Positions 1 to 64,000 of a DNA stretch of 64,000 nucleotides are shown here, piece by piece. The stretch comes from Opitutaceae bacterium (GTDB taxonomy: Bacteria; Verrucomicrobiota; Verrucomicrobiia; Opitutales; Opitutaceae): contig PLXS01000009.1 of the NCBI GenBank assembly GCA_003151515.1, positions 1-64,000 on the forward strand, in the 5' to 3' direction. Positions within the stretch are counted from its first letter, which is position 1; every line of letters begins with the position of its first letter. A program made the position numbers and the translations under genes. The notes below the pieces were generated by a model. The model was not told the DNA's origin and made no database searches. It was given only the letters and a program-made list of their open reading frames with translations.

Positions 1-1
1 T

Positions 2-2338
2 AGCGAGGGACGATTGCCAAACCCCAATGCGACCATCCTATGGCTTTCTGATTCCCCGGAATTAAATGAACAGAGCAAACAAAAGTTCGCTCAATGTTCG
101 GATATTTTTACATCAGGTAGACTAGAGACGATTGACGTTTCCTATGACAAGTCGGTTTTCGAGCCAGGGCGAATTCATTTCATCAATACTCAAAAATTCG
201 CCAGCAGTAGCATTCTAACCCGCCCTCCTGGTGACGGACGCCAATACACGATATGGCAGACTATTCGAAATACCATTGAAGCAAAGGGGGCCGATTTCCT
301 CCTCATAATCGATGAAGCGCACAAAGGAATGCTTGCTGGAGGCAGCCAAAGAGATTTCGCCGACGCACGCACGATTGTTCAGAGATTCCTCCTCGGCAGT
401 GAGCAAATACCGAAGATGCCTCTTGTTTTGGGCATTTCGGCTACTCCAAAGCGGTTTAATGAACTGTTAGATGCGAGCAACCGAACCGGGCATAAGGTAT
501 TAATCGACCCGGCCGTGGTACGGGTTTCGGGGCTCCTTAAGCATCGCTTATTGATTCATAATCCCGCCGGTCGCCAACGACACGCCGACGATTCGCTCCT
601 CAGGGAGGCAGTAAAGCAGCACGTCGATATGAAGGATGCCTGGCGGGAGTATTGCCTAAAGAAGGATGAAAGAATGGTGCGGCCTTTGCTCGTCATTCAA
701 GTTGAAGACGGACAAACAACAGAGGGCTTATTTTCTCGGACGGATATAGACCAAGTGGTTCGGTCAGTCAGAGAATGCATTCCTGGAATCAGTCCGGAGC
801 ACCTCTGCCATTGCTTCCAAGATGATGGCCAATTGAAAGCCGACGGAATAAGTATTCGCAAAGTCGATCCATCCAAACTCCAAGATGATCTTTTTGCTGA
901 GGTTGTGCTATTTAAGACCGCCCTTACCACTGGGTGGGACTGCCCTCGCGCTGAGACGATGATGAGTTATCGCACGGCTAAGGACGCGACCATGATCGAG
1001 CAGCTCATCGGCCGAATGATACGGGCGCCGCTAGCGAGAAGTATCGAGTCGAACGAAACGTTAAACACCGTACGTCTTTTTCTGCCAGGGTTCGACAGAG
1101 TTGCCGTTCAAGGCATCATTAGAAAACTTTCGAATCCCGATAGTGAGGATGCCGTCGCGGTAGAAATTGAAGAGGCAAATTTCTACGCTTCTTATGATCG
1201 AAGTGACTTTGCGGCCATGGTGTTCGAAACCCATCCCAATCTTCCCACGACAAGAGTGCCTCGAACCTCGCAGCAATCGGCCCTTATCAGGGTCTTAAAG
1301 TTAGCGACTCGCCTTAGCGTCTCAACGAAAATTGAAGAAGAGGCTAAGTCAAAGTGCGTGAATGAAATCGTAAAAATTCTTATCGAAGAAGCCGACACTA
1401 GGCGTGGCACTCCGGGCTTTGAGTCAACGGTTGGCAACGCCAAGGTCATTCGAGTGGAGGGCCATCTATTCGATGTTTTCGCAAATCGTTACCAACGGCT
1501 CGCCCAGTCCGACACAGTCGAAGCAAGTGATGAGAATGTTGATCAAATCTTTCGAGCAGCCTCTCGGCGTATCACTGGCGAAGAAGCTCTTGGTGTCGCC
1601 TTCTGGCGAGCGCGACCGAACATCGATGATCCGAACAGGCCAAAGTTAGAGTTCTACGCATTGGTTCAGGATCAGGACGTGAGAACCCGCCTGGAGAATT
1701 GGGCATCCGCAAAATTTGACTCACTCTACAAACAACACCAAGCGGCCATACTTGCTCTACCCGCGGCGCGATTAAACGAAATTGAGAAGCTTGCAGGCGG
1801 GCAAAACAGGCCGATTCCGTCTGTGTTTTATTTTAAGGATGTGATTGAGAGTAAACGCGGCGAAATAGCCGAAGATCGACACATTTACTCGGATTCCAGC
1901 GGTCATTTTCACCCGACCAAGGACCTAAACAGCTGGGAGCGTCATATCCTTCAGACTGAAGAAGAGAAACCCGGATTTATTGGTTGGTTTCGAAACCCGG
2001 AAATTGGCGACGATCGCGTCGCAGTGCCATATCAGGACACAGACGGAACTTGGCATACTAAGGCTCCTGACTTCGTCGTCTTCCACGAGCGAAAGGGATC
2101 TGTTCTGTGTTCATTGATCGAGCCTCACGACATAAACGATTCTGGCAGTTGGACCATAGCTCGCGGTCTGGCTACATTTGCAGAGGAGAATATGGGCAAA
2201 TTCGATCGGATTGAGTTCACAATCGAAGAGAACGAATTGATTAAACGTATTGATCTTACGGCACCTGGCATGAGGAAAAAGGTGATGGCCGTGAACTCAA
2301 ATGAGGCCCTTCGCGCCATTTTCGATCAAATCGCTTAA
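2..2338 (+). CDS. DEAH-box helicase, type III restriction (Res)-like, 5' end outside window
   Basis: Superfamily 2 helicase of the Res-subunit type. The frame is open to the window edge and no Walker A motif is present, so the N-terminus lies upstream; the first in-window start-like codon is TTG at 14. Counting from there, motif II (IIDEAHKG) sits near residues 98-105, the motif III SAT near 142, and TTGWDCP followed by QLIGRMIRAP are motifs V/VI. The C-terminal part contains PDFVV followed by LIEPHD, which resembles a PD-(D/E)xK nuclease core in which the usual ExK lysine is absent. Such proteins serve restriction and other anti-phage systems. The partner (methyltransferase or specificity gene) is not visible downstream, so it may lie upstream. 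Base composition is clearly lower in GC than the right half of the window. The helicase call is firm; its system is unknown. Confidence 0.88.
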   Translation, partial: SEGRLPNPNATILWLSDSPELNEQSKQKFAQCSDIFTSGRLETIDVSYDKSVFEPGRIHFINTQKFASSSILTRPPGDGRQYTIWQTIRNTIEAKGADFLLIIDEAHKGMLAGGSQRDFADARTIVQRFLLGSEQIPKMPLVLGISATPKRFNELLDASNRTGHKVLIDPAVVRVSGLLKHRLLIHNPAGRQRHADDSLLREAVKQHVDMKDAWREYCLKKDERMVRPLLVIQVEDGQTTEGLFSRTDIDQVVRSVRECIPGISPEHLCHCFQDDGQLKADGISIRKVDPSKLQDDLFAEVVLFKTALTTGWDCPRAETMMSYRTAKDATMIEQLIGRMIRAPLARSIESNETLNTVRLFLPGFDRVAVQGIIRKLSNPDSEDAVAVEIEEANFYASYDRSDFAAMVFETHPNLPTTRVPRTSQQSALIRVLKLATRLSVSTKIEEEAKSKCVNEIVKILIEEADTRRGTPGFESTVGNAKVIRVEGHLFDVFANRYQRLAQSDTVEASDENVDQIFRAASRRITGEEALGVAFWRARPNIDDPNRPKLEFYALVQDQDVRTRLENWASAKFDSLYKQHQAAILALPAARLNEIEKLAGGQNRPIPSVFYFKDVIESKRGEIAEDRHIYSDSSGHFHPTKDLNSWERHILQTEEEKPGFIGWFRNPEIGDDRVAVPYQDTDGTWHTKAPDFVVFHERKGSVLCSLIEPHDINDSGSWTIARGLATFAEENMGKFDRIEFTIEENELIKRIDLTAPGMRKKVMAVNSNEALRAIFDQIA

Positions 2339-2379
2339 TTCTATCCATCAACTGTTCCTGAGTGTCGCGCTTCAGATCC

Positions 2380-2619
2380 ATGACACCAACAATATCGCCG
2401 CTCGATTCGCTGTTGGAGAAGCTAATGCGAGCGGGATGGGTGTCTTCCGCCGCCACGCTAGATCGGCAAGGACACCGGGTGCGCGGTGTTCTTTGGACGG
2501 ATAATGGGCTGCGGGACTCCATCGCCGTAGGAATGCTTATTCAGCCAATTGGTGAACTCAGCGAGGCCGAATGGATGGCGTTCCGTCATCTAATCCTAAA
2601 TCACCTCAGTAAAGAATAA
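2380..2619 (+). CDS. small hypothetical protein after the helicase
   Basis: 79-aa product starting at ATG 2380 (MTPTISPLDSLLEKL), 41 bases after the helicase stop and on the same strand, so probably co-transcribed. It begins with an amphipathic helix and ends LSEAEWMAFRHLILNHLSKE, also helical. I recognise no family. Position suggests an accessory subunit or regulator of the helicase system, which is inference only. Confidence 0.5.
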   Translation: MTPTISPLDSLLEKLMRAGWVSSAATLDRQGHRVRGVLWTDNGLRDSIAVGMLIQPIGELSEAEWMAFRHLILNHLSKE

Positions 2620-2624
2620 GAGTG

Positions 2625-2640
2625 AACGGGCTTGCCCGTT
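2625..2640. other. short hairpin after the 79-aa gene
   Basis: AACGGG and CCCGTT arms around a CTTG loop lie just past the stop at 2619. There is no following T-run, so it is at best a weak or factor-dependent terminator. Confidence 0.3.
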
Positions 2641-2736
2641 ATGATTCGTAATTCAAATACCCGAATTTGCGTTAAAGACCGGTAGATCTTGACCTCGATT
2701 GCAGTACGAAGCAGGAATGCGTTTCCCGTTCGATGA

Positions 2737-2940
2737 GCGCCACCCAAGAATATATTCTCCCGAACGTGGATTTCGGCCTGGGAGATAGATATTATCGGAA
2801 AACAATGCTGGATACCGGCAGAGCCCCGGTTCGTCTTTTTGTCCGGCAAGGTCTGGGTGAACGGGAAGCATTACTACTCCTCCTCAGGGTACTTCGAATT
2901 GTTCAGAGAGACAACTTACTTGCCGGTCCGTGTTCATTAA
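2737..2940 (+). pseudogene. start-less coding-like reading frame, probable gene remnant
   Basis: A 67-codon open frame with no ATG, opened by a TGA at 2734-2736 and closed by TAA at 2938-2940. Its translation is protein-like, with stretches such as WIPAEPRFVFLSGKVWVNGK and GYFELFRETTYLPVRVH. It looks like the C-terminal end of a gene whose 5' part has been lost or shifted out of frame; MSATQEYILPNVDFGLG in another frame just upstream could be the displaced part. No family recognised. The rest of 2620-2974 shows no convincing gene. Confidence 0.3.
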
Positions 2941-2974
2941 AATAGATTCAGCGGAAGAAAAAGGCTCATATCCG

Positions 2975-3484
2975 ATGACGAGTATTAACGAAAAGCAGGC
3001 CGTCGGGGTTATCAAGGTATTCCGGCATCAGGGGCGGGCACTTCTCGTCGCTCAACCGAGCTTCAACATTCGCAATTTTCTTTTGGAGACGCTCAATCCT
3101 ACCGGCGCAGAAATGTTTTCGGTCGATCTCGCAGGCGTGAAGACTTCAAAGGGTTTCAACAAGGCGTTCTCCCGCATAAGCTCGTCGATGAGCACCGCGC
3201 TTGCGGCACTCAATCGCGCTGCTGAGAAACACCCCGTCGCTTTGATTATCGATCGTTTTGATTCTTTGAGCGAATCAGACGCAGAATGCTTTTACATTGC
3301 TGAAATACGATCGCAGCTAGAACGGATCAATGGGCGGATTCGCAAATTTTCCGTTTTCTTTACGGCGACTGACAGTGAATTTGTTGCTCGGATTTTTGGC
3401 CCTCCCCGCCGGGATGCATCGCTTCTCCTTATTCCGATGACGGACTGGCCAATCCCTGAGGTTGCTTTTTCGGTCGCTAGATAA
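2975..3484 (+). CDS. AAA-ATPase-like protein without a P-loop
   Basis: 169-aa product from ATG 2975, preceded by a purine-rich GGAAGAAAAAGG. The order (N-terminal ALLVAQPSFNI where a Walker A strand would be, then PVALIIDRFDSLSE resembling Walker B with a hydrophobic strand and acidic turn, then SVFFTATDSEF resembling sensor 1) is that of a small AAA/STAND ATPase. GxxxxGK[S/T] is missing, however, and the protein is much shorter than usual. It may be a degenerate, non-hydrolysing subunit or a decayed gene. Family assignment is an inference from pattern only. Confidence 0.5.
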   Translation: MTSINEKQAVGVIKVFRHQGRALLVAQPSFNIRNFLLETLNPTGAEMFSVDLAGVKTSKGFNKAFSRISSSMSTALAALNRAAEKHPVALIIDRFDSLSESDAECFYIAEIRSQLERINGRIRKFSVFFTATDSEFVARIFGPPRRDASLLLIPMTDWPIPEVAFSVAR

Positions 3485-3517
3485 AACCCATTTCGCCGAA
3501 GTATCTCCGATAGACCC

Positions 3518-3778
3518 ATGCCTTCCAAACGCGAGCCCTTGGGCGCCGACTTCAAGGCGCGCCGCCGCCGCTTCATTGCGATTGCCGGTTCGTGCCCGAG
3601 CTTGCCCGACGTGCCCGCAATTGTCGCGGCTGACATCCCGCGCGAATGCGGGACGCCGGCAGAGGGCGGCGCCGGTGGCCGCACAGCATTCGCACGCATC
3701 CGTGCCATGCGTGAGCGCCTGCCTCTGGACACGGTAGTTTCGGCCAAGGATCTCATTAACGAGGGCCGAAGAATTTGA
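3518..3778 (+). CDS. small hypothetical protein, antitoxin-like tail
   Basis: 86-aa basic protein from ATG 3518, 33 bases after the preceding gene. Its end, LPLDTVVSAKDLINEGRRI, has the look of antitoxin C-termini, but no toxin gene sits beside it. It is richer in GC than its island neighbours. An antisense frame overlaps it; I prefer this strand because it follows the upstream gene closely. Confidence 0.35.
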   Translation: MPSKREPLGADFKARRRRFIAIAGSCPSLPDVPAIVAADIPRECGTPAEGGAGGRTAFARIRAMRERLPLDTVVSAKDLINEGRRI

Positions 3779-3872
3779 AGCGTGGGCTCAAAGGCCTGAA
3801 CACTCCCTAGTTAAAGGTGTTGGTTAGGGGCAGCCAAGACGAGGGTTGGTCGATCCATCGACGCTATCCTAT

Positions 3873-5327
3873 TCACGCTCCGAAAGTCTTCCGAACCGCT
3901 TCAGCCATTTTAGCAATATCCACGGGAGTTGTGCGCTGAGCGGGTACGACGTATAGTCTGAACATCTGGAGACGCATACGCGCAAAACAGCCGACAATGC
4001 TGTGAGGAATATCGACCATAGACTTCGGTTCAGGTCCTCCGTTTTTCATGAACACCTTGATCAGTTCATCCCGGGTTTCGGACGGTTCCTTATGCATCTG
4101 TGCGGCTGGCACCAGAGGCCCTCGCTTTTCAAATTCAATCGGTTTGGGTGAGCAAACGAGAAAATGCCCCGGCTTAAGTCGAAAGCGTCTAGCCAAGCCA
4201 GGAATGTGAGCCTTGCACCTCTCGTAAAAAAGCGTCTCATCTGCATTTCGGCCGCCCTTCTCGATGAGCACGGTGGTCTCCCAGAGCATCTTCGGGGGCC
4301 TGCGTGTTTGAATGCAAGTCGCGAGATCACGCATCAGGCTTTGCTTGGGTTCTGCGGCAGCCTTTTGAATTACCGAGTCTACAAAAGCATCAGTAAATGT
4401 CGCCAGCCGCTTGGGATCGGTCGCCATCGCCTTGATATCTGTTCCATTGCGCGGAATGCCATATAGCCCATCGTTGCGGGCACGCCTTAGCAGCTGTCGG
4501 CAGGCTTCTTCAAACCCATATGTTGTCTTATGATAGTATACTGCCCGGTGCATAAAAAATCTAGCCATCAAGAAATGCTCGGCTGCAGCAAGTGCCTTTT
4601 CATCGACTCCGACCATCCCGTCTGGGCTTATTCGAATGTTGTTGAGTAGATAATTACTATCGATCTCGCCGAAAGGCACACCAGCTGCTCGCCCGTCCCG
4701 GATCAGATAGTCCATCCTATCCATGTCCAATGTGCTGTGGATCAACTTGCTCAGTTGAAGATTGGAGGCCGACGTCCTCGAAAATATTTCGCCGATTTCA
4801 ACCGCGCGATCTCTTCCGCCAATAGCATCTCTAACATCCCGTTGTCCCTCTACTATTAGCCGGCCAAATTCTTCATGATTCGGATAGCCATCCTCGCTTT
4901 TGTCGATGATGGAACCGGTACTCTTCGGTTCTAGAGCCTCTTCGGTGAGCACTACCGAATCGACCATCTCCATTAAATGGGAATACGGATAATGCCCGAT
5001 GTCATGGAGCAAAGCAGCGAGTCTCAAGTTCTCGACGTCATGCTTCCTCAGTCTGAAATGGTCTTTGCCGATCGCATCCGTAATTCTCGTCATGATACCA
5101 AGGACCCCTAAACTATGGGCAAACCTGGTATGAGTGGCATTCGGATAGGTGAGATGACCCATCTGAAGCTGCTTCAGCTGCCGTAGCCGCTGAAATGTAG
5201 CAGTATTTATTACGGACCGTTCAAGGGGACTGAGATGTATATCCCCATGAATACTGTCGACGACAAGACAATCACGCGAGGTGGTGCGCTTTGAGCGCGC
5301 TGATGGCCGCCTTGATTTCGTCCGCAC
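3873..5327 (-). CDS. HD-domain phosphohydrolase, YwfO/dNTPase-like
   Basis: HD-superfamily metal-dependent hydrolase related to dGTPases and B. subtilis YwfO. Visible ligands, numbered from the GTG at 5327: His71 in RFAHSLGV, the HD pair at 108-109 in LLHDIGHYPYSH, and the downstream Asp in STLDMDRMDYLIRD. The product is 484 aa, close to the family. The frame is open further upstream but lies inside the YwgA-like gene there; GTG 5327 gives a 56-base overlap, so translation is probably coupled. Likely role: hydrolysis of deoxynucleotides or a related phosphoester; dNTP depletion is a known defence strategy, though nothing here proves it. Its pairing with a YwgA-like partner is the ywfO-ywgA arrangement known in Bacillus. 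Confidence 0.85.
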   Translation of the reverse strand: MRTKSRRPSARSKRTTSRDCLVVDSIHGDIHLSPLERSVINTATFQRLRQLKQLQMGHLTYPNATHTRFAHSLGVLGIMTRITDAIGKDHFRLRKHDVENLRLAALLHDIGHYPYSHLMEMVDSVVLTEEALEPKSTGSIIDKSEDGYPNHEEFGRLIVEGQRDVRDAIGGRDRAVEIGEIFSRTSASNLQLSKLIHSTLDMDRMDYLIRDGRAAGVPFGEIDSNYLLNNIRISPDGMVGVDEKALAAAEHFLMARFFMHRAVYYHKTTYGFEEACRQLLRRARNDGLYGIPRNGTDIKAMATDPKRLATFTDAFVDSVIQKAAAEPKQSLMRDLATCIQTRRPPKMLWETTVLIEKGGRNADETLFYERCKAHIPGLARRFRLKPGHFLVCSPKPIEFEKRGPLVPAAQMHKEPSETRDELIKVFMKNGGPEPKSMVDIPHSIVGCFARMRLQMFRLYVVPAQRTTPVDIAKMAEAVRKTFGA

Positions 5328-5763
5328 TGAATATTTTCTTAAAACGCCTAAGTGTTTTCCTAAGGCCCAATACATCATACAGACGACCAGGCTTTTGGTC
5401 GACCAAGAAATGTACGGACGCGACCAACTCCAGCCAACGCGCTCGTTCTGAAGTGTCGCGTTTAGCGACCCAGATCTTCCGCAGTCGTGATATACGGTTT
5501 CTCGATTTTTCATCGAGCTTCCATGAGTGACTCCTTGTGTCAGAATCGGCCATAGCTGCGGCCAACGAGAATACGTCGGCGGTGAGATCCGAACTGTATG
5601 GGCCGCGAATATACCAATGGAAAGGATACCCAAGGTGAACGCCCCTCTGCTGAATGAGGTATACAACCTTCTGCGTAATTAACCTATCTTCGAAGGTCGC
5701 CGTAGAAACGGGAAGGCCTCCATCTTCCAGGGCCAACCTGAGCGCAATTTGCTGTCGGTTCAT
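5272..5763 (-). CDS. YwgA-like protein, partner of the HD hydrolase
   Basis: 163-aa protein from ATG 5763. The N-terminal half, with DRLITQKVVYLIQQRG then YPFHWYIRGPYSSDLTADV, matches the pattern of YwgA and phage-associated DUF4065-type proteins (FxLQKxxYL...NxxYGPYS). It is the first gene of a two-gene transcript; its stop at 5272 lies inside the HD gene's reading frame. The biochemical role is unknown; in related pairs it probably binds or regulates the HD enzyme. Confidence 0.65.
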   Translation of the reverse strand: MNRQQIALRLALEDGGLPVSTATFEDRLITQKVVYLIQQRGVHLGYPFHWYIRGPYSSDLTADVFSLAAAMADSDTRSHSWKLDEKSRNRISRLRKIWVAKRDTSERARWLELVASVHFLVDQKPGRLYDVLGLRKTLRRFKKIFSADEIKAAISALKAHHLA

Positions 5764-5852
5764 CCGATTTTGGAGTTTATGCAGATTGAGGGGAAACCGG
5801 CATTTGGAAGTTCAAGATCCGCGGGGCGTTGGCTTGGTTTGAACACAACAGA

Positions 5853-5972
5853 TGGGAGAATAATCCCACCGCCATTCCCAGTCAAGATGATTGCCAATCT
5901 CCTTGATGTTCTGAGGTAGAAATGAGAGTGTTCGCCTCCGCCCATCTATACCAGTTGGGAGAATAATGCCCA
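5853..5972. promoter_or_regulatory. two TGGGAGAATAAT repeats in a divergent promoter region
   Basis: TGGGAGAATAATCCCA at 5853-5868 is an inverted repeat (TGGGA/TCCCA). TTGGGAGAATAATGCCCA recurs at 5955-5972, on top of the ribosome site and start codon of the next gene. The spacing from the divergent YwgA-like gene start (5763) leaves room for promoters both ways. The MraZ family is known to bind TGGG-type repeats, so autoregulation by the neighbouring gene is a reasonable inference. Confidence 0.45.
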
Positions 5973-6535
5973 TGAGTAAGGTAACTGCACCCAGCGGAGC
6001 TGAAGGGCCCATTTCCGCGACCACAACCGTTGAAGAAAAGCATCGGTTGAGAATACCATGGGATGTCCTGCAAAGGGTTATCTGGCTCCGAAATGCGCCA
6101 CCGGGCGTTCCATTCAAATGCATAGGGCGGCCGGGAATTGAAGGGCAGCTCTTGCTTGAACCCGCGGACCAAGTGAAACCGGACCCACTTTTCCAGGAAT
6201 TTGTGGCCGAATTTGGAGCCGCCCCAGCCACTGCAGATGACCAATCTCGACTCATGGACTATGCACGTGCCTCCACGAATGTCTGGCCAATCGTCCTCAG
6301 CTCCGAAAGAAAGACCAAAAGACGGGAGATGACTATTCCAAAAGGTCCCCGAGACATCGGATTGGCCCCGGGCGAGCCAGAATCAGCGGTAATATTCGCT
6401 TTCGGAAATCGCCTTGAAATCTGGAGGGCTCCAATGTGGCGTGAGAGGGGATTGGCGTACATGAGGTTGCGGGCGGAGGACGAGGATCGAGACGCTGAGC
6501 TTCTGCAGGAGCGAAAGGAACTGCGCGGGGTTTAA
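5966..6535 (+). CDS. MraZ/AbrB-like double beta-barrel regulator (putative)
   Basis: 189-aa protein with two SpoVT/AbrB-like half-sites: an N-terminal EEKHRLRIPWDVLQ resembling the D.kGRi.iP loop, and a second RREMTIPKGPRDIGL followed by IFAFGNRLEIWRAPMW, which is the end of MraZ-type modules (G..gnriEIW). ATG 5966 or 5972 are both possible; a GGGAG sits just upstream. Members bind DNA as ring multimers. The location in an island, away from any cell-division cluster, argues against it being the housekeeping mraZ. Function is inferred from motifs only. Confidence 0.5.
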   Translation: MPMSKVTAPSGAEGPISATTTVEEKHRLRIPWDVLQRVIWLRNAPPGVPFKCIGRPGIEGQLLLEPADQVKPDPLFQEFVAEFGAAPATADDQSRLMDYARASTNVWPIVLSSERKTKRREMTIPKGPRDIGLAPGEPESAVIFAFGNRLEIWRAPMWRERGLAYMRLRAEDEDRDAELLQERKELRGV

Positions 6536-6744
6536 GACGACGGCTTTATCGCATTTCGGCATTCGGCACCTTTCAGTGTGATTTTTGATTGGTACCATCA
6601 AGCCTTTGTTACTCACAATCAGAGATCTTCAGGGCCGCAGATTGACGATCCCGCTCGCTGAAATATACGCGTAAGCTCCTTGTCTCGAATAACAAACAAA
6701 TACGATATTGGATGCCGTCGGGCATCGAAATACTGCTCGCCCGA

Positions 6745-7302
6745 TTAGGTCTCTTGGTTAATGAGACCAAGATAGGCTAGACGAATTGACATCGCCTGTG
6801 TGCTGACGCCGTAGGTATTGGCCATTGACGCGACGGTTCCGTCATCGTCACTGAGGTCAAAGGCATGGCGCCTAACGTCTCGTTCTATGAAACGAGTTGG
6901 CATTAAGAGTTCGGCAGCGAAGAGGTTTGCCTCCACTTCTTCTAAGTCGTCGCCTCTGCTCGATGCGGGACTACGAAGCTTGAATGAGAACTGCTGTGTT
7001 CGGTCGATATGAACTTCTTGCTGGCCTTGTTCTCCATGCAGAAAGAAATGTCCAAGCTCGTGGGCGATGGTAAATCGGCGGCGTTTGTCGGGCTGATTGC
7101 TGTTAACGCCGATGATAGCGGGCCGGCCCGGTTGCCGAGCGAGAAAACCTGACACGCCTTCTTCGTCGATCGGCTGACAACGAACTTCTATGCCATGGCG
7201 TGCGGCGATTTTTTCTACCGGGACAGCAGGTCCCGAGATGCCGCTCTCACTGAGCAGCGATTCGACTTTTGCGCGGATGTGATTGCGGCGACGACTTAGC
7301 AT
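6745..7302 (-). CDS. ImmA/IrrE-family metallopeptidase
   Basis: 185-aa zinc protease of the COG2856 type. The signature HELGH is at residues 81-85 from ATG 7302 (FTIAHELGHFFLHGE), with the second signature EVEANLFAAELLMP supplying the glutamate ligand. Such proteases cleave or otherwise inactivate a partner XRE repressor. It lies downstream of, and overlaps, the XRE gene, so the two are translationally linked. A TTG at 7329 would add nine residues. Likely job: derepressing genes held by the XRE protein, including the divergent ubiquitin-like operon. Confidence 0.92.
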   Translation of the reverse strand: MLSRRRNHIRAKVESLLSESGISGPAVPVEKIAARHGIEVRCQPIDEEGVSGFLARQPGRPAIIGVNSNQPDKRRRFTIAHELGHFFLHGEQGQQEVHIDRTQQFSFKLRSPASSRGDDLEEVEANLFAAELLMPTRFIERDVRRHAFDLSDDDGTVASMANTYGVSTQAMSIRLAYLGLINQET

Positions 7303-7606
7303 GGGAGGTTGCCTCACGAGACTCGACAATCATGTCAGAAATCTGTTCGTGGGCCTTGGGAGACAGGTTATTGGTTGGGACGGTGATGATAGGGCTCTTC
7401 TCAGCCAGCTTTGCCTGGATGTCGGCCAATAGGTCGCTGGGAGTGCGGCCTAGAAAGGTTGCGATATCCGCGAATGTGTGGAGGAGCAGCTTCTGGCGGC
7501 CTTTCTCGATGTTGGTAAGAGACGTGCGGGTCAGAGAGACCGCACGTGCGACATCTTCTTGCGTGCGACCCACCTTTTCACGGACGTCGCGAAGTACATT
7601 TCCCAT
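7247..7606 (-). CDS. XRE-family HTH repressor paired with ImmA protease
   Basis: 119-aa protein from ATG 7606. A canonical HTH_3 occupies the N-terminal half: VREKVGRTQEDVARAVSLTR then TSLTNIEKGRQ, where Q-x3-A and TxxxIExG are typical. The C-terminal tail is unlike known folds and probably carries the segment sensed by the downstream ImmA-like protease. An upstream in-frame extension exists to 7726 but would run through the likely operator. Transcription is divergent from the Ubl-E2 gene at 7810, with an inverted repeat between them. Confidence 0.9.
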   Translation of the reverse strand: MGNVLRDVREKVGRTQEDVARAVSLTRTSLTNIEKGRQKLLLHTFADIATFLGRTPSDLLADIQAKLAEKSPIITVPTNNLSPKAHEQISDMIVESREATSHAKSSPQSHPRKSRIAAQ

Positions 7607-7709
7607 AACGCCGTATAACGGCGGCATTGGCGATGTAGTAGGAGCAACTCGGGAAGGGGCGGACGGCACCGAGAAAAAGGTAAACCTCCCGGCTCGAGTG
7701 TCAACAGCA

Positions 7710-7736
7710 CAAACTGTTAGCGACACAAACAGTTTG
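7710..7736. promoter_or_regulatory. inverted repeat, candidate operator of the XRE protein
   Basis: CAAACTGTT and AACAGTTTG, 9-bp perfect arms separated by nine bases, lie in the divergent region between the XRE gene and the Ubl-E2 gene. Overlapping direct copies of ACAAAC are also present. Position and symmetry fit the binding site of a dimeric HTH repressor acting on both transcripts. Confidence 0.6.
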
Positions 7737-7809
7737 CTTCATTCACCTTCGTACGATTACGACAATGTCCTTGACCAATCGGCGATTGGGCCTCTAAAAA
7801 GAATTTCTC

Positions 7810-8949
7810 ATGCAAACCATATCTACTTCTTCCGATATCGTTGCGGATTCCGCCTCTGGTGGAACCTCCTGCGGGGGCAATCCCGCCAAATGGTTCGTCT
7901 CTGTTGACGATCGTCGCCTCCCTGTGCCTAGCCGGAATGTGAAAGTTTCGGTAATTCGCGCGCAGGCTGGTATCCCTGATGACCGCGTGCTTGTCCGCGA
8001 TCACAATTCACCGGACGACGAGGTGCTAGACGATAGCGGTGACATCGACTGCGCCCGAGGGAATGTCCTTTACACCGAAGACCGGCGAGATGCGCGGGCG
8101 CCGACTCGTTGCGTGGCTTCCGCGAAGATTGCCTTCTCGGTTGACGACAGGGTCGAGGAGACTCTCAACCATGGTCAGACAGGGGCCACGTTGCTGGATC
8201 TCTTTGGCCTCGACCGCGTCAAGGCTCTCTTTCGCGATCATGAGTCGCAGGTGGATGAGTCTGTTAAGCAAGACGACCCGATCCTGTTTGAGGACGGACC
8301 GGTTTTTTATACCCGCGGACAAATTATCGAGGTTGGAATTATCATCATCGTCAACAGCCGCCGCTTCGGCCGGGAGGAGGGCGTACGTCCTGTAATGACA
8401 GCCCGCGAGATCGCCGGACTGATTTCGGCCAAGCCGGAAGACTTCGACACCTATGCGGGCCCGGTCGCGAAGGGCAAGCCGCTGCCTCCCGATGAGCCGA
8501 TAAAGCTGAAGGACTGCGACGTGTTCACTGTGGTTAAGAAGGAGGTTACGGGCGGCTTCCTCGTTGCTCGAATCGACCTGGAGCTGGGAAAACTCAAGGC
8601 CGGCGGTACCAACGTGGACTATATCGAGAAGCCGACGCCAGTCGTTATCTACCGGGAGCTGCCGATTCGCGAAGGGCTGGGAATTGAGAAGACTGATGTA
8701 CTTGTTCCGGTTCCCACTGGATATCCTGGTCAGCACCTCGATGGGGCGTTCATACCCGACGGATCTCCCCTCATCGGCCGTGTGGTTGGCAAAGCTGCTG
8801 GTGCCACGTTGTCCGTCGATAACCGGACGTGGCGTCTAATGAGCTATCATCCACACACAGGGGGCGGTTTCCCTGAGTGGAACCCAAATTTCCATGGGTT
8901 TCATACTTACATTGACGCACTCATCGCTTGGCTCACGGGTTGGAAATGA
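7810..8949 (+). CDS. multi-ubiquitin-like protein fused to a prokaryotic E2-like domain
   Basis: 379-aa protein. I see three beta-grasp (multiubiquitin-type) repeats at about 27-92, 103-170 and 173-249. Each opens with a strand such as KWFVSVDDR, KIAFSVDDR or IIIIVNSRR and closes with a GNVLYTEDR, GPVFYTRGQ or CDVFTVVKK type strand. The third ends in Gly-Gly (248-249). From about 250 to 379 comes a UBC/E2-like domain of the prokaryotic E type: VLVPVPTGYPGQHLDGAFIP, then RTWRLMSYHPH and GFPEWNPNFHGFHTYIDALIAWL. No cysteine follows residue 236, so a classical E2 thioester is not possible in this domain. The gene overlaps the E1 gene by ATGA. Role: supplies and transfers a ubiquitin-like modifier, probably in phage defence (inference). 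Confidence 0.85.
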   Translation: MQTISTSSDIVADSASGGTSCGGNPAKWFVSVDDRRLPVPSRNVKVSVIRAQAGIPDDRVLVRDHNSPDDEVLDDSGDIDCARGNVLYTEDRRDARAPTRCVASAKIAFSVDDRVEETLNHGQTGATLLDLFGLDRVKALFRDHESQVDESVKQDDPILFEDGPVFYTRGQIIEVGIIIIVNSRRFGREEGVRPVMTAREIAGLISAKPEDFDTYAGPVAKGKPLPPDEPIKLKDCDVFTVVKKEVTGGFLVARIDLELGKLKAGGTNVDYIEKPTPVVIYRELPIREGLGIEKTDVLVPVPTGYPGQHLDGAFIPDGSPLIGRVVGKAAGATLSVDNRTWRLMSYHPHTGGGFPEWNPNFHGFHTYIDALIAWLTGWK

Positions 8950-10457
8950 AATCCCGTATTCAACTAGACGGGGGTCGGCAATGCATCATTCGGATCATGC
9001 CGACCGAATTGTCGTCGCTAAGCAGGTTCCTCCGCAAACGGTATCCTGACCGGGAGTGGGGCACGCTGATGTCTTGCGGCGTTCGTCGCACGAGCTGGGG
9101 TCTTGCAGCTAGCGTATCGGGGTTACTGCTTCCCAAACCAGGCGAGCTTGACCGGTCTAGCCCATTGTTTGTTGCACGTAGCCATTATCTCGGACGTCTC
9201 AAAGAGACAACTGAACGCGACAATCTGTCGGCCGTAGTAGTGCATTCTCATCCGCAGGGATGCGCGACATGCCCGAGTACTTTGGACGATGAAATGGATC
9301 TCTATTGCGCCAGCTTGTATGGCGCCCGCCCGTATCTCAGCCTAATTTTTTCGTGGAACGCAGGAGGAGATCTGCAGTTTTCAGGCCGAGCCTACGATCG
9401 TGGACGTTGGATGCCGGTGGTGACCCTACTTTCTCCCGGTGACACCCTCGGGCGTTGGGAATCAGGAATTGTCGAGCAACCTGTGGAGTCCGACGATCGG
9501 GGCGAAGACGGCGAACGTCGGAATGAACGACTATTCGGATTAATTGGACAACGCTCGGCACGCCGAGTCGCGGCAGCGCGCATCGGAATTGTCGGTTGCA
9601 GCGGCACAGGCTCACCGGCCCTAGAGTTGGCGATTAGAGCAGGCTTTAAACATCTCGTTGCGGTGGATCCCGAGCGTGAGGCTTACTCGAATCTCGAAAG
9701 AATGCATGGCTCAAAGGCGGAGGATTTTATCTCAGGCAGAGTCCCACCATATAAAGTCGAATCCATGCAACGCATGGCCAAGGAAATTGATCCATCGGCT
9801 GAAATTACCTCCATTGTTGGAAACATTCTCGATGATGTAGTATTGGACCAACTCCTCAGATGCGACGTAGTCCTCAACGCCACCGACACTCATCATTCTC
9901 GCGCCTTTCTAAGTCACCTTGCCACGCACTATCTCGTTCCGTGCTTTGACGTTGGCGTCGCCATGGACGGTGAGCGCGGAAAGGTAACGTTGCAGAATAT
10001 CGAGATTACGCGTTTCTGGCCAGGCGATCCCTGTGCATTTTGTCGGCGCAAGATTGTTCCCAACATATTAAGCTGGGAGTTGATGGCAGACGAAGAACGC
10101 GTCGCTCGACAAGAAGCGGCAAAAATCGCCGCGGCTGAAGGAGGCAAGCCAGACATGTATTGGGGTGGGCGCCCGAGACAGCTTCACACAGTGGGCTATC
10201 TCACGACTATGGCAGGAAGCCTCGCAATGGGTTACATTGTCGGCGCAGTCACTGGCACATTTAAGATGCCGCACCAGCGATTCCAATTCGATCCATCTGT
10301 TGAGCGATTTGGATTTGCACCATATGCCGAGGAGAGCCGCGTGGCGGAATGCCAATGCGGAAAATACGTCGGATTTGCGGATGCCGCATTACACGCACGA
10401 ACTGTTGGACGTCCTGCGCATTGGCCCCGTGCAATGTTGCTTTTCCCTCTCAGCTAA
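8946..10457 (+). CDS. JAB/JAMM protease fused to ThiF/E1-like adenylyltransferase
   Basis: 503-aa protein from ATG 8946, which overlaps the previous stop (ATGA). The N-terminal JAMM domain has EWGTL (Glu37) and the metal motif HSHP with Ser111 and Asp114 (H-x-H-x8-S-x2-D). From about 190 an E1/ThiF Rossmann domain carries GIVGCSGTGS (214-223), Asp241, SNLERM and the NATDTHHSR region. CxxC in DPCAFC and CxC in ECQCG may bind zinc. The JAB half would trim or remove the modifier and the E1 half would adenylate its C-terminal glycine. A JAB-E1 fusion beside multiubiquitin/E2 genes is a known predicted bacterial operon type. No separate E3-like gene is seen. Confidence 0.9.
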   Translation: MKSRIQLDGGRQCIIRIMPTELSSLSRFLRKRYPDREWGTLMSCGVRRTSWGLAASVSGLLLPKPGELDRSSPLFVARSHYLGRLKETTERDNLSAVVVHSHPQGCATCPSTLDDEMDLYCASLYGARPYLSLIFSWNAGGDLQFSGRAYDRGRWMPVVTLLSPGDTLGRWESGIVEQPVESDDRGEDGERRNERLFGLIGQRSARRVAAARIGIVGCSGTGSPALELAIRAGFKHLVAVDPEREAYSNLERMHGSKAEDFISGRVPPYKVESMQRMAKEIDPSAEITSIVGNILDDVVLDQLLRCDVVLNATDTHHSRAFLSHLATHYLVPCFDVGVAMDGERGKVTLQNIEITRFWPGDPCAFCRRKIVPNILSWELMADEERVARQEAAKIAAAEGGKPDMYWGGRPRQLHTVGYLTTMAGSLAMGYIVGAVTGTFKMPHQRFQFDPSVERFGFAPYAEESRVAECQCGKYVGFADAALHARTVGRPAHWPRAMLLFPLS

Positions 10458-10481
10458 AGCGGGTACAATGTAGCTGGATTC

Positions 10482-11261
10482 CTATCTAAGCAGGCTCTGT
10501 GCCTGGAATTCGACGAGGAGCGTGTCCACAAAAGGTAAGGCCTTTGCATCTCTCTCTGCAAAATAGCCGTACATTCGGTTTGGAATCCATGTTCCATAGA
10601 AGTGGGCCCTGAAACTGTCGAGCAGCATAATCGGGTACATTTTCGGGAAAACAACTCGACCATCCTCGTAAACATGTCGGTACGTCGGCATAGTGTCCGT
10701 GTCGACGCCCATCTCATCACGTAGCCACTTGGCGAACATCTTTCCTTCGGAAATATCGGGAAGCATCGTGTCCGGAATGGTGTAGCCTTTTTCCTCCATC
10801 GGAGCAATCAGGCCGATAATGAGCTCGTTAAGAATGGAAAAATGGGTGTGCGGTATGGCGGCACGGTTGGCGATGTAGCGTCTGAGGTGGTACGGCAGAT
10901 TTCCTCCCGGAATCTTGCCGGACATCCACTCGCGCACCCACTTGGACACCATGACCGCGAACCGGGGCGAAAGCCATTGTCCAAGGTTAATCGCAATATC
11001 GGGGTGTATCCAAGTGCCTTGTAATTGGGGGTTTCCACCTTTTGTGAGGATGACCAGGTCCGATATGGGAATCCCCATATCGGAGGAAAGTGCGTCTAAA
11101 AAGGCCTTGGTGTTGGCAAGCCTGTAATAGTCGGCAAAGTTCTTCCCACTCGCCTGACACAACGCGGTCGCATTTATGTAGCCATCGGTGATGCGCTGAG
11201 GGATAGATAACCCGTCAACTTCATGGCTGATAAGAGATAAAATCATTTGATGTTGAAGCAT
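10482..11261 (-). CDS. KilA-N domain protein
   Basis: 259-aa protein from ATG 11261. The KilA-N DNA-binding domain covers roughly residues 15-110: DGYINATALCQASGKNFADY, then the LANTKAFLDAL helix, GTWIHPDIAINLGQWLSPRF and VSKWVREWMSG. These are the family hallmarks found in phage antirepressors and Fungal APSES relatives. The C-terminal half (MEEKGYTIPDTMLPDI onward) ends in a KxFxxWLRxE-type segment seen in phage Rha/KilA C-domains. It is convergent with the E1 gene and divergent from the next pair. A phage-derived regulator or defence component. Confidence 0.9.
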   Translation of the reverse strand: MLQHQMILSLISHEVDGLSIPQRITDGYINATALCQASGKNFADYYRLANTKAFLDALSSDMGIPISDLVILTKGGNPQLQGTWIHPDIAINLGQWLSPRFAVMVSKWVREWMSGKIPGGNLPYHLRRYIANRAAIPHTHFSILNELIIGLIAPMEEKGYTIPDTMLPDISEGKMFAKWLRDEMGVDTDTMPTYRHVYEDGRVVFPKMYPIMLLDSFRAHFYGTWIPNRMYGYFAERDAKALPFVDTLLVEFQAQSLLR

Positions 11262-11418
11262 AGCAAAACCTGCAGCGTGCGTTTTGGGATCGAGTAGTCG
11301 GACACCCTAATCCAATAGCCAAGCCATGCGGAAATGCCAGTCTCCAACGCCGGCATCGCTAGAACATGCCAATAAGCCTGCAGATCGTGGAAACGCACTC
11401 TAAGAGCGGCATGACACT

Positions 11419-12096
11419 ATGAGACCGGATCAGGTGCATCAAATCCTATGCGCAATCGGGGCGACGCACGTCTATCATGCTAACACCGTCGCGACCAGCT
11501 GCACATTTTTGGAGCAAGGAGGTTTACTTAGTCGTGGATTTGTCGAGTCCAAGGGTCTTGTCCAAACCCCGCAAAATTCTGACGACGTCGATAGAAGGTA
11601 CGGAATTTGGGACTGCGTGTTCATGGATCATGTCGACATCCATGACCGCGCGGGACGAAGGAAGGGACCGAATCATTACGGACCTGTTCTTTTTCAGTTC
11701 GATCGAGACATCTTACTCGATTTGCCCCGGGACGCTATCGTTGAAGTAACAAAGACCAATCCGGTTCATTGGCCGGGGACGAGGTCCGACAATGACCGGT
11801 TTTTTCAGAGCTCCGAGGAATTGGCAGGAAATATTGGTTTCGGAGATTTTGACAAAATGCTAGTGTTGCGTGCGCCCAAAGTCCCATTCGCTCGCCAGCC
11901 TTTGCGAATTATTGTCGATGATCCAGAAAAGCCCATAGCCGCATCTGCAAATGCATATGAGCACGCTGTGAGACGTCTAACGGCGGCTGCAGCGGTTGGA
12001 GGAATCGAAATTGAAATTCAACGTCGCGCGTGCCGTTTAGGTTGCATCTGCGTTGCGAAATATCGCGGCATGCCAATCACACAAAAATTCAATTGA
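11419..12096 (+). CDS. unrecognised protein, possible ADP-ribosyltransferase-like fold
   Basis: 225-aa protein from ATG 11419. I do not recognise a named family. The N-terminal pattern HVYHANTVATSCTFLEQGGL LSRG (split here for readability) resembles the start of DarT/Arr-type ADP-ribosyltransferases, where a His-containing strand precedes 'T...IL..G.L.S'. NHYGPVLFQFDRD could be a second core strand. Weak evidence, so the fold is a hypothesis. Eight bases separate it from the next gene, with which it surely forms a transcript. The 157-base region upstream is shared with the divergent KilA-N gene. Confidence 0.5.
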   Translation: MRPDQVHQILCAIGATHVYHANTVATSCTFLEQGGLLSRGFVESKGLVQTPQNSDDVDRRYGIWDCVFMDHVDIHDRAGRRKGPNHYGPVLFQFDRDILLDLPRDAIVEVTKTNPVHWPGTRSDNDRFFQSSEELAGNIGFGDFDKMLVLRAPKVPFARQPLRIIVDDPEKPIAASANAYEHAVRRLTAAAAVGGIEIEIQRRACRLGCICVAKYRGMPITQKFN

Positions 12097-12104
12097 ACGA
12101 CTAG

Positions 12105-13013
12105 ATGTTCTTAAAGCCTCCTAAGGCCTCGACCGACCCATGTGTTCGGTCCCTGTTGCAGAAAGCCGCGAGACGGGGTTATACGGGCATAGTCAAAGGA
12201 GCGGTTAGGCGCCTCGATATGAACGGCGACAAGACGTGGCTTCGCTCGCGTGCAGTCGTGATCACGTTTGAGGAGTGTTGGCCTCTTGCGGCTTCACTGT
12301 CGATCGAACGTGATATATCGAGCAAACTAAGTTCTATTCTCAATGTTACGCGCTCCGAGAAGGTTAAAGATGCTGCCGGATTAGGAGCACTAGCTCACGC
12401 GTTGTCTGAAGGCGATCGGTCGACGGAGCGCTTTGTGCCCGACATTCGATTGCTAAAATTTGTCGCTGAGGCACTGAAACGGCCACCGGCTTTTTTTGAC
12501 TGGGCGTTTGGCCAAGCGAAGGATGAGTTTTCAAAGACCGTGGTTTCAACGGCAAAGAAGTACTTACCGGTCGCCACTTGGCAATGGGACAAGGCCTGCA
12601 TCTTAGCGGGAGCCTTGTTGGCGATTTCTGGTGAACGACCTCAAATAACTGACTACGAAACGCCGACTGTTGAATTTCCGTTTTGGATCGCTCTAGATAA
12701 GCATACTCCCATTGGAAAGATCGCGCTGTCAGATATTGCGAAGGAGATTGGTTCGTCCTACCGCCAACTGATATGGGCAAGTTTCTATTGTGAAAGCACA
12801 AGCTCGAGCTACTTGAAGGCATCTCCATGGTGGGACGCTGAGAAGAGTTGGCGTTTAAATCGGGCAGGAATGACTCTCGACGACACTGAGAAACTTTGGT
12901 CTCGTGCGTCACCGTTGGTTCGAGCGCGGGTTGAGCCAGAGGCTAAAATGCTCAAGGGCCTAGTCGACGAATTGCCAATTGTCCGCGAGATTACGACTCC
13001 ATCTATGCTCTAG
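12105..13013 (+). CDS. hypothetical protein with clamp-loader C-terminal-like start
   Basis: 302-aa protein. Residues 13-60 (VRSLLQKAARRGYTGIVKGA, then WLRSRAVVITFEECWPLA) follow the pattern 'SxLQKAIRRG...Wr.l.i..EDig' of the collar domain of MgsA/RarA and other clamp-loader-type ATPases, but no AAA domain is present. The rest is helical and unrecognised. It is the second gene of a pair with the 225-aa protein and converges on the queC-like gene. It could be a DNA-replication-associated sensor or partner; this is inference. Confidence 0.55.
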   Translation: MFLKPPKASTDPCVRSLLQKAARRGYTGIVKGAVRRLDMNGDKTWLRSRAVVITFEECWPLAASLSIERDISSKLSSILNVTRSEKVKDAAGLGALAHALSEGDRSTERFVPDIRLLKFVAEALKRPPAFFDWAFGQAKDEFSKTVVSTAKKYLPVATWQWDKACILAGALLAISGERPQITDYETPTVEFPFWIALDKHTPIGKIALSDIAKEIGSSYRQLIWASFYCESTSSSYLKASPWWDAEKSWRLNRAGMTLDDTEKLWSRASPLVRARVEPEAKMLKGLVDELPIVREITTPSML

Positions 13014-13052
13014 CCGTAGTGGACTGATTGCGGCTATCATTCATAACGGTTA

Positions 13053-13649
13053 TCAGGTTAGGTAACCAAGTTCCCGCAAGACCTCGTTGCGTTTGTCACA
13101 GCCGCGGCAGTTGCCACACGGGTGATTGGATGTGTGACAGGAGTGAGTCCATGCGATGATTGTTTCGGGGACCGCGCTACGCTGGACAAGTTGGACGGCA
13201 GAAAAATTTATTGCCGGCGCAATTACTTTGATGTGGCCCTCTTGGGCCTGAAGAACGGCGTTGATAGCCGTTACAAACAACTCACTGCCGTCGCCATGTA
13301 GGCGATCGCTTGCCACAGTTCCGATTAGCAGGTTTTGTTTACTTGCAGAAATCATCTTCATGGCCGCCACTGTAATCAGGAATTGGTTTCGATAGGGCCA
13401 CCATTCTGGACTTTTCGCCGCTTCAATTTGTTGGGCGCCGACCATATTCCCTGTCCCCAAAGCTGAAGCATCGATCGTGATCGGCTCAAAGGTTATTCCA
13501 AGACTTGAGGCAACAGCCGAGGCAGCCTCTTTTTCGGCAATCGCAGCCCTCTGGCCATAGTCTATAAAAATAGCCAACTCAGGTCGTTGCCAAAATGCGA
13601 TTGCCGTCGAATCAATTCCACCCGAAAGCAAGAGAGCAGTCCCAGCCAT
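13053..13649 (-). CDS. QueC-like 7-cyano-7-deazaguanine synthase family enzyme
   Basis: 198-aa protein. The PP-loop ATP pyrophosphatase motif SGGIDST is at residues 9-15, and a C-terminal zinc site has Cys171, 178, 181 and 184 in SCHTSNHPCGNCRGCDKR. This is the QueC layout, slightly shorter than housekeeping QueC (about 220-230 aa). The start ATG 13649 is fused to the stop of the upstream gene (TGATG), so translation is coupled; ATG 13655 is an alternative. No queD, queE or folE is nearby, so it is unlikely to serve queuosine synthesis. QueC-like enzymes occur in defence operons (type IV CBASS, Qat), where they may act on nucleobases or protein termini. Confidence 0.88.
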   Translation of the reverse strand: MAGTALLLSGGIDSTAIAFWQRPELAIFIDYGQRAAIAEKEAASAVASSLGITFEPITIDASALGTGNMVGAQQIEAAKSPEWWPYRNQFLITVAAMKMISASKQNLLIGTVASDRLHGDGSELFVTAINAVLQAQEGHIKVIAPAINFSAVQLVQRSAVPETIIAWTHSCHTSNHPCGNCRGCDKRNEVLRELGYLT

Positions 13650-14887
13650 CAGCATTTGGGGGCGGTAGCGGCCCAAATTGCCTTGTAGACCGCGTTTCCT
13701 AGGTCGCCTGTTATTAGACAACCGGTGCCGACAAGCATGGTATCAGCATTCTCCGTTGCCGGTTCCGACCGGAATCCAATGACTGGGATTCCGTGGTTCC
13801 TTGCGTATCCTAACTCGAATATTGTTCCCGGATCGCTGCCATCGAGCAATGCGAGAACGGCCTGGCATCCAAGCATACCTTTGAGGTCATCCTGGGCCAC
13901 ATTATGTAACGGGTCCCGCGCTAGGCCAACGTCGTGATAAGGCGAAAAAACCTTTACGCCCATGTCCTGAAGAATGTGACGCACATCATTTAACAACCAC
14001 AATTGAGCCACCGAAAAAAAAGGGCTCGCTAGGTATATTGTGGGTATCCCCGTAGCGGAATCCAATCGCTGTGCCTTGGCTTCAACCTCCGACGGATCCT
14101 TCGGCAGCGGGAAATCTCGTGTCGCACACCACAATGCGGTCGATAGAGAAGCGGCGTTCGCTGCTGTGACCGGATCCGTTTTCTTTACGCCCCATTCTAG
14201 AGCGAAAATCGCGCTAAATACATCGCCAGAACCAACTAAGTAGGTTTCCTTGGCATCGAATACTGGAATATAGTGTTCGGTCCCGTCGTAGAGCAGCAAA
14301 GCGCCTCGAGGCCCGTCTTTAACCACCACCACTTCGGCGGTCTCCGAGGCCTGGATAGTCTTTGCTGCCTCCCCAATATCGATCTTGCCGGAAAGACGCG
14401 TGGCTTCTTGTCGGTTGAGAACAATGGCCAAATGCTCAGCTGAGGAGCCCAATTCCGCAAAATGAGCGGGCGATAGTGGCGACTGGGGATCGAATATTAC
14501 GCGGGTTCCGTGCGCGACACATTTGGCGTTGACCATTCCGAATTGGAGCACGACGGGAGCCGACACGCTGATCGTCGGAAGCTGAGAGGCAGGCTCCGGC
14601 TGGAGGTAGCCACCGGAAAGAGGATGGAGATATGAAAATTCATGACCTATCTCTGTTACCGTTGGAACAACCGCGAATCCATATAACTTGGCTTTAATCC
14701 GAGTATGACGCTCCAATTCCGGTGTGAGTGGAGAATGGAAGGCGACATTCGCTTCACACCCTGAGCTAGCAATCGCGCATGCTGCGCGTAGGCCCGATCC
14801 AAAGATTTCAGAGGTCCTTGGAAATATGCACTGTTCGGCGTACGTGCCGCCGACAACTATGATACCCAGTGGATCCGCACCTTGCAT
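13649..14887 (-). CDS. PfkB-type kinase fused to nucleoside 2-deoxyribosyltransferase
   Basis: 412-aa fusion from ATG 14887. The N-terminal 1-265 is ribokinase/PfkB-like: IIVVGGTYAEQ strand, VILNRQEA-type region, and GSGDVFSA at 219-226 with the catalytic Asp222 of the GxGD motif. The C-terminal 280-412 is a nucleoside 2-deoxyribosyltransferase: IYLASPFF (284-291), the LALLDGSDPGT loop and catalytic Glu358 in TIFELGYA, then GIPVIGF. NDTs swap or hydrolyse the base of a deoxynucleoside; PfkB kinases phosphorylate sugars or nucleosides. It overlaps the preceding gene by 31 bases and the next by TGATG. In context it probably produces or processes a modified nucleobase or nucleotide. Confidence 0.85.
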   Translation of the reverse strand: MQGADPLGIIVVGGTYAEQCIFPRTSEIFGSGLRAACAIASSGCEANVAFHSPLTPELERHTRIKAKLYGFAVVPTVTEIGHEFSYLHPLSGGYLQPEPASQLPTISVSAPVVLQFGMVNAKCVAHGTRVIFDPQSPLSPAHFAELGSSAEHLAIVLNRQEATRLSGKIDIGEAAKTIQASETAEVVVVKDGPRGALLLYDGTEHYIPVFDAKETYLVGSGDVFSAIFALEWGVKKTDPVTAANAASLSTALWCATRDFPLPKDPSEVEAKAQRLDSATGIPTIYLASPFFSVAQLWLLNDVRHILQDMGVKVFSPYHDVGLARDPLHNVAQDDLKGMLGCQAVLALLDGSDPGTIFELGYARNHGIPVIGFRSEPATENADTMLVGTGCLITGDLGNAVYKAIWAATAPKC

Positions 14888-15225
14888 AGGCCCGCTTCGA
14901 CCTTGAGGACAACGGCGCGGTATTTGTTCCCCTCGCTGATGCAGTCGATGATCCGAAGGACTTCGGGGGAAGTGATCGTACCCACAAGCTTCCCTTGAAA
15001 AAGTGCAACGAGCGTTACGGTGCCGCCGGTGGAATCTGTCTCGACATCTAATTCGTCGCCTAGCTTTAGGCGCTTGAGCTGCTCTCGCACCGGACTCGAC
15101 AGCGCAGTTTCAACCAAAAGGTCCTTGCAACTGGACACGCCTCCAGGTGATCCCCCACCGCCTGATGATGATGATCCCGGGGTTGAAGTGTATCCGCCGC
15201 CTCTGCGTCTGCCTCCGCCTGCCAT
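14857..15225 (-). CDS. small protein with Gly-rich disordered N-terminus
   Basis: 122-aa protein from ATG 15225. Residues 2-30 are nearly all Gly, Ser, Arg and Pro (MAGGGRRRGGG..., then SSSSGGGGSPGG), clearly unstructured. Residues about 35-122 form a compact, beta-rich domain (VREQLKRLKLGDELDV, LVALFQGKLVGTI, YRAVVLKVEAG) without a family I can name; the small barrel resembles HIRAN-type folds in strand pattern. It is second in a four-gene operon with base-handling enzymes. A flexible glycine tail is typical of acceptors for covalent modification, so it may be the target of the operon's chemistry (inference). Confidence 0.65.
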   Translation of the reverse strand: MAGGGRRRGGGYTSTPGSSSSGGGGSPGGVSSCKDLLVETALSSPVREQLKRLKLGDELDVETDSTGGTVTLVALFQGKLVGTITSPEVLRIIDCISEGNKYRAVVLKVEAGLCKVRIHWVS

Positions 15226-15266
15226 AGTGTGGTGAGAGAAGTGAAAGGTTCACCCTATGTCGAGTG

Positions 15267-16016
15267 CTATGCGCGGCGGGATAGGTGGGGTGCTTGTTGG
15301 AAATAGCTTCGTCCCATATTATGTGAATCCTTCATCACCCTCCAGAGTAGGACGTCGAGCCGGCGCGGTTCTTCGCCAAGGCCCCGCGCAAATTCAAGAA
15401 ACCGTAGTTCGAGGTCGCGATATTTCCTCTGGATCACGGATTCCGTGCCTGAGAAAAAGCCTGCTATTACCCCAGCACGAAAGACGTGAATATCGATAAT
15501 TGCGACTGCGTTTGAATGGAGCCAGTTGCGGGTTATCCACGACGCTGTTTTCCAACCAACGCCAGTGTATGAAAGGAGCCAATCACGGAATGCCCGATCA
15601 TCCTGAGGTGCTGTCTCCGAATCCAGGCGTTTGAGGGCTGCCGCCAGATATCTAGCTTTCATCTGCGGATAGCGGTAAAGCGCCGGGCGCGCCTTACCTG
15701 GGATTGTTAATGGAACCTTAAGGATACTCGTGAACGCATTCGAATCACGTTCGGCATTGGGCCTGAGGAGTCCTGACGATTGGAGAGCGACAAACGCAGC
15801 TTGAGCTACCTCAGAAGTAACACCGTGGCCGCCCAGAAGGCAGGCACTCAATTCTTCATGAAGCGATTTGCCGCTTCGATAATCCAAATATGCATAAATG
15901 TCCTCGTTATGTGCATACCATAATTGTGCCTTCCAAAAAGCAGGAGTGAAAGGACTCGCAGTTGATCCCCAGCGCACCCCTGACATTACATGCTCATCAG
16001 TATCGGGTAACGACAT
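15267..16016 (-). CDS. OGG-fold HhH-GPD DNA glycosylase-like protein
   Basis: 249-aa protein from ATG 16016, with GAAAGG just upstream; a GTG at 16061 is a less likely start. The helix-hairpin-helix GVGWKTASWI carries the glycosylase lysine (Lys156), and AIIDIHV gives Asp175 and His177, matching OGG1's Lys249, Asp268 and His270. The lyase-competent triad is therefore kept. The N-terminal half is unlike housekeeping MutY/Nth enzymes and there is no iron-sulphur cysteine cluster. OGG-fold proteins co-occur with QueC-like ones in type IV CBASS. It leads the minus-strand operon 16016 to 13053. Confidence 0.82.
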   Translation of the reverse strand: MSLPDTDEHVMSGVRWGSTASPFTPAFWKAQLWYAHNEDIYAYLDYRSGKSLHEELSACLLGGHGVTSEVAQAAFVALQSSGLLRPNAERDSNAFTSILKVPLTIPGKARPALYRYPQMKARYLAAALKRLDSETAPQDDRAFRDWLLSYTGVGWKTASWITRNWLHSNAVAIIDIHVFRAGVIAGFFSGTESVIQRKYRDLELRFLEFARGLGEEPRRLDVLLWRVMKDSHNMGRSYFQQAPHLSRRA

Positions 16017-16068
16017 CGACCTTTCTTGATCGAAACGTACATCGAAAATTGTTTGAGGCACGAATTAG

Positions 16069-16097
16069 GTTGCATAGCCATATGCATATTATGCAAC
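16069..16097. promoter_or_regulatory. palindromic operator between OGG operon and XRE gene
   Basis: GTTGCATA (16069-16076) and TATGCAAC (16090-16097) are perfect 8-bp arms around 13 bases that contain their own perfect palindrome ATATGCATAT (16080-16089). It lies in the divergent gap between the OGG-operon start and the XRE start at 16106. Very likely the binding site of the XRE protein, controlling both directions. Confidence 0.7.
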
Positions 16098-16105
16098 TAA
16101 AATGC

Positions 16106-16423
16106 ATGAATAGCCTCAGCATTCCGTCTGACCTGGGACCAAGCCTTAAGAAGGCCATGGTCGCCCTCGAATTGACTCAGACGCAGCTGGGGAAAAAGGT
16201 CGGCCTCAGCCAATCCCAAGTGAGTCGCATCGTGGCCGGAAAGATCCGACGTCCACCAAAGGTCCTAGATCGAATCTGCGAAGTAGCGAAACTCCCATTG
16301 AGCGGATCCGAAAAATTTGACGAGCAAGCGTTCTTGGACGCGGTTAAGGCCCTGATAAGGGCAAATCCGCAGAAACAAGTGGCTATCCGACGAGCATTCG
16401 ACGCGATCCACGGGTTGGTTTAG
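16106..16423 (+). CDS. XRE-family HTH regulator, divergent from the OGG-QueC operon
   Basis: About 105 aa from ATG 16106 (MNSLSIPSDLG); ATG 16091 is possible but lies inside the operator. Classic HTH: VALELTQTQLGKKVGLSQSQ followed by VSRIVAGKIRRP, with the Q-x3-G and SxVSRIxxG residues in place. The C-terminal part is helical and may dimerise. Only a few bases separate the operator from the start, so the transcript may have a very short leader. Predicted autorepressor of itself and the base-handling operon. Confidence 0.85.
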   Translation: MNSLSIPSDLGPSLKKAMVALELTQTQLGKKVGLSQSQVSRIVAGKIRRPPKVLDRICEVAKLPLSGSEKFDEQAFLDAVKALIRANPQKQVAIRRAFDAIHGLV

Positions 16424-16479
16424 AGAACCCGGCAGAGCGAGCCGCGCATACGGTTTCAGAAACCACTTAGTTGTCGGTA

Positions 16480-16665
16480 CTATTTTGAACTGGAAGGATC
16501 AAGTATGACGCGATTCGAGGTTTTGATCACGTTATCGACCATGTAGTCAAAATCAGGGAAGATAATCTGGATCGCGTCGTGTGATTCGACCCGAATGGGT
16601 AACCGGTTGCACTTAATGTCATGCTTACGATGGTCGATCCTCCGACCGTTAGGATTTGTGATGAT
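16480..16665 (-). pseudogene. 3' part of a membrane-protein gene split by the IS element
   Basis: Continues the frame of the 5' fragment at 18199-18423. Removing the insertion and one copy of the ATCAA duplication joins the codons exactly, and the frame runs on through 61 codons (IITNPNGRRIDHRKH...) to TAG at 16480-16482. The rebuilt product is 136 aa. Confidence 0.75.
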
Positions 16666-16670
16666 ATCAA

Positions 16671-16688
16671 CCTAAATTCCGCAGTTGA
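16671..16688 (+). repeat. left terminal inverted repeat of the IS1380 element
   Basis: 18 bp, CCTAAATTCCGCAGTTGA; one mismatch to the right end. Confidence 0.9.
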
Positions 16689-16697
16689 AACGGGGTT

Positions 16698-18140
16698 TTA
16701 GGGCCCGGAAGTGGCGACATTTGCGAGGTCATGGTCACTGGTCGACATTTGATATTTCAACTGCGGCGCAGTTGTGCGGATCCATTCGGTGATGCGGGTG
16801 TATCCTTCACGCAATTGATCGGCCCAGCCGCCCTTTATAGAGACTTGTAGCTCCTTCTGGCGCCCCGATTCGACGAGCCTTCCGGCGATGAGAAGGAACC
16901 ATCGTCGGCCTCTCTTGGCCTCGGTGTGCTTTTGCGGGACGATGAAGCGGACGAAGAGTGTCCAGAGGTTGTAGACGAGCAGTAGGAGCCGGGCGGCCAG
17001 TTCGGTGGTCGCCCTCGACTTGGCGCAAAATCCGCTGAACCCCCACTGGTTCTTCAGTTCGTCGAACACGTTCTCGGTGTCCGCCCGCTTGCGGTACAGT
17101 TCCTGGATCTGCCAGGGGTTGACGCTCTCGGGCAGGTTGGTCACGTACACGGCGAACTCGTGCTTGTTGCGGTCCCAGAACTCGGCATTGCTCGCGGCCC
17201 GGATCACGCCCAGGAGAGTCCGCGCAAAGATGACCCGTCGGGGGCTCTTCCAGCCGGTGAGCTGGATGAGGCCCTCGGCCATCTGGCATGACTCGTAGCC
17301 GGCCGATCCCTGCCAGTCATCCTCACGCACCCGGCAGAGGGCCGAGCGCACCAGGTTCGTCAGCTTCAGCTTGAACAGGTACTTCGGCCTGTCGGGGGCC
17401 TCCTCGTGCCAGGTCATGATCGCATCATGGCCGAGCCCCAGGTCGCCTCGGTTGAGCCAGATCTTGCGCTCGCCGAGCCAACGCTGGGCGTCGTGCATCG
17501 CTTCGTGCCACTCGGTGGCCGTCACCGTATCGCCGGCACGGAACCGGTATACCGGACAAAGGCGCGTGTGGGCGATGACGCCCAGCAGGGGATGGAAGCT
17601 GCGCCGACCCGGCTTGCCGGGGTTGTACCCGATCTCGGCTCCTTCCTGGTGCCCGTACTTCGGCTGCACCGTGGAATCCCAGTCCATGATGATCGGATCC
17701 GGCAGAGCACGCCACATCGGCTGCACATTGCGGGCGATCCACTCGGCTCCGAGGGCGGGATCCACCGACTTGAAGAACCGCCTCACTGTGTCGTCTCCGA
17801 CCACCGACTCCATGCCGAAGATCTCCGGAATCGTCGGATCCTCCCGCAGGCGCTCAATATGGGAGAACCGGCGTCCGTCCGTTAGGGCCGTCAGCATGAA
17901 GGACTGGAGCACGTCGTAGACCGGAGCCGCGTTGGGGCTCGTCCTCTCGACCGGGCAGTCCGCAGCAAGCTGATCTATAATCCCTATATGCTTCGTATAG
18001 GCTGCCCACGGCACCAGCCCTCCGAATGGCGTCAACGCATCGTTCGTCACCGAAAGTCGCACCCGTCCACCCGGTGTCGGAAATGAGAACTCTCCTTCAC
18101 CCAGCGGGTGAATGGCCTCCGTCTGGCTTTGAGTATCCAT
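16698..18140 (-). CDS. IS1380-family transposase
   Basis: 480-aa DDE transposase. Visible catalytic and family motifs: IIMDWDSTVQPKYGHQEGA (first Asp), the RGDLGLGHDAI segment (second), and YRKRADTENVFDELKNQWGF (the glutamate region, diagnostic of IS1380). Length is normal and no frameshift or stop is seen, so it is probably active. GC is higher than in the island genes around it, fitting a separate origin. It fills the element between the two terminal repeats. Confidence 0.95.
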   Translation of the reverse strand: MDTQSQTEAIHPLGEGEFSFPTPGGRVRLSVTNDALTPFGGLVPWAAYTKHIGIIDQLAADCPVERTSPNAAPVYDVLQSFMLTALTDGRRFSHIERLREDPTIPEIFGMESVVGDDTVRRFFKSVDPALGAEWIARNVQPMWRALPDPIIMDWDSTVQPKYGHQEGAEIGYNPGKPGRRSFHPLLGVIAHTRLCPVYRFRAGDTVTATEWHEAMHDAQRWLGERKIWLNRGDLGLGHDAIMTWHEEAPDRPKYLFKLKLTNLVRSALCRVREDDWQGSAGYESCQMAEGLIQLTGWKSPRRVIFARTLLGVIRAASNAEFWDRNKHEFAVYVTNLPESVNPWQIQELYRKRADTENVFDELKNQWGFSGFCAKSRATTELAARLLLLVYNLWTLFVRFIVPQKHTEAKRGRRWFLLIAGRLVESGRQKELQVSIKGGWADQLREGYTRITEWIRTTAPQLKYQMSTSDHDLANVATSGP

Positions 18141-18180
18141 GGCGATCCTTTACAGCATCTTCCGTACTCAGCCCACCGCC

Positions 18181-18198
18181 TCAACTGCGGATTTTAGG
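18181..18198 (-). repeat. right terminal inverted repeat of the IS1380 element
   Basis: Reverse complement reads CCTAAAATCCGCAGTTGA; pairs with 16671-16688. Confidence 0.9.
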
Positions 18199-18423
18199 AT
18201 CAAATGTAACCTCCTTGATTGTAACGGGAAAACTACCCGCATTTGCAATCTCCACGCCCACCGAAGTCTCAATCCGATCTGCTGGTTGCAGAATGGTCAA
18301 CGGATAGCATTTGATCCGGAGCCTGACATTCCCAGACACATATTGTCTAAACCCGTTAATAATGCCCAATACTGCTCCAATGGACGCTAGAACGAACGAG
18401 ACCCATAGCAGAGCTGGAGGCAT
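18199..18423 (-). pseudogene. 5' part of a small membrane protein interrupted by IS1380
   Basis: From ATG 18423: a transmembrane helix at residues 5-22 (LLWVSFVLASIGAVLGII) followed by a beta-rich domain (SVGVEIANAGSFPVTIKEVTF). At residue 75 the frame meets the IS. The native gene continues at 16665. No named family; the rebuilt architecture is one membrane anchor plus a beta-sandwich-like cytoplasmic or periplasmic domain. Confidence 0.75.
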
Positions 18424-18502
18424 CGCCTATCCGGTAGACCTAGCCGCCGGGAAATGCAACCGATGGGAAAATGGCCATGGATTTTGTTGGACGGACTGAC
18501 GT

Positions 18503-18709
18503 GTGAAAAAGGTGGTACCTCAGCCAACCCGGACGGTTGCAGCGCCCACGTCTTCGCTGCAAGGGCCGCAAGTGGTGCTAAGCGTGGAGCTTTCTCCGGA
18601 CGAAGACGTGCAGTGGAACTGGACCCACACGCCGAAGGGAAGTTACGTAAGTGGCTACACACTGATGAGGAAAGGCGCCGTTCTTCCACCCAAGAAGCTT
18701 GCACATTAG
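18503..18709 (+). CDS. small hypothetical protein
   Basis: 68-aa product from GTG 18503 with a protein-like composition: VVLSVELSPDEDVQWNWTHT then PKGSYVSGYTLMRKGA. Trp/Tyr-rich strands suggest a small beta domain. No family recognised. An opposite-strand frame covers the same bases but looks less natural. From 18710 to 18960 no gene is seen apart from short repeats. Confidence 0.45.
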   Translation: MKKVVPQPTRTVAAPTSSLQGPQVVLSVELSPDEDVQWNWTHTPKGSYVSGYTLMRKGAVLPPKKLAH

Positions 18710-18840
18710 GAAGCTTGGCAGGCGTCTTGGCTGAGCCCACAAGCGCCTTTGCCCGTGTCGTCAAAAGGGAATCAGACTAATCGACTATACGGGCCGACCT
18801 CGTCGTTGCGTAGGCCGTGGTATGGGGTGCCGCGGAAATC

Positions 18841-18936
18841 ATTTAAAAACCGGGGTTACCTGAACGTGCCCCCTCGAATTTTAAAATCTTAGGTGATTGT
18901 TTAAAAACCTAGGTGATAATTTAAAAACTTAGGTGA
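18841..18936. repeat. tandem A/T-rich direct repeats at the island-core junction
   Basis: Three copies of a unit close to TTTAAAAACYTAGGTGAT occur at about 18879-18897, 18900-18917 and 18919-18936, with a fourth diverged copy beginning at 18841. Period is about 20 bp. They lie exactly where base composition changes from island to GC-rich core. Could be leftover recombination ends or an integration scar. Confidence 0.6.
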
Positions 18937-18960
18937 CTTTCTCCACGGGCCCCGCGTGCC

Positions 18961-21042
18961 CTACTTGGGCAGGGCGTCCAGGACGGCGGACGGGGTCAAC
19001 AGCTCTGGGAGCGTCACCGGGTCTGGGCGCCCCGGCAGCCAGATCACGTTGAAGGGGACGGCGGCGCGGTTGTACTTCGCGAGTTCTGCCGTGATCTGGG
19101 GATCCCTGTTCGTCCAGTCGCCCCTGAGCGTCGCGATGTTCTTCTCGCGAAACGCCCGGAGCACGTCCTCCGAGTGGAACACGAGGCGCTTGTTGGCCTG
19201 GCAGGTCGCGCACCAGCGCGCGGTGAAGTCGACATAGACGATCCTGCCCTCCGAGCGCAGCTTCTCGACCGCCTCGGGGCTCCATTTGTCCCAGACGATG
19301 TCGCCGGGCGCCGCCGGCCTCGGCCATCCGGTCCACGCGCCGAGCGCGATCAGCACGACGCAGGCTGTGACCCCGAAGCGAGCCCGGCCCGCGCCAGCGC
19401 CGAACGCGCACCACCTCCCGTAGGCCCATGCGCCCATGGAGATCAGCACCAGGCCCAAGAGGGCGCCCAGGAGGCCGGTCTCCGACACCTGGCCCGCGAG
19501 GACCCAGACCAGGTAGGCGACCGTGGCGTACAGCGGGAAGGCCATCACCTGCTTGAAGGTCTCCATCCAGGCCCCGGGCCTCGGCAGGACCCTGACCGCG
19601 CCGGGGAAGGCCGAGAGGAGCAGATAGGGCGCCGACAGGCCGATCGCGATCGCCGTGAAGATCGCGAACGACTGTCCCGTGGGGAGCGCCAGCGCGGCCC
19701 CGAGGGCAGGCGCGAGGAAAGGCGCCGCGCACGGCGTTGCGGCGACCGTCGCGAGGGCCCCGGTGAGGAAGGAGCCGAGGAGGCCCGACTTTGACTGGAG
19801 CTGCGAGCCGATGCTGGTCGCCGTCAGGCCGAATTCGAAGACGCCGCTCATGTTGAGCGCGAACGCGAGCATCGCCGCGGCGAGGCCGAACACGAATGCC
19901 GGCGACTGCAGCTGGAAGCCCCAGCCGAGCTGGCTGCCGCCCGCGCGCAGCACGGAGAGGATGGCCGCAAGGATCCAGAACGAGACGAGGACGCCCGCCG
20001 TGAACACGATCCCATGGAGCGTCACCTTGCGTCGGTCGGAACCCGCCTGGTTCACGAAACCCAGGATCTTGATGCCAAGCACCGGGAAGACGCACGGCAT
20101 CAGGTTGAGGATCAGGCCCCCGATGAAGGCCAGGGCCAGCGTGCCGGCGAGCCCGGAGATCCCCGGGGCCGCGCCGCCGCCCGCGGCGGCGGAGGCTTCG
20201 CCGAAGGCCGTGTCTATGCGTAGGCCCGCCAGGGAGCCGTCCCGGCGCCAGCTCTTCGATGAGGTAAGCACGCCCAGGAGCCGGGGAGGGTCCTTCGGGC
20301 CGTTGGGGGATATGGGAAGGGTGATCGCAAACCCGCCCCGCCCGTCGGCGACCGCGGGCTGCGGCATGTCGTAGGCGATGCTTCCGTCGTCCGAGAAGAA
20401 ATGGATGTCCGCGGGGGCCACGCCCGAGGCGGCGTCCGCCCCCGCCGGGCTCACGACAAGGGTCACGGCGGTCGGGCCGCGCGAGGCCGATGCGGCCCAC
20501 GACGGGTCCGCGGCCGGCAACTGCGCCACAACCGCGCGAATCCTTGGGCCCCAAGCGGCGTCCGGCGCGGCGTTGCCGAAGGAGACCGCAAGCGACAGTG
20601 ACAGCGCCGCGTTGCCGGGGACGCATACGTTCTGGCACATGAGCCAGTCGGCCTTGGCCTTGAGCTCCACCGCGGATCCGGGCTTCAGGTCGGGCGGCGG
20701 CGTCAGGGTGATCGGCAGCAGGAGGTCCCCGTCGTAGCCGTTTCCGATCAAGTTGCCCCGGGTGTCGAAGAGGACCTTGGGGGCGGGCCATTGGATGTCC
20801 CCCGCCTTCCAGTCGGGGGGAAGAGCCCACGTGATGGTCGTCGGCAGGCCGGTACCGGGATTGAGCCAGTAGGTGTGCCAGTGCGGCTGGTGGACAAGGC
20901 GCAGCGCGACCGTGATTGGCACGCCCGGCCTGACCGACGTGTCGGCCGCCACCAGGGAGGCCGTGACCTGGGCGCGGGCCGGGGCAAGCACCGCCGCAAA
21001 CCCGAAAACAGCGAGGACGGCGGACGATAGGATGCGCTTCAT
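18961..21042 (-). CDS. dsbD: DsbD-family thiol:disulfide interchange protein
   Basis: 693-aa inner-membrane protein from ATG 21042. It starts with a signal peptide (MKRILSSAVLAVFGFAAVLA, cut near ARA-Q) and a periplasmic alpha-type domain with DWLMCQNVCVPG supplying the reactive Cys pair. Then comes an eight-helix DsbD/CcdA core with NLMPCVFPVLGIK and ATPCAAPFLAPALG, and a C-terminal thioredoxin domain with WCATCQ. It carries electrons from cytoplasmic thioredoxin to periplasmic thiol proteins and cytochrome maturation. The neighbouring gene encodes a haem-binding CxxCH protein, a likely client. Confidence 0.94.
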   Translation of the reverse strand: MKRILSSAVLAVFGFAAVLAPARAQVTASLVAADTSVRPGVPITVALRLVHQPHWHTYWLNPGTGLPTTITWALPPDWKAGDIQWPAPKVLFDTRGNLIGNGYDGDLLLPITLTPPPDLKPGSAVELKAKADWLMCQNVCVPGNAALSLSLAVSFGNAAPDAAWGPRIRAVVAQLPAADPSWAASASRGPTAVTLVVSPAGADAASGVAPADIHFFSDDGSIAYDMPQPAVADGRGGFAITLPISPNGPKDPPRLLGVLTSSKSWRRDGSLAGLRIDTAFGEASAAAGGGAAPGISGLAGTLALAFIGGLILNLMPCVFPVLGIKILGFVNQAGSDRRKVTLHGIVFTAGVLVSFWILAAILSVLRAGGSQLGWGFQLQSPAFVFGLAAAMLAFALNMSGVFEFGLTATSIGSQLQSKSGLLGSFLTGALATVAATPCAAPFLAPALGAALALPTGQSFAIFTAIAIGLSAPYLLLSAFPGAVRVLPRPGAWMETFKQVMAFPLYATVAYLVWVLAGQVSETGLLGALLGLVLISMGAWAYGRWCAFGAGAGRARFGVTACVVLIALGAWTGWPRPAAPGDIVWDKWSPEAVEKLRSEGRIVYVDFTARWCATCQANKRLVFHSEDVLRAFREKNIATLRGDWTNRDPQITAELAKYNRAAVPFNVIWLPGRPDPVTLPELLTPSAVLDALPK

Positions 21043-21098
21043 CAGGGTTTTTGCGGGCGAAAGCCTAGTTTGAGCGCAGGGCCCGAGGCCGCAAGCGC

Positions 21099-22046
21099 TC
21101 AGCCGCCTTTTGCGCCGGCCGCGATCCACCGCTCGATGGTGCGTATCTCCTCGGGCGTGAGCGGCTTCTCCCCGTCGCTCGGCATGTAGTCGTCGTCGCT
21201 CGGTGGCAGCCTGACCCGGCGCAGGAGGTCACTCGACTCCGGCCTGCCCGGGGCGATGACAGGGCCGTCCTCGCCGCCGAGCAGCAGCAGCGCAAGCGAA
21301 TCCATCCTGAGCCCTCCCTTGTGCTTCTCGGGCTTATGGCAGGAGATGCAGCTTCGCGACAGGATCGGGGCCACATGCAGTCCGTAGAACGCCGGGTTTG
21401 ACGGATCGGTGCTTCCCGGACCGCCGCGGACCGCGGGTTGCGGGGCGGCGGTAAGCGCGGCCGCCGCCCGGGCGGGGGCCGGTATGCCGAGCCAGGCGCG
21501 AAACGGCGCCGGCATCTTCTCGGAGAGGAAGCCCTCGCCGTAGGTCAATGTCCCGCCGATGTGGGCCGTGAAGACCATGAGCACGACGGAGCCCGCGAGG
21601 ACGACCGGATAGGCGACGCGCGGCCGGCGCCCCCGCGCTAGCGCCGCCAGCGCGCCCAGGGCCGCGAGCCAGACGCCGTCCCACATGTGGCGCGTCACGT
21701 CGCGGCCCCTAAAGCCCCCGCTCCAGGCCAGGAGCCAGCCGTCGAACGCGGCCAGGAGCGCCGCCGCCGCGGCGAGCGTCAGGATCCATCCCGCCGCCAG
21801 GCGAAGGTGCGGGCGCCGGGCAGAAAGCCCCGCAAGCTCCAGCACGGGCACGAGCACGAGAAGCGCGGTCGGTCCGTGCACGAGGAGCGGGTGCAGCCGG
21901 CCCAGGAACTGCCCCAAGTTGCCGTGCTCGCGGCCGTCCGGCGGCAGGCGAAGCGCCAGGAGGAAGAGGGCCGCCCAGAGGGCGGCCCACGCCGCCGCAA
22001 GGGCGCGCGCCGCGCCGGGACGCGCTTGGTCGGGGTCTGATGCCAT
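21099..22046 (-). CDS. membrane protein with c-type cytochrome domain
   Basis: 315-aa protein from ATG 22046. About four or five helices (LAAAWAALWAALFLLAL, LHPLLVHGPTALLVLVPVLE, and later ones) form a DUF2231-like membrane part with HPLLVHGP. A soluble tail follows with the haem-attachment motif CISCHK and the planctomycete-type cytochrome pattern (LHVAPILSRSCISCH, then GGLRMDSL, then MPSDGEKPLTPEEI). Exported and haem-binding; probably part of an electron-transfer or decaheme-type oxidation pathway typical of Planctomycetes-Verrucomicrobia. Fifty-six bases upstream of dsbD on the same strand. Confidence 0.8.
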   Translation of the reverse strand: MASDPDQARPGAARALAAAWAALWAALFLLALRLPPDGREHGNLGQFLGRLHPLLVHGPTALLVLVPVLELAGLSARRPHLRLAAGWILTLAAAAALLAAFDGWLLAWSGGFRGRDVTRHMWDGVWLAALGALAALARGRRPRVAYPVVLAGSVVLMVFTAHIGGTLTYGEGFLSEKMPAPFRAWLGIPAPARAAAALTAAPQPAVRGGPGSTDPSNPAFYGLHVAPILSRSCISCHKPEKHKGGLRMDSLALLLLGGEDGPVIAPGRPESSDLLRRVRLPPSDDDYMPSDGEKPLTPEEIRTIERWIAAGAKGG

Positions 22047-22177
22047 GGGATCCCTTGTGTAAAGTGCTGGGCCAAAGATGAAAGCCGCCGGGCGGGAGGC
22101 AAACCAACAAGTGGGCGGCACGCTTGCGGGCGGGCGGGGCTTTCGCCAACTTGGGCCGCCCCCGAATTCTCCACCCC

Positions 22178-24211
22178 ATGACCCGAGCGGAACCCAACAA
22201 GATCCCGAAGGTCCTTCGCATGCTCGGCTGGGCCGCGATTGCCGCGGCCGGCGCCGCGAGCGTCGCGGTCCTTGCGCTGGCGCGCGGGGAGAGCGTGAGC
22301 GCGATCTGGATGGTGGTCGCCGCGACATGCACGTTCGCGCTCGCCTACCGCTTCCACGCCGCGTGGCTCATGGCGCGGGTGCTCACGGTCGACGAGCTGC
22401 GCGCGACGCCGGCGGAGGTCCACGCGGACGGGAGGGACTTCGTGAAGACGAACCGCTGGGTGGTCTTCGGGCACCATTTCGCCGCGATTGCCGGGCCCGG
22501 CCCGCTCGTGGGCCCGGTGCTCGCCGCCCAGTTCGGATACCTGCCGGGCTTCCTGTGGATACTGATCGGGGCCGTCTTCGGGGGGGCCGTCCACGACAGC
22601 GTGATCCTGTTCTGCTCGGTGAGGCGGCGCGGAAAGTCGCTCGGACAGATGGTGCGCGAGGAGGTGGGGCCCTTCGCGGGCCTCGCCGCGCTCGTGAGCG
22701 TGACGGCGATAAGCATGATCCTGCTGGCGGTCCTGGCCCTGGTCGTCGTGAACGCGCTCGCCGAGTCGCCGTGGGGCGTCTTCACGATCGCCGCGACGCT
22801 GCCCATCGGGCTCTCCATGGGGGTGGCCATGCGGCCGGGCGCCGGGGGCGGACGCAGGCTGCACTGGGTGACCGCCGCGGCCGTGGCGGGCCTCCTGGCC
22901 GCGGTCTGGGGCGGGCAGTTCATCCGGGACACGCCCCTGGAGGAGCTCCTGACGCTCAAGGGGACGACGCTCGCCTGGTGGATCATGGGCTACGGGCTCG
23001 TCGCCTCGATCATCCCCGTCTGGATGCTGCTGGCGCCGCGCGACTACCTGAGCACGTTCATGAAGATCGGCACGATCGTCGCCCTCGGGGCGGCGATCGG
23101 GGTCCTGGGGCCGCACCTGCGCATGCCGGCCGTCACGCGGTTCATCGACGGCTCGGGCCCCGTCTTTGCCGGCCCGGTCTTCCCGTTCTGCTTCATCACG
23201 ATCGCCTGCGCCGCCGTGTCGGGCTTCCACGCTATCGTGTCGTCGGGGACGACCCCCAAGCTCCTGTCGCGCGAGAGCGACATCCGCGCGATAGGCTACG
23301 GCGCCATGATGGCCGAGATGTGCGTCGGCGTCATGGCGGTGATCGCGGCCTGCTCTATGAACCCCGGGGAGTACTTCGCGATCAACATGACGGGCAAAGC
23401 GGCCGCCGTGACCCGGCACATCACGGAGCTCGGGTTCGCCGTCACGCCGGCCGACATGGCGGCCGTGGCGTCGAGCGTAGGGGAGAAGACGATGATCGGG
23501 CGCGCCGGGGGCGCGCCCACCTTCGCGCTAGGCATGGCGAGGATGCTCTCGGGGGTGCTTGGGAAAGGCGCCGCCCTCGCGGTGTGGTACCACTTCGCGA
23601 TCATGTTCGAGGCCCTCTTCATCCTGACGACGATCGACGCCGGGACGCGCATCGGGCGCTTCCTTGTTCAGGACATCCTTGGCCTGGCCTGGCGGCCGCT
23701 CGGCGACACGCGCTCCCTCGCGGGCAACATCGGGGCGACGGCCCTGTTCGTTGCCGCGTGGGGCTGGTTCCTGTACCAGGGCGTCGTCGACCCGCTCGGC
23801 GGGATCAACTCGCTATGGCCGATCTTCGGCGTCGCGAACCAGCTCCTCGCCGTCATCGCGCTGTCGCTGGGCACGACGGTGCTGATCAAGATGGGCCGCG
23901 CGCGGCATGTCTGGGTGACCCTCCTGCCGCTCGGCTGGCTGCTCGCCGTCACGATGAGCGCGGGGCTGATGAAGATCTTCAGCCCCGACCCGCGCCTGGG
24001 CTTCCTGGCCGGCGCGGCGGCGGCCTCCTCGCCGCGCCAGGCCTTCAACGCCCACGTCGACGCAGCCGTGACGGCCGTGTTCCTCGTGCTCGTGGCCGTG
24101 GTGGTGCTGGCGAACGCGCGCGCATGGCGCCTCCTCCTCTCGGGAAGGCGGGAGGCCGACCTGCGAGAGGAGCCCTTCGTGGCCGCGCGCGGGGCCGATC
24201 AGACCTCGTAG
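22178..24211 (+). CDS. cstA: CstA family carbon starvation/peptide transporter
   Basis: 677-aa multi-helix membrane protein from ATG 22178. Family hallmarks are TNRWVVFGHHFAAIAGPGPL, VLAAQFGYLPGFLW, GGAVHDSVILF and the late GGINSLWPIFGVANQLLA. CstA imports peptides or pyruvate under carbon limitation. It is divergent from the cytochrome gene, with 131 bases between starts. It converges on the phosphofructokinase gene with a 13-base overlap of the 3' ends. Confidence 0.93.
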   Translation: MTRAEPNKIPKVLRMLGWAAIAAAGAASVAVLALARGESVSAIWMVVAATCTFALAYRFHAAWLMARVLTVDELRATPAEVHADGRDFVKTNRWVVFGHHFAAIAGPGPLVGPVLAAQFGYLPGFLWILIGAVFGGAVHDSVILFCSVRRRGKSLGQMVREEVGPFAGLAALVSVTAISMILLAVLALVVVNALAESPWGVFTIAATLPIGLSMGVAMRPGAGGGRRLHWVTAAAVAGLLAAVWGGQFIRDTPLEELLTLKGTTLAWWIMGYGLVASIIPVWMLLAPRDYLSTFMKIGTIVALGAAIGVLGPHLRMPAVTRFIDGSGPVFAGPVFPFCFITIACAAVSGFHAIVSSGTTPKLLSRESDIRAIGYGAMMAEMCVGVMAVIAACSMNPGEYFAINMTGKAAAVTRHITELGFAVTPADMAAVASSVGEKTMIGRAGGAPTFALGMARMLSGVLGKGAALAVWYHFAIMFEALFILTTIDAGTRIGRFLVQDILGLAWRPLGDTRSLAGNIGATALFVAAWGWFLYQGVVDPLGGINSLWPIFGVANQLLAVIALSLGTTVLIKMGRARHVWVTLLPLGWLLAVTMSAGLMKIFSPDPRLGFLAGAAAASSPRQAFNAHVDAAVTAVFLVLVAVVVLANARAWRLLLSGRREADLREEPFVAARGADQTS

Positions 24212-25455
24212 GCCGGCAGGACCTTGTCGACCCGCACCTTGTCGAGCTTGGCGTAGGTCGGCACGCCGCTGTCGTAGGGCACGGTGACCTCCCCCTGGAT
24301 CAGGGGCTGCGCGTAGCGCAGGAACTGGAAGTTCATGCTGACCAAGTCCTCGTTCACCCACTCGCGGGGAAGCTTCTTGATGCCGTTCGCGATCTCGGAG
24401 AGGGGCGCAAGGCCGGTCTCGACCGTGTAGTGCTCGGTCTCGCCTCGCACGAGGGTCACCATCTTGTCCGTCTCGCCGGCGATCGCCGCGCGCACCGCCG
24501 CCTGGCCCGCTAGGAAGGCCTCGTCGACGTCCGTCTTGCTGGCCGCGTGGGCCGCCGCGCGCTGGATCAGCCCGGGCCGGGCGACGCGTACCTTGGCGTT
24601 CGGGATCCCCGCCTCAACGATGTCGGCCAGGGCCTCGCCGGCCCCGCCGAGCCTCGCGTGCCCGAAGGCATCGGTCGCGGCGTCGGCCGCCAGGTAGTTG
24701 CCGTCCGCGTCGACAAGACCCTCGGCTACGACGATCAGGCAGTAGCGCTCGCGCTTGAGGACGCGCCTCACGTCCTCGAGGACCTTCTCCTGCTGGAAGG
24801 GCACCTCGGGAAGGAGAATCAGGTGCGGCGGGTCGTGCGGGTGGTCGCGCCTTTTCGCCAAGGCGGTGCCCGCGGCGATCCAACCGGCGCCGCGGCCCAT
24901 CACCTCGACGATTGAGACCAGGTCGCCCTGTCCCATGGCCTCGTTGTCGCACGCGATCTCGCGCACCGTCATGGCAAGGTACTTGATCACGCTCCCGTAG
25001 CCCGGGCAGTGGTCCGTGCCCGAAAGGTCGTTGTCGATCGTCTTGGGCACGCCGATGACGCGCAGTTCGTAGCCCTGCTCCGCCGCGAGCTTCGATATCT
25101 TGTCCGCGGTGTCCTGCGAGTCGTTGCCGCCGATGTAGAAGAAGTACCTGATGTTGTGCGCCTTGAACACCTCGAGGACGCGCTCGAAGTCCTGCTGCTT
25201 CTTGAGCTTGTAGCGGCAGGTCCCCAAGGCCGCCCCCGGGGTGTGCCTGAGGGCCCGGATCTGCTGCTGGGACTCGGCCGCCAAGTCGACGAGGTCCTCC
25301 TGGAGGATGCCGAGGACGCCATTGAGGCTGCCGTAGATCTCCTCAATCACCTCATGGTTCAGCGCTTCGGCGATTAGGCCGGAAACGCTCGCGTTGGTAA
25401 CAGAAGTAGGGCCGCCAGATTGGCCTATGAGTACGTTGCCGATGAGTTCAGCCAT
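24199..25455 (-). CDS. pfp: 6-phosphofructokinase, probably pyrophosphate-dependent
   Basis: 418-aa enzyme of glycolysis. Motifs: GQSGGPTSVTNAS at the N-terminus, YIGGNDSQDTADKI (catalytic loop), VPKTIDNDLSGTDHCPGYGS with the Lys that in the family marks PPi use, and EVMGRGAGW. It phosphorylates fructose 6-phosphate reversibly using pyrophosphate. The first-loop sequence is GGND rather than the commonest GGDD. Lies downstream of purB on the same strand with a 100-base gap. Confidence 0.9.
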   Translation of the reverse strand: MAELIGNVLIGQSGGPTSVTNASVSGLIAEALNHEVIEEIYGSLNGVLGILQEDLVDLAAESQQQIRALRHTPGAALGTCRYKLKKQQDFERVLEVFKAHNIRYFFYIGGNDSQDTADKISKLAAEQGYELRVIGVPKTIDNDLSGTDHCPGYGSVIKYLAMTVREIACDNEAMGQGDLVSIVEVMGRGAGWIAAGTALAKRRDHPHDPPHLILLPEVPFQQEKVLEDVRRVLKRERYCLIVVAEGLVDADGNYLAADAATDAFGHARLGGAGEALADIVEAGIPNAKVRVARPGLIQRAAAHAASKTDVDEAFLAGQAAVRAAIAGETDKMVTLVRGETEHYTVETGLAPLSEIANGIKKLPREWVNEDLVSMNFQFLRYAQPLIQGEVTVPYDSGVPTYAKLDKVRVDKVLPAYEV

Positions 25456-25555
25456 GTGAAAGGGGGGAGTGGTTGTTGAGGACCATGAGGGTCAAAGCAA
25501 GCGCATCACCCATGGGTTAAGCAAACGAAAATTTCCGAAAAGGCCTCCCTGCGGC

Positions 25556-27004
25556 CTAAAGAAGGCGCGCGGGCCTGTACTCGGCCGCGCCCTTGAACCG
25601 CCTCGAGAGCGGGGCAACCTCGGCCACGAAGGCGTCGACCTGGTTGGGGGCTGACCCCACGAACCGCGCGCTGTCCGCAAGGATTCCCTGAAGGGCCTTC
25701 CTGGAGAGGCCGATGCGCCGGTCGGCCGCGAGCCGGTCCAGCAGGTCCGGCCCGGGCGTCCCCGATCGCATGGCCTTCGCGGCAGCAAGCGAATGCTCCT
25801 TGATGGCCTCGTGCGCCGTCTCGCGCCCGGCCCCGCGCTTGACGGCCTCCATGAGGATGGTCGTCGAGGCGAGGAAAGGCAGGTTGCGCTCGTTCTCGAG
25901 CGCGATCGCCGAGGGGAAGGGCTCCATCTGCACAAGCACCGTCAGCAGGGTCTCGAGCGAGCCGTCGATCGCGAAGAACGCGTCGGGAAGGGCGACGCGG
26001 CGCACGACCGAGCAGGAGACATCGCCCTCGTTCCACTGGTCGCCGGCCATCGAGGCGGTCATCGCCACGTAGCCCGAGAGCACCGTCGAGAACCCGCAGA
26101 TGCGCTCGCAGTTGCGCGCGTTGGCCTTGTGGGGCATCGCGGACGATCCGACCTGGCCCTCCTGGAAGCCCTCGGTCACGAGGCCGGCCCCCGCCATGAG
26201 GCGCATGGTCGTCGCGAAGCTGGCCGCGGCGCTGCCCGTCTGGTGGAGGGCCGACACGACGTCGAAATCAAGGCCCCTGGGATAGACCTGCCCGACGCAA
26301 CGCAGCGACGCGGGTATGCCGAGGTGCTTCAGGACCCGGCTCTCGAGTTCCGCGACCTTGTCGGCCCTCCCGCCGAGAAGCGTCAGCTGGTCGAGCTGGG
26401 TGCCGACGGCGCCCTTCAGGCCCCGCACCGGGTAGCTCTCGATCAGGTGGTCGAGGCGGTCGAGCGCGAGCAGCATCTCCTGGCCGAACATCGCGATGCG
26501 CTTGCCGAGCGTGGTCGGCTGCGCGGGGACGTTGTGCGTGCGCCCCGTTATCATCAGGTCCCTGAACTCCTCCGCGCGCCTCGAGAGCGCCAGGAGCGCC
26601 GAGGCGACCTTGCGCTGCACGATCTTGAGCGAGCGGAAGATCTGCAGCTGCTCGACGTTCTCGGTCAGGTCGCGGCTGGTGAGCCCCAGGTGGATGAACT
26701 GGCGCTGCGCCAGCTCGGAGAACTCCTCGATCCTCGACTTGACGTCGTGGAGCGTGACCCGCTCCCGCTTCGCGATGGACTCGAGGTCGATCTTCGCCTT
26801 CACGCGCTCGTAGTCCCTGATCGCCTCGGACGGGATAGGGACGCCCAGGTCCCTCTGGGCCTTCATGACCGCTATCCAGAAGTCGCGCTCGAGCAGCACC
26901 TTTCCCCGGCGCGACCACACGTCCCTCACCGCGGCGGACGCGTAGCGCTCGGCGAGGACGTTGAGCACGGGCTCGCTTGGGAGGGGCTCCTTGGGGTCGT
27001 TCAC
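25556..27004 (-). CDS. purB: adenylosuccinate lyase
   Basis: 482-aa enzyme of purine synthesis, splitting SAICAR and adenylosuccinate to release fumarate. Fumarase-superfamily signature GSSAMPHKANARNCERICG is intact, as are the TGRTHNVPAQPTTLGKR catalytic-His segment and the LTSRDLTEN loop. Normal length. Neighbours are pfp (downstream) and holA (upstream, 58 bases away), so all three may be one transcript. Confidence 0.95.
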   Translation of the reverse strand: MNDPKEPLPSEPVLNVLAERYASAAVRDVWSRRGKVLLERDFWIAVMKAQRDLGVPIPSEAIRDYERVKAKIDLESIAKRERVTLHDVKSRIEEFSELAQRQFIHLGLTSRDLTENVEQLQIFRSLKIVQRKVASALLALSRRAEEFRDLMITGRTHNVPAQPTTLGKRIAMFGQEMLLALDRLDHLIESYPVRGLKGAVGTQLDQLTLLGGRADKVAELESRVLKHLGIPASLRCVGQVYPRGLDFDVVSALHQTGSAAASFATTMRLMAGAGLVTEGFQEGQVGSSAMPHKANARNCERICGFSTVLSGYVAMTASMAGDQWNEGDVSCSVVRRVALPDAFFAIDGSLETLLTVLVQMEPFPSAIALENERNLPFLASTTILMEAVKRGAGRETAHEAIKEHSLAAAKAMRSGTPGPDLLDRLAADRRIGLSRKALQGILADSARFVGSAPNQVDAFVAEVAPLSRRFKGAAEYRPARLL

Positions 27005-27062
27005 GAGAGGCGCCTATTAAACGGCGCGGGGCGTCGAACGCTACCGCAAAAGGGCCCGGCCG

Positions 27063-28160
27063 CTAGCCCGTGAGGCAGCGCACGGCCATGTCCCGCAGCA
27101 CGTCCTCCTGCTCGGCCGGGCGCCGGATGATCTCCTCGAAGGCGCCGACGAACTCCCGCTGGTTGTCTATCAGGCGGCGCAGGGTCGGCAGGGGGGACGA
27201 CCCTGCCAGCTTGCCGACGTACCAGGGGTTCTGGGTGAACACGTTGAACGAGCTTTTCTCGGAGACGGCGTCGCCGAACAGCGGTCCGTAGGTTGCGGCG
27301 GCCTTCTGCAGGCCGTCGACGCCCCTCGGGCCGACCCTGGCGTCCCCGGCGTCGACGAGCGCCCTGACCTGGATGAGGATCCGGTTGCGGTTCTGGAGCG
27401 CCGAGAGCACGGGCCGGGCGTCGCCGCCCGCGAAGAAGTGCCTCCTCAGGGCAGCCAGGGTCCATTGGAGGTCGCCGCTGAAGAACGCGTCGGCCGTCTC
27501 GAAGAAGTCGCCCTGAGCTGCGTTGGGGGTCAGGGCGGCCACCGCCGACTCCTCGATCAGCGCGCCGTCCGCGTGGTCCGCGAGCTTGTGGACCTCCTCG
27601 ACGAGCAGCCGCGCGTTCGCCCCGATCCTCGCCAGGAGGAGCTCGACCGCCCCGGGCCCGAACTGCGCGCCGACCGCCTGCGCCTCGGCCGCAACCACCC
27701 CGGCGAGCGTGTCGCCGTCCTCGCCGCCGTCCGCGAGCTCGAAGGAGGAGTTCTTCTCGCACCACTTGGGGAACGATCGCCTGCGATCGACCGGCGCTGC
27801 CGTGATGAGCACGGCTGTCTCGGCGGGGTCGACCGACTGCAGGAGCTGCTGGAGGTCCTCGACCAGCCTCAGCGTGGTCTCGGCCTTCCCTGTGACGGTG
27901 TCGGAGAGGAAGTTCACGTCCTTAAGCCACACGATCCTGCGGCCGCCGAACATCGGCAGGGTCTGCACCGACTCCCGGAACCTGGCCACGGCGGCCTCCA
28001 CCTCGTCCACGTTCGCGGCGAAGCCGCTCAGGACCTCCCTGGAGAACTCGTCCGCGCCCTTGCCCCCGAGCTCCTCGAAGCGCCTCTGGCCCGCCCTGGA
28101 GACGAGGAAGTCGTCCTGCCCGCATATAAAGGAGAAGGTCGGTGGGGGCGATGCGGGCAT
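27063..28160 (-). CDS. holA: DNA polymerase III delta subunit
   Basis: 365-aa clamp-loader subunit from ATG 28160. N-terminal TFSFICGQDDFLVSRAGQRR, the LPMFGGRRIVWLKDVNFL strand-helix, the domain with AVLITAAPVDRRRSFPKWC, and a C-terminal collar with RNRILIQVRALVDAG and NVFTQNPWYVGKLA are the HolA pattern. It opens the beta clamp in the replication loader. The start could also be ATG 28181. Confidence 0.88.
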   Translation of the reverse strand: MPASPPPTFSFICGQDDFLVSRAGQRRFEELGGKGADEFSREVLSGFAANVDEVEAAVARFRESVQTLPMFGGRRIVWLKDVNFLSDTVTGKAETTLRLVEDLQQLLQSVDPAETAVLITAAPVDRRRSFPKWCEKNSSFELADGGEDGDTLAGVVAAEAQAVGAQFGPGAVELLLARIGANARLLVEEVHKLADHADGALIEESAVAALTPNAAQGDFFETADAFFSGDLQWTLAALRRHFFAGGDARPVLSALQNRNRILIQVRALVDAGDARVGPRGVDGLQKAAATYGPLFGDAVSEKSSFNVFTQNPWYVGKLAGSSPLPTLRRLIDNQREFVGAFEEIIRRPAEQEDVLRDMAVRCLTG

Positions 28161-28267
28161 CGCGGGGAGCTTTGGACGCAAGCGAGTGACGGCTCAATTT
28201 AAAACCGAGACCGGCGGCCGGATCCGGCCCGGCCGCGCCGGCCTCCAACTTTCGGGGCGACGACCTC

Positions 28268-28513
28268 ATGAACCCGCTGACGCTCTTCGGCCTCTTCGCC
28301 GTTACGGCGATGCTCATCTTCTACGCCCTCGAGTCCCGCGGCCGCGGGTTCATCCTGGCATTCGCCGGCGCGTGCGCCCTCGGGTCGGTTTACGGGTTCC
28401 TCCAGGGAGCCTGGCCGTTCGGGGTCGTCGAGGCGGTCTGGGCCGCCGTCGCGATACGACGCTGGCGGTCGGCGGGGGCGCCCGGCCGGCCGCCCGGAGG
28501 GAGCCCGCTATGA
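28268..28513 (+). CDS. small membrane protein
   Basis: 81-aa protein with two helices (TLFGLFAVTAMLIFYALES and FILAFAGACALGSVYGFLQG) followed by WPFGVVEAVWAAVAIRRW. Resembles small conserved membrane proteins of this layout whose function is unknown. It overlaps the next gene by ATGA, so they are co-translated. Confidence 0.65.
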   Translation: MNPLTLFGLFAVTAMLIFYALESRGRGFILAFAGACALGSVYGFLQGAWPFGVVEAVWAAVAIRRWRSAGAPGRPPGGSPL

Positions 28514-29493
28514 GCATGCGAATCCGGCCCGTTCTCGCCCTCCTCCTCCTGGCGCCGTTCATCGGCGAGTTCCTACTTGGGGACTTCACGCTGCGCCAGC
28601 TGTGGATTTACCCGATCATGCTGCCGATCTACGGGGGCGGCGCGGTGCTGATCCGCGAGGCGGCGCGCCGCTCGGGCCGGGGCTGGCCGACGATCTTTCT
28701 CCTCGGGCTCGCCTACGGCATCGTCGAGGAAGTCCTGGCGGACCAGTCGCTCTTCAACCCCCACTTCCTCGGGCTACGGCTCATCGAATACGGGTACATC
28801 CCGGCCCTGGGCATCTCGGCGCCGTGGACGACCTACGTGCTCGCGATCCACGTGGTCTGGAGCATCGGCGTGCCGATCGCCCTGGTCGAGGCTCTTGTGC
28901 CGGAGCGAAGGAGGGATCCCTGGGTCGGCCGGAAGGGACTCGCCGCCGCCGGCCTGCTCTACGCCCTGGGCGTGGCCGTCGTGGTCGCGGGGACCGCGAA
29001 GCGCGAGCACTTCATGGCCTCCAGAGCCCAGCTCGCCTCCGGCGCCTTCGCGGCCGCGGCCGTCGCCGCCCTGGCGTTCGCGCTGTTTCGGCCCGCGGGG
29101 GGTAGCAGCGGGCCGGCGCCCGCGGCCGGCCCGGCGGGGCCGCGCCTTCCGCTGTGGCTTGGATCCCTCGCGTTCGCATTCGGGTCCGCCCTTCTCCTCA
29201 TGACGGGCATGACGGCCGCGCTGCCGCCCGCGGCTGTCGAGGTGGGCGAGCTCGCGGCCTTGGCCATCCCGATGGCGGTCCTGGCGTACGTGCGGCGTTC
29301 GCCCGGGTGGAGCGACGCCTGTGCCGACGCGGCGGCCGTCGGGGCCCTCCTGGCCTACTGTTGGTGGGGCTTCGTTGTGACGACATCGCTGCACGGCCGC
29401 GCGGGCATCCCCGGGCAGTGCCTCTTCGTCGCGGCCGTTGTCGTTCCCTTGGCGGCAATCATTGTCCGCCGGGAAATCCGCAAAGACGCATAG
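28510..29493 (+). CDS. polytopic membrane protein, unknown function
   Basis: 327-aa protein from ATG 28510, with about eight hydrophobic helices starting IRPVLALLLLAPFIGEFLLG. LAYGIVEEVLADQSLF and the preceding REAARRSGRGWP have the EEE-like glutamates of ABI/CPBP membrane proteases (VEEVL), but I do not see the paired His motif clearly. It is coupled to the small protein before it. Confidence 0.6.
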   Translation: MSMRIRPVLALLLLAPFIGEFLLGDFTLRQLWIYPIMLPIYGGGAVLIREAARRSGRGWPTIFLLGLAYGIVEEVLADQSLFNPHFLGLRLIEYGYIPALGISAPWTTYVLAIHVVWSIGVPIALVEALVPERRRDPWVGRKGLAAAGLLYALGVAVVVAGTAKREHFMASRAQLASGAFAAAAVAALAFALFRPAGGSSGPAPAAGPAGPRLPLWLGSLAFAFGSALLLMTGMTAALPPAAVEVGELAALAIPMAVLAYVRRSPGWSDACADAAAVGALLAYCWWGFVVTTSLHGRAGIPGQCLFVAAVVVPLAAIIVRREIRKDA

Positions 29494-29547
29494 ATTGCCG
29501 TCCGCCGCAGACTTGCGTGGCTGCGCCATAATGCCTACTTCCCCCGT

Positions 29548-31245
29548 GTGAGCTCGAGCGCCCCGCCCCAGACCGCCGGGCCATACCCGTGGCAGCGGGA
29601 CGTCCTTGTCCTGGTCCTCATATTCGGGGGGCTCCTGGCCTTCCGCCTCGGGAGCGCGCCGCTCGCCAACCCGGACGAGGGCCGCTACTCGGAGGTCCCG
29701 CGCGAGATGGTCGCCAGCGGCGACTGGGTGACCCCGCGCCTGAATGGCGTCCCGTACTTCGAGAAGCCGCCGCTCATGTACTGGATCGTGGCGGCCTGCG
29801 AGAGGGCCCTGGGCCCGAGCGAATGGGCGGTGCGGCTGGCCCCGGCGCTGTTCGCGCTGGGCGGGATCCTCGCGACCTATGGGACCGCGCGCAGGATCTA
29901 CGGGCGCGACGCGGGGTTCTGGGCAGCGGTGGTGCTCGGGACCTCGCTCCTGTACCTGGCGCTTGGGCGCATCGTCCTGCTCGACATGGCCCTGTCGGTG
30001 CTGATGAGCGCCACCCTGTTCTGCTTCATCCTCGGCGTCCGAGAGAGGCCCGGCGCCGCGCGCAGGCTGTTCTTCTACGGGCTCTACGCGAGCTCGGCGC
30101 TCGCGACGCTCACGAAGGGGCTCGAGGGCTTCCTCGTGACGGGGGCGGTGATGTTCCTGTGGCTGCTCGCCTTCAACCAGTGGGGGAGGCTGCGCCCGCT
30201 CTACCTGCCGAGCGGCATCGCCCTGTTCCTGGCCGTCGCGGCGCCCTGGCACCTCCTGGTGGCGTCGAGGAACCCCGGATGGGCGCACTTCTACTTCATC
30301 TACGAACACTGGGAGCGCTTCACCGACAAGGATCACGGGCGCGTCCTGCCGTTCTGGATTTACGCACCGATCGTGATCCTCGGCTTCTTCCCGTGGACCG
30401 GCTTCCTGTGGTCGTCGCTGCGCGACGCGCTCGCCGGGGGGTGGGCGCGGCGCCGGGAGAACGCACAGGCCTGGTTCTTCGCCACGTGGGCCGCGTTCAT
30501 CTTCCTCTTCTTCAGCGCGTCCCAGTCCAAGCTCATCCCCTACATCCTGCCGCTTTTCCCGCCGCTGGCCGTGCTCACGGGACGCTGGCTCGCCGCGACC
30601 TTCCAGATGCCGGACGCCTTCGCGCGGATGAAGGTCGGCCTGCGCACGTTCGGCTTCCTGTGCGGGCTCCTCGCCGCGGCGCTTTGCGTCTCGGTCCTGC
30701 GCCCGGGCGTCATCCGGGACTCCGACCAGGCCCAGGCCCTGGCGCCCTACGCCTTCGTGATCGCCGCGATCCTCGTCATGGGCGGGATCCGCGCGCTCGT
30801 TCCGCGCGGGGACACCGGAGGCAGGGGCGCGGCGGTGGCGATGACGGCCACACTGGCCTTCATGATCGGCGTTCTCACGTACGCGATGCCCATCGTCGAC
30901 CAGAGGAGCACGAAGGAGCTCGCGGCCGCGGCCGCGGCGCGCGCGCGCCCGGGGGACAGGGTGTACCACTACCACGCGTTCTTCCACGATTTCACCTACT
31001 ACGCGGGCCGCACGGTCGGCCTCGTGGACTACCGCGACGAGCTCGAGCTGCAGTTCCTCGACCCCGGCGAGCGCGACGCCCGGTTCATCGACGACCAAGA
31101 GTTCCGGCGGGAATGGGCCGGGCCCGGCCGCGTGTTCCTCGTGGCGCGGATAAGGGACGCGGCGGCGCTCTTTGCCGACGGGAGCTTCCACTACCACATC
31201 GTGGCGGCCGGCCCGCACCACTATCTTTTCAGCAACCAGCCTTGA
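29548..31245 (+). CDS. arnT: ArnT-like glycosyltransferase family 39
   Basis: 565-aa inner-membrane GT-C glycosyltransferase from GTG 29548. The first periplasmic loop has NPDEGRYSEVPREM with the catalytic acidic residues and EKPPLMYW, both hallmarks of ArnT. It transfers 4-amino-4-deoxy-L-arabinose from undecaprenyl phosphate to lipid A. The next genes are arnB, arnC and arnA-like, which makes ArnT the specific reading rather than a generic mannosyltransferase. 22 bases before arnB. Confidence 0.88.
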   Translation: MSSSAPPQTAGPYPWQRDVLVLVLIFGGLLAFRLGSAPLANPDEGRYSEVPREMVASGDWVTPRLNGVPYFEKPPLMYWIVAACERALGPSEWAVRLAPALFALGGILATYGTARRIYGRDAGFWAAVVLGTSLLYLALGRIVLLDMALSVLMSATLFCFILGVRERPGAARRLFFYGLYASSALATLTKGLEGFLVTGAVMFLWLLAFNQWGRLRPLYLPSGIALFLAVAAPWHLLVASRNPGWAHFYFIYEHWERFTDKDHGRVLPFWIYAPIVILGFFPWTGFLWSSLRDALAGGWARRRENAQAWFFATWAAFIFLFFSASQSKLIPYILPLFPPLAVLTGRWLAATFQMPDAFARMKVGLRTFGFLCGLLAAALCVSVLRPGVIRDSDQAQALAPYAFVIAAILVMGGIRALVPRGDTGGRGAAVAMTATLAFMIGVLTYAMPIVDQRSTKELAAAAAARARPGDRVYHYHAFFHDFTYYAGRTVGLVDYRDELELQFLDPGERDARFIDDQEFRREWAGPGRVFLVARIRDAAALFADGSFHYHIVAAGPHHYLFSNQP

Positions 31246-31267
31246 GGAATCGCTGTCAGCCCCCAGA

Positions 31268-32452
31268 ATGCCAGCCGCAATGCCAACGCCAGCCGCCGCC
31301 GCACCCAAGCCGGCCGAGCCGTTCCTGCCCTTCACCCGCCCGACCATAGACGAGGCGACCATAGCCGGCGTGGCCGAGGTGCTGCGCTCGGGCTGGATCA
31401 CCTCGGGCCCGCAGGTGAAGGCCTTCGAGGCCAGGCTCTCGGAGCGCTTCGGCAGGCCCGTGCGCGCCTTCAACTCGGGCACGTGCACGATGGAGATCGC
31501 CCTGCGCATCGCGGGCGTCGGCCCGGGCGACGAGGTGATCACGACGCCGCTCACGTGGGTGGCGACGAGCAACGTGATACTCGAGGTGGGCGCCAGGCCC
31601 GTCTTCGTCGACATAGACCCGGCGACCCGGGAGATCGACCTCGACCGCGCCGAGGCGGCCGTCACCGGGCGCACCCGTGCCATCATCCCCGTGGACCTGG
31701 CGGGGCTTCCGGTCGACCGCGACCGGCTGAACGCGCTGGCGAAGGCGAGGGGGCTTCGCGTCGTCGAGGATGCGGCGCAGTCCTTCGGGAGCACCTGGAA
31801 GGGAAGGCCCATCGGGTCGTTCGGCGACTTCGTCTCGTTCAGCTTCCACTCGAACAAGAACATCACGACCTCCGAGGGCGGCTGCCTGGTCCTGAACGAC
31901 GAGCGCGAGGCGGCGCTCGCCGAGCAGTACCGGCTGCAGGGCGTCGTTCGCTCGGGGCACGACGGCATGGAGGTCGAGGTTGCCGGCGGGAAGTTCAACC
32001 TGACCGACATCGCGGCGCGCATCGGGCTGGGGCAGCTGCCCCACCTGGCGGAGTTCACCGCGAAGCGGCGCGAGATCGCCCGCGCGTACTTCGAGGAGCT
32101 CGCCAAGGCCGCCTACCGCGCGCTGGGGCTCGGCCTGCCCGTCGCCGACTTCGCGGACTGCAACTGGCACATGTTCCAGGTGGTCCTCCCCGAGGAGCGC
32201 CTCGCGGTCAGGCGCTCGGTCGTCATGGAGGAACTCAGGCAGGCCGGGATCGGCTCGGGCGTCCACTACCCGGCGATCCACCTCTTCGCCCTCTACCGGC
32301 GCATGGGATGGAAGGACGGCGACTTCCCGAACGCGGAGTACGCCGGGCGCAACATCCTCACGCTGCCCCTCTTCCCGCTGATGGAGCGCTCGGACGTGCC
32401 GCGCGTCGTCCGGGCCCTCGCCAGGATCCTGGAAACCCACCGAAAAGCATGA
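31268..32452 (+). CDS. arnB: DegT/DnrJ aminotransferase, ArnB
   Basis: 394-aa PLP enzyme from ATG 31268. Strong ArnB likeness: PFTRPTIDEATIAGVAEVL, FNSGTCTMEIAL, VEDAAQSFGSTWKG and FSFHSNKNITTSEGG, in which the lysine forms the Schiff base. It makes UDP-4-amino-4-deoxy-L-arabinose from the keto sugar and glutamate. ATGA overlap with arnC. An N-terminal Ala/Pro-rich stretch may be mis-included; ATG 31280 is an alternative. Confidence 0.93.
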   Translation: MPAAMPTPAAAAPKPAEPFLPFTRPTIDEATIAGVAEVLRSGWITSGPQVKAFEARLSERFGRPVRAFNSGTCTMEIALRIAGVGPGDEVITTPLTWVATSNVILEVGARPVFVDIDPATREIDLDRAEAAVTGRTRAIIPVDLAGLPVDRDRLNALAKARGLRVVEDAAQSFGSTWKGRPIGSFGDFVSFSFHSNKNITTSEGGCLVLNDEREAALAEQYRLQGVVRSGHDGMEVEVAGGKFNLTDIAARIGLGQLPHLAEFTAKRREIARAYFEELAKAAYRALGLGLPVADFADCNWHMFQVVLPEERLAVRRSVVMEELRQAGIGSGVHYPAIHLFALYRRMGWKDGDFPNAEYAGRNILTLPLFPLMERSDVPRVVRALARILETHRKA

Positions 32453-33393
32453 GTGCCACGCCCGAGATCTCCGTCGTCATCCCCGTCTTCAACGAGGAGC
32501 TCAACCTTCCGCTGCTCTTCTCGCGGCTCTATCCGGTGCTGGACGGGCTGGGCCGGCCGTACGAGGTCATCTTCACGAACGACGGGAGCATGGACCGCTC
32601 CCTCGAGCTCCTGAAGGCCCAGCACTCGGCGCGGCCCGGCGTCACCCGGATCATCGACTTCAACGGCAACTACGGCCAGCACATGGCCATCATGGCGGCC
32701 TTCGAGCGGGTGCGGGGCCAGGTCATCGTGACCCTGGACGCCGACCTGCAGAACCCCCCGGAGGAGATCCCGAAGCTCCTGGCACTCATCGACGCCGGGC
32801 ACGACTACGTCGGCGGCTTCCGGATCAACCGCAAGGACAGCCTCTTCCGCACGATGGCGTCTCGGATGATCAACGTCGTGCGGAGCCGCACGACCGCGAT
32901 CGAGATGACCGACCAGGGCTGCATGCTGCGCGCCTACAGGCGGCCGATCATCGAAGCCATAGTCCAGAGTGGCGCCGTCAACACGTTCATACCGGCGCTC
33001 GCCTACAGCTACTCCTCCAAGCCGACCGAGGTGGGCGTGAGGCACGAGGAGAGGCACGCGGGGGTCTCAAACTACTCCCTCTACATGCTGATCCGCCTGA
33101 ACTTCGACCTGATCACGGGCTTCTCGCTGGCGCCGCTGCAGCTCTTCACGATGGTCTCGTTGGCCTGCGCGGCGGGCAGCTTCCTGCTCGTGGTCGTTCT
33201 GGCCCTGCGCCGGTTCGTCTTCGTGGGCCCCGAGGAGGGCGGAACGTTCACGCTTTTCGGGATACTCTTCTTCCTGATCAGCGTCACGATGGTCGGCATC
33301 GGGCTCATCGGCGAGTACGTCGGGCGGACGTACCAGGTCGTGCGCGTGCGCCACCGCTACTTCGTGCGGGAGATAATCGAGGCCGGGGACTAG
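32449..33393 (+). CDS. arnC: undecaprenyl-phosphate Ara4FN transferase, GT2
   Basis: 314-aa glycosyltransferase from ATG 32449. Family 2 fold: VVIPVFNEELNLP, TNDGSMDRSLELL, VTLDADLQNPPEEI (DxD), TDQGCMLRAYRR. Two C-terminal helices (LAPLQLFTMVSLACAAGSFLLV and IGLIGEYVGR) anchor it as in ArnC/DPMS. It attaches formylated Ara4N to undecaprenyl phosphate on the cytoplasmic face. Confidence 0.93.
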   Translation: MSATPEISVVIPVFNEELNLPLLFSRLYPVLDGLGRPYEVIFTNDGSMDRSLELLKAQHSARPGVTRIIDFNGNYGQHMAIMAAFERVRGQVIVTLDADLQNPPEEIPKLLALIDAGHDYVGGFRINRKDSLFRTMASRMINVVRSRTTAIEMTDQGCMLRAYRRPIIEAIVQSGAVNTFIPALAYSYSSKPTEVGVRHEERHAGVSNYSLYMLIRLNFDLITGFSLAPLQLFTMVSLACAAGSFLLVVVLALRRFVFVGPEEGGTFTLFGILFFLISVTMVGIGLIGEYVGRTYQVVRVRHRYFVREIIEAGD

Positions 33394-33412
33394 GGAAGGG
33401 CCGGCCCCTCGA

Positions 33413-34318
33413 ATGCCCGCCCCGCGCATACTCTTCTTCGGCTACAGCGAGGTGGGCCACGATTGCCTGTCGCTGCTCCTCGAGCGCGGCGACAACGTCG
33501 TCGCGCTCATAACCCACGAGGACAACCCGAACGAGAAGATCTGGTTCAAGACGCCCGCCCTCGCCGCCCGAGAGAAGGGGATCCCCGTCCACACGCCCGA
33601 GAAGGTGGGAACCCCGGAGTGGGTCGAGCGGATCGCCCAGATGCGCCCGGACCTGATCCTGTCGGTCTACTACCGCAGCATGATCAGCACGAAGATCCTG
33701 GGCCTCGCCCGGCTCGGGGCCTTCAACATGCACGGCTCGCTCCTGCCCCGGTACAGGGGCAGGGCGCCCATCAATTGGGCGGTCCTTAACGGCGAGCCGA
33801 GGATCGGAATGACTCTCCATCGCATGGTCAGGGAGCCCGACGCGGGGGCCATCGTGGACCAGGAGGGTGTCGACATCGGGCCGCGCGACACCGCCGAGCA
33901 GGCGTTGCGCAAGGTGCTCCCCTGCGCCCGGCGCGTCCTCGCGCGCCAGATCGACGCGCTGCTGGCCGGCACGGCGCGCGAGACGCCCCAGGACCCGTCG
34001 CAGGCCACGTATTTCGGGGGGCGAAAGCCCGAGGACGGCCGCATCGACTGGGGCCGGCCGACGGCGCAGATCTTCAACCTCGTTCGCGCGGTGACCGATC
34101 CCTATCCCGGGGCGTTCACCGACGTGGGCGGCGCCCGCCTCATGGTTTGGTGGGCCGAGCCCGACTCGCCGGCTGCAAGTAAGGGGAGAGGGGGGCCGGG
34201 CGAGGTGCTCAGCCTCGCCCCGCTGGTTGTCGCGACCGGAGATGGGGCGATCGAGCTGACGCGCACCGAGTGGCGAGGGGCCGCGGAGCCGCAACTGGGC
34301 GTGGGCCAGGTGCTTTAG
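33413..34318 (+). CDS. arnA: ArnA-type formyltransferase (free-standing domain)
   Basis: 301-aa enzyme, N10-formyl-THF dependent. Motifs: LFFGYSEVGHDCL, DLILSVYYRSMIS, FNMHGSLLPRYRGRAPINW (the Asn-His-(Asp) formyltransferase core) and the C-terminal OB-like FNLVRAVTDPYPGAF. In Enterobacteria this is the first half of bifunctional ArnA; here it is a separate gene, and the decarboxylase half lies at 41516. It formylates UDP-Ara4N. Confidence 0.88.
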   Translation: MPAPRILFFGYSEVGHDCLSLLLERGDNVVALITHEDNPNEKIWFKTPALAAREKGIPVHTPEKVGTPEWVERIAQMRPDLILSVYYRSMISTKILGLARLGAFNMHGSLLPRYRGRAPINWAVLNGEPRIGMTLHRMVREPDAGAIVDQEGVDIGPRDTAEQALRKVLPCARRVLARQIDALLAGTARETPQDPSQATYFGGRKPEDGRIDWGRPTAQIFNLVRAVTDPYPGAFTDVGGARLMVWWAEPDSPAASKGRGGPGEVLSLAPLVVATGDGAIELTRTEWRGAAEPQLGVGQVL

Positions 34319-34386
34319 GGCCCGCCCCGGCCTGTCTGACCCCGTGCGCGGCGTCCCGCGCGGGCCCTGTTAAGCGCCGGGCCTGA

Positions 34387-34410
34387 TCCGCTAAACAAAG
34401 TTTTAGCGGA
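34387..34410. other. hairpin after the ArnA formyltransferase gene
   Basis: TCCGCTAAA and TTTAGCGGA pair perfectly around a six-base loop. A second smaller hairpin (CCGCT/AGCGG) follows at about 34424-34437. No T-run, so either a factor-dependent terminator or regulatory structure before the permease gene. Confidence 0.4.
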
Positions 34411-34544
34411 ATTGGCATGCAAGCCGCTGATAAGCGGGCGCGGACATTAAATCCGCATTAACGCCTCGTTCGCCATCCAACCCTAGACCAGCCGCTTCAA
34501 CACAACAACCGCGCCAGCTCCCGCCTGGAGAAATCCCACTCCCT

Positions 34545-36452
34545 ATGTCCGAACCAACCAGCACCACAGCACCCGCTACCCCGACGATGAAGCCCACCCT
34601 GGGCCTCACCGGTCTGACCGTCAACGCCATGGCCCTGATTGCGCCGGGCGCCTTCCTTTGGCTCACCTTCCAGGAACAGGCGCTCTACGGGGCGCCCATG
34701 GCGGGCGCCTCCATGTGGTTCGGCATTCTGATGGCGCTGCTCCTTTGCTACGCCACGGCGGTCAGCTACGCGGAGCTCTCGAAACTCTACCCCGGGGCGG
34801 GTTCCTCCTATTTCTACGCCGAGCAGGCGTTTCTCGCGAAGACCCACGCATTTAAGTTCGCCCGCGTGGCCAAGTTCTTCACGGGCTGGGCAAGCCATCT
34901 GTACTACTGGGTCTATCCGGGGTGCATGGTCGGGGTCACGGCGATGCTGATAGGGTACCTCTCGGGCTACCTGTTCCCCGACACGTTCAGCGGCGTCTAC
35001 AACAGCCCGCTCGAGATGTACCTGTTCTGCATCATTTTCGCGATAGGCGTCTCCTACATCGCGTACCGCGGGGTGAACGGAAGCACCGCGGTGAACATCG
35101 CAATCAACATCATCCAGATCACGGCACTCGTGGTGTTCGCGGTCATTGCGCTGGCCTACCGCGGCTCGCATCCGCAGGGATCAAAGGCGTTCCACCTCTC
35201 GAATGGAATTGCGGTGAACTACCAAGTCGCCCAGGTCCCGGTCACAGACGACAAGGGCAATCCGGTCCCGGCGCTCGACGCCAACGGCAAGCCGACCAAG
35301 AACGCCGACGGCACCCCCGCATACCAGATGCAGGACGGGACGGACAAAGACGGCAACCCGCTGCCCGCGGACGCCGACGGCAAGCCCACGACCGTGGACA
35401 AGGCGGCGCCGTTCACGATCGACTACAAGGACGGCGCCTACACCACGGACTCCACCGGGGCCATGACCTTCAACTACCACCCGACCGCGAAGTCGGTCAT
35501 CGGGCCCCACAAGTTCAGCTACGTCATCGTCCAGGCCTGCGTCGCGATCCTCATCCTCGTCGGCTTTGAATCCGTCACGTCGATGGGCGAGGAGGCCAAG
35601 AACCCGAAGAAGCATCTTCCCTGGGCCATCCTCCTCTCGCTGACGATCCAGGGAGCCATCTGCTACCTGTTCGAGTACTTTGCGGCGAGTTACTTCCTGA
35701 ACAACGGCTACACGCTGTCCTCGGCGGGCGCCTCAGGAGCACCCATAGGCGACATGATGGTCCTCGCGGGCACATGGGTCTTCGGCAGCTACGCCGCGGG
35801 CAAGGCCTTCATGCTCGTGCAGGCGTTCACGGTGTTCCTTGCCTTGGTCGGCACGACGCTCGCGTGCCTGAACACGGGGGCCCGCGTGACCTATGCCATG
35901 GGCCGCGACAAGGAGGTCGGCGCCCACTTCGGACTGCTTCACGGCAGGACCCTGACGCCGCACCGCTCGATATGGACGCTCGGCATCCTTTCGGTCGTCA
36001 TCGGCATGATCACGGTGACGACATACCTGGGCGGCCAGTCCTCCGACATGGCGTCCCTGGACAAGCACAACATCTGGTACAGCTTCGGGATATTCGGCCC
36101 GCACGTCTACACCTGGATCCCGAATTCCTTCCTGATCATCACGCTGATCAGCAACTTCGGCACGTTCCTGCTCTACATGACGACCTGCATAGTCTCGATC
36201 GTCGCCTTCAAGGAGCACCACATGTTCAACGGGATTAAGCATTTTCTCATTCCGGTGTTCGGGTTCCTGGCGAACCTCCTGTGCATGCTATTTTACCTTA
36301 TCGGTCCGTTCTCCGTGGCCGGGATGAGCTGGCACGAGTCGTACATCGCCCTCGGCGTCGCCTTCCTCTGGGGCGTCTACGGGCTGTGGTACTTCGCAAG
36401 CGGCAGCAAGGCGACGGGCAAGGCGATGATCCTCACCGGGAAGCCCGCCTAG
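34545..36452 (+). CDS. APC-family amino acid permease with a large extra loop
   Basis: 635-aa transporter of about twelve helices. First helix LTGLTVNAMALIAPGAFLWL, then PGAGSSYFYAEQAF and IVQACVAILILVGFESVTSM. Between helices six and seven an about 100-residue hydrophilic insert (residues roughly 220-325) is built from short D-x-D-G and N-G/P-repeats (DDKGNPVPALDANGKPTKNA, DGTDKDGNPLPADADGKPT), unlike normal permeases. Substrate unknown, but glnA lies two genes on, so amino acids or amines are likely. A terminator follows. Confidence 0.85.
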   Translation: MSEPTSTTAPATPTMKPTLGLTGLTVNAMALIAPGAFLWLTFQEQALYGAPMAGASMWFGILMALLLCYATAVSYAELSKLYPGAGSSYFYAEQAFLAKTHAFKFARVAKFFTGWASHLYYWVYPGCMVGVTAMLIGYLSGYLFPDTFSGVYNSPLEMYLFCIIFAIGVSYIAYRGVNGSTAVNIAINIIQITALVVFAVIALAYRGSHPQGSKAFHLSNGIAVNYQVAQVPVTDDKGNPVPALDANGKPTKNADGTPAYQMQDGTDKDGNPLPADADGKPTTVDKAAPFTIDYKDGAYTTDSTGAMTFNYHPTAKSVIGPHKFSYVIVQACVAILILVGFESVTSMGEEAKNPKKHLPWAILLSLTIQGAICYLFEYFAASYFLNNGYTLSSAGASGAPIGDMMVLAGTWVFGSYAAGKAFMLVQAFTVFLALVGTTLACLNTGARVTYAMGRDKEVGAHFGLLHGRTLTPHRSIWTLGILSVVIGMITVTTYLGGQSSDMASLDKHNIWYSFGIFGPHVYTWIPNSFLIITLISNFGTFLLYMTTCIVSIVAFKEHHMFNGIKHFLIPVFGFLANLLCMLFYLIGPFSVAGMSWHESYIALGVAFLWGVYGLWYFASGSKATGKAMILTGKPA

Positions 36453-36487
36453 ATCTCGTTGACGCGGCCCCGCACTGCATAACACTC

Positions 36488-36525
36488 CATGGCTCCGCCC
36501 CCTCTGGGACGGGGCCATTTTTTTC
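36488..36525 (+). terminator. Rho-independent terminator after the permease
   Basis: An ATGGC...CCCC / GGGGCCAT GC-rich stem is followed directly by a run of seven Ts, just downstream of the permease stop and before the kinase gene. Confidence 0.75.
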
Positions 36526-36535
36526 AGACCGATCC

Positions 36536-38353
36536 ATGCGACTGCGCTACGCACGCCTCTCGACCGCGGGCTCCGTCAGGCCCGTGAACGAGGACTGGCT
36601 GGACTTCTGGGAGTCACCTGATCCGCTGACGCGGGAGAAGCAGGGCAGCGTCGCGCTCCTGGCCGACGGGGTGGGGGGCTACGAGTGCGGCGAGGTCGCC
36701 AGCCGCCTGGCGGTTGAGACGGCGCTCAAGGAGTTCCAGTTCGCGCCCGGGGGAGACATCAAGCCCTACGCGCTCCTGCGGCGCATGTTCACAGCGGCGT
36801 GCTCGGCCGTCCACGACAAGGCGACGACGGAGCACCCGGGAAGCCGCATGGCCACGACACTCGCCGCCTCGGTGTTTCGCGACGGCGCCGTCTGCGTCGC
36901 GAACGTGGGCGACACCCGGGCGTACTTCATCCGGCAGAAGACGATCCGCCGGCTGACTGTGGACCACGTCGCGACCTCGGTGCCCGTGAAGCTGGGCCTG
37001 CTGCTTGAGCGCAAGGCCATGGCGAGCCCGCACCGCAGCGAGCTCACGCGGAGCATAGGCAGCGAACCCTTCTGCCAGCCGGACTTCGCAACGCAGCTCC
37101 TGCACCACGGCGACTTCATCCTGCAGTGCACGGACGGCCTCCACGCCTGGGTCCTTGACGAGGAGTTTCGAGAGATCATCGGCCGCTCGCACCCCTACGA
37201 CGCGTGCAAGGAGCTCGTCGCCCTTGCGGAGAAGCGCGGAAGCGACGACAACATCTCGCTCCAGCTGATCGAGGTGCGCAACTGGGAGGAGGTGGCCCAG
37301 TCGGCCCGGGTCGCCCTCGGTGCGGACGCCAAGCCGAGCAAGGCCGTGGTCGCGGCGGCGGCCGTCGCGACCGGCACCAGCGAGCCCGCGCCTGGGATGC
37401 TCCTCGACGGGCGCTTCGAGCTCACGGACCTGGTCGCCCGCAGCAACATGGCCCAGATTTTCAAGGCGAGGGACAAGACGACCGGCCAGAGCGTCGCGGT
37501 GAAGATCCCGCTCATGGCGCTCGAGAGCGACATCGCGGGATACGAGAGATTCCAGCGGGAGGAGGAGATCGGGGCGCGGCTCAACCACCCGGCGATCCTC
37601 AAGGTGATCAAGGTGGACCAGCCGAAGAGCCGGCCGTACCTCGTCATGGAGTTCCTCGAGGGCAAGACCCTCGCCGAGATCATCTCCAAGAGGAAGAGCT
37701 TCTCCGAGGGCGAGGCCATAGCCTACGGCTCCCAGATCTGCGACGCCCTGGAGTACCTGCACGTGAACGGCATCGCCCACCGCGACCTCAAGCCGCAGAA
37801 CATCATGGTCTGCGCCGACGGCAGCCTGCGCCTCTTCGACTTCGGAATCGCCCGCGTGGAGAGGGCGCGACGCCTGACGTTCGTGGGCCTGACGCCGGCC
37901 CTGGGCACGCCCGACTACATCTCGCCGGAGCAGGTGCGCGGCAAGCGCGGCGACCACCGGAGCGACATCTACAGCCTCGGGGCGATCCTCTACGAGCTCG
38001 TGACCGGGGTGACCCCGTTCGAGGGCGAGAGCCCCTACGTCGTCATGAACGCGCGGGTCACGGGCGACCCGGAGGCGCCGCGCAAGATCCGCCCCGAGAT
38101 CAACCCCGCCCTTGAGGAGATCATCCTGCACGCGATGGAGCGCGACCCGCGCAAGCGCTACCAGACCGCGATAGACATGAAGCGGGAGCTCGACGACCTC
38201 GAAAAGGTCGAGATCACGCACCGCGACCAGCGCCTGCGGGCCCCGCAGCCGTGGAAGAGCCGCAGCAACACGGCGCTCCTAGTCGCGGGCGGCGTGCTGC
38301 TCCAGCTGCTGTTCTTCCTGGTTATATACCTGCTCGTGCGCCGGCACCGCTAG
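36536..38353 (+). CDS. PP2C phosphatase fused to Ser/Thr kinase with C-terminal membrane anchor
   Basis: 605-aa protein from ATG 36536. Residues 1-250 are a PP2C phosphatase (RPVNEDW, LADGVGGYECGE, VGDTRAYF, GSDDNISL). Residues about 300-570 are an Hanks-type kinase: SVAVKIPL, YLVMEFLEGKTL, HRDLKPQN, FDFGIARVE, GTPDYISPEQ and a SDIYSLGAI loop. A helix (LLVAGGVLLQLLFFLVIYLLV) ends it. Both opposing activities on one chain suggest a signalling switch at the membrane. Converges on glnA with eight bases between. Confidence 0.93.
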   Translation: MRLRYARLSTAGSVRPVNEDWLDFWESPDPLTREKQGSVALLADGVGGYECGEVASRLAVETALKEFQFAPGGDIKPYALLRRMFTAACSAVHDKATTEHPGSRMATTLAASVFRDGAVCVANVGDTRAYFIRQKTIRRLTVDHVATSVPVKLGLLLERKAMASPHRSELTRSIGSEPFCQPDFATQLLHHGDFILQCTDGLHAWVLDEEFREIIGRSHPYDACKELVALAEKRGSDDNISLQLIEVRNWEEVAQSARVALGADAKPSKAVVAAAAVATGTSEPAPGMLLDGRFELTDLVARSNMAQIFKARDKTTGQSVAVKIPLMALESDIAGYERFQREEEIGARLNHPAILKVIKVDQPKSRPYLVMEFLEGKTLAEIISKRKSFSEGEAIAYGSQICDALEYLHVNGIAHRDLKPQNIMVCADGSLRLFDFGIARVERARRLTFVGLTPALGTPDYISPEQVRGKRGDHRSDIYSLGAILYELVTGVTPFEGESPYVVMNARVTGDPEAPRKIRPEINPALEEIILHAMERDPRKRYQTAIDMKRELDDLEKVEITHRDQRLRAPQPWKSRSNTALLVAGGVLLQLLFFLVIYLLVRRHR

Positions 38354-38361
38354 GGGCGGCT

Positions 38362-39783
38362 TCAGACGTCGTAGTAGAGCTGGAACTCGTACGGGTGCGG
38401 GCGAAGGCGCACGGCGTCGTACTCGCCGACCTTCATCTCGATGTAGTTCTCGAGAAAGTCCCTCGAGAAGACGCCGCCCTTGAGCAGGAACGCATGGTCC
38501 TTCTCGAGCGCCTCGATCGCGCCCTTGAGCGAGTCCGGCACGTGCGGGACCTTCGCCTTCTCCTCGGGCGGCAGGTCGTAGAGGTTCTTCTCGAGCGGCT
38601 CGCCGGGATGGATCTTGTTGAGGACACCGTCCAGGCCCGCGAGGAGCATGGCCGCGTTCGCAAGGTACGGGCACGCCGCCGGGTCCGGGGTGCGGTACTC
38701 GATGCGCTTGGCCTTCGGGTTGGGGCTGTACGTCGGGATGCGGATCGATGCCGAACGGTTCCTCGCGGAATAGGCGAGGTTGACCGGCGCCTCGAATCCG
38801 GGCACGAGCCGCTTGTACGAATTGTTCGTCGGGTTGCAGATGGCGCAGAGGGCCGGTGCGTGCTTCAGGATGCCGCCGATATAATGGAGGGCAGTCTCGC
38901 TCAGGCCCGCATAGCCCGGGCCCGCGAAGAGGGGCTTGCCGTCCTTCCAAAGCGACTGGTGGGTGTGCATTCCGGAGCCGTTGTCCCCGAACAGGGGCTT
39001 CGGCATGAACGTCACGGTCTTGCCGTATTTGTAGGCGACGTTGCGGCACACGTACTTGTACAGGCACATCTTGTCGGAGGTGCGCAGGAGCGTGTCGAAG
39101 ACGATATCGATCTCTGCCTGGCCCGCGGTGGCCACCTCGTGGTGCTCGCGCTCGATCGCTATGCCGAGGGAGATCATGGTGAGGATCATCTCGTTTCGGA
39201 TGTCGATCAGCTTGTCCGAGGGGGCGACGGGGAAGTATCCCTCCTTGTGGCGGATCTTGTAGCCGAGGTTCGGAGAGCCGTTGTCCTCCTTGTCGCGTCC
39301 GCGGTTCCAGATGCCCTCGATCGAGTCGACCTTGTAGTGCGTCCCGTTCGAGGCTGTGTCATAGGAGACGCCGTCAAAGATGAAGAACTCCGCCTCGGGG
39401 CCGAAGTAGGCCGTGTCCGCGACGCCCGTGCTCTTCAAGTAGGCCTCGGCCTTCTTCGCTATGACGCGGGGATCGCGGTCGTACGGTTCCTTGGTGAGCG
39501 GGTCGTAGACATCGCAGGAGAGGGACAGCGTGGTATTCGCGGCAAACGGGTCTATGAAAGCCGTTGCGGGGTCCGGGAAGACGAGCATGTCCGACGAGTT
39601 GATCGCCCTCCATCCCCGGATCGACGATCCGTCGAAGCCGAGGCCCTCCGTGAATACCGACTCGGTCAGCTCCGAGACCGGCACCGCGAAATGCTGCCAG
39701 GTGCCGAGGATGTCGCACAGCTTGAGGTCGACGATCTTCACTTCCTTGGACTTGGCCAGGCTGATCACTTCTTTGGATGTCAT
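38362..39783 (-). CDS. glnA: glutamine synthetase type I
   Basis: 473-aa enzyme joining ammonia to glutamate. GS-beta features: [16 protein letters not shown] metal ligands, [33 protein letters not shown], and NLYDLPPEE carrying the adenylylation tyrosine, so GlnE-type control is expected. Normal length. Upstream is a 339-base intergenic stretch shared with the porin gene. Regulation by PII/GlnE is inference. Confidence 0.96.
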
Positions 39784-40122
39784 GGTGGTGGCTCTCCTAG
39801 TTGTTTATTTGGATCGAATGCGAGTGGTATGGCTTTTAGCCGCGGGCGCCTAGCGGGCGCAATCCAATCACGCAACCAGCCTAGGGAGCGCTGCGGCGAC
39901 GGAAGACATTAAGAAAACATTAAGATATTGGGAGATGTTTAGCATATTTGATGCCCAATAATGTTCTCTTAGGGCTTTTGGGGCCTGTTTTAACGATCTT
40001 GTTGGTTTGAAAGTGGGTTAGGTATCCCAGATGGCATCAATGCTGCTGAACCTGCAGACTCAGGCGACCGGCTTTAGCCGATCGCCCGTGCGAACCAACG
40101 ACACACCCACCGCCTAACCGTA
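39784..40122. other. long A/T-richer intergenic region between glnA and porin
   Basis: 339 bases without a gene. It holds two ACATTAAGA direct repeats (39906-39914, 39917-39925), whose 11-bp period is that of sites bound by OmpR/PhoB-type regulators, and the 39900-39990 portion is visibly A/T-rich. It must contain the glnA and porin promoters; I could not place -35/-10 boxes with confidence. Confidence 0.55.
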
Positions 40123-41367
40123 ATGAATAAGAAACTGAATCCGATCCGCCTGCTGGGCGCCCTGTTGGCCTTGGCGGCCTCCGGCCGCGCCCAGACCGCC
40201 ACGCCCGCAACGCCGGCGGCGCCGGCAACGACGACACCGGCGGCGACCACGCCGGCCGCAGCTACGCCTGCAGCGCCTCCCACATCCCCCGTTTCAACTC
40301 CTTCCATGGAGGGCCCGCTCGCGGTGAATGTGAAGCCCGAGAGCTTCGACATCCCGGACTTCGGGAAGATCTACGTCTCGGGGGCGGTGACGGGCATCGG
40401 GTTGTATGAGGACACGCTGTTTTCGGGCGACCGCAGGGACCTCGCCGACGTGAGCAACGCCCAGGTCTTCGTTCAGAAGGTTGACGGCGCATTCCAGTTC
40501 TTCATCCAGGCCGGCGTGTATTCGCTGCCGTCCCTCGGCGCGGGTTACGTTACCTCCGGAACCGAGACAACCAATACGTACGGACCGCTTCCGCAGGCCT
40601 TCGTCAAGTTTGTGAGCGGCAACTTTTCGCTCGAGGCAGGCAAGCTGCCGACGATCTGCGGCGCCGAATACACGTTCACCTACGAGAACATGAACATCGA
40701 GCGCGGGCTCCTCTGGAACCAGGAGAACGCCGTCAACAGGGGCGTGCAGGCGAATTACACCGCGGGCCCGGTGCTCGTCCAGGTTTCATGGAACGACGGC
40801 TATTACTCGGACCGCTTCAATTGGCTCTCGGGCGCGGTCACATGGACCATCAACAGCTCAAACACGCTGGAATTCATGTCCATGGGCAACATCGGGACGA
40901 CCGACTATGGGACCCTTGCGACACCCCTGTACCTGAACAATCAGAGCAACATGGAGAACCTGATCTACTCGTACGCTTCCGGCGCGTGGACCGTCCAGCC
41001 CTACCTGCAGTACGGCGAGACAAAGACGGGCGCGAACATCGGAATCGCCAAGGCGAGCTCAACGACGGGCGCCGCCCTGTTGGTCAACTATGCGGTTCCA
41101 AACACGAGCTTCAATCTGTCGGGGCGCGTCGAGTACATCTCCTCGTCGGGCAGTGCGACCGACGGCTCTGTCAATCTGCTCTACGGTCCCGGCAGCAAGG
41201 CCTGGTCGTTCACGTTCACACCGTCCTACCAGGCCGGAGTCCTCTTCACGCGAGTGGAGGTATCGGTCGTCCAGGCGTCGAGCGTTGTCAGCGGCATGGG
41301 GCTCGGGCCAAACGGCAGGAACACCGAGCAGTTCCGACTGGCGATAGAGACAGGCATCCTATTCTAG
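40123..41367 (+). CDS. outer-membrane beta-barrel porin, BBP2-like
   Basis: 414-aa exported protein. Signal peptide MNKKLNPIRLLGALLALAAS cut near GRA-Q, then a low-complexity Ala/Thr/Pro stretch (residues about 24-58), then alternating beta strands (GKIYVSGAVTGIGLYEDT, GAFQFFIQAGVYSLPSL, FSLEAGKLPTICGAEYTFTY) ending in the terminal phenylalanine (TGILF) for BAM recognition. The pattern is that of the BBP2 porin-like family common in Verrucomicrobia and Acidobacteria. A terminator follows. Confidence 0.82.
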   Translation: MNKKLNPIRLLGALLALAASGRAQTATPATPAAPATTTPAATTPAAATPAAPPTSPVSTPSMEGPLAVNVKPESFDIPDFGKIYVSGAVTGIGLYEDTLFSGDRRDLADVSNAQVFVQKVDGAFQFFIQAGVYSLPSLGAGYVTSGTETTNTYGPLPQAFVKFVSGNFSLEAGKLPTICGAEYTFTYENMNIERGLLWNQENAVNRGVQANYTAGPVLVQVSWNDGYYSDRFNWLSGAVTWTINSSNTLEFMSMGNIGTTDYGTLATPLYLNNQSNMENLIYSYASGAWTVQPYLQYGETKTGANIGIAKASSTTGAALLVNYAVPNTSFNLSGRVEYISSSGSATDGSVNLLYGPGSKAWSFTFTPSYQAGVLFTRVEVSVVQASSVVSGMGLGPNGRNTEQFRLAIETGILF

Positions 41368-41415
41368 GCTAGGCGTTCCATTTCGACCCCCGCGACTTTC
41401 CAGCAGCCGCGCCTT

Positions 41416-41449
41416 GCCCGTTCCCCTGCCAGGGGGCGGGCTTTTCTTT
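41416..41449 (+). terminator. Rho-independent terminator after the porin
   Basis: GCCCG/CGGGC and CCCCT/AGGGG stems with a small internal loop, followed by TTTTCTTT. Confidence 0.8.
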
Positions 41450-41515
41450 GGGGGCACACGGAGCCGTTCTTTCGTGTCATTTTCGGGAATTCGTGGTTAA
41501 TCGACCCCACCCATC

Positions 41516-42553
41516 ATGCCCCTACGCGTCCTCATCCTCGGTGCCAACGGCTTCATAGGCAGCTCCCTGACCCACGCCATCCTGACGCAGAAGGACTGGG
41601 AGGTGTACGGCATGGACGTCGGCGACCACAAGCTCGGCGACTGCCTCGGCCACCCCCGCTTCAGGTTCGTCGAGGGCGACATCACGATCTCGCGCGAGTG
41701 GATCGAGTACCACGTGAAGAAATGCGACGCGGTCCTGCCGCTCGTGGCGATAGCGAACCCGGTGCAGTACGTGAAGGACCCCCTGAGGGTCTTCGAGCTG
41801 GATTTCGAGGCCAACCTCGAGATCGTGCGCAAGTGCGCAAAGTACAAGAAGCGCATCATCTTCCCGTCGACCTCCGAGGTCTACGGGATGTGCCCTGACA
41901 GCGAGCTCAACGAGGAGACGAGCGCGCTCGTCTACGGGCCGATCGAGCGCCAGCGCTGGATATACGCCTGCTCGAAGCAGCTCCTCGACAGAGTGATCTA
42001 CGCCTACGGCGTGCGCGACAACGCCGACTACACGCTCTTCCGGCCCTTCAACTGGATCGGGCCCAAGCTGGACAACGTCCTCGAGCCCAAGGAGGGGAGC
42101 TCCCGGCTCTTCACGCAGTTCATCTCCAACGTCATCTTTGAGAAGCCGCTGCAGCTGGTCGACGGTGGCAGGCAGGGCCGCTCCTTCACCTACATTGACG
42201 ACGGCGTCGACGCGCTCCTGCGGATCATCGAGAACAAGGGGGGCAGGGCGTCGCGCCAGATCTTCAACATTGGCAACCCCGGCAACAACGTGAGCGTGGC
42301 GCAGCTCGCCAAGCTGATCATCGCCGCGTTCAAGGACTTCCCGGAATACCGGGAGCAGGCGGCGCGGGCCAGGACCGTGGTCGTGTCCTCGGGCAAGTAC
42401 TTCGGCAAGTACTACCAGGACATCCAGCGGCGCGTCCCGTCCGTCGCGGCGATCAGGAGGCAGCTCGGGTGGAGGCCGAAGGTCGACCTGAGGACGGCGA
42501 TCAAACTGACCCTCGAGTACCACCTGGCGCACAAGGACTACCAGCTGGACTGA
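41516..42553 (+). CDS. arnA: ArnA-type NAD-dependent UDP-glucuronate decarboxylase (free-standing domain)
   Basis: 345-aa short-chain dehydrogenase fold: LILGANGFIGSSLTHAI (NAD loop), PLVAIANPVQYVKDP, STSEVYGMC and YACSKQLLDRVIYAYG (Tyr-x3-Lys). Closest in layout to the C-terminal half of ArnA (oxidative decarboxylation of UDP-glucuronate), rather than a generic epimerase, because of the preceding arnT-arnB-arnC set. arnD follows five bases later. Confidence 0.85.
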   Translation: MPLRVLILGANGFIGSSLTHAILTQKDWEVYGMDVGDHKLGDCLGHPRFRFVEGDITISREWIEYHVKKCDAVLPLVAIANPVQYVKDPLRVFELDFEANLEIVRKCAKYKKRIIFPSTSEVYGMCPDSELNEETSALVYGPIERQRWIYACSKQLLDRVIYAYGVRDNADYTLFRPFNWIGPKLDNVLEPKEGSSRLFTQFISNVIFEKPLQLVDGGRQGRSFTYIDDGVDALLRIIENKGGRASRQIFNIGNPGNNVSVAQLAKLIIAAFKDFPEYREQAARARTVVVSSGKYFGKYYQDIQRRVPSVAAIRRQLGWRPKVDLRTAIKLTLEYHLAHKDYQLD

Positions 42554-42558
42554 CCGCC

Positions 42559-43461
42559 ATGGCGGTGCGACTCGCGCTCAAGGTTGACGTCGACACCGAT
42601 CGCGGCACGCGCGAGGGCGTTCCCAGCCTCGCGGCGGACCTGCGGGAGTTCGGGGCGCCGGCGTGCTTCCTGTTCTCGCTTGGCCCCGACCAGACCGGCC
42701 GGGCGATCACCCGGGTCTTCCGGCCGGGATTCTTCGGAAAGGTGAGCCGAACGAGCGTCGTCGAGCTCTACGGGATCCGCACCCTCCTGAACGGGACGCT
42801 CCTGCCGGCCCCGCACATCGGCCGGCGAAACGCGGACGCGATGAGGGCGGTGCGAGACGCGGGCTTCGAGGTCGGGATCCACAGCTACAACCACTACCGC
42901 TGGCAGGATCACGTGCAGGGGATGGACCTCGCCGCGGTGCGCTCCGAGTTCGGCGCGGCGCGCTCGGAGTTCGCGCGGATCTTCGGCGCCGAGGCGCAGA
43001 CCGCCGGCGCGGCGGGCTGGCAGAGCAACGAGCGGAGCAGGCGGGTGTACGAAGAGGCGAACCTCCTGTACTCGAGCGACACGCGCGGCACCTGCCCCTT
43101 CTTCCCGAGGATCGGCGGGAACGTGTTCCGCACGCTCGAGGTGCCGAGCACGCTGCCGACCCTGGACGAGCTCATGGGAAGGCCCGAGTTTCCGGACGCC
43201 ACGCTGGCGGCCCACCTGATGTCGCTGCTCAAGCCGGACCGGCTCAACGTGTTCACGCTCCATGCGGAGATCGAGGGGATGGGCCGGCGGGGCATCTTCC
43301 GCGAGTTCCTCGCGGCATGCCGCTCGGCGGGCATCGAGTTCGTGGGGCTGGGGGACGAGGCCCGCGCGCTCCTGGCCGACCGCGGCGCCATCCCCGTGTG
43401 CGACCAGGCCATGGCCTCGATCGACGGTCGAAGCGGTCTCATCGCGACCCAGGCCGCCTGA
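42559..43461 (+). CDS. arnD: ArnD-type deformylase, polysaccharide deacetylase family
   Basis: 300-aa protein from ATG 42559. NodB-like fold: LKVDVDTDRGTREGVPSLAA (metal Asp), EVGIHSYNHYRWQD (the HxxxH motif), AGWQSNERSR, and a C-terminal LHAEIEG (His-containing). It removes the formyl group from undecaprenyl-P-Ara4FN, completing substrate for ArnT. The last arn gene in this window; arnE/F flippase genes are not seen. Confidence 0.9.
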   Translation: MAVRLALKVDVDTDRGTREGVPSLAADLREFGAPACFLFSLGPDQTGRAITRVFRPGFFGKVSRTSVVELYGIRTLLNGTLLPAPHIGRRNADAMRAVRDAGFEVGIHSYNHYRWQDHVQGMDLAAVRSEFGAARSEFARIFGAEAQTAGAAGWQSNERSRRVYEEANLLYSSDTRGTCPFFPRIGGNVFRTLEVPSTLPTLDELMGRPEFPDATLAAHLMSLLKPDRLNVFTLHAEIEGMGRRGIFREFLAACRSAGIEFVGLGDEARALLADRGAIPVCDQAMASIDGRSGLIATQAA

Positions 43462-43472
43462 CGGCCGCGCCC

Positions 43473-44618
43473 CTACGCGCGGTCCAGCCTGCTCAGGAGC
43501 CACAGCCCGAGGCACAAAAAGAGCATGTTCGGCACCCAGAGCAGGATCTCGGGATGGTACTCCGGGTGGTTGTCCAGCAGCTTGATCGCGTCGATGATGC
43601 AGTAGTAAGCGAGGGCCAGGAGCACGGCGATGCCCAGGTTCGCGCTGGTCTCCCGCCGCGAGACCCTGATGCCCAGCGGCACGCCGACCAGGGCGAACGA
43701 GATGATGGCCAAGGCCATGTTGAGCTTGTCCTGGATGGTCAGGGAGACCAGGAGCAGGCTGTGCTCATGCGCCGCCTCGCCGCCCGGCGGGATTTTCTCG
43801 CGCAGGATCCTCGACTTCTCGGCCATGAGCTCGCCGTAGGTCATCCACGGGAGCTTCTGGTGCACGGTTTGGACGCCGAAGTAGCGCGCCAGCGAGAGCC
43901 GGAACGGGTCGATCTCCCCGAACGAGTTGATCTTCAGGGGCTGCGTGAAGTCGTCCGGGGCGCTTCGGTCGTGCTCCTCGATCCTCGCGCGCTCGAGCTT
44001 CACGATGAACTCGTTCGTCGCCTCGTCGTAGTCGACGCTCCCGGACTCCGCGCGCACGAATCGGACGACGCGACGCTCGGCGTCCAGCTGCCAGAGCCAG
44101 AAGTCATACACGGAGGAGCCCTCCATCGAACCCACGTAGACCACGTAGCCCGGGAACTCGCGGATGAACGTCCTCGGGCGGATGAAGCTCAGGGGGTTCG
44201 CGCGCATGGCCGCCGCGAATTCCCTGTGGTACTGCACCCGCGACCAGGGCATCGACTCGAAGTTGACCCGCAGGCCCGCGGCGCCGCCGATGATCGCTAG
44301 AAAGAAGACCGGTGCGGCGATCCTCGGGATGCTCAGGCCGGCGGCGCGCATCGCCGTGACCTCGCTGTCCGAGGAGAGCCTGCCGAGCGTCAGGAGCACC
44401 CCGGTGAGCACGCCCAGCGGGAGCGCGTAGTAGATGACGAACGGCAGCAGGAGGAGGACCAGCCTAACGAACGTGAGAAGCGCCAGCTGGCCCGACAGCA
44501 TCGGGCCCATCAGGTCGCGCAAGATATTGCCCGCCATGAGCACGAACGCGAACAGGCACATGGCCGCGATGGTCGTCACGAGCACGCTCCCGAAGATGTG
44601 GCGGTCGAGCAGGTTCAC
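43473..44618 (-). CDS. LptF/LptG-type lipopolysaccharide export permease
   Basis: 381-aa YjgP/YjgQ protein: N-terminal LLDRHIFGSVLVTTIAAMCL, LPLGVLTGVLLTLGRLSSDSE, MRAAGLSIPRI and three C-terminal helices (LVGVPLGIRVSRRETSANLG, LLWVPNMLFLCLGLWLL). It is a permease of the LptBFGC complex. The GTG start at 44618 overlaps the kinase stop, so the two are co-translated. Which of F or G it is cannot be told. Confidence 0.88.
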   Translation of the reverse strand: MNLLDRHIFGSVLVTTIAAMCLFAFVLMAGNILRDLMGPMLSGQLALLTFVRLVLLLLPFVIYYALPLGVLTGVLLTLGRLSSDSEVTAMRAAGLSIPRIAAPVFFLAIIGGAAGLRVNFESMPWSRVQYHREFAAAMRANPLSFIRPRTFIREFPGYVVYVGSMEGSSVYDFWLWQLDAERRVVRFVRAESGSVDYDEATNEFIVKLERARIEEHDRSAPDDFTQPLKINSFGEIDPFRLSLARYFGVQTVHQKLPWMTYGELMAEKSRILREKIPPGGEAAHEHSLLLVSLTIQDKLNMALAIISFALVGVPLGIRVSRRETSANLGIAVLLALAYYCIIDAIKLLDNHPEYHPEILLWVPNMLFLCLGLWLLSRLDRA

Positions 44619-46597
44619 GCGGCCGCCCCCGTCATCGCGGCGTGGGCCATGCGCACCAGCTTCTCGACGGTGAAGGGCTTCTCGAGGAAGTAGCGCACGC
44701 CGTTCTCGGCCGCGTCGCCGCGGTTCTCGACGGAGGCGTAGCCGCTTGAGGCGATCACCGGCAGCTCGGGCGCCAGCCGGCGCAGCGCCGCTATGGTCTG
44801 GATTCCGTCCAGGCCCGGCATCTGGATGTCGACGATAGCAAGGGAGAAGCTTCCCGGGGAATTCCTCGCGATCTCGAGGGCCTCGGCGCCGCCCTTGGCC
44901 TTGGTCACCAGGAAGCCAAAGTGCTCGAGCGAGCTGGTCATGATCTGGCGCACGGAATCCTCGTCGTCGACGACCAGGATGCGCTCGCCGTGGCCCCGCG
45001 GCGCCAGCTCCGGGGCCCTGGCCTCGGCGGCCGCGGGCCTCTCCGCGGCGGCCTCCGTCGCGGGCAGGAACACCGAGAAGGTGGTGCCGGCGCCCTCCCT
45101 TGAGACGAACGTGATGAAGCCGGCGTGGGCCTTCGCTATCGACCGGGCCGTGGAGAGGCCCAGGCCGCTTCCACGGCCGACGGCCTTGGTCGTGAAGAAC
45201 GGGTCGAAGACCTGCCCCTTGAGGATGTCCGGTATGCCGGTGCCGGTGTCCGCGAGGTCAAGGCGCACGAAGAAGCCCGGCACCGCGTCCGGGTGCGGTC
45301 GCGGGGCGTTAGGGGAGACGGTATCGGCGCGCGCGGAGATCGAGAGCCTCCCGCCCGAGGGCATGGCGTCCCGCGCGTTGACGCAGAGGTTCAGGAGCAG
45401 CTGGTGCAGCTGCGCCGGGTCGCCCAGGATGGCGGGCGTGCCCTCGGCGATCGCGACGTCGATGCGGACCGACTTGGGGAACGTGCCCTCGAGGAACGTG
45501 CGGATCTCGCCCAGGAGCGAGAGCGGGTCCACCGCGACCCGCGGGCCCTCCATCCCGCGCGCGAACAGGAGGATCTGGCGCACGAGCTCCGCGCCGCGCT
45601 TGGCGTTGTCCTTGACGACCCCGAGGAGCTGGCGCCCTTCGGTGTCGAGCACCTTCTCCTCGAGCAGGTCCCCGGCCATCATGACGGGCGCCAGGATGTT
45701 GTTCAGGTCGTGCGCGATGCCGCCGGCCAGGGTTCCGATGCTCTCGAGGCGCTGGTTCTGGATCACCTGGCTCTCGAGGAGCTTCCTCTCCGTGATGTCC
45801 AGGATGAAGCCCTCGAGGATGCGCGTGGCGCTGTCCGGGGAGTGGACGACGCGGCCTCGGTCGAGGACCCATTTTATGGCGCCACTGCGGGCGCGGATCC
45901 GGTACGTGAGCTCGAAGGAGCCGTTCTGGCCCGTCGCGGCTGCGACGGCATCGCGCACGCCCTTGCGGTCCTCGGGGTGGATGATCTCCTCGAAGCTCGT
46001 CAGGCGGTTCCCGATGAGGTCCCCTGCGTCGTAGCCCGTGAGGACGGCGCAGCCGGCGCTCACGAACTCCTTCGTCCACTGGTTGTCGTCGCGGCAGCGG
46101 TATGCCATCCCGGGCAGGTTGCTGAACAGGGCCTCCATGGTCTGCTCGTGCTCGCGAAGCGCGCTCTCGACCCTCTTGCGCTCCGTGATGTCGCGCTCGA
46201 TGAACACGAAGTACTCGGTGCCCTCCTGGGGGACCTTCACGGAGCTGGCCTCGATCTCGACCCAGAAGGGGGTGCCGTCCTTCCTGTAGTTGAGCAGCTC
46301 GGCGCGGACGTGCCTGCGGGCGCCGAGCGCCGCCTCGATGCGCCGGAGCTCGTCCACGGGCGTCTTCGGCCCCTGCAGGAAGCGCGGCGACCTGCCCAGG
46401 ACCTCCGCGGCGCTGTAGCCGGTGGTGGCCTCGAAGGCCGGGTTCACGTAGACGATGCGCGGGCCGGGCTCGCCCAAGGGATGGGTCTCGGTCACTATCA
46501 CGATGTCGCTGATCCTCTCGATGGCCATCGCGGCCAAGTCCGGAGGGAGAGCGGTCAACGAGCGGACGGCACTGATGGAACGCGGGGTCTGACCCAT
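44615..46597 (-). CDS. PAS-PAS hybrid sensor histidine kinase with receiver domain
   Basis: 660-aa soluble protein with two PAS domains (about 20-135, with the PAC-like ERDITERKRVESAL, and about 145-265, with LDITERKLLES). It then has a histidine box GGIAHDLNNILAPVMMAG, an HATPase domain (LLNLCVNARDAMPSG, GSGLGLSTARSI) and a C-terminal receiver (VDDEDSVRQIM, DIQMPGLDG). No membrane helices, so a cytoplasmic sensor, phosphorelay type. Output partner not apparent. Confidence 0.93.
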   Translation of the reverse strand: MGQTPRSISAVRSLTALPPDLAAMAIERISDIVIVTETHPLGEPGPRIVYVNPAFEATTGYSAAEVLGRSPRFLQGPKTPVDELRRIEAALGARRHVRAELLNYRKDGTPFWVEIEASSVKVPQEGTEYFVFIERDITERKRVESALREHEQTMEALFSNLPGMAYRCRDDNQWTKEFVSAGCAVLTGYDAGDLIGNRLTSFEEIIHPEDRKGVRDAVAAATGQNGSFELTYRIRARSGAIKWVLDRGRVVHSPDSATRILEGFILDITERKLLESQVIQNQRLESIGTLAGGIAHDLNNILAPVMMAGDLLEEKVLDTEGRQLLGVVKDNAKRGAELVRQILLFARGMEGPRVAVDPLSLLGEIRTFLEGTFPKSVRIDVAIAEGTPAILGDPAQLHQLLLNLCVNARDAMPSGGRLSISARADTVSPNAPRPHPDAVPGFFVRLDLADTGTGIPDILKGQVFDPFFTTKAVGRGSGLGLSTARSIAKAHAGFITFVSREGAGTTFSVFLPATEAAAERPAAAEARAPELAPRGHGERILVVDDEDSVRQIMTSSLEHFGFLVTKAKGGAEALEIARNSPGSFSLAIVDIQMPGLDGIQTIAALRRLAPELPVIASSGYASVENRGDAAENGVRYFLEKPFTVEKLVRMAHAAMTGAAA

Positions 46598-46741
46598 TGT
46601 TATCCGGATATATAGGGGCGGCGGGAGCGCGCCTAAAGCGAATAGTGCAAATTATGTCGCTTTGACCGTGCCCGAGGGGGCAGATTTTTTGAACGTGGGC
46701 GGGGACCGGCTGTCCACGGGGGTCTTCCCCTCCCGCAACTG

Positions 46742-47605
46742 ATGTACAAACCACGCATAACCCTCCTCTTGGCCGCCCTGGCCGCCATCGCCCCCGCCGC
46801 ATTCGCGTCGGGTGATGCGGCCGAGCCCGAGACGATGGCGCAGCACCGGCTGACGCAGATCGAGGAGCACCAGAAGGCCCTGTTCGCGGACGCCGCCGCC
46901 CAGGGCAAGGCGCTGGACGCCTCGTCCTTCCAGTCCCAGGTCGAGCAGCTCACCCGGGAGTACGAGTCGCTCCTGCGCGACAATCCAAAGTTTGCGGACG
47001 GGTTCGCATGCTACGGGTACATGCTCTGGAAGGTCGGCCTTAGGAAGCAGGCGGTCGCCATCCTGCTCAAGGCGAACGAGATGGATCCGAACATCCCGCT
47101 CGTCAAGAACGAGCTCGGCAACTATCTGGCCGAGGACGGCAAGCCCCTGCAGGCGGTCAACTACTTCCTCTCCGCGGTGAAGCTGAAGCCCAAGGAGCCG
47201 CTCTACCACTATCAGCTTGGCACCCTGCTCTGCGAGGCGAGGGACGACTTCCTGCGCAGCGGCGAGTGGACCCGCGACTCGGTGGACCACGCGATGCAGG
47301 AGGCCTTCAAGAGTGCGGCGGAGCTTGCGCCGGACCGCATCGAGTTCGCCTACAGGTACGCGGAATCCTTCTACGACATGGCCGACCCGGACTGGCCTGC
47401 GGCCCTCAAGGTGTGGCAGGGGCTCGAGTCCAAGGCGCAGTCCGAGCTCGAGCGCCAGACCATGTGCCTGCACCAGGCCAATGTCCTCATCTACATGGGC
47501 AGGGCCGACCAGGCCCGCAAGGTCCTGGACACAGTCATCCTGCCGGCCCTGGACGAGCAGAAGCAGAAGCTGGTTGCGCGCATTGCCCCCGCGTCGGAGA
47601 AATAG
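46742..47605 (+). CDS. tetratricopeptide-repeat protein, exported
   Basis: 287-aa protein with signal peptide MYKPRITLLLAALAAIAPAA and TPR repeats (YGYMLWKVGLRKQAVAILLK, VKNELGNYLAEDGKPLQAVN, LYHYQLGTLLCEARDD). Ends three bases before the M50 protease gene, with which it forms a short operon. Probably an adaptor for protein assemblies in the periplasm. Confidence 0.82.
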   Translation: MYKPRITLLLAALAAIAPAAFASGDAAEPETMAQHRLTQIEEHQKALFADAAAQGKALDASSFQSQVEQLTREYESLLRDNPKFADGFACYGYMLWKVGLRKQAVAILLKANEMDPNIPLVKNELGNYLAEDGKPLQAVNYFLSAVKLKPKEPLYHYQLGTLLCEARDDFLRSGEWTRDSVDHAMQEAFKSAAELAPDRIEFAYRYAESFYDMADPDWPAALKVWQGLESKAQSELERQTMCLHQANVLIYMGRADQARKVLDTVILPALDEQKQKLVARIAPASEK

Positions 47606-47608
47606 GGC

Positions 47609-48283
47609 ATGGATCTGGATCCGGCATTCATCCGCGACGGGCTGATCATCTTCCTCCTGCTCGTGGTCAGCATCATATTCCACGAGTGGGGGCACGCGAT
47701 CGTGGCGGATCTGCTGGGCGACGACACGCCCCGCTCCGAGGGCCGGGTGACCCTGGACCCGCGCTCGCACTTGGACCTCGTGGGCACCGTGATCATCCCG
47801 CTCATCAACATCTTCGTGTTCCGGGGTGGGTTCAACTTCATCGGATGGGGCAAACCGGTCATGACAAACCCGTCCAACTATGCCAACAGGCAGCGCGACG
47901 ACGTCCTCGTCTCGCTCGCGGGCCCCGCGGCCAACCTGCTGCTCGCCGTCGCGGCCGTCCTCGCCCTGTCGCCCGTCGTGGCGGCGCACCCGAGGTTCGG
48001 CGAGCTGGTCTACGGGCTTGTCGTCATGAACGTGGGGCTCGCGGTCTTCAACATGATCCCGATACCGCCGCTGGACGGCGCGACGCTGCTTCGGCGCGCG
48101 GTCAGGATGTCCGAGGAGACCTACTACGGCATCGCCCGCTGGAGCGGGCTGATCCTGCTCGTCCTCATCAACCTGAGCGTGACCCGGCAGGTCATCGGGT
48201 TCCTGGTGGGCGAGGCCTGCGTCCCGTATGCGGTCCTCTGCAACTGGATAAGCCCCACGGCCTGCCGCCTGATATTCTCGTGA
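47609..48283 (+). CDS. M50-family (site-2) metalloprotease
   Basis: 224-aa membrane protease. HEWGH (in VSIIFHEWGHAIVAD) in the first helix and NMIPIPPLDG in the last are the active-site motifs, and RQRDDVLVSLAGPAANLLL is also typical. It lacks PDZ domains, unlike RseP. Intramembrane cleavage of an unknown substrate. Confidence 0.9.
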   Translation: MDLDPAFIRDGLIIFLLLVVSIIFHEWGHAIVADLLGDDTPRSEGRVTLDPRSHLDLVGTVIIPLINIFVFRGGFNFIGWGKPVMTNPSNYANRQRDDVLVSLAGPAANLLLAVAAVLALSPVVAAHPRFGELVYGLVVMNVGLAVFNMIPIPPLDGATLLRRAVRMSEETYYGIARWSGLILLVLINLSVTRQVIGFLVGEACVPYAVLCNWISPTACRLIFS

Positions 48284-48315
48284 CGCCCGCCGGATGGCTA
48301 AGGTGCGCCGAGGCC

Positions 48316-49170
48316 ATGAGCGCGCGCAGCAAGGCGACCTTCGGACAAGTGGCGTCGGGCGCGCGCGACGAGGCCCTGTATCTGATCCTGCGGGTGCTGC
48401 GGCTTCCCCTGGACAGCCCGGGCTCCGTGATGCGGCGCAGGCTCCCCGCGGCGCAGTCCGCGGCGGTGGGCGAGGCCCTGAGGCGGCGATTCGTCGACCG
48501 GGAGCCGGCGGCCTACATCACGGGCGAGGCCTGGCTGGGCGGCCTCAGGTTCCACGTCGACGAGCGCGTCCTCATCCCGCGAAGCTACTTTGTCGAGGTC
48601 CTGGAGGGGCAGGTCGACCCGTGGATCGGGGACCCGGCCCGGGTGACGCGGGCCGCCGACGTGTGCACGGGCTCGGGCTGCCTCGCCGTGCTGCTCGCGA
48701 GGCATTTCAAGGGCGCCATGGTTGACGCGACCGACCTCATTGCCGGGGCGCTGGAGGTGGCGGCGGCCAACGTGAGGCTGCACCGCCTCTCGGGGCGCGT
48801 GCGCCTTCTCGAGGGCGACCTGCTCCTGCCCGCGGGGGCCGCCCGCTACGACGTGATCCTCTCAAACCCACCCTACGAGCCCTCGGCGCGCGTCGACAGG
48901 CTGCCCTTGGAATTCCGCAGGGAGCCGAGGGTCGCCCTGGACGGAGGCAGCGACGGCCTGCAGACCATCCGAAGGCTGGTGCGACAGGCGGCCGCGCGGC
49001 TCAGGCCCCGGGGCATCCTCATGATCGAGGTGGGCGGGTGCAGGGAGGCGTTCGAGCGGGAGTTCGCCCACCTGGAGCCCCACTGGTTCCACACCCAGGA
49101 CGGCAGCGACTGCGTGTGCCTGATCCAGGTCGAGCGGCTCGCCCGCCGTCACGGGCGCGCCAGGTCGTAG
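48316..49170 (+). CDS. prmB: uL3/release-factor-type glutamine methyltransferase
   Basis: 284-aa SAM methyltransferase from ATG 48316. The DVCTGSGCLAVLLA loop and NPPYEPSARV catalytic motif are intact. The N-terminal region (LILRVLRLPLDSPGSVMR, then AYITGEAWLGGLRFHVDERV) resembles PrmB more than PrmC. It methylates a ribosomal glutamine. Converges on metW with a 22-base overlap. Confidence 0.85.
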   Translation: MSARSKATFGQVASGARDEALYLILRVLRLPLDSPGSVMRRRLPAAQSAAVGEALRRRFVDREPAAYITGEAWLGGLRFHVDERVLIPRSYFVEVLEGQVDPWIGDPARVTRAADVCTGSGCLAVLLARHFKGAMVDATDLIAGALEVAAANVRLHRLSGRVRLLEGDLLLPAGAARYDVILSNPPYEPSARVDRLPLEFRREPRVALDGGSDGLQTIRRLVRQAAARLRPRGILMIEVGGCREAFEREFAHLEPHWFHTQDGSDCVCLIQVERLARRHGRARS

Positions 49171-49757
49171 AGCGCGTAGCCCGCGAGCAGGTTGGGCAGC
49201 ACCGGGCAGGGCGTGCGCCAGTCGCCGAGGAGATGGGCGCGCCGCACGACCCGGATCGACTTCTCGCGGCAGAAGGCCTCGAAGTCGGCGATAGTCAGGT
49301 GGTTCGCGGGGCGGCTCTCGTGCCACGCGGTCGTGTAGACCGCGTTTCGCAGCTTGCGGCCCCGCACGAGGGCGCCGAGCCGGTTCTTCCAGAAGCCGAG
49401 GTTAACGAACCCGACCGTCAGGGCGGAGCCCACCCGCAGGGCCTCGAGGATCACGCCCGCCGGGTCGTCGAGCTCGTGGGCCGTGCGCGAGCAGATGACC
49501 CGGTCGAAGTGGCGGTCCGGGAATGCCCGCATGAAGCCGGTCATGTCGCCCTGGTAGACGCTTAGGCCGCGCTGCACGCAGGAGACGATGCGCCCGAAGT
49601 CGAGGTCGACCCCGGTCGCCTGGACCTGCTTCGCCTGGACCAGGTAGTCCATGAGTTCGCCCCTGCCGCATCCCAGGTCGAGGACGCGCGACTGGGGCTC
49701 GACCCACTCGCCGATCACCCTCATGTCCACCGTGCGCTTCTCTACGACTCTGGTCAT
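49149..49757 (-). CDS. metW: methionine biosynthesis protein MetW
   Basis: 202-aa methyltransferase-fold protein from ATG 49757. Motifs: SRVLDLGCGRGELMDYL, ATGVDLDFGRIVSCVQRGL, FDRVICSRTAHEL and GFVNLGFWKNRL. Always near metX and thought to aid it. It follows metX by 17 bases. Confidence 0.9.
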   Translation of the reverse strand: MTRVVEKRTVDMRVIGEWVEPQSRVLDLGCGRGELMDYLVQAKQVQATGVDLDFGRIVSCVQRGLSVYQGDMTGFMRAFPDRHFDRVICSRTAHELDDPAGVILEALRVGSALTVGFVNLGFWKNRLGALVRGRKLRNAVYTTAWHESRPANHLTIADFEAFCREKSIRVVRRAHLLGDWRTPCPVLPNLLAGYALYDLARP

Positions 49758-49774
49758 GGCGGGTCCCTCGCGCA

Positions 49775-50989
49775 TCAGATCGTGAAGTCGAAAACGTACC
49801 CCTCGCTGCGCTCGAGGAACCCGCGCACGAGCGCGTAGAGCGCCTCGCTCTCCAGCAGGAACGAGTCGTGCCCCAGGTCCGTCGACAGCTCGGCGTAGCT
49901 CGCCCTCCTTCCGGCGCGCAGGAGCGCCAGCGCTATCTCCCGGTTCTGCTCGGGCGGGAAGAGCCAGTCGCTCGTGAAGCCGACGACCAGGGACTCGGCG
50001 GCGACGGGCGCGAACGCCTGCTCCAGCGAGCCGGCGACGCTGGCCGCGTCGAACTGGTCGATTGCCCTCGTGATGTAGAGGTAGGAGTTCGCGTCGAAGC
50101 GGTTGATGAAGCTCTCTCCCTGGTGGCGCAGGTAGCTCTCCACCTCGAACTGCGCGTCGAACGTGTAGGACTCGCCGCCGGCGCTGTCGCGCTTTCGCCT
50201 GCCAAACTTGCGGTCCATGCCGGCGTCCGAGAGGTACGTGATGTGCGCCATCATGCGCGCGATCGCGAGCCCCACGCGCGGGCCCCCGTCCCTGGGGTAG
50301 TCGCCGTGGTTCCAGGCGGGGTCCTGCATGATCGCCTGGCGGCCCACCTCGTTGAAGGCGATCGCCTGGGCGCTCTCGTTGGCGGTCGAGGCCATGATGA
50401 TCTGGCGCCTCGTGAAGTGAGGGTACTCCATCGCGAACATCATCGAGGTCATGCCGCCCATCGAGCCGCCGAGGACCGCGTGGAGCTCGGCGACGCCCAG
50501 GTGGTCGAGCAGGAGCTTCTGCGAGCGCACCATGTCGCGGATCGTGACGAAAGGGAAGTTGATGCCGTAGGGCCTCGAGGTCGCGGGGTCGGCCGAGCTG
50601 GGCCCCGTGGAGCCCTGGCACCCGCCGAGGACGTTCGCGCAGACGACGAAGAAGCGGCGGGTGTCCACCGCCTTTCCGGGCCCGATCAGGTTGTTCCACC
50701 AGCCCGGCTTCGCGTCGGACTCCGAGTGCCAGCCGGCGCAGTGGTGGTCGCCGCTCAGGGCGTGGCAGATGAGGACCGCGTTGTCGCGGGTCGCGTTCAG
50801 CGCGCCGTACGTCTCGTAGCGCAGCGTGAAGCCCTGGATCGTCTGGCCGCTCATGAACGCGAACGGCCCGGGGTGCGTGAATTCTCTCGGCCGGACGATG
50901 CCCACGTCGTCCCCGGCGAGGTGCCGGGGCCGCTTGTCCGACTCAGGCGGGGCCTGGACGTCGTCGGTCATGGGGAGGGTCTGATTCAA
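49775..50989 (-). CDS. metX: homoserine O-acetyltransferase
   Basis: 404-aa alpha/beta hydrolase of methionine synthesis. ICHALSGDHHCAGWH, CANVLGGCQGSTGPSS, the nucleophile elbow GGSMGGMTSM, and the C-terminal STDLGHDSFL are all in place. metW follows, as in many Gram-negatives. Confidence 0.95.
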   Translation of the reverse strand: MNQTLPMTDDVQAPPESDKRPRHLAGDDVGIVRPREFTHPGPFAFMSGQTIQGFTLRYETYGALNATRDNAVLICHALSGDHHCAGWHSESDAKPGWWNNLIGPGKAVDTRRFFVVCANVLGGCQGSTGPSSADPATSRPYGINFPFVTIRDMVRSQKLLLDHLGVAELHAVLGGSMGGMTSMMFAMEYPHFTRRQIIMASTANESAQAIAFNEVGRQAIMQDPAWNHGDYPRDGGPRVGLAIARMMAHITYLSDAGMDRKFGRRKRDSAGGESYTFDAQFEVESYLRHQGESFINRFDANSYLYITRAIDQFDAASVAGSLEQAFAPVAAESLVVGFTSDWLFPPEQNREIALALLRAGRRASYAELSTDLGHDSFLLESEALYALVRGFLERSEGYVFDFTI

Positions 50990-51050
50990 CCAGAGTGGCC
51001 GCCCTACGCAAGGCGGGGGAGCCCTTATGACGCCCTGCGGGCGGTCCGCC

Positions 51051-52862
51051 TCAGCGCTTCTTCGGCGTGACGTTCTTCGTCGGCTTGCCCGGGCGAACCT
51101 GCGCCTTCTCCTCGTCGTCGTGCCCGCGGTTCACAATGACCTGCTGGAAGATGATGAAGAGGCCGTTCGCCGTCGAGTAGAGCGAGAGGGCGCAGGAGTA
51201 ATTGTAGTAGATGAAGAGGGACATGAGCGGCATCAGCTTCATCATCTTCATCTGCGCGTTGTCCACGGCCGGCTGCGGCGTCAGGCGCATCTGGTAGAAC
51301 AGGGTGAGGCAGAAGAGGATCGGCAGGATGTTGATGCCGAACGAGCCGATGTACGGCAGCGGTATCGCGAACACCGTGTCCGGGGAGGAAAGGTCGTGCG
51401 CCCAGAGGAAGGGGGCGTACCGCAGCTCGGCGGCGCTCTGGAGCATCTTGAAGAAGGCGAAGAAGAACGGTATCGTGAGCAGCATCGGCAGGCAGCCCCC
51501 GAGGGGGTTCACCTTGTGCTGCTTGTACAGCTCCATCATCGCCGCCTGCTGCTTCTGGGGGTTGTCCTTGAACTTCTCCCGGATGACCTTCATCTCGGGC
51601 ATGAGCTTCTGCATGCGCCGCGACGAGCGGGCCTGGCTGATCGAGAGCGGAAGGAAAGCAACCTTGAGGGCCAGCGTCGTCAGGATGATCGCCACGCCCC
51701 AGTTGGCCGTCCATCCGTGGATCCACGTCATGAGGGTCAGCAGGATCGCGGCGCAGAAGCGGAAGATGAAGCTGCCCAGGTCCATGACGCGATCCTGGTC
51801 CCGCTTGAAGACGTCCGTGTTCGACAGCCTCGGGTACTCCTTGGGGCCCACGTACAGGCTGCCCGCGAGCCTCGCCTCGGCGTGCGCCGCGATGGCCGGC
51901 ACGTCGAAGTTGACGTCGCCCGTGATCCCGTACGCGCGCCGGTCGGCGTCGGGGAGGCGGTCCAGGAGCTTGACCCTGCGGGTCTCGAGCCCGGCCGCCG
52001 CCTCGTCGGGCGTGAGTATCGCCGAGAAGAACTGGTTCTTCACCGTGGCCCACACGATCGGGCCGGAGGCCGCGATCACGGGCCTCGGCCCGTGGGCGCC
52101 GTAGCCCAGCATGCCGCCGCTCTGCTCGAGCTCCGAGCGGCGCACGAGGGTCGTGTCCTTGCCGTTCCAGAACTCGGTCGTCAGCTGGTAGCCGTTGTCG
52201 AGCGCGTTGCTGGGCGCCGCCGTGCCGAGCGAGAGCTGCACGCGCAAAGGGGCCGAGGCTTTGTCCGTCAGGTTGCGCAGCGTCGTCTCGCACCGGATGA
52301 GGTACGGGTCGGAGGTGGGCGACTTGTCAGGCGAGAGGGTGTAGCGGCGCGTGACCTCGAGGGTCTCGTCGAGGACCGTGCGGTAGACGACCTCGCTGTC
52401 GGTGCAGGAGACGAGCTTGTAGCGGGTGGAGCGGTCGAGGCCGGGGACCCCGGCGAAGGCCATCATAGCGTCCGCGTGGGGCTCGTTGAAGATGAAGGGG
52501 TCGCTCTCGCCCTGCACGGCGGGGTACTTCTTGAAGGCGACGTCAAGTATCGCGCCTCCCGAGTCGGTGAAGCTCACCGTGACAAAGCTGTTGCCGAGGC
52601 GGGTGACGGTAGCCCCCTTCTGGTCGGCCTGCGCCGTGGCGAAGGTGGGCTCCTCGATGCCGGGCGACGGGGCGGGCGATGCGGAGGGCATCGCGCCGGG
52701 AGACGCAGCCGGCGCCTGGGGCTGGCCCTGGATCTCCCTGCTCACCTCGCGCCGGACCTCGGCCGGCGGGGGGTTCTGGCGCATGAACCTCTGGCCGTAC
52801 ATGAGGACCAGGAAGGCCGCGACGAACATCAGGGTTCCGAGAATTGTGTTCTTCTTGTCCAA
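51051..52862 (-). CDS. yidC: membrane protein insertase
   Basis: 603-aa insertase from TTG 52862 (MDKKNTILGTLMFVAAFLVL). A large periplasmic domain of about 300 residues is followed by five helices with NWGVAIILTTLALKVAFLPLS, KVNPLGGCLPMLLTIPFFFAFFK and a basic C-tail (GKPTKNVTPKKR). The periplasmic domain marks a Gram-negative. TTG is chosen because of the MDKKN start typical of YidC. Confidence 0.93.
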   Translation of the reverse strand: MDKKNTILGTLMFVAAFLVLMYGQRFMRQNPPPAEVRREVSREIQGQPQAPAASPGAMPSASPAPSPGIEEPTFATAQADQKGATVTRLGNSFVTVSFTDSGGAILDVAFKKYPAVQGESDPFIFNEPHADAMMAFAGVPGLDRSTRYKLVSCTDSEVVYRTVLDETLEVTRRYTLSPDKSPTSDPYLIRCETTLRNLTDKASAPLRVQLSLGTAAPSNALDNGYQLTTEFWNGKDTTLVRRSELEQSGGMLGYGAHGPRPVIAASGPIVWATVKNQFFSAILTPDEAAAGLETRRVKLLDRLPDADRRAYGITGDVNFDVPAIAAHAEARLAGSLYVGPKEYPRLSNTDVFKRDQDRVMDLGSFIFRFCAAILLTLMTWIHGWTANWGVAIILTTLALKVAFLPLSISQARSSRRMQKLMPEMKVIREKFKDNPQKQQAAMMELYKQHKVNPLGGCLPMLLTIPFFFAFFKMLQSAAELRYAPFLWAHDLSSPDTVFAIPLPYIGSFGINILPILFCLTLFYQMRLTPQPAVDNAQMKMMKLMPLMSLFIYYNYSCALSLYSTANGLFIIFQQVIVNRGHDDEEKAQVRPGKPTKNVTPKKR

Positions 52863-52867
52863 GGGAG

Positions 52868-53152
52868 TCAGGAGGTTTCCCGCGCCGCGGCGGGGACCGG
52901 GTCGTTGCCGCCCGGGTGCAGGGGCGTGCACTTGAGGACGCGGCGGGCGGCCATCCAGCCGCCCCGCAGGACGCCGTGCGCCGCCACGGCCTCGGCCGCA
53001 TAGTGGGAGCACGTCGGGTTGAACCGGCACCCGCAGGCCGGCCCGAAGAGGGCGGGGAGAACCGGGGAGGCCGTGTTCTGGTAGACCCTGATGAGGGCGA
53101 TCGCCGCCGCCGCGGCCGGCCCCGGCCCGCTCCTGTGCGCGATGGGGGTCAT
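52868..53152 (-). CDS. yidD: membrane insertion efficiency factor
   Basis: 94-aa Yid[55 protein letters not shown]. All family cysteines present. ATGA overlap with rnpA. Confidence 0.92.
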
Positions 53153-53496
53153 TTCACGCGCATCCTCCCGCAGGCCTCGGCGAAGCTGCTCTCAAGGCGC
53201 GCGTACGGCCAATCGTTCACGGAGCGGCGGGCCACGAGCAGAAGGTCGCAGGAAGGCGGCAGAAGCTGCTGCTTGGTGCGGAAGATCTCGCGCATCCTGC
53301 GCTTGGCCCGGTTGCGCAGCGTGGCGCCGCCGACGGCCTGGGTGGATGCCACGAAGCACGCCCTCGGTAGGGCCGGGCCCGCGTCCCGGGGCATCCACCA
53401 GACGGTGAAGGCCCTGCAGTCGACCCGGTCGCCATGCTCGCGCACGGCCCTGATGTCACTCTGGCGGCGAAGATGCTGCGCAGGGCGCAATCGCAT
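53149..53496 (-). CDS. rnpA: ribonuclease P protein component
   Basis: About 115-aa basic protein. [20 protein letters not shown] and the RNR motif region [14 protein letters not shown] are canonical. A TTG at 53523 overlapping the rpmH stop would add nine residues. Processes tRNA 5' ends with the RNA subunit. Confidence 0.9.
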
Positions 53497-53519
53497 CGGA
53501 GGATGACCGGGTTCGGGAA

Positions 53520-53657
53520 TCAAACGACTGTCAGGCGCTTGCGTCCCTTCCGGCGGCGGGAGGCAAGCACCTTGCGCCCGCCCCTGGTGGACTTGCGTGC
53601 GCGGTAGCCTATCTTGCGGGCTCGTTTCTTGCGGTGCGGACGGAAGGTTGGTTGCAT
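53520..53657 (-). CDS. rpmH: ribosomal protein bL34
   Basis: 45-aa protein from ATG 53657: [43 protein letters not shown]. Universal L34 signature. Heads the rpmH-rnpA-yidD-yidC operon that in many bacteria lies near the replication origin; no dnaA or parAB is seen beside it here. Confidence 0.96.
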
Positions 53658-53843
53658 GTGAACGTAGTGTTTAAGAGTTGACTGGCGTGCCCTACGAAGG
53701 GGGGGGTGTCAAGGGTGCGATTGATGAGGCGGTGCCCCGGCTTGCGGGACGCGTCCGAATTCCAGCCAGGGACCGGGTGAGGATTGGCGATCCTTGCGGC
53801 GCTGGCCGAGGCGTGTGCGATATGGTACGTTCCTTCGATTAGC

Positions 53844-55763
53844 ATGACCGAACTCCTACTGCCCGATCGCGGGGACGCTCTTCTCCTGGTGGACATCCAG
53901 ACTGACTTTCTGGCCGGGGGAGCCTTGGCCATTCCCGGCGGGGATCAGATCGTGCCGATTCTGAATCGCTATCTTGCCAGGTTCGTCCGCCGGCGCCTTC
54001 CCGTCTTCGCCACCCGAGACTGGCATCCTCCCAATCATTGCTCCTTCAAGGCCCACGGCGGGCATTGGCCGCCCCACTGCATCCAGGGATCCCCCGGCGG
54101 GGAATTCTCCCCCGACTTGGACCTGCCGGCGGATGCCATCGTCGTGTCAAAGGCCCGCGACCCGGCAGCCGAGGCCTATTCCGGGTTCGCAGGAACGGAC
54201 TTGGATGCGCGCCTGAAGGCGGCCGGGGTGCGCCGGGTCTTTGTCGGCGGCTTAGCCACCGACTATTGCGTCCTTGAAACCGTCCGGGACGCGCGTGCGT
54301 GCGGGTTGGAAGTTGTGCTGCTGCGGGACGCCATCCGGGCTGTCAACGCACAGCCCCAGGATGGCCGGAAGGCCGAGGAGGAGATGTACCGGCTGGGGGC
54401 GGTTCCGGCCGAACTCGGGGATTTGATCCAAGGCGACCCGGGGGCCAGCGCCTTGCTCACCGACCTGTACCAATTGACTATGCTCCAGGCCTATTACGAG
54501 GAGGGGATGACCGGAGAGGCCGTGTTCGAATTCTGCGTCCGGCGCCTGCCGGAGCGGAGGAATTTCTTGGTCGCCGCCGGTCTGGAACAGGTGCTCGACT
54601 TCCTGGAGGATTTGCAGTTCTCCCCCTCCGAGCTGGCTTGGCTGGAGTCGACCGGCAGGTTCACGCCCCGATTCCTGCGACACCTGGAGAAGCTCCGCTT
54701 CACCGGTCGAGTTGAAGCCATGGCCGAGGGGACGGTGTTCTTCCCGAACGAGCCGATCCTGCGCGTGGAGGCTCCCATGCCGGAGGCGCAACTGGTGGAG
54801 ACCCGCGTGCTCAACCTCCTTCATTTCCAGACTGCCATCGCCTCCAAGGCGGTGCGGTGCGTACTAGCCGCGCCCGGAAAGCCGCTAGTGGACTTTGGGC
54901 TGCGCAGGGCCCACGGAGCCGAGGCTGGGCTGCTTGCGGCCCGTGCCGCTTACCTTGCCGGCTTTGATGCGACGTCCAATGTCCTGGCCGGCAGGCGATT
55001 CGGCCTTCCCCTTTCCGGCACCATGGCCCATTCCTTTATCGAGGCGGCCGATTCAGAGGAAGGCGCCTTTCTGGGGTTTGCCCGGGCAAACCCCGGCAAT
55101 GCGGTCTTCTTGATCGACACCTACGACACGGAAGTGGCCGCCGCCAAGGTGGTTGAAGTCGCCCCCGCCCTCCGGGCGCAAGGGCTGGCGGTCGGCGGTG
55201 TCCGTCTGGACAGCGGCGACCTAGCCGAGCACGCCCGGCGGGTGCGCGACATCCTTGACCGGGGCGGCCTAAGGCAAACCCGCATCTTCGCCAGTGGAAA
55301 CCTCGACGAATTCGAGCTGCAACGGCTAACCGCCGGCGGCGCGCCGATCGACGGCTATGGAGTGGGCACCCGACTCGTAACGTCGGCGGATGCCCCGTAC
55401 CTGGATTGTGGTTACAAGCTGCAGGAATACGCCGGACGGCCCCGGGGGAAACGGGCCGAGGGCAAGGCCACGCTGCCGGGCCGAAAGCAGGTCCATCGAC
55501 GTTTCGATGCGGCCGGGCAGATGGAAGGAGACCTCGTCTCGCTGCAGGAGGAACCTGTGTCCGGGGAGCCGCTGATGGAGCCGGTGATGGAGAAAGGCCG
55601 GCGGATGGCCGCCTCCCCGGCCCTCTCCGAAGTCCGAAAGAGGCTCCTAGGGCAACTCGAGCGGCTTCCCGCCCGGCTGCGTTCTCTCGAGGCGGCGGAG
55701 GCATATTCGGTTCGGATCTCTTCCGGCATCGTGGAAATGGCGGACCGCCTCTCTTTAGCTTGA
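53844..55763 (+). CDS. nicotinamidase fused to nicotinate phosphoribosyltransferase
   Basis: 639-aa protein from ATG 53844. Residues 1-195 are a PncA-type isochorismatase: LLLVDIQTDFLAGGALAIPG, ATRDWHPPNHCSF (metal ligands), and GGLATDYCVLETVRDA with the nucleophilic Cys. From about 205 it is PncB-like: ALLTDLYQLTMLQAYYEEGM, NLLHFQTAIASKA, DFGLRRAHG, the GTMAHSFI loop, VRLDSGDLAEHARRVR. It would channel nicotinamide to nicotinate to NaMN for NAD salvage. A covalent fusion of two normally separate enzymes is unusual. Confidence 0.93.
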   Translation: MTELLLPDRGDALLLVDIQTDFLAGGALAIPGGDQIVPILNRYLARFVRRRLPVFATRDWHPPNHCSFKAHGGHWPPHCIQGSPGGEFSPDLDLPADAIVVSKARDPAAEAYSGFAGTDLDARLKAAGVRRVFVGGLATDYCVLETVRDARACGLEVVLLRDAIRAVNAQPQDGRKAEEEMYRLGAVPAELGDLIQGDPGASALLTDLYQLTMLQAYYEEGMTGEAVFEFCVRRLPERRNFLVAAGLEQVLDFLEDLQFSPSELAWLESTGRFTPRFLRHLEKLRFTGRVEAMAEGTVFFPNEPILRVEAPMPEAQLVETRVLNLLHFQTAIASKAVRCVLAAPGKPLVDFGLRRAHGAEAGLLAARAAYLAGFDATSNVLAGRRFGLPLSGTMAHSFIEAADSEEGAFLGFARANPGNAVFLIDTYDTEVAAAKVVEVAPALRAQGLAVGGVRLDSGDLAEHARRVRDILDRGGLRQTRIFASGNLDEFELQRLTAGGAPIDGYGVGTRLVTSADAPYLDCGYKLQEYAGRPRGKRAEGKATLPGRKQVHRRFDAAGQMEGDLVSLQEEPVSGEPLMEPVMEKGRRMAASPALSEVRKRLLGQLERLPARLRSLEAAEAYSVRISSGIVEMADRLSLA

Positions 55764-55942
55764 ACGGCGAAAAGACGATAATCCCGATGAACATGAGGCG
55801 GCGCGCGGTTGCATTTATCCGGCACGCATTAACAGCCCGTTGCGGCGTCTTGGCATGCGGCATGGCCGTGGGCCCGGAATTGGGGGAAGAGCACTGAGGC
55901 GGGGCAATGCACCTGAGATGATTGCGCCGGAAGGGCATCCGC

Positions 55943-56641
55943 ATGCAGAGAAAGACACCAAATGACGCGGGAGCACCGGCACTGGCTAAGCCAATCCAGA
56001 GATTCGCGCTGATCATTGTCCTGACGGCCCTGTACCTTGGCCTCGGCATCCTCGGATGGGGCGGACTGGCGGCCTTCTTCTCGCATCCGGCGCTGACCGC
56101 GCTCGCGCTGGGGTTTGTCCTCCTGGCCACCGCGGCCTCCTTCGCCGGTGGAAACCTGAGCTCCGGAGTGCGGGAGGACCGCGCCGACCGGTGGGTCCTC
56201 GCCGCGTTCGGCGTGATCGGCCTTCTCATCGGCTACCTGCCGGCCCTCGCGGACCGGCAGGCTTTCTGGACGATCGACGGTGACGCCGTCCGCTGGCTCG
56301 GGGTCGTTCTCGTCGCCGCCGGCGGCGCCCTGCGGCTCTGGCCGGTCTTTGTGCTCGGTAACCGGTTCAGCGGGTTGGTCGCCATCCAGCCTGGGCACAC
56401 GCTGGTCACCGGCGGCGCCTACGGCGTCATCCGAAACCCCAGCTACCTTGGGCTGCTGGTCAGCACACTGGGATGGGTGCTGGCCTTCCGCTCGGGGGTC
56501 GGTCTGCTGCTGACGGTGCTCTTGCTCCTCCCGCTCATCGCGCGCATCCGCGCCGAGGAGAGGCTGCTGCAGTCGCAGTTCGGCGACGAATACCGCGCCT
56601 ACTGCGCGCGGACATACCGGCTGATTCCCGGTATCTATTAG
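55943..56641 (+). CDS. isoprenylcysteine carboxyl methyltransferase-like membrane protein
   Basis: 232-aa protein from ATG 55943 with several helices and the ICMT-family tail: LVTGGAYGVIRNPSYLGLL, then RIRAEERLLQSQFGDEYRAY. These match the PEMT/ICMT family's SAM-binding end (RxPxYxG and EE...Y). Substrate unknown; bacterial members often modify lipids or small molecules. Confidence 0.8.
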   Translation: MQRKTPNDAGAPALAKPIQRFALIIVLTALYLGLGILGWGGLAAFFSHPALTALALGFVLLATAASFAGGNLSSGVREDRADRWVLAAFGVIGLLIGYLPALADRQAFWTIDGDAVRWLGVVLVAAGGALRLWPVFVLGNRFSGLVAIQPGHTLVTGGAYGVIRNPSYLGLLVSTLGWVLAFRSGVGLLLTVLLLLPLIARIRAEERLLQSQFGDEYRAYCARTYRLIPGIY

Positions 56642-56729
56642 CGCCTCGCAACGGGGCCCGGGGCAGGGCGCATGAAAATTTGCAGTTCTCGCTTCCCGGG
56701 GCAGGGTTGGATCGAATCCATTCCATCCC

Positions 56730-57230
56730 ATGGCAGACAACCTATCCGACTCCTACATCCATCCCACGGGCGCCGCGGCGGGCGCCGTCAACTACAGCGC
56801 CCCGGACCTGACGCGGCATCCTCCCCGCAGCCCCAGGACCCGCCTCGGCGGCTACGCCCACTTCCCGAGGCTCCTGGACAAGGCGCGGGCTGTCGCTGCG
56901 GATACAGCCGGCGACTTCCACTACAACTGCCCCTTCGACCAGCAGTTCTTCAGCTTCACGGGAATCGATCACGAGGCGTTCATGGCCGAGGTCAAGAAGA
57001 GGAAGACTGACTCGGAGATGCTGGCCTATGTTCGGGCCCATTCGCCGCGCAAGCCCTTCGAGATCGCGGCATGGTCGGCGCAGATGGAGCAATGGGTCCC
57101 GACCGTCCCGGATTCGCGGGGCTTCTTCAACGACGTCCATCGCAAGAACGCCCCGGATCGCGACGACATCGGGACTTGGTTCGAATGGCTGGAGCTCGAT
57201 GACTACGTGACCTACGGCGGCCGGCCCTGA
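56730..57230 (+). CDS. DUF5069 domain protein
   Basis: 166-aa soluble protein. PDLTRHPPRSPRTRLGGYAH, DKARAVAADTAGDFHYNCPF, DQQFFSFTGIDHEAFM are the DUF5069 pattern seen in Verrucomicrobia and Planctomycetes. Function unknown. Its last 19 bases overlap the convergent gene. Confidence 0.85.
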   Translation: MADNLSDSYIHPTGAAAGAVNYSAPDLTRHPPRSPRTRLGGYAHFPRLLDKARAVAADTAGDFHYNCPFDQQFFSFTGIDHEAFMAEVKKRKTDSEMLAYVRAHSPRKPFEIAAWSAQMEQWVPTVPDSRGFFNDVHRKNAPDRDDIGTWFEWLELDDYVTYGGRP

Positions 57231-57538
57231 GCGGTCCTGGCCTCCTGCGGGCCGACGGACGCCAGCAGCGAGGCGGCGATTGCGGACCATTCGGTATCCA
57301 GGCCGCACTTGGCGACCGGACGGCCCGCGCGCCGATACCAGTACCCCGCGTTGCCTAGGTCCCCCTCCTTGCGGTGCAGGTAGGCGTGGACCCAGGCGCC
57401 GTCCGCCGTCTCGTCCACCTGCGCGGTCTCATGCGCCCGGACCCAATCGCCACGTGCATCGTGCCAAAGGGCGAGGAGTGCTTTGCCAGCGCCCGGGGGC
57501 GGGCCCTTCGCGCATTCCCTGAGCTCGTTCGCCGTCAT
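57212..57538 (-). CDS. small conserved hypothetical protein
   Basis: 108-aa protein from ATG 57538: ALLALWHDARGDWVRAHETA, DGAWVHAYLHRKEGDLGNAG, YWYRRAG. This Trp/His-rich helical pattern is familiar from hypothetical proteins in several bacteria, but without a name I can give. Convergent overlap with the DUF5069 gene. Confidence 0.65.
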   Translation of the reverse strand: MTANELRECAKGPPPGAGKALLALWHDARGDWVRAHETAQVDETADGAWVHAYLHRKEGDLGNAGYWYRRAGRPVAKCGLDTEWSAIAASLLASVGPQEARTAQGRPP

Positions 57539-57561
57539 GGCCCTGATGCCCGGGCCCGCGC

Positions 57562-58857
57562 CTACGGGTTCTTGTAGACGACCCCGCCCTTCATGACGAA
57601 GGACACTTTGCGAACAAGGCTGATGTCGGCGAGGGGATCGCCGGGCACGGCGGTCAGGTCCGCGTACCTCCCGGGCGCCACGGTCCCGATGTTCTTCTCG
57701 TCGCCGATGAGCTTCGCGGCCTCGCGGGTCGCGCACTGGATCGCCTGCATGGGGGGCATGCCGGCCTCGACCATGTAGACGAACTCCTGGGCGTTGTCCC
57801 CGTGCGCGCTGACGCCGGTGTCCGTGCCGAAGGCGATCTTTACCCCGCCCTGGTAGGCGCGCTGGAACGTCGCGAGGATGAGGGGGCCGACCGCCATCGC
57901 CTTGGGCACGATCATCGGCGGGAAATACCCGGGCACCGACGCCTGCTGGGCGACGAAGCGCCCGGCGCTGATCGTCGGCACGTAGTAGGTGCCGTGCTGC
58001 TTCATCAGGGCGATGACCTCGTCGGTCATGTAGGTGCCGTGCTCGATCGAGTCGACGCCCGCCTCGACCGCCCGGCGGATGGCCTCGTTGCCGTGCGCAT
58101 GCACCGCCACCTTCATCCCGTAGTCATGGGCCGTCTCGACGACCGCACGGATCTCCTCCTCGGTCATCTGGGGGTTCTGGACGCTCTTCTCGATGGAGAG
58201 GACGCCGGCGCTGGCCATGATCTTGATCAGGTCGCAGCCGTCCTTGTAGTGCTGGCGCACGGCCTTTCGGGCCTCGTCCGGTCCGTTGAAGACGCCGTCG
58301 TCGATCGTCGGGTGCCCGGCGAACCGGTGGGCAAGCCCGTCCGTGAAGTCTGCGTGGCCCCCGGTTGTCGAGAGGGCCTGGCCGGCGGTGTAGATCCTCG
58401 GGCCCTCGGCCATCCCCAGCGATATCGCGCGGCGAAGGGCGAGCGTGGAGCCCTCGTGGTCGCCCAGGTTGCGCACCGACGTGAATCCGGCGAGGAGCGT
58501 CTTCCTGGCGTAGTACGCCGCCCTGAGCGCATAGTCCCCGGGCTCCGAGGTGACGATCGTGCCCAGCATGTTGGGGGCGGTCTGCATGTCCAGGTGCACG
58601 TGGCAGTCGATCCACCCGGGCATCACCGTCGCGGACTTCAGCTCGATCACCGAGTCGCCCGCTCCCGCGGCCGCGTAGCCCTGCTCGACGCGGGCGATGC
58701 GATCGCCGTCGACGACGACGGTCACCTCCTTGAGGGGGGCGTCGGAGACCCCGTCAATCAGGGCGCCGCAGTGGACGAGGGTCGAGGCGGGGAGGGTGGC
58801 GGGGAACGCGAGGAGGGCCGACGCAGCCGCGACCAGGGCGGGGAGTGGCAGTTTCAT
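57562..58857 (-). CDS. exported amidohydrolase / dipeptidase-like
   Basis: 431-aa protein from ATG 58857 with signal peptide MKLPLPALVAAASALLAFPA. Metal-dependent hydrolase of the imidazolonepropionase/prolidase kind: VMPGWIDCHVHLDM (HxH), DLIKIMASAGV (carboxylated-Lys position), AVHAHGNEAIRRAVEAGVDS, IAFGTDTGVS. Probably cleaves a peptide or cyclic amide in the periplasm. Divergent from the M28 peptidase gene. Confidence 0.9.
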   Translation of the reverse strand: MKLPLPALVAAASALLAFPATLPASTLVHCGALIDGVSDAPLKEVTVVVDGDRIARVEQGYAAAGAGDSVIELKSATVMPGWIDCHVHLDMQTAPNMLGTIVTSEPGDYALRAAYYARKTLLAGFTSVRNLGDHEGSTLALRRAISLGMAEGPRIYTAGQALSTTGGHADFTDGLAHRFAGHPTIDDGVFNGPDEARKAVRQHYKDGCDLIKIMASAGVLSIEKSVQNPQMTEEEIRAVVETAHDYGMKVAVHAHGNEAIRRAVEAGVDSIEHGTYMTDEVIALMKQHGTYYVPTISAGRFVAQQASVPGYFPPMIVPKAMAVGPLILATFQRAYQGGVKIAFGTDTGVSAHGDNAQEFVYMVEAGMPPMQAIQCATREAAKLIGDEKNIGTVAPGRYADLTAVPGDPLADISLVRKVSFVMKGGVVYKNP

Positions 58858-58963
58858 GGGCGCGATTATTGCGCCCGGCCCGCGGCGCACAACAGCGCAG
58901 TGTGCGCCGCCCGGCGCGCGGAGCCCTTGACTCGACCGCCGGCCTGCGCTCACTGGGTTGCCC

Positions 58964-60346
58964 ATGCGCGCCAGCGCCCCGCTCATCCTTGCCGCGTCGG
59001 TCCTGGCGGCGCCTGTCGGCGCCGCCGAAGCCCCGGCCGCGCAGCGGCCGCCGGTCATCGACCCCGAGATCCAGGCGATCGTCGGCGACGTGTCGGCCGA
59101 GCGGATCCAGCGCTCGATCTACGTGCTGGCGAGCTTCAAGACCCGCCAAACCCTCTCCGACCCGCTGCCGAGCGGCGACGGGATCGGCGGCGCCGCGTCC
59201 TGGATCCACGCGGAGTTCGACCGGATCTCCAAGGAGTCAGCCGGCCGCCTGGTCGTCGCCCTGGACACCTTCGAGCAGCCGCCCGCGCCGCCGCGCATAA
59301 CCAGGAAGGTCGAGATAACCAACATCGTGGCGACCCTTCCGGGGACGGACCCGAACCCGCGGGTCCTCGTCATAAGCGGGCACTATGACTCCATGCCGAC
59401 AAGCGTACTCGACTCGGCGAGCGCGGCGCCCGGGGCGGACGACGACGCGTCCGGCACGGCCGCCGTCCTCGAGCTGGCGCGCGTCATGTCGCGCTACAAG
59501 TTCCGCGCGACGATCATCTTCATCGCCGTGGCGGGCGAGGAGCAGGGGCTGCACGGCTCGGCCCACTGGGCCAAGGCCGCCAGGGATGCGAACATGAACA
59601 TCGAGGCCATGCTGGACAACGACATCATCGGGAGCAGCCGGGCCGAGGACGGCACGGTCGACCGCTCCACCGTGCGGCTCTTCGCGCAGGGCGTGGCGCC
59701 TACCCCCACCGTGGACGATGCGACGCTGGCCATGCTGCGGGCCGGCGGCGAGAACGACACGGCGCCCCGCGAGCTCGCACGCGCCGTGCGGGAGATCGCC
59801 GGGGTGTACGTCCCGCAGATGAAGGTACGCATCGTCTACAGGGTGGACAGGTACCTGAGGGGGGGCGACCACCTGCCGTTCCTCGCGCTCGGCTACCCAG
59901 CGGTGAGGTTCACCGAGCCGGCCGAAGACTTCCGCAGGCAGCACCAGAACGTGCGCGAGGAGAAGGGAGTGCAGTACGGCGACACGCCCGACCACGTGGA
60001 CTTCGCCTACACGGCCGACGTGGCGCGCGTCAACGGCGCGGCCCTTGCCGTCCTCGCCCGCGCGCCGGCGCCGCCTGCCGGCGTGCAGATCGAGGCCGCG
60101 CGGCTTGAGAACGACACGACGCTTCGCTGGGCGCCCAACGCCGAGGAGGACCTGGCGGGCTACCGCGTCGTCTGGCGCGAGACGACCTCCCCGTTCTGGG
60201 AGCACTCGCTCGACGTCCCGAAGGACGCGACCCGGACGACGGTGCGGGGCGTTTCAAAGGATAACGTGATATTCGGCGTCGAGGCCGTTGACGCGGCCGG
60301 GCACGCGAGCCGCGCCGTCTTCCCAAGCGCCCGAAGGACGCTCTAG
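58964..60346 (+). CDS. M28 aminopeptidase with C-terminal Fn3-like domain
   Basis: 460-aa exported zinc peptidase from ATG 58964 with signal peptide MRASAPLILAASVLAAPVGA. Ligands: GHYDSM, GADDDASGTA, GEEQGLHG (catalytic Glu), DND. The C-terminal about 100 residues (LRWAPNAEEDLAGYRVVWRE, DNVIFGVEAVDAAGHAS) are fibronectin type III-like. Followed eight bases on by the YgjP-like gene. Confidence 0.93.
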   Translation: MRASAPLILAASVLAAPVGAAEAPAAQRPPVIDPEIQAIVGDVSAERIQRSIYVLASFKTRQTLSDPLPSGDGIGGAASWIHAEFDRISKESAGRLVVALDTFEQPPAPPRITRKVEITNIVATLPGTDPNPRVLVISGHYDSMPTSVLDSASAAPGADDDASGTAAVLELARVMSRYKFRATIIFIAVAGEEQGLHGSAHWAKAARDANMNIEAMLDNDIIGSSRAEDGTVDRSTVRLFAQGVAPTPTVDDATLAMLRAGGENDTAPRELARAVREIAGVYVPQMKVRIVYRVDRYLRGGDHLPFLALGYPAVRFTEPAEDFRRQHQNVREEKGVQYGDTPDHVDFAYTADVARVNGAALAVLARAPAPPAGVQIEAARLENDTTLRWAPNAEEDLAGYRVVWRETTSPFWEHSLDVPKDATRTTVRGVSKDNVIFGVEAVDAAGHASRAVFPSARRTL

Positions 60347-60353
60347 GCCCCGC

Positions 60354-61109
60354 GTGACGGAGGAGATTCAGCTGGACTGGTTCGGGGACCTCTCGCCAGT
60401 CGCGGGCGTGCCCCGCTCGCCCCCCGGCGACGACGCCCGCCCGAAAGATGCGGTCGTCTTCAGGAGAAGCGCCACGGCCCGCAACTACAGGCTCTCCCTC
60501 GGCCGCGACGGCGTCGCCGTCGCGACCATCCCGGCGCGAGGGTCCGTGCGCGAGGCGCAGCGCTTCGTCGAGCGCAACCGGGGATGGCTTGCGAGGGCGC
60601 GTGAGCGCCAGAGCCTGAGGCCCCGGGCGGCCCAGGTATGGACCGTGGGCACGCAGCTTCTCTGGCGCGGCGCGTTCGAGCGGATCCGCCCTGCGAGCGA
60701 GGGCGCCCGCCCCAGCGTCTGCCTCGGCGCCGACGTCTTCCGCGTCCCGGGTCTGGAGGGAGACCTGAGGCCCGCCCTTGAGCCGCGCTTCCAGCGGCTG
60801 GCCAGGATCGAGCTGCCCGCCCGCGCGTGGGAGCTCGCGGCGCGCACGCGCATGAATGTGACCCGCGTCTCGGTCCGCGACCAGCGCTCGCGCTGGGGCT
60901 CTTGCGCGGCGTCGGGATCCATCTCGCTCAACTGGCGCCTGATCCAGGCACCCGAGAGCGTCAGGGACTACATCATCCTCCACGAGCTCATGCACCTGCG
61001 GGAGATGAACCACTCGGCGAGGTTCTGGTCGTGCGTCGAGGAGGTGTTCCCCGCCTGGCGCGAGGCCGAGAGGTGGATAAAGCGCAACGGCGGCCACGCG
61101 GGACTCTGA
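60354..61109 (+). CDS. YgjP-like M48 metallohydrolase (SprT-type)
   Basis: 251-aa protein from GTG 60354. SRWGSCAASGSISLNWRL, then IILHELMHLREMNHS (HELxH) and FWSCVEEVFPAWREAERW are the YgjP/DUF45 signature. A cytosolic zinc hydrolase of unsettled substrate. Confidence 0.9.
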   Translation: MTEEIQLDWFGDLSPVAGVPRSPPGDDARPKDAVVFRRSATARNYRLSLGRDGVAVATIPARGSVREAQRFVERNRGWLARARERQSLRPRAAQVWTVGTQLLWRGAFERIRPASEGARPSVCLGADVFRVPGLEGDLRPALEPRFQRLARIELPARAWELAARTRMNVTRVSVRDQRSRWGSCAASGSISLNWRLIQAPESVRDYIILHELMHLREMNHSARFWSCVEEVFPAWREAERWIKRNGGHAGL

Positions 61110-61162
61110 CGGAACGCAAGCGCCCGGGCGCTGTCGCATGGCAAGCGACGAAAGACCGAACC

Positions 61163-61393
61163 ATGGGACGCAGACGAGAGCCAACAGAGCGCGCGGGAGG
61201 GGCAAGGAGCCGCCTGCTCGCGGCGGGGCGGAGGGGACGCAGGGCTGCGCGGACCCTGGCCCGCGCGACGCTTCTCGCCGCGGGAATCGCCGCGAGCCAG
61301 ATCAGCCTTCCGGACACGGACCCGAGGTTCCAACTCTTCAACCCCGCGGTCGTCGACCGCCTCCACGAGCCGATCAGCCGCTGCCGCGAGTAG
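61163..61393 (+). CDS. small basic hypothetical protein
   Basis: 76-aa Arg-rich product from ATG 61163; the tail QISLPDTDPRFQLFNPAVVD looks protein-like, but the N-terminal half is low-complexity. It could be spurious in GC-rich DNA. Confidence 0.35.
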   Translation: MGRRREPTERAGGARSRLLAAGRRGRRAARTLARATLLAAGIAASQISLPDTDPRFQLFNPAVVDRLHEPISRCRE

Positions 61394-61397
61394 GCTC

Positions 61398-61931
61398 TTA
61401 GTGAAAGTCGACGAGCTCCACCTCGAACACGAGCGTGGCGCGCGCCGGTATGTACGGGGGGCGGCCGGCCTCGCCGTAGGCCAGCCAGTACGGGATGATG
61501 AGGGTGCGCCTCGCGCCCTTCTTCATCGTCAGCAGGGCCTCGTCCCATCCCTTGATCACCTTGCCCACGCCGACCTGCGTCACGAACGGATGCCCCGTCC
61601 GGTACGAGCTGTCGAAGGGCGTTCCGTCCAAGAGTCGTCCGTCATAGTTGGCGACGACCGTGTCGCCGATCCTCGGGGTGGCGCTGCCGATGCCCGGGTC
61701 GCGGTTGATGTACATGAGGCCGGACGGGGTCCTGTAGGCGGTCGGATACTTCCTGGATATGAAGAGCGCGTCCTCGGTCGAGAGCTGCGGGGACGTCTCC
61801 GCGAGGGCGGCCCTCATGGCGAAGTTGATGGGCTCGCCGGGATTCTTGCGCGCGAAGATCCCGGAGCGCACCACGATCGCCAGCGTGAGCAGCACCAGTC
61901 CCAGCAGGACGAGATAGACGAAGCTCCTCAT
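61398..61931 (-). CDS. FKBP-type peptidyl-prolyl isomerase
   Basis: 177-aa protein from ATG 61931 with an N-terminal membrane anchor (SFVYLVLLGLVLLTLAIVV). FKBP core: VVANYDGRLLDGTPFDSSY, GWDEALLTMKKGARRTLIIP, YGEAGRPPYIPARATLVFEV. It folds proline-containing substrates at the membrane. Confidence 0.9.
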   Translation of the reverse strand: MRSFVYLVLLGLVLLTLAIVVRSGIFARKNPGEPINFAMRAALAETSPQLSTEDALFISRKYPTAYRTPSGLMYINRDPGIGSATPRIGDTVVANYDGRLLDGTPFDSSYRTGHPFVTQVGVGKVIKGWDEALLTMKKGARRTLIIPYWLAYGEAGRPPYIPARATLVFEVELVDFH

Positions 61932-62035
61932 AGGGGTTGGCTGTGGACCAAAGCCACGCGCCGCGCGATGGCAACACGACTTTTCCACAAAAAGACTCGT
62001 TGCCATCCCCGCCGGCAGCGCTTTCACAAGCAGCG

Positions 62036-62998
62036 ATGCCGACGCAGCGAGACGCCAACGCCGACGCCCCGGGGCCCGCCGTCGACGTTCGCTCGCTCGT
62101 CAAGCACTACGGCAAGGTCGAGGCCCTGCGCGGGGTCGACCTGCGGGTGGACCGGGGCGAGATGTTCGCCCTGCTCGGGCCCAACGGCGCGGGCAAGACC
62201 ACGCTCTTCTCCATCCTGGCGACCCTGCGCTCGCCGACCTCAGGCGAGGCGAGGGTGATGGGACGCGACGTCGTGACGGAGCGCGACGCCGTCCGGCGGG
62301 AGATGGGAATCGTCTTCCAGGAGCCCGCGATAGAGCAGCGCCTGAGCGGCCGCGACAACCTCGTCCTCATGGGCCTTCTCTACGGCCTCTCCCTCGCGGC
62401 GGCCCGCCGCCGGGCCGCCGAGATCCTGACGCAGCTGGGCCTGGGGGAGGCCGGGGACCGCAGGGCCCAGCAGCTGTCGGGGGGGCAGCGCCGCAAGCTC
62501 GAGCTCGCCCGCGCCCTGGTCACGGACCCGGGAATCCTGTTCCTTGACGAAGCGACGCTCGGGCTGGACGTCGACGCCCGCCGCGTCTTCTGGGGCCACA
62601 TCCGCGGCCTTGCCGACGCGGGCCGAACCGTATTCTTCACGACCCACTACATGGTGGAGGCCGAGGTGGCCGACAGGATCGCCCTCATCGACAAGGGCCG
62701 GATCGTAGCCCTGGGCACCCCGCGCGAGCTCAAGGCGCGGCTCGGGGGCGGCATCGTCACCCTGACGACGGGGGACGACGCGCGGGCCCGCCAGTGGCTC
62801 GCAGAGCACGGGTTCACGCCCGAGCCGGGCGGCCAGGCCATCATCCTCCTCCACGCCGACCCGGCGGCGGTGCTGCCCGACCTGCTGCGCAACCTGCCGG
62901 TGCGGGTCGAACGCGCCGAGGTCCACGCGCCGAGCCTCGAGGACGTCTTCCTCAAGCTCACGGGCAGGGGCCTCGACGGGGAAAACGACAAGCCATGA
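62036..62998 (+). CDS. ABC transporter ATP-binding protein (drug/antibiotic exporter type)
   Basis: 320-aa ATPase from ATG 62036: Walker A GPNGAGKTT, LSGGQRRKLELARAL (signature), LFLDEAT (Walker B), TTHYMVEAEV (H loop), and a C-terminal tail typical of DrrA-like exporters. ATGA overlap with the permease gene. Confidence 0.92.
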   Translation: MPTQRDANADAPGPAVDVRSLVKHYGKVEALRGVDLRVDRGEMFALLGPNGAGKTTLFSILATLRSPTSGEARVMGRDVVTERDAVRREMGIVFQEPAIEQRLSGRDNLVLMGLLYGLSLAAARRRAAEILTQLGLGEAGDRRAQQLSGGQRRKLELARALVTDPGILFLDEATLGLDVDARRVFWGHIRGLADAGRTVFFTTHYMVEAEVADRIALIDKGRIVALGTPRELKARLGGGIVTLTTGDDARARQWLAEHGFTPEPGGQAIILLHADPAAVLPDLLRNLPVRVERAEVHAPSLEDVFLKLTGRGLDGENDKP

Positions 62999-63777
62999 TA
63001 CGGGGCATCCTCGCCATCGTCATCCTCGACCTGAAGCGGTTCTGGCAGGACCGGGCCCGCCTGGTCGCCGGCCTCGTGCAGCCGCTGCTCTACCTCTTCG
63101 TTCTGGGGGCTGGGATCGGCGCGAGCTCCAGGATGGGCGGGGGCGACTACAGGCGCTTCATCTTCCCGGGGACGATGGGGCTGTCGCTTCTGTTCACGGC
63201 GACGTTCTCGGCGATCACGATCGTCTTCGACCGCCAGATCGGCTTCTTCAAGGCGGTGCTCGTGGCTCCGGTGCCCAGGTCCGCCATCGCGGTGGGCAAG
63301 ATACTCTCGGGAGCCATCCAGTCTTTCGCGCAGGGCCTTGTCCTGCTTCCCTTTGCGCCGCTGGCCGGCGCGCCCCTCGACCTGCTGGAGGTGGTCGAGA
63401 CGCTGGGGGCCATGGCGCTCGCCTCGCTCACCTTCTCCTCGATAGGCGTGGCCTTTGCCTGCCGCTTCAACTCGACGACGGTCTTCCCTATCGTGAGCAA
63501 CGCGGTGCTCCTTCCCATGTTCTTCCTTTCCGGCGGTCTCTACCCGCTCGATCTCGCCCCGCATTGGATGCAGGTGGCCGCGCACTTCGACCCGGTGGCC
63601 TACAGCGTCGACCTCATGCGCGGCGCGATCCTCGGCAGGTTCTTCTTCCCCGTCCCCCTTTCCCTGGGCGCGCTCGCGTTCGTCATAACGGCCCTCGCCC
63701 TCGAGGCCGTGCGTATCTTCAACCGGGGCGAGGACGACTCGAGCCTGGGAGCCAGCCGGTTCAGGTGGCGGCGGTAG
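62995..63777 (+). CDS. ABC-2-type exporter permease
   Basis: 260-aa permease of about six helices: LVAGLVQPLLYLFVLGAGIG, YRRFIFPGTMGLSLLFTATF, FFLSGGLYPLDLAPHWMQVA. The PG and FLSGGLYPL segments are the ABC-2 hallmark. Pairs with the ATPase; exports a lipid, drug or polysaccharide. Confidence 0.9.
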   Translation: MIRGILAIVILDLKRFWQDRARLVAGLVQPLLYLFVLGAGIGASSRMGGGDYRRFIFPGTMGLSLLFTATFSAITIVFDRQIGFFKAVLVAPVPRSAIAVGKILSGAIQSFAQGLVLLPFAPLAGAPLDLLEVVETLGAMALASLTFSSIGVAFACRFNSTTVFPIVSNAVLLPMFFLSGGLYPLDLAPHWMQVAAHFDPVAYSVDLMRGAILGRFFFPVPLSLGALAFVITALALEAVRIFNRGEDDSSLGASRFRWRR

Positions 63778-63787
63778 GCCGCGCCCG

Positions 63788-64000
63788 TCACATGTGGTAC
63801 GTGATCGTCCGGGTGCCGGCGACGCCGCCAACCGTTATCGTGATCGCCTGCGTGTAGTTCTGTGGGTACACCTCGCTTGCGATCGTGTTCAGCGCCTTGA
63901 TGTAGGAGGTCGGCCCCACGAGATCTCCCAGGCTCACCGTTGAGACTCCTGATTCCAGAAAATACTGGTCCGCGGCCGACGAAAGCTGTCGGGCGTTGTT
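63788..64000 (-). CDS. pseudopilin (type II secretion-like), C-terminal end only
   Basis: Reading the minus strand from the window edge gives NNARQLSSAADQYFLESGVS, then LGDLVGPTSYIKALNTIASE, ending in TITYHM and TGA at 63788-63790. The mix is that of verrucomicrobial general-secretion pseudopilins ('AAxQYxLExGVxT...LVGPTxYI'). The gene's 5' part, with the type IV leader, is outside the window. Confidence 0.65.
   Translation of the reverse strand, partial: NNARQLSSAADQYFLESGVSTVSLGDLVGPTSYIKALNTIASEVYPQNYTQAITITVGGVAGTRTITYHM

Follow-up and report, generated by a model that had tools for sequence, protein, structure and literature searches.

The four-gene operon of this Opitutaceae bacterium is a recurrent cassette that occurs together beyond chance, and we consider it somewhat more likely than not that it is a mobile cassette conferring immunity through protein conjugation by a QueC-family enzyme. 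It encodes an OGG-fold protein, a small glycine-tailed (Gly-tail) protein, a fusion of a PfkB-type kinase with a nucleoside 2-deoxyribosyltransferase (PfkB-NDT) and a QueC-like ligase. The preliminary description had allowed that these genes might not co-occur elsewhere. Recruitment through the PfkB-NDT protein yielded 100 loci, comprising the window (the whole 64,000-nucleotide stretch analysed) and L003–L101, and among these the Gly-tail protein is present in all 100, the QueC-like protein in 92 and the OGG-fold protein in 87, so the genes do co-occur widely.

All four reading frames lie on one strand, overlapping or tightly spaced as first described: 41 bases separate the OGG-fold and Gly-tail genes, the Gly-tail and PfkB-NDT genes overlap by 31 bases, and the PfkB-NDT and QueC-like genes overlap by seven. 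The original domain calls agree with Pfam, which identifies Ogg-HhH (1.9e-11), QueC and, within a single protein, PfkB (6.9e-7) and Nuc_deoxyrib_tr (Table 1). The preliminary description did not mention the divergent HTH gene, whose true start is probably an internal ATG near 16082–16106; related HTH genes adjoin the cassettes of some relatives.

Table 1. Features of the operon and its divergent neighbour, in window coordinates.
Feature	Position	Strand	Evidence
OGG-fold (HhH-GPD) N-glycosylase/lyase-like protein, 249 aa	15267..16016	-	Lys/Asp active-site pair present
Gly-tail protein, 122 aa: predicted disordered N-tail, then predicted small barrel-like domain with two conserved Cys	14857..15225	-	
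Gly-tail N-terminal tail, residues 1-32, putative nucleobase conjugation site	15130..15225	-	Conservation and low pLDDT
PfkB-type kinase fused to nucleoside 2-deoxyribosyltransferase (NDT), 412 aa	13649..14887	-	
NDT domain, residues 284-378 of PfkB-NDT	13754..14038	-	PF05014 (Nuc_deoxyrib_tr), 4.3e-16
QueC-like ATP-dependent ligase, 200 aa	13053..13655	-	PF06508, 2e-24
HTH regulator, divergent to operon	15962..16423	+	HTH_31, 8.4e-9

The cassette is patchily distributed, occurring in five of the 384 genomes of its class (its own genome counted), and ranges from Proteobacteria to haloarchaea. Plasmids carry it in 38 records, 36 of which cover at least 80% of the query. In viral contigs, seven of the 80 loci returned for PfkB-NDT match over most of the protein, and the QueC-like protein appears at eight loci, six of them at 42–53% identity; five of these six lie on contigs also found through PfkB-NDT, and the sixth, L182, lies at a contig edge. 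As the proposed neighbourhood check anticipated, defence genes are enriched around the cassette (239 PADLOC families versus 27 in the paired control), a comparison that measures the company of defence genes and not function. The QueC/PfkB-NDT pair had already been noted as QueC cluster 4 and assigned, in the published suggestion, a likely role in purine salvage (PMC13329287, Libby 2026). Such a salvage or housekeeping role would suit a set of families that are all nucleobase enzymes, but the patchy occurrence, the plasmid carriage and the defence-rich company make it very improbable.

A search with PF18144 finds no CD-NTase in the organism's own genome, in keeping with the original observation; a CD-NTase therefore does not always accompany the cassette, and CBASS with a hidden CD-NTase is rejected for this genome. 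The same domain is present in 15 of 54 cassette genomes. The cassette needs no CD-NTase. The earlier proposal of a separate defence system is supported as regards a purine-enzyme, CD-NTase-free type, on the evidence of co-occurrence, plasmids and neighbourhood; what it missed was the part that the Gly-tail protein probably plays.

The Gly-tail protein matches no Pfam or NCBIfam family. It begins MAGGGRRRGGGYTSTPG, with the Gly-rich stretch at its N-terminus, and AlphaFold2 assigns a pLDDT of about 90 or more to the core and about 50 to the tail, which suggests a disordered N-tail followed by a small barrel-like domain. Both Cys of this domain are present in 107 of 108 aligned domains. A likeness of the barrel to HIRAN is not claimed here, Pfam giving no consistent family. 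A census of N-termini across 58 sequence clusters, using motif-blind rules that take either the last or the first ATG, identifies M-[S/G/A]-G as the conserved start. Gly occupies position 3 in 45 clusters (last ATG) or 41 (first ATG), and position 2 is S/G/A/T in 49 or 47, respectively. Position 2 is Ser in 33 of the 58 clusters and Ala in the window, whereas Gly is the modified residue in CBASS. Exceptions include three PurA-type proteins that begin Met-Lys and would keep their Met, and L027, which begins MSKRNP; the L201 protein begins MGGSGGGG, and its gene is overlapped by another ORF. For the window and some ten further rows, a rule based on ribosome-site score chose a start close to the domain or within it, so the tail start in those rows rests on conservation. 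The layout resembles that of the substrates of Cap9, which begin MGGS, and QatC, which begin MGTS (PMC13279940). Given the conservation of this N-terminus, a base is more likely joined to the Gly-tail protein than produced as a free base.

An unlikely alternative is that the cassette makes a free antimetabolite, in which the QueC-like enzyme would supply the base, NDT the deoxyribose and PfkB the phosphate of an analogue that poisons phage DNA or signals; OGG would excise the analogue from DNA, and the Gly-tail protein would be a mere scaffold or regulator. The enzymes suit a base–nucleoside–nucleotide route, NDT and PfkB both retain their active sites, and dGTPase genes recur near the cassette (nine loci), overlapping QueC in L180. 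This alternative leaves unexplained the conserved Gly-tail N-terminus, the presence of a Gly tail on a TIR protein (see below) and the pairing of Gly-tail and PfkB-NDT genes in 100 of 100 loci.

The QueC-like protein is the proposed ligase of the conjugation pathway. It contains an SGGIDS loop, PYRN and Zn cysteines, and across the family SGG (92/92), RN (92/92) and the base-edge Asp (91/91) are invariant. Its best PDB match is Cap9 (9nto), with QueC (2pg3, 3bl5) also matched. The canonical YPDC motif is HGDG in the window and HxDG in 83 of 93 relatives, putting His where Cap9 has its base-stacking Tyr (Tyr-x-Asp to His-x-Asp), a difference that counts against the conjugation reading. Lacking YPDC and scoring 69.6 bits against the NCBIfam TIGR00364 equivalog cut-off of 150.3, it is rejected as a canonical QueC (preQ0 synthase). 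It resembles cluster 4 as described in PMC13329287: it adjoins PfkB-NDT in the window (elsewhere by construction of the recruited set), HTH genes lie nearby, and its sequence CHTSNHPCGNCRGCDK matches the zinc motif CH(x)5CxxCxGCxK. Five residues separate its YGQ from an invariant Glu, and the printed cluster 4 motif, YGQ(x)6E, has six. The portions of that account used here do not mention the Gly-tail protein, OGG or the variants described below.

In seven Bacteroidota loci without QueC, which form one clade of the PfkB-NDT tree, the QueC slot is filled by a relative of adenylosuccinate synthetase (PurA). These PurA-like ligases retain GDEGKG and GGHQ (6/6 aligned each), with AGH after GGHQ in 5/6; that of L022 scores below the PurA cut-offs (132.7 versus 402, for example). 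The ATTGRSRR loop, the aspartate-binding loop of PurA, is not retained. They represent another enzyme joining an amine to a purine, in QueC's place.

PDB matches of PfkB-NDT include the NDT 6evs (8.4e-13) and ribokinases, and the window protein retains GSGD together with NDT residues D334, D352 and E358. The NDT Glu is intact in all 105 ordinary copies. Double cassettes possess two Gly-tail/PfkB-NDT pairs and a single QueC, and the Glu is lost in 7/7 of their second copies and in 3/4 TIR-type copies; the PfkB Asp is present in 115 of 116. The OGG-fold protein (PDB 3n0u, 2.3e-8) scores 57 bits against NCBIfam PRK01229, under the cut-off of 183, and its family conserves the active-site Lys (86/86) and Asp (87/87). 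Some retron systems use NDT-like domains as effectors. With the defence neighbourhood, this would fit a toxin-like N-glycosidase effector, NDT or OGG, restrained by the Gly-tail protein and regulated by QueC or PurA and PfkB. We regard such an effector as improbable, since NDT decays in second and most TIR-type copies where PfkB persists, and OGG was not found in eight loci of the PurA-type clade, two of them truncated by contig ends.

A sister type, found at L175, L176, L198 and L199, provides the link to known immune systems. Here the NDT domain is decayed, and QueC is followed by a TIR protein that carries an MGGG-type tail, matching ThsB_TIR of Thoeris in L176 (Pfam, 5e-23), a domain absent from the window type. 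The only PDB match of the L176 TIR-TGT is CBASS Cap10; no PfkB of the L176 type was found among viral contigs. The suggested tie to type IV CBASS is therefore real but indirect, running through this TIR-TGT and the Gly-tailed TIR, which takes the place of a CD-NTase. OGG proteins also occur in type IV CBASS; Cap9 loci sought on plasmids for comparison of OGG gave no match. The cassette shares with Cap9/Cap10 systems a QueC-like ligase, a flexible Gly-containing N-terminal partner and a base-handling enzyme (PMC11996544, PMC13279940). It differs in having PfkB-NDT instead of a CD-NTase and TGT (no Cap10-type TGT among the nine ORFs of the window region) and another kind of acceptor. It likewise shares with qatABCD a QueC-family enzyme and a partner with a disordered N-tail bearing a conserved small/Gly motif, but its ligase lacks QatC-sized extensions and its partner is a small predicted barrel where QatB is helical (PMC13279940). 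No KAP ATPase or TatD occurs among the nine ORFs scanned, and membership in qatABCD is rejected in the absence of QatA, QatD and a long QatC.

The statement that no queuosine genes accompany the operon holds for QueD, QueE and canonical QueC, which were not detected in the organism's own genome (92% complete), and canonical queuosine synthesis is rejected as the ligase's role there. It does not extend to Tgt, present as a sole TGT hit on another contig, or to other hosts, since 40 of the 49 other named cassette genomes have QueD. Five of the nine QueD-negative genomes carry canonical QueC on rechecking, which shows that the pathway can escape the QueD model and leaves four to be counted; in these 4/49, QueD, QueE and canonical QueC were all undetected. 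In these four hosts and the present organism, the base may consequently be other than CDG, although the latter's absences are not used alone as proof, given its completeness and a same-genus relative with QueD.

What the sequences show are the parts, their conservation and active-site residues, the swaps and the defence-rich neighbourhood; from these we infer the catalytic steps of the conjugation pathway and their order, the base, the trigger and the defensive function. Firstly, loss of its Met would leave the Gly-tail protein with a small residue and then Gly at the N-terminus. The QueC-like enzyme would then adenylate a carboxylated guanine-like base and join it to the N-terminal amine instead of ammonia. 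NDT would add (deoxy)ribose onto the conjugated base, and PfkB would phosphorylate it, yielding a Gly-tail protein with a nucleotide at its tip. Finally, reading or release of the tag by the barrel domain together with the OGG-fold protein upon infection would trigger accessory effectors such as a nitroreductase/SagB-like enzyme, dGTPase, Mrr nuclease, or FRG or TIR proteins. More tentatively, the cassette may be one form of a general, swappable system for writing nucleotides on protein N-termini: the tail would sit on a barrel protein, TIR or CD-NTase, either of two unrelated purine ligases, QueC-like or PurA-like, would write on it, and NDT or TGT together with PfkB would complete the tag, making the active immune molecule a protein bearing a (deoxy)nucleotide.

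Type IV CBASS has been shown to deazaguanylate protein, and the same has been proposed for qatABCD (PMC13279940). If the conjugation pathway is correct, such protein tagging would have a third example in this cassette. The cassette varies naturally in its acceptor, its ligase and its base-handling enzyme, and hosts without a detected CDG pathway allow a direct test of non-CDG base conjugation. The pathway would also explain what an uncharacterised QueC cluster does and predict a second protein–nucleobase ligase chemistry, that of the PurA-like enzymes.

The preliminary description had placed four tightly packed genes on one strand of the window, and this arrangement holds, with overlaps of 31 and 7 bases and one 41-base gap. 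Pfam likewise bears out the domain calls of Ogg-HhH, QueC, and PfkB plus NDT in a single chain, while the Gly-tail protein of the window has no Pfam match. Among the four cassette proteins, PADLOC recognizes QueC alone, via a generic model, and this is the sole QueC-family protein found in the window's own genome (GCA_003151515.1).

Coordinates of the cassette, nearby window features and one plasmid relative
Feature	Location	Strand	Observation
Cassette	window 13053..16016	-	OGG-fold, Gly-tail protein, PfkB-NDT fusion, QueC-like
DDE transposase (by eye)	window 16698-18140	-	480-aa ORF; adjoins the cassette's HTH gene
Repeated multiubiquitin domains (by eye) and ThiF (E1) protein	window 7810-10457	+	379-aa multiubiquitin-like ORF overlapping the ThiF protein, which has a weak JAB match; multiubiquitin genes with ThiF alongside also near the cassette in loci L012, L013, L022, L064
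KilA-N protein	window 10482-11261	-	C-terminal part matches PADLOC BstA (3.3e-16)
HD-domain protein	window 3873-5666	-	by eye like dGTPase-type phosphohydrolases; dGTPases recur beside cassette relatives
TIR-type cassette region	L176:1-11845		Agrobacterium leguminum Ti-plasmid record; around the cassette, four annotated TIR proteins, a SLATT protein and a DarT/macro pair

The PfkB-NDT protein is patchily distributed: of 384 genomes in the class, 5 encode it, including the window's own. Thirty-eight plasmid records, drawn from Proteobacteria, a cyanobacterium and haloarchaea, also carry it (36 cover at least 80% of the query; 15 of the 38 were inspected at locus level), and seven viral-contig loci match most of it. 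Scanning 84,980 species genomes with a profile yielded 431 relatives at E 1e-3, possibly including NDT-only proteins, and loci were taken from the best 80. Co-occurrence of the four genes elsewhere was confirmed in a set of 100 loci (the window and L003-L101, including 8 plasmid regions), about a dozen of which seeded the profiles: PfkB-NDT is present in 100/100 by recruitment, the Gly-tail protein in 100/100, QueC-like in 92 and OGG in 87. A nitroreductase-like gene accompanies 67 of these loci and a DNA adenine methylase 31. Seven of the eight QueC-less loci carry a PurA-like gene, and the other, L049, ends at a contig edge. A plasmid search with the OGG of L176 returned 29 records, 27 of them also on the PfkB-NDT plasmid list. 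The cassette is real, recurrent, and both plasmid-borne and chromosomal.

In a tree of 116 PfkB-NDT proteins, 82 labelled rows require 9 phylum changes; because nine phyla already need at least 8, the excess in phylum labels alone is small. At class level 17 changes are needed, and the window branch is long and of unsure placement. Near-identical copies in different families (L011, L071, L074) fit either recent transfer or draft-genome contamination. TniB-like transposition genes lie within a few kb of the cassette in L008, L020, L043, L046, L072 and L085, suggesting that it travels there as transposon cargo.

Cassette architectures fall into several types. Type I (window, L003, L015, L048, L054) comprises HTH, OGG, Gly-tail, PfkB-NDT and QueC, and type II comprises Gly-tail, PfkB-NDT, QueC and usually nitroreductase, with OGG, often together with the methylase, convergent. 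Type III, the double cassette (7 loci), has two Gly-tail/PfkB-NDT pairs and a single QueC, then a shared protein, which is an FRG-domain protein where tested (L063). Type IV (Gly-tail, PfkB-NDT, PurA-like) forms one clade in the PfkB-NDT tree with support of 100. Type V, the TIR type (L175, L176, L198, L199), combines PfkB with a decayed NDT, TIR-TGT, OGG, QueC and a Gly-tailed TIR protein whose tail is MGGGSSG in L175 and L198, MGGGGGG in L176 and MMGGGGGG in L199; a SLATT protein lies downstream in L176, and 13 plasmid records, mostly of one Rhizobium lineage, carry a TIR of this type at ≥76% identity. The slot after QueC is variable, holding a nitroreductase, dGTPase (L180), Mrr nuclease (L181) or AbiEii-like ATPase (L034); the L008 nitroreductase is a relative of SagB peptide dehydrogenase but scores under that model's cut-off. 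Three PurA-type loci (L022, L027, L089) encode a small conserved protein of about 100 aa directly 5' of the Gly-tail gene; that of L022 has no Pfam match.

The Gly-tail protein pairs a variable-length tail with a roughly 80-residue domain. This domain carries two cysteines, which 107 of 108 aligned copies retain; the exception, the second copy in L040, lacks both. AlphaFold2 predicts a small beta-rich domain with confidence, and a disordered tail. For a census of N-termini, 107 sequences were reduced to 60 clusters at 60% identity, of which 58 have an ATG, chosen blind to the motif. Gly occupies position 3 in 45/58 clusters under a last-ATG rule and 41/58 under a first-ATG rule, and S, G, A or T occupies position 2 in 49/58 and 47/58, respectively; a ribosome-site rule disagreed on the start of the window sequence and of roughly ten rows. 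The census therefore indicates that the extreme N-terminus is conserved and the linker is not. According to excerpts of PMC13279940 and PMC11996544, the type IV CBASS enzyme Cap9 modifies Gly2 of an MGGS protein, and excerpts of PMC13279940 describe an MGTS end of QatB as required by QatC. This comparison supports the Gly-tail protein as a conjugation substrate. Two features count against a simple copy of that chemistry: Ser predominates at position 2, where the window has Ala, and the Gly-tail proteins of three PurA-type loci start Met-Lys. Haloarchaeal Gly-tail proteins (L009, L177, L178) appear by eye to have two tandem domains, with an N-terminus of MGGG, MGGGG or MCGGG.

Across 93 sequences of the putative QueC-like ligase, conservation covers SGG (92/92), the loop-closing Ser (92/92), that loop's Asp (87/92), PxRN (92/92), one further Asp (91/91) and four cysteines of the zinc site (91/91). 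In an alignment to Cap9 and QueC, this further Asp corresponds to the position reported to recognize the base edge, whereas the stacking Tyr is replaced by His (HxDG in 83/93); the base may therefore resemble guanine without being identical to it. GDEGKG and GGHQ persist in the PurA-like proteins, but the ATTGRSRR aspartate-binding loop of PurA is missing; the sole one scanned (L022) falls below PurA cut-offs. QueC uses ATP to couple a carboxylated base to an amine, and PurA uses GTP to couple an amine to a purine nucleotide. Their exchange in otherwise similar cassettes fits a step that links an amine with a purine-like ring.

The PfkB catalytic Asp is kept in 115/116 proteins. The NDT nucleophile Glu is kept in all 105 single and first copies and is lost in 7/7 second copies of double cassettes and 3/4 TIR-type copies; two of the TIR-type copies also keep Asp at position 352 (window numbering), where the alignment is uncertain. 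The L176 TIR-TGT protein, with close relatives in L198 and L199, has a Pfam TGT match of 34 residues near its C-terminus, and its only PDB match is Cap10, the type IV CBASS TGT enzyme (1.1e-5 over 68 residues). NDT thus decays in cassettes that also have a TGT or a second, intact NDT, which suggests that NDT would perform the Cap10/TGT job on the conjugated base, with phosphorylation of that base by PfkB as the predicted next step.

Regarding base supply, QueD was found in 40 of 49 named cassette genomes. Its model misses some, since five of the nine QueD-negative genomes have a canonical QueC; in G435, G448, G449 and G471 the cassette QueC is the only full-length match. Like QueD, QueE was undetected in these four and the window's own genome, with a model positive in E. 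coli and B. subtilis, which a divergent QueE could escape. QueE was likewise undetected in two Bosea genomes (G434, G466), in which a QueD-family protein nonetheless matches at about 1e-19. In L014 and the near-identical L044 and L045, a queuosine-precursor transporter (VUT) is encoded just past the cassette.

A separate defence system without a CD-NTase had been proposed, and the cassette's neighbourhood is enriched in defence genes. In 20 of the 40 QueD-positive genomes (8 of them Pseudomonas), up to seven nearest non-cassette ORFs were compared at the cassette and at QueD. The cassette side gave 137 ORFs, or 135 once two PurA-like ones were removed, and the QueD side 140, or 139 without one long ORF of L213. 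At E 1e-10, 239 PADLOC families were matched at the cassette vs 27 at QueD, although many models can match one protein and the cassette side still includes linked HTH genes. Leading families there include AriA-type ATPases (6), dGTPase (4, possibly a cassette part), capP (3), AbiLi (3) and type I restriction (2); of the 25 families listed for QueD, 24 are methyltransferase models, every one represented by a single member. This contrast shows company, not function.

Among the open-access PMC papers listed, the QueC/PfkB-NDT pair appears only in PMC13329287, whose excerpts name it cluster 4, propose a role in purine salvage, and contain no mention of the Gly-tail protein, of OGG, or of the PurA and TIR types. 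The most likely reading of the cassette is a third defence system based on protein conjugation by the QueC family, in which the nucleotide step and the defence function are predictions.
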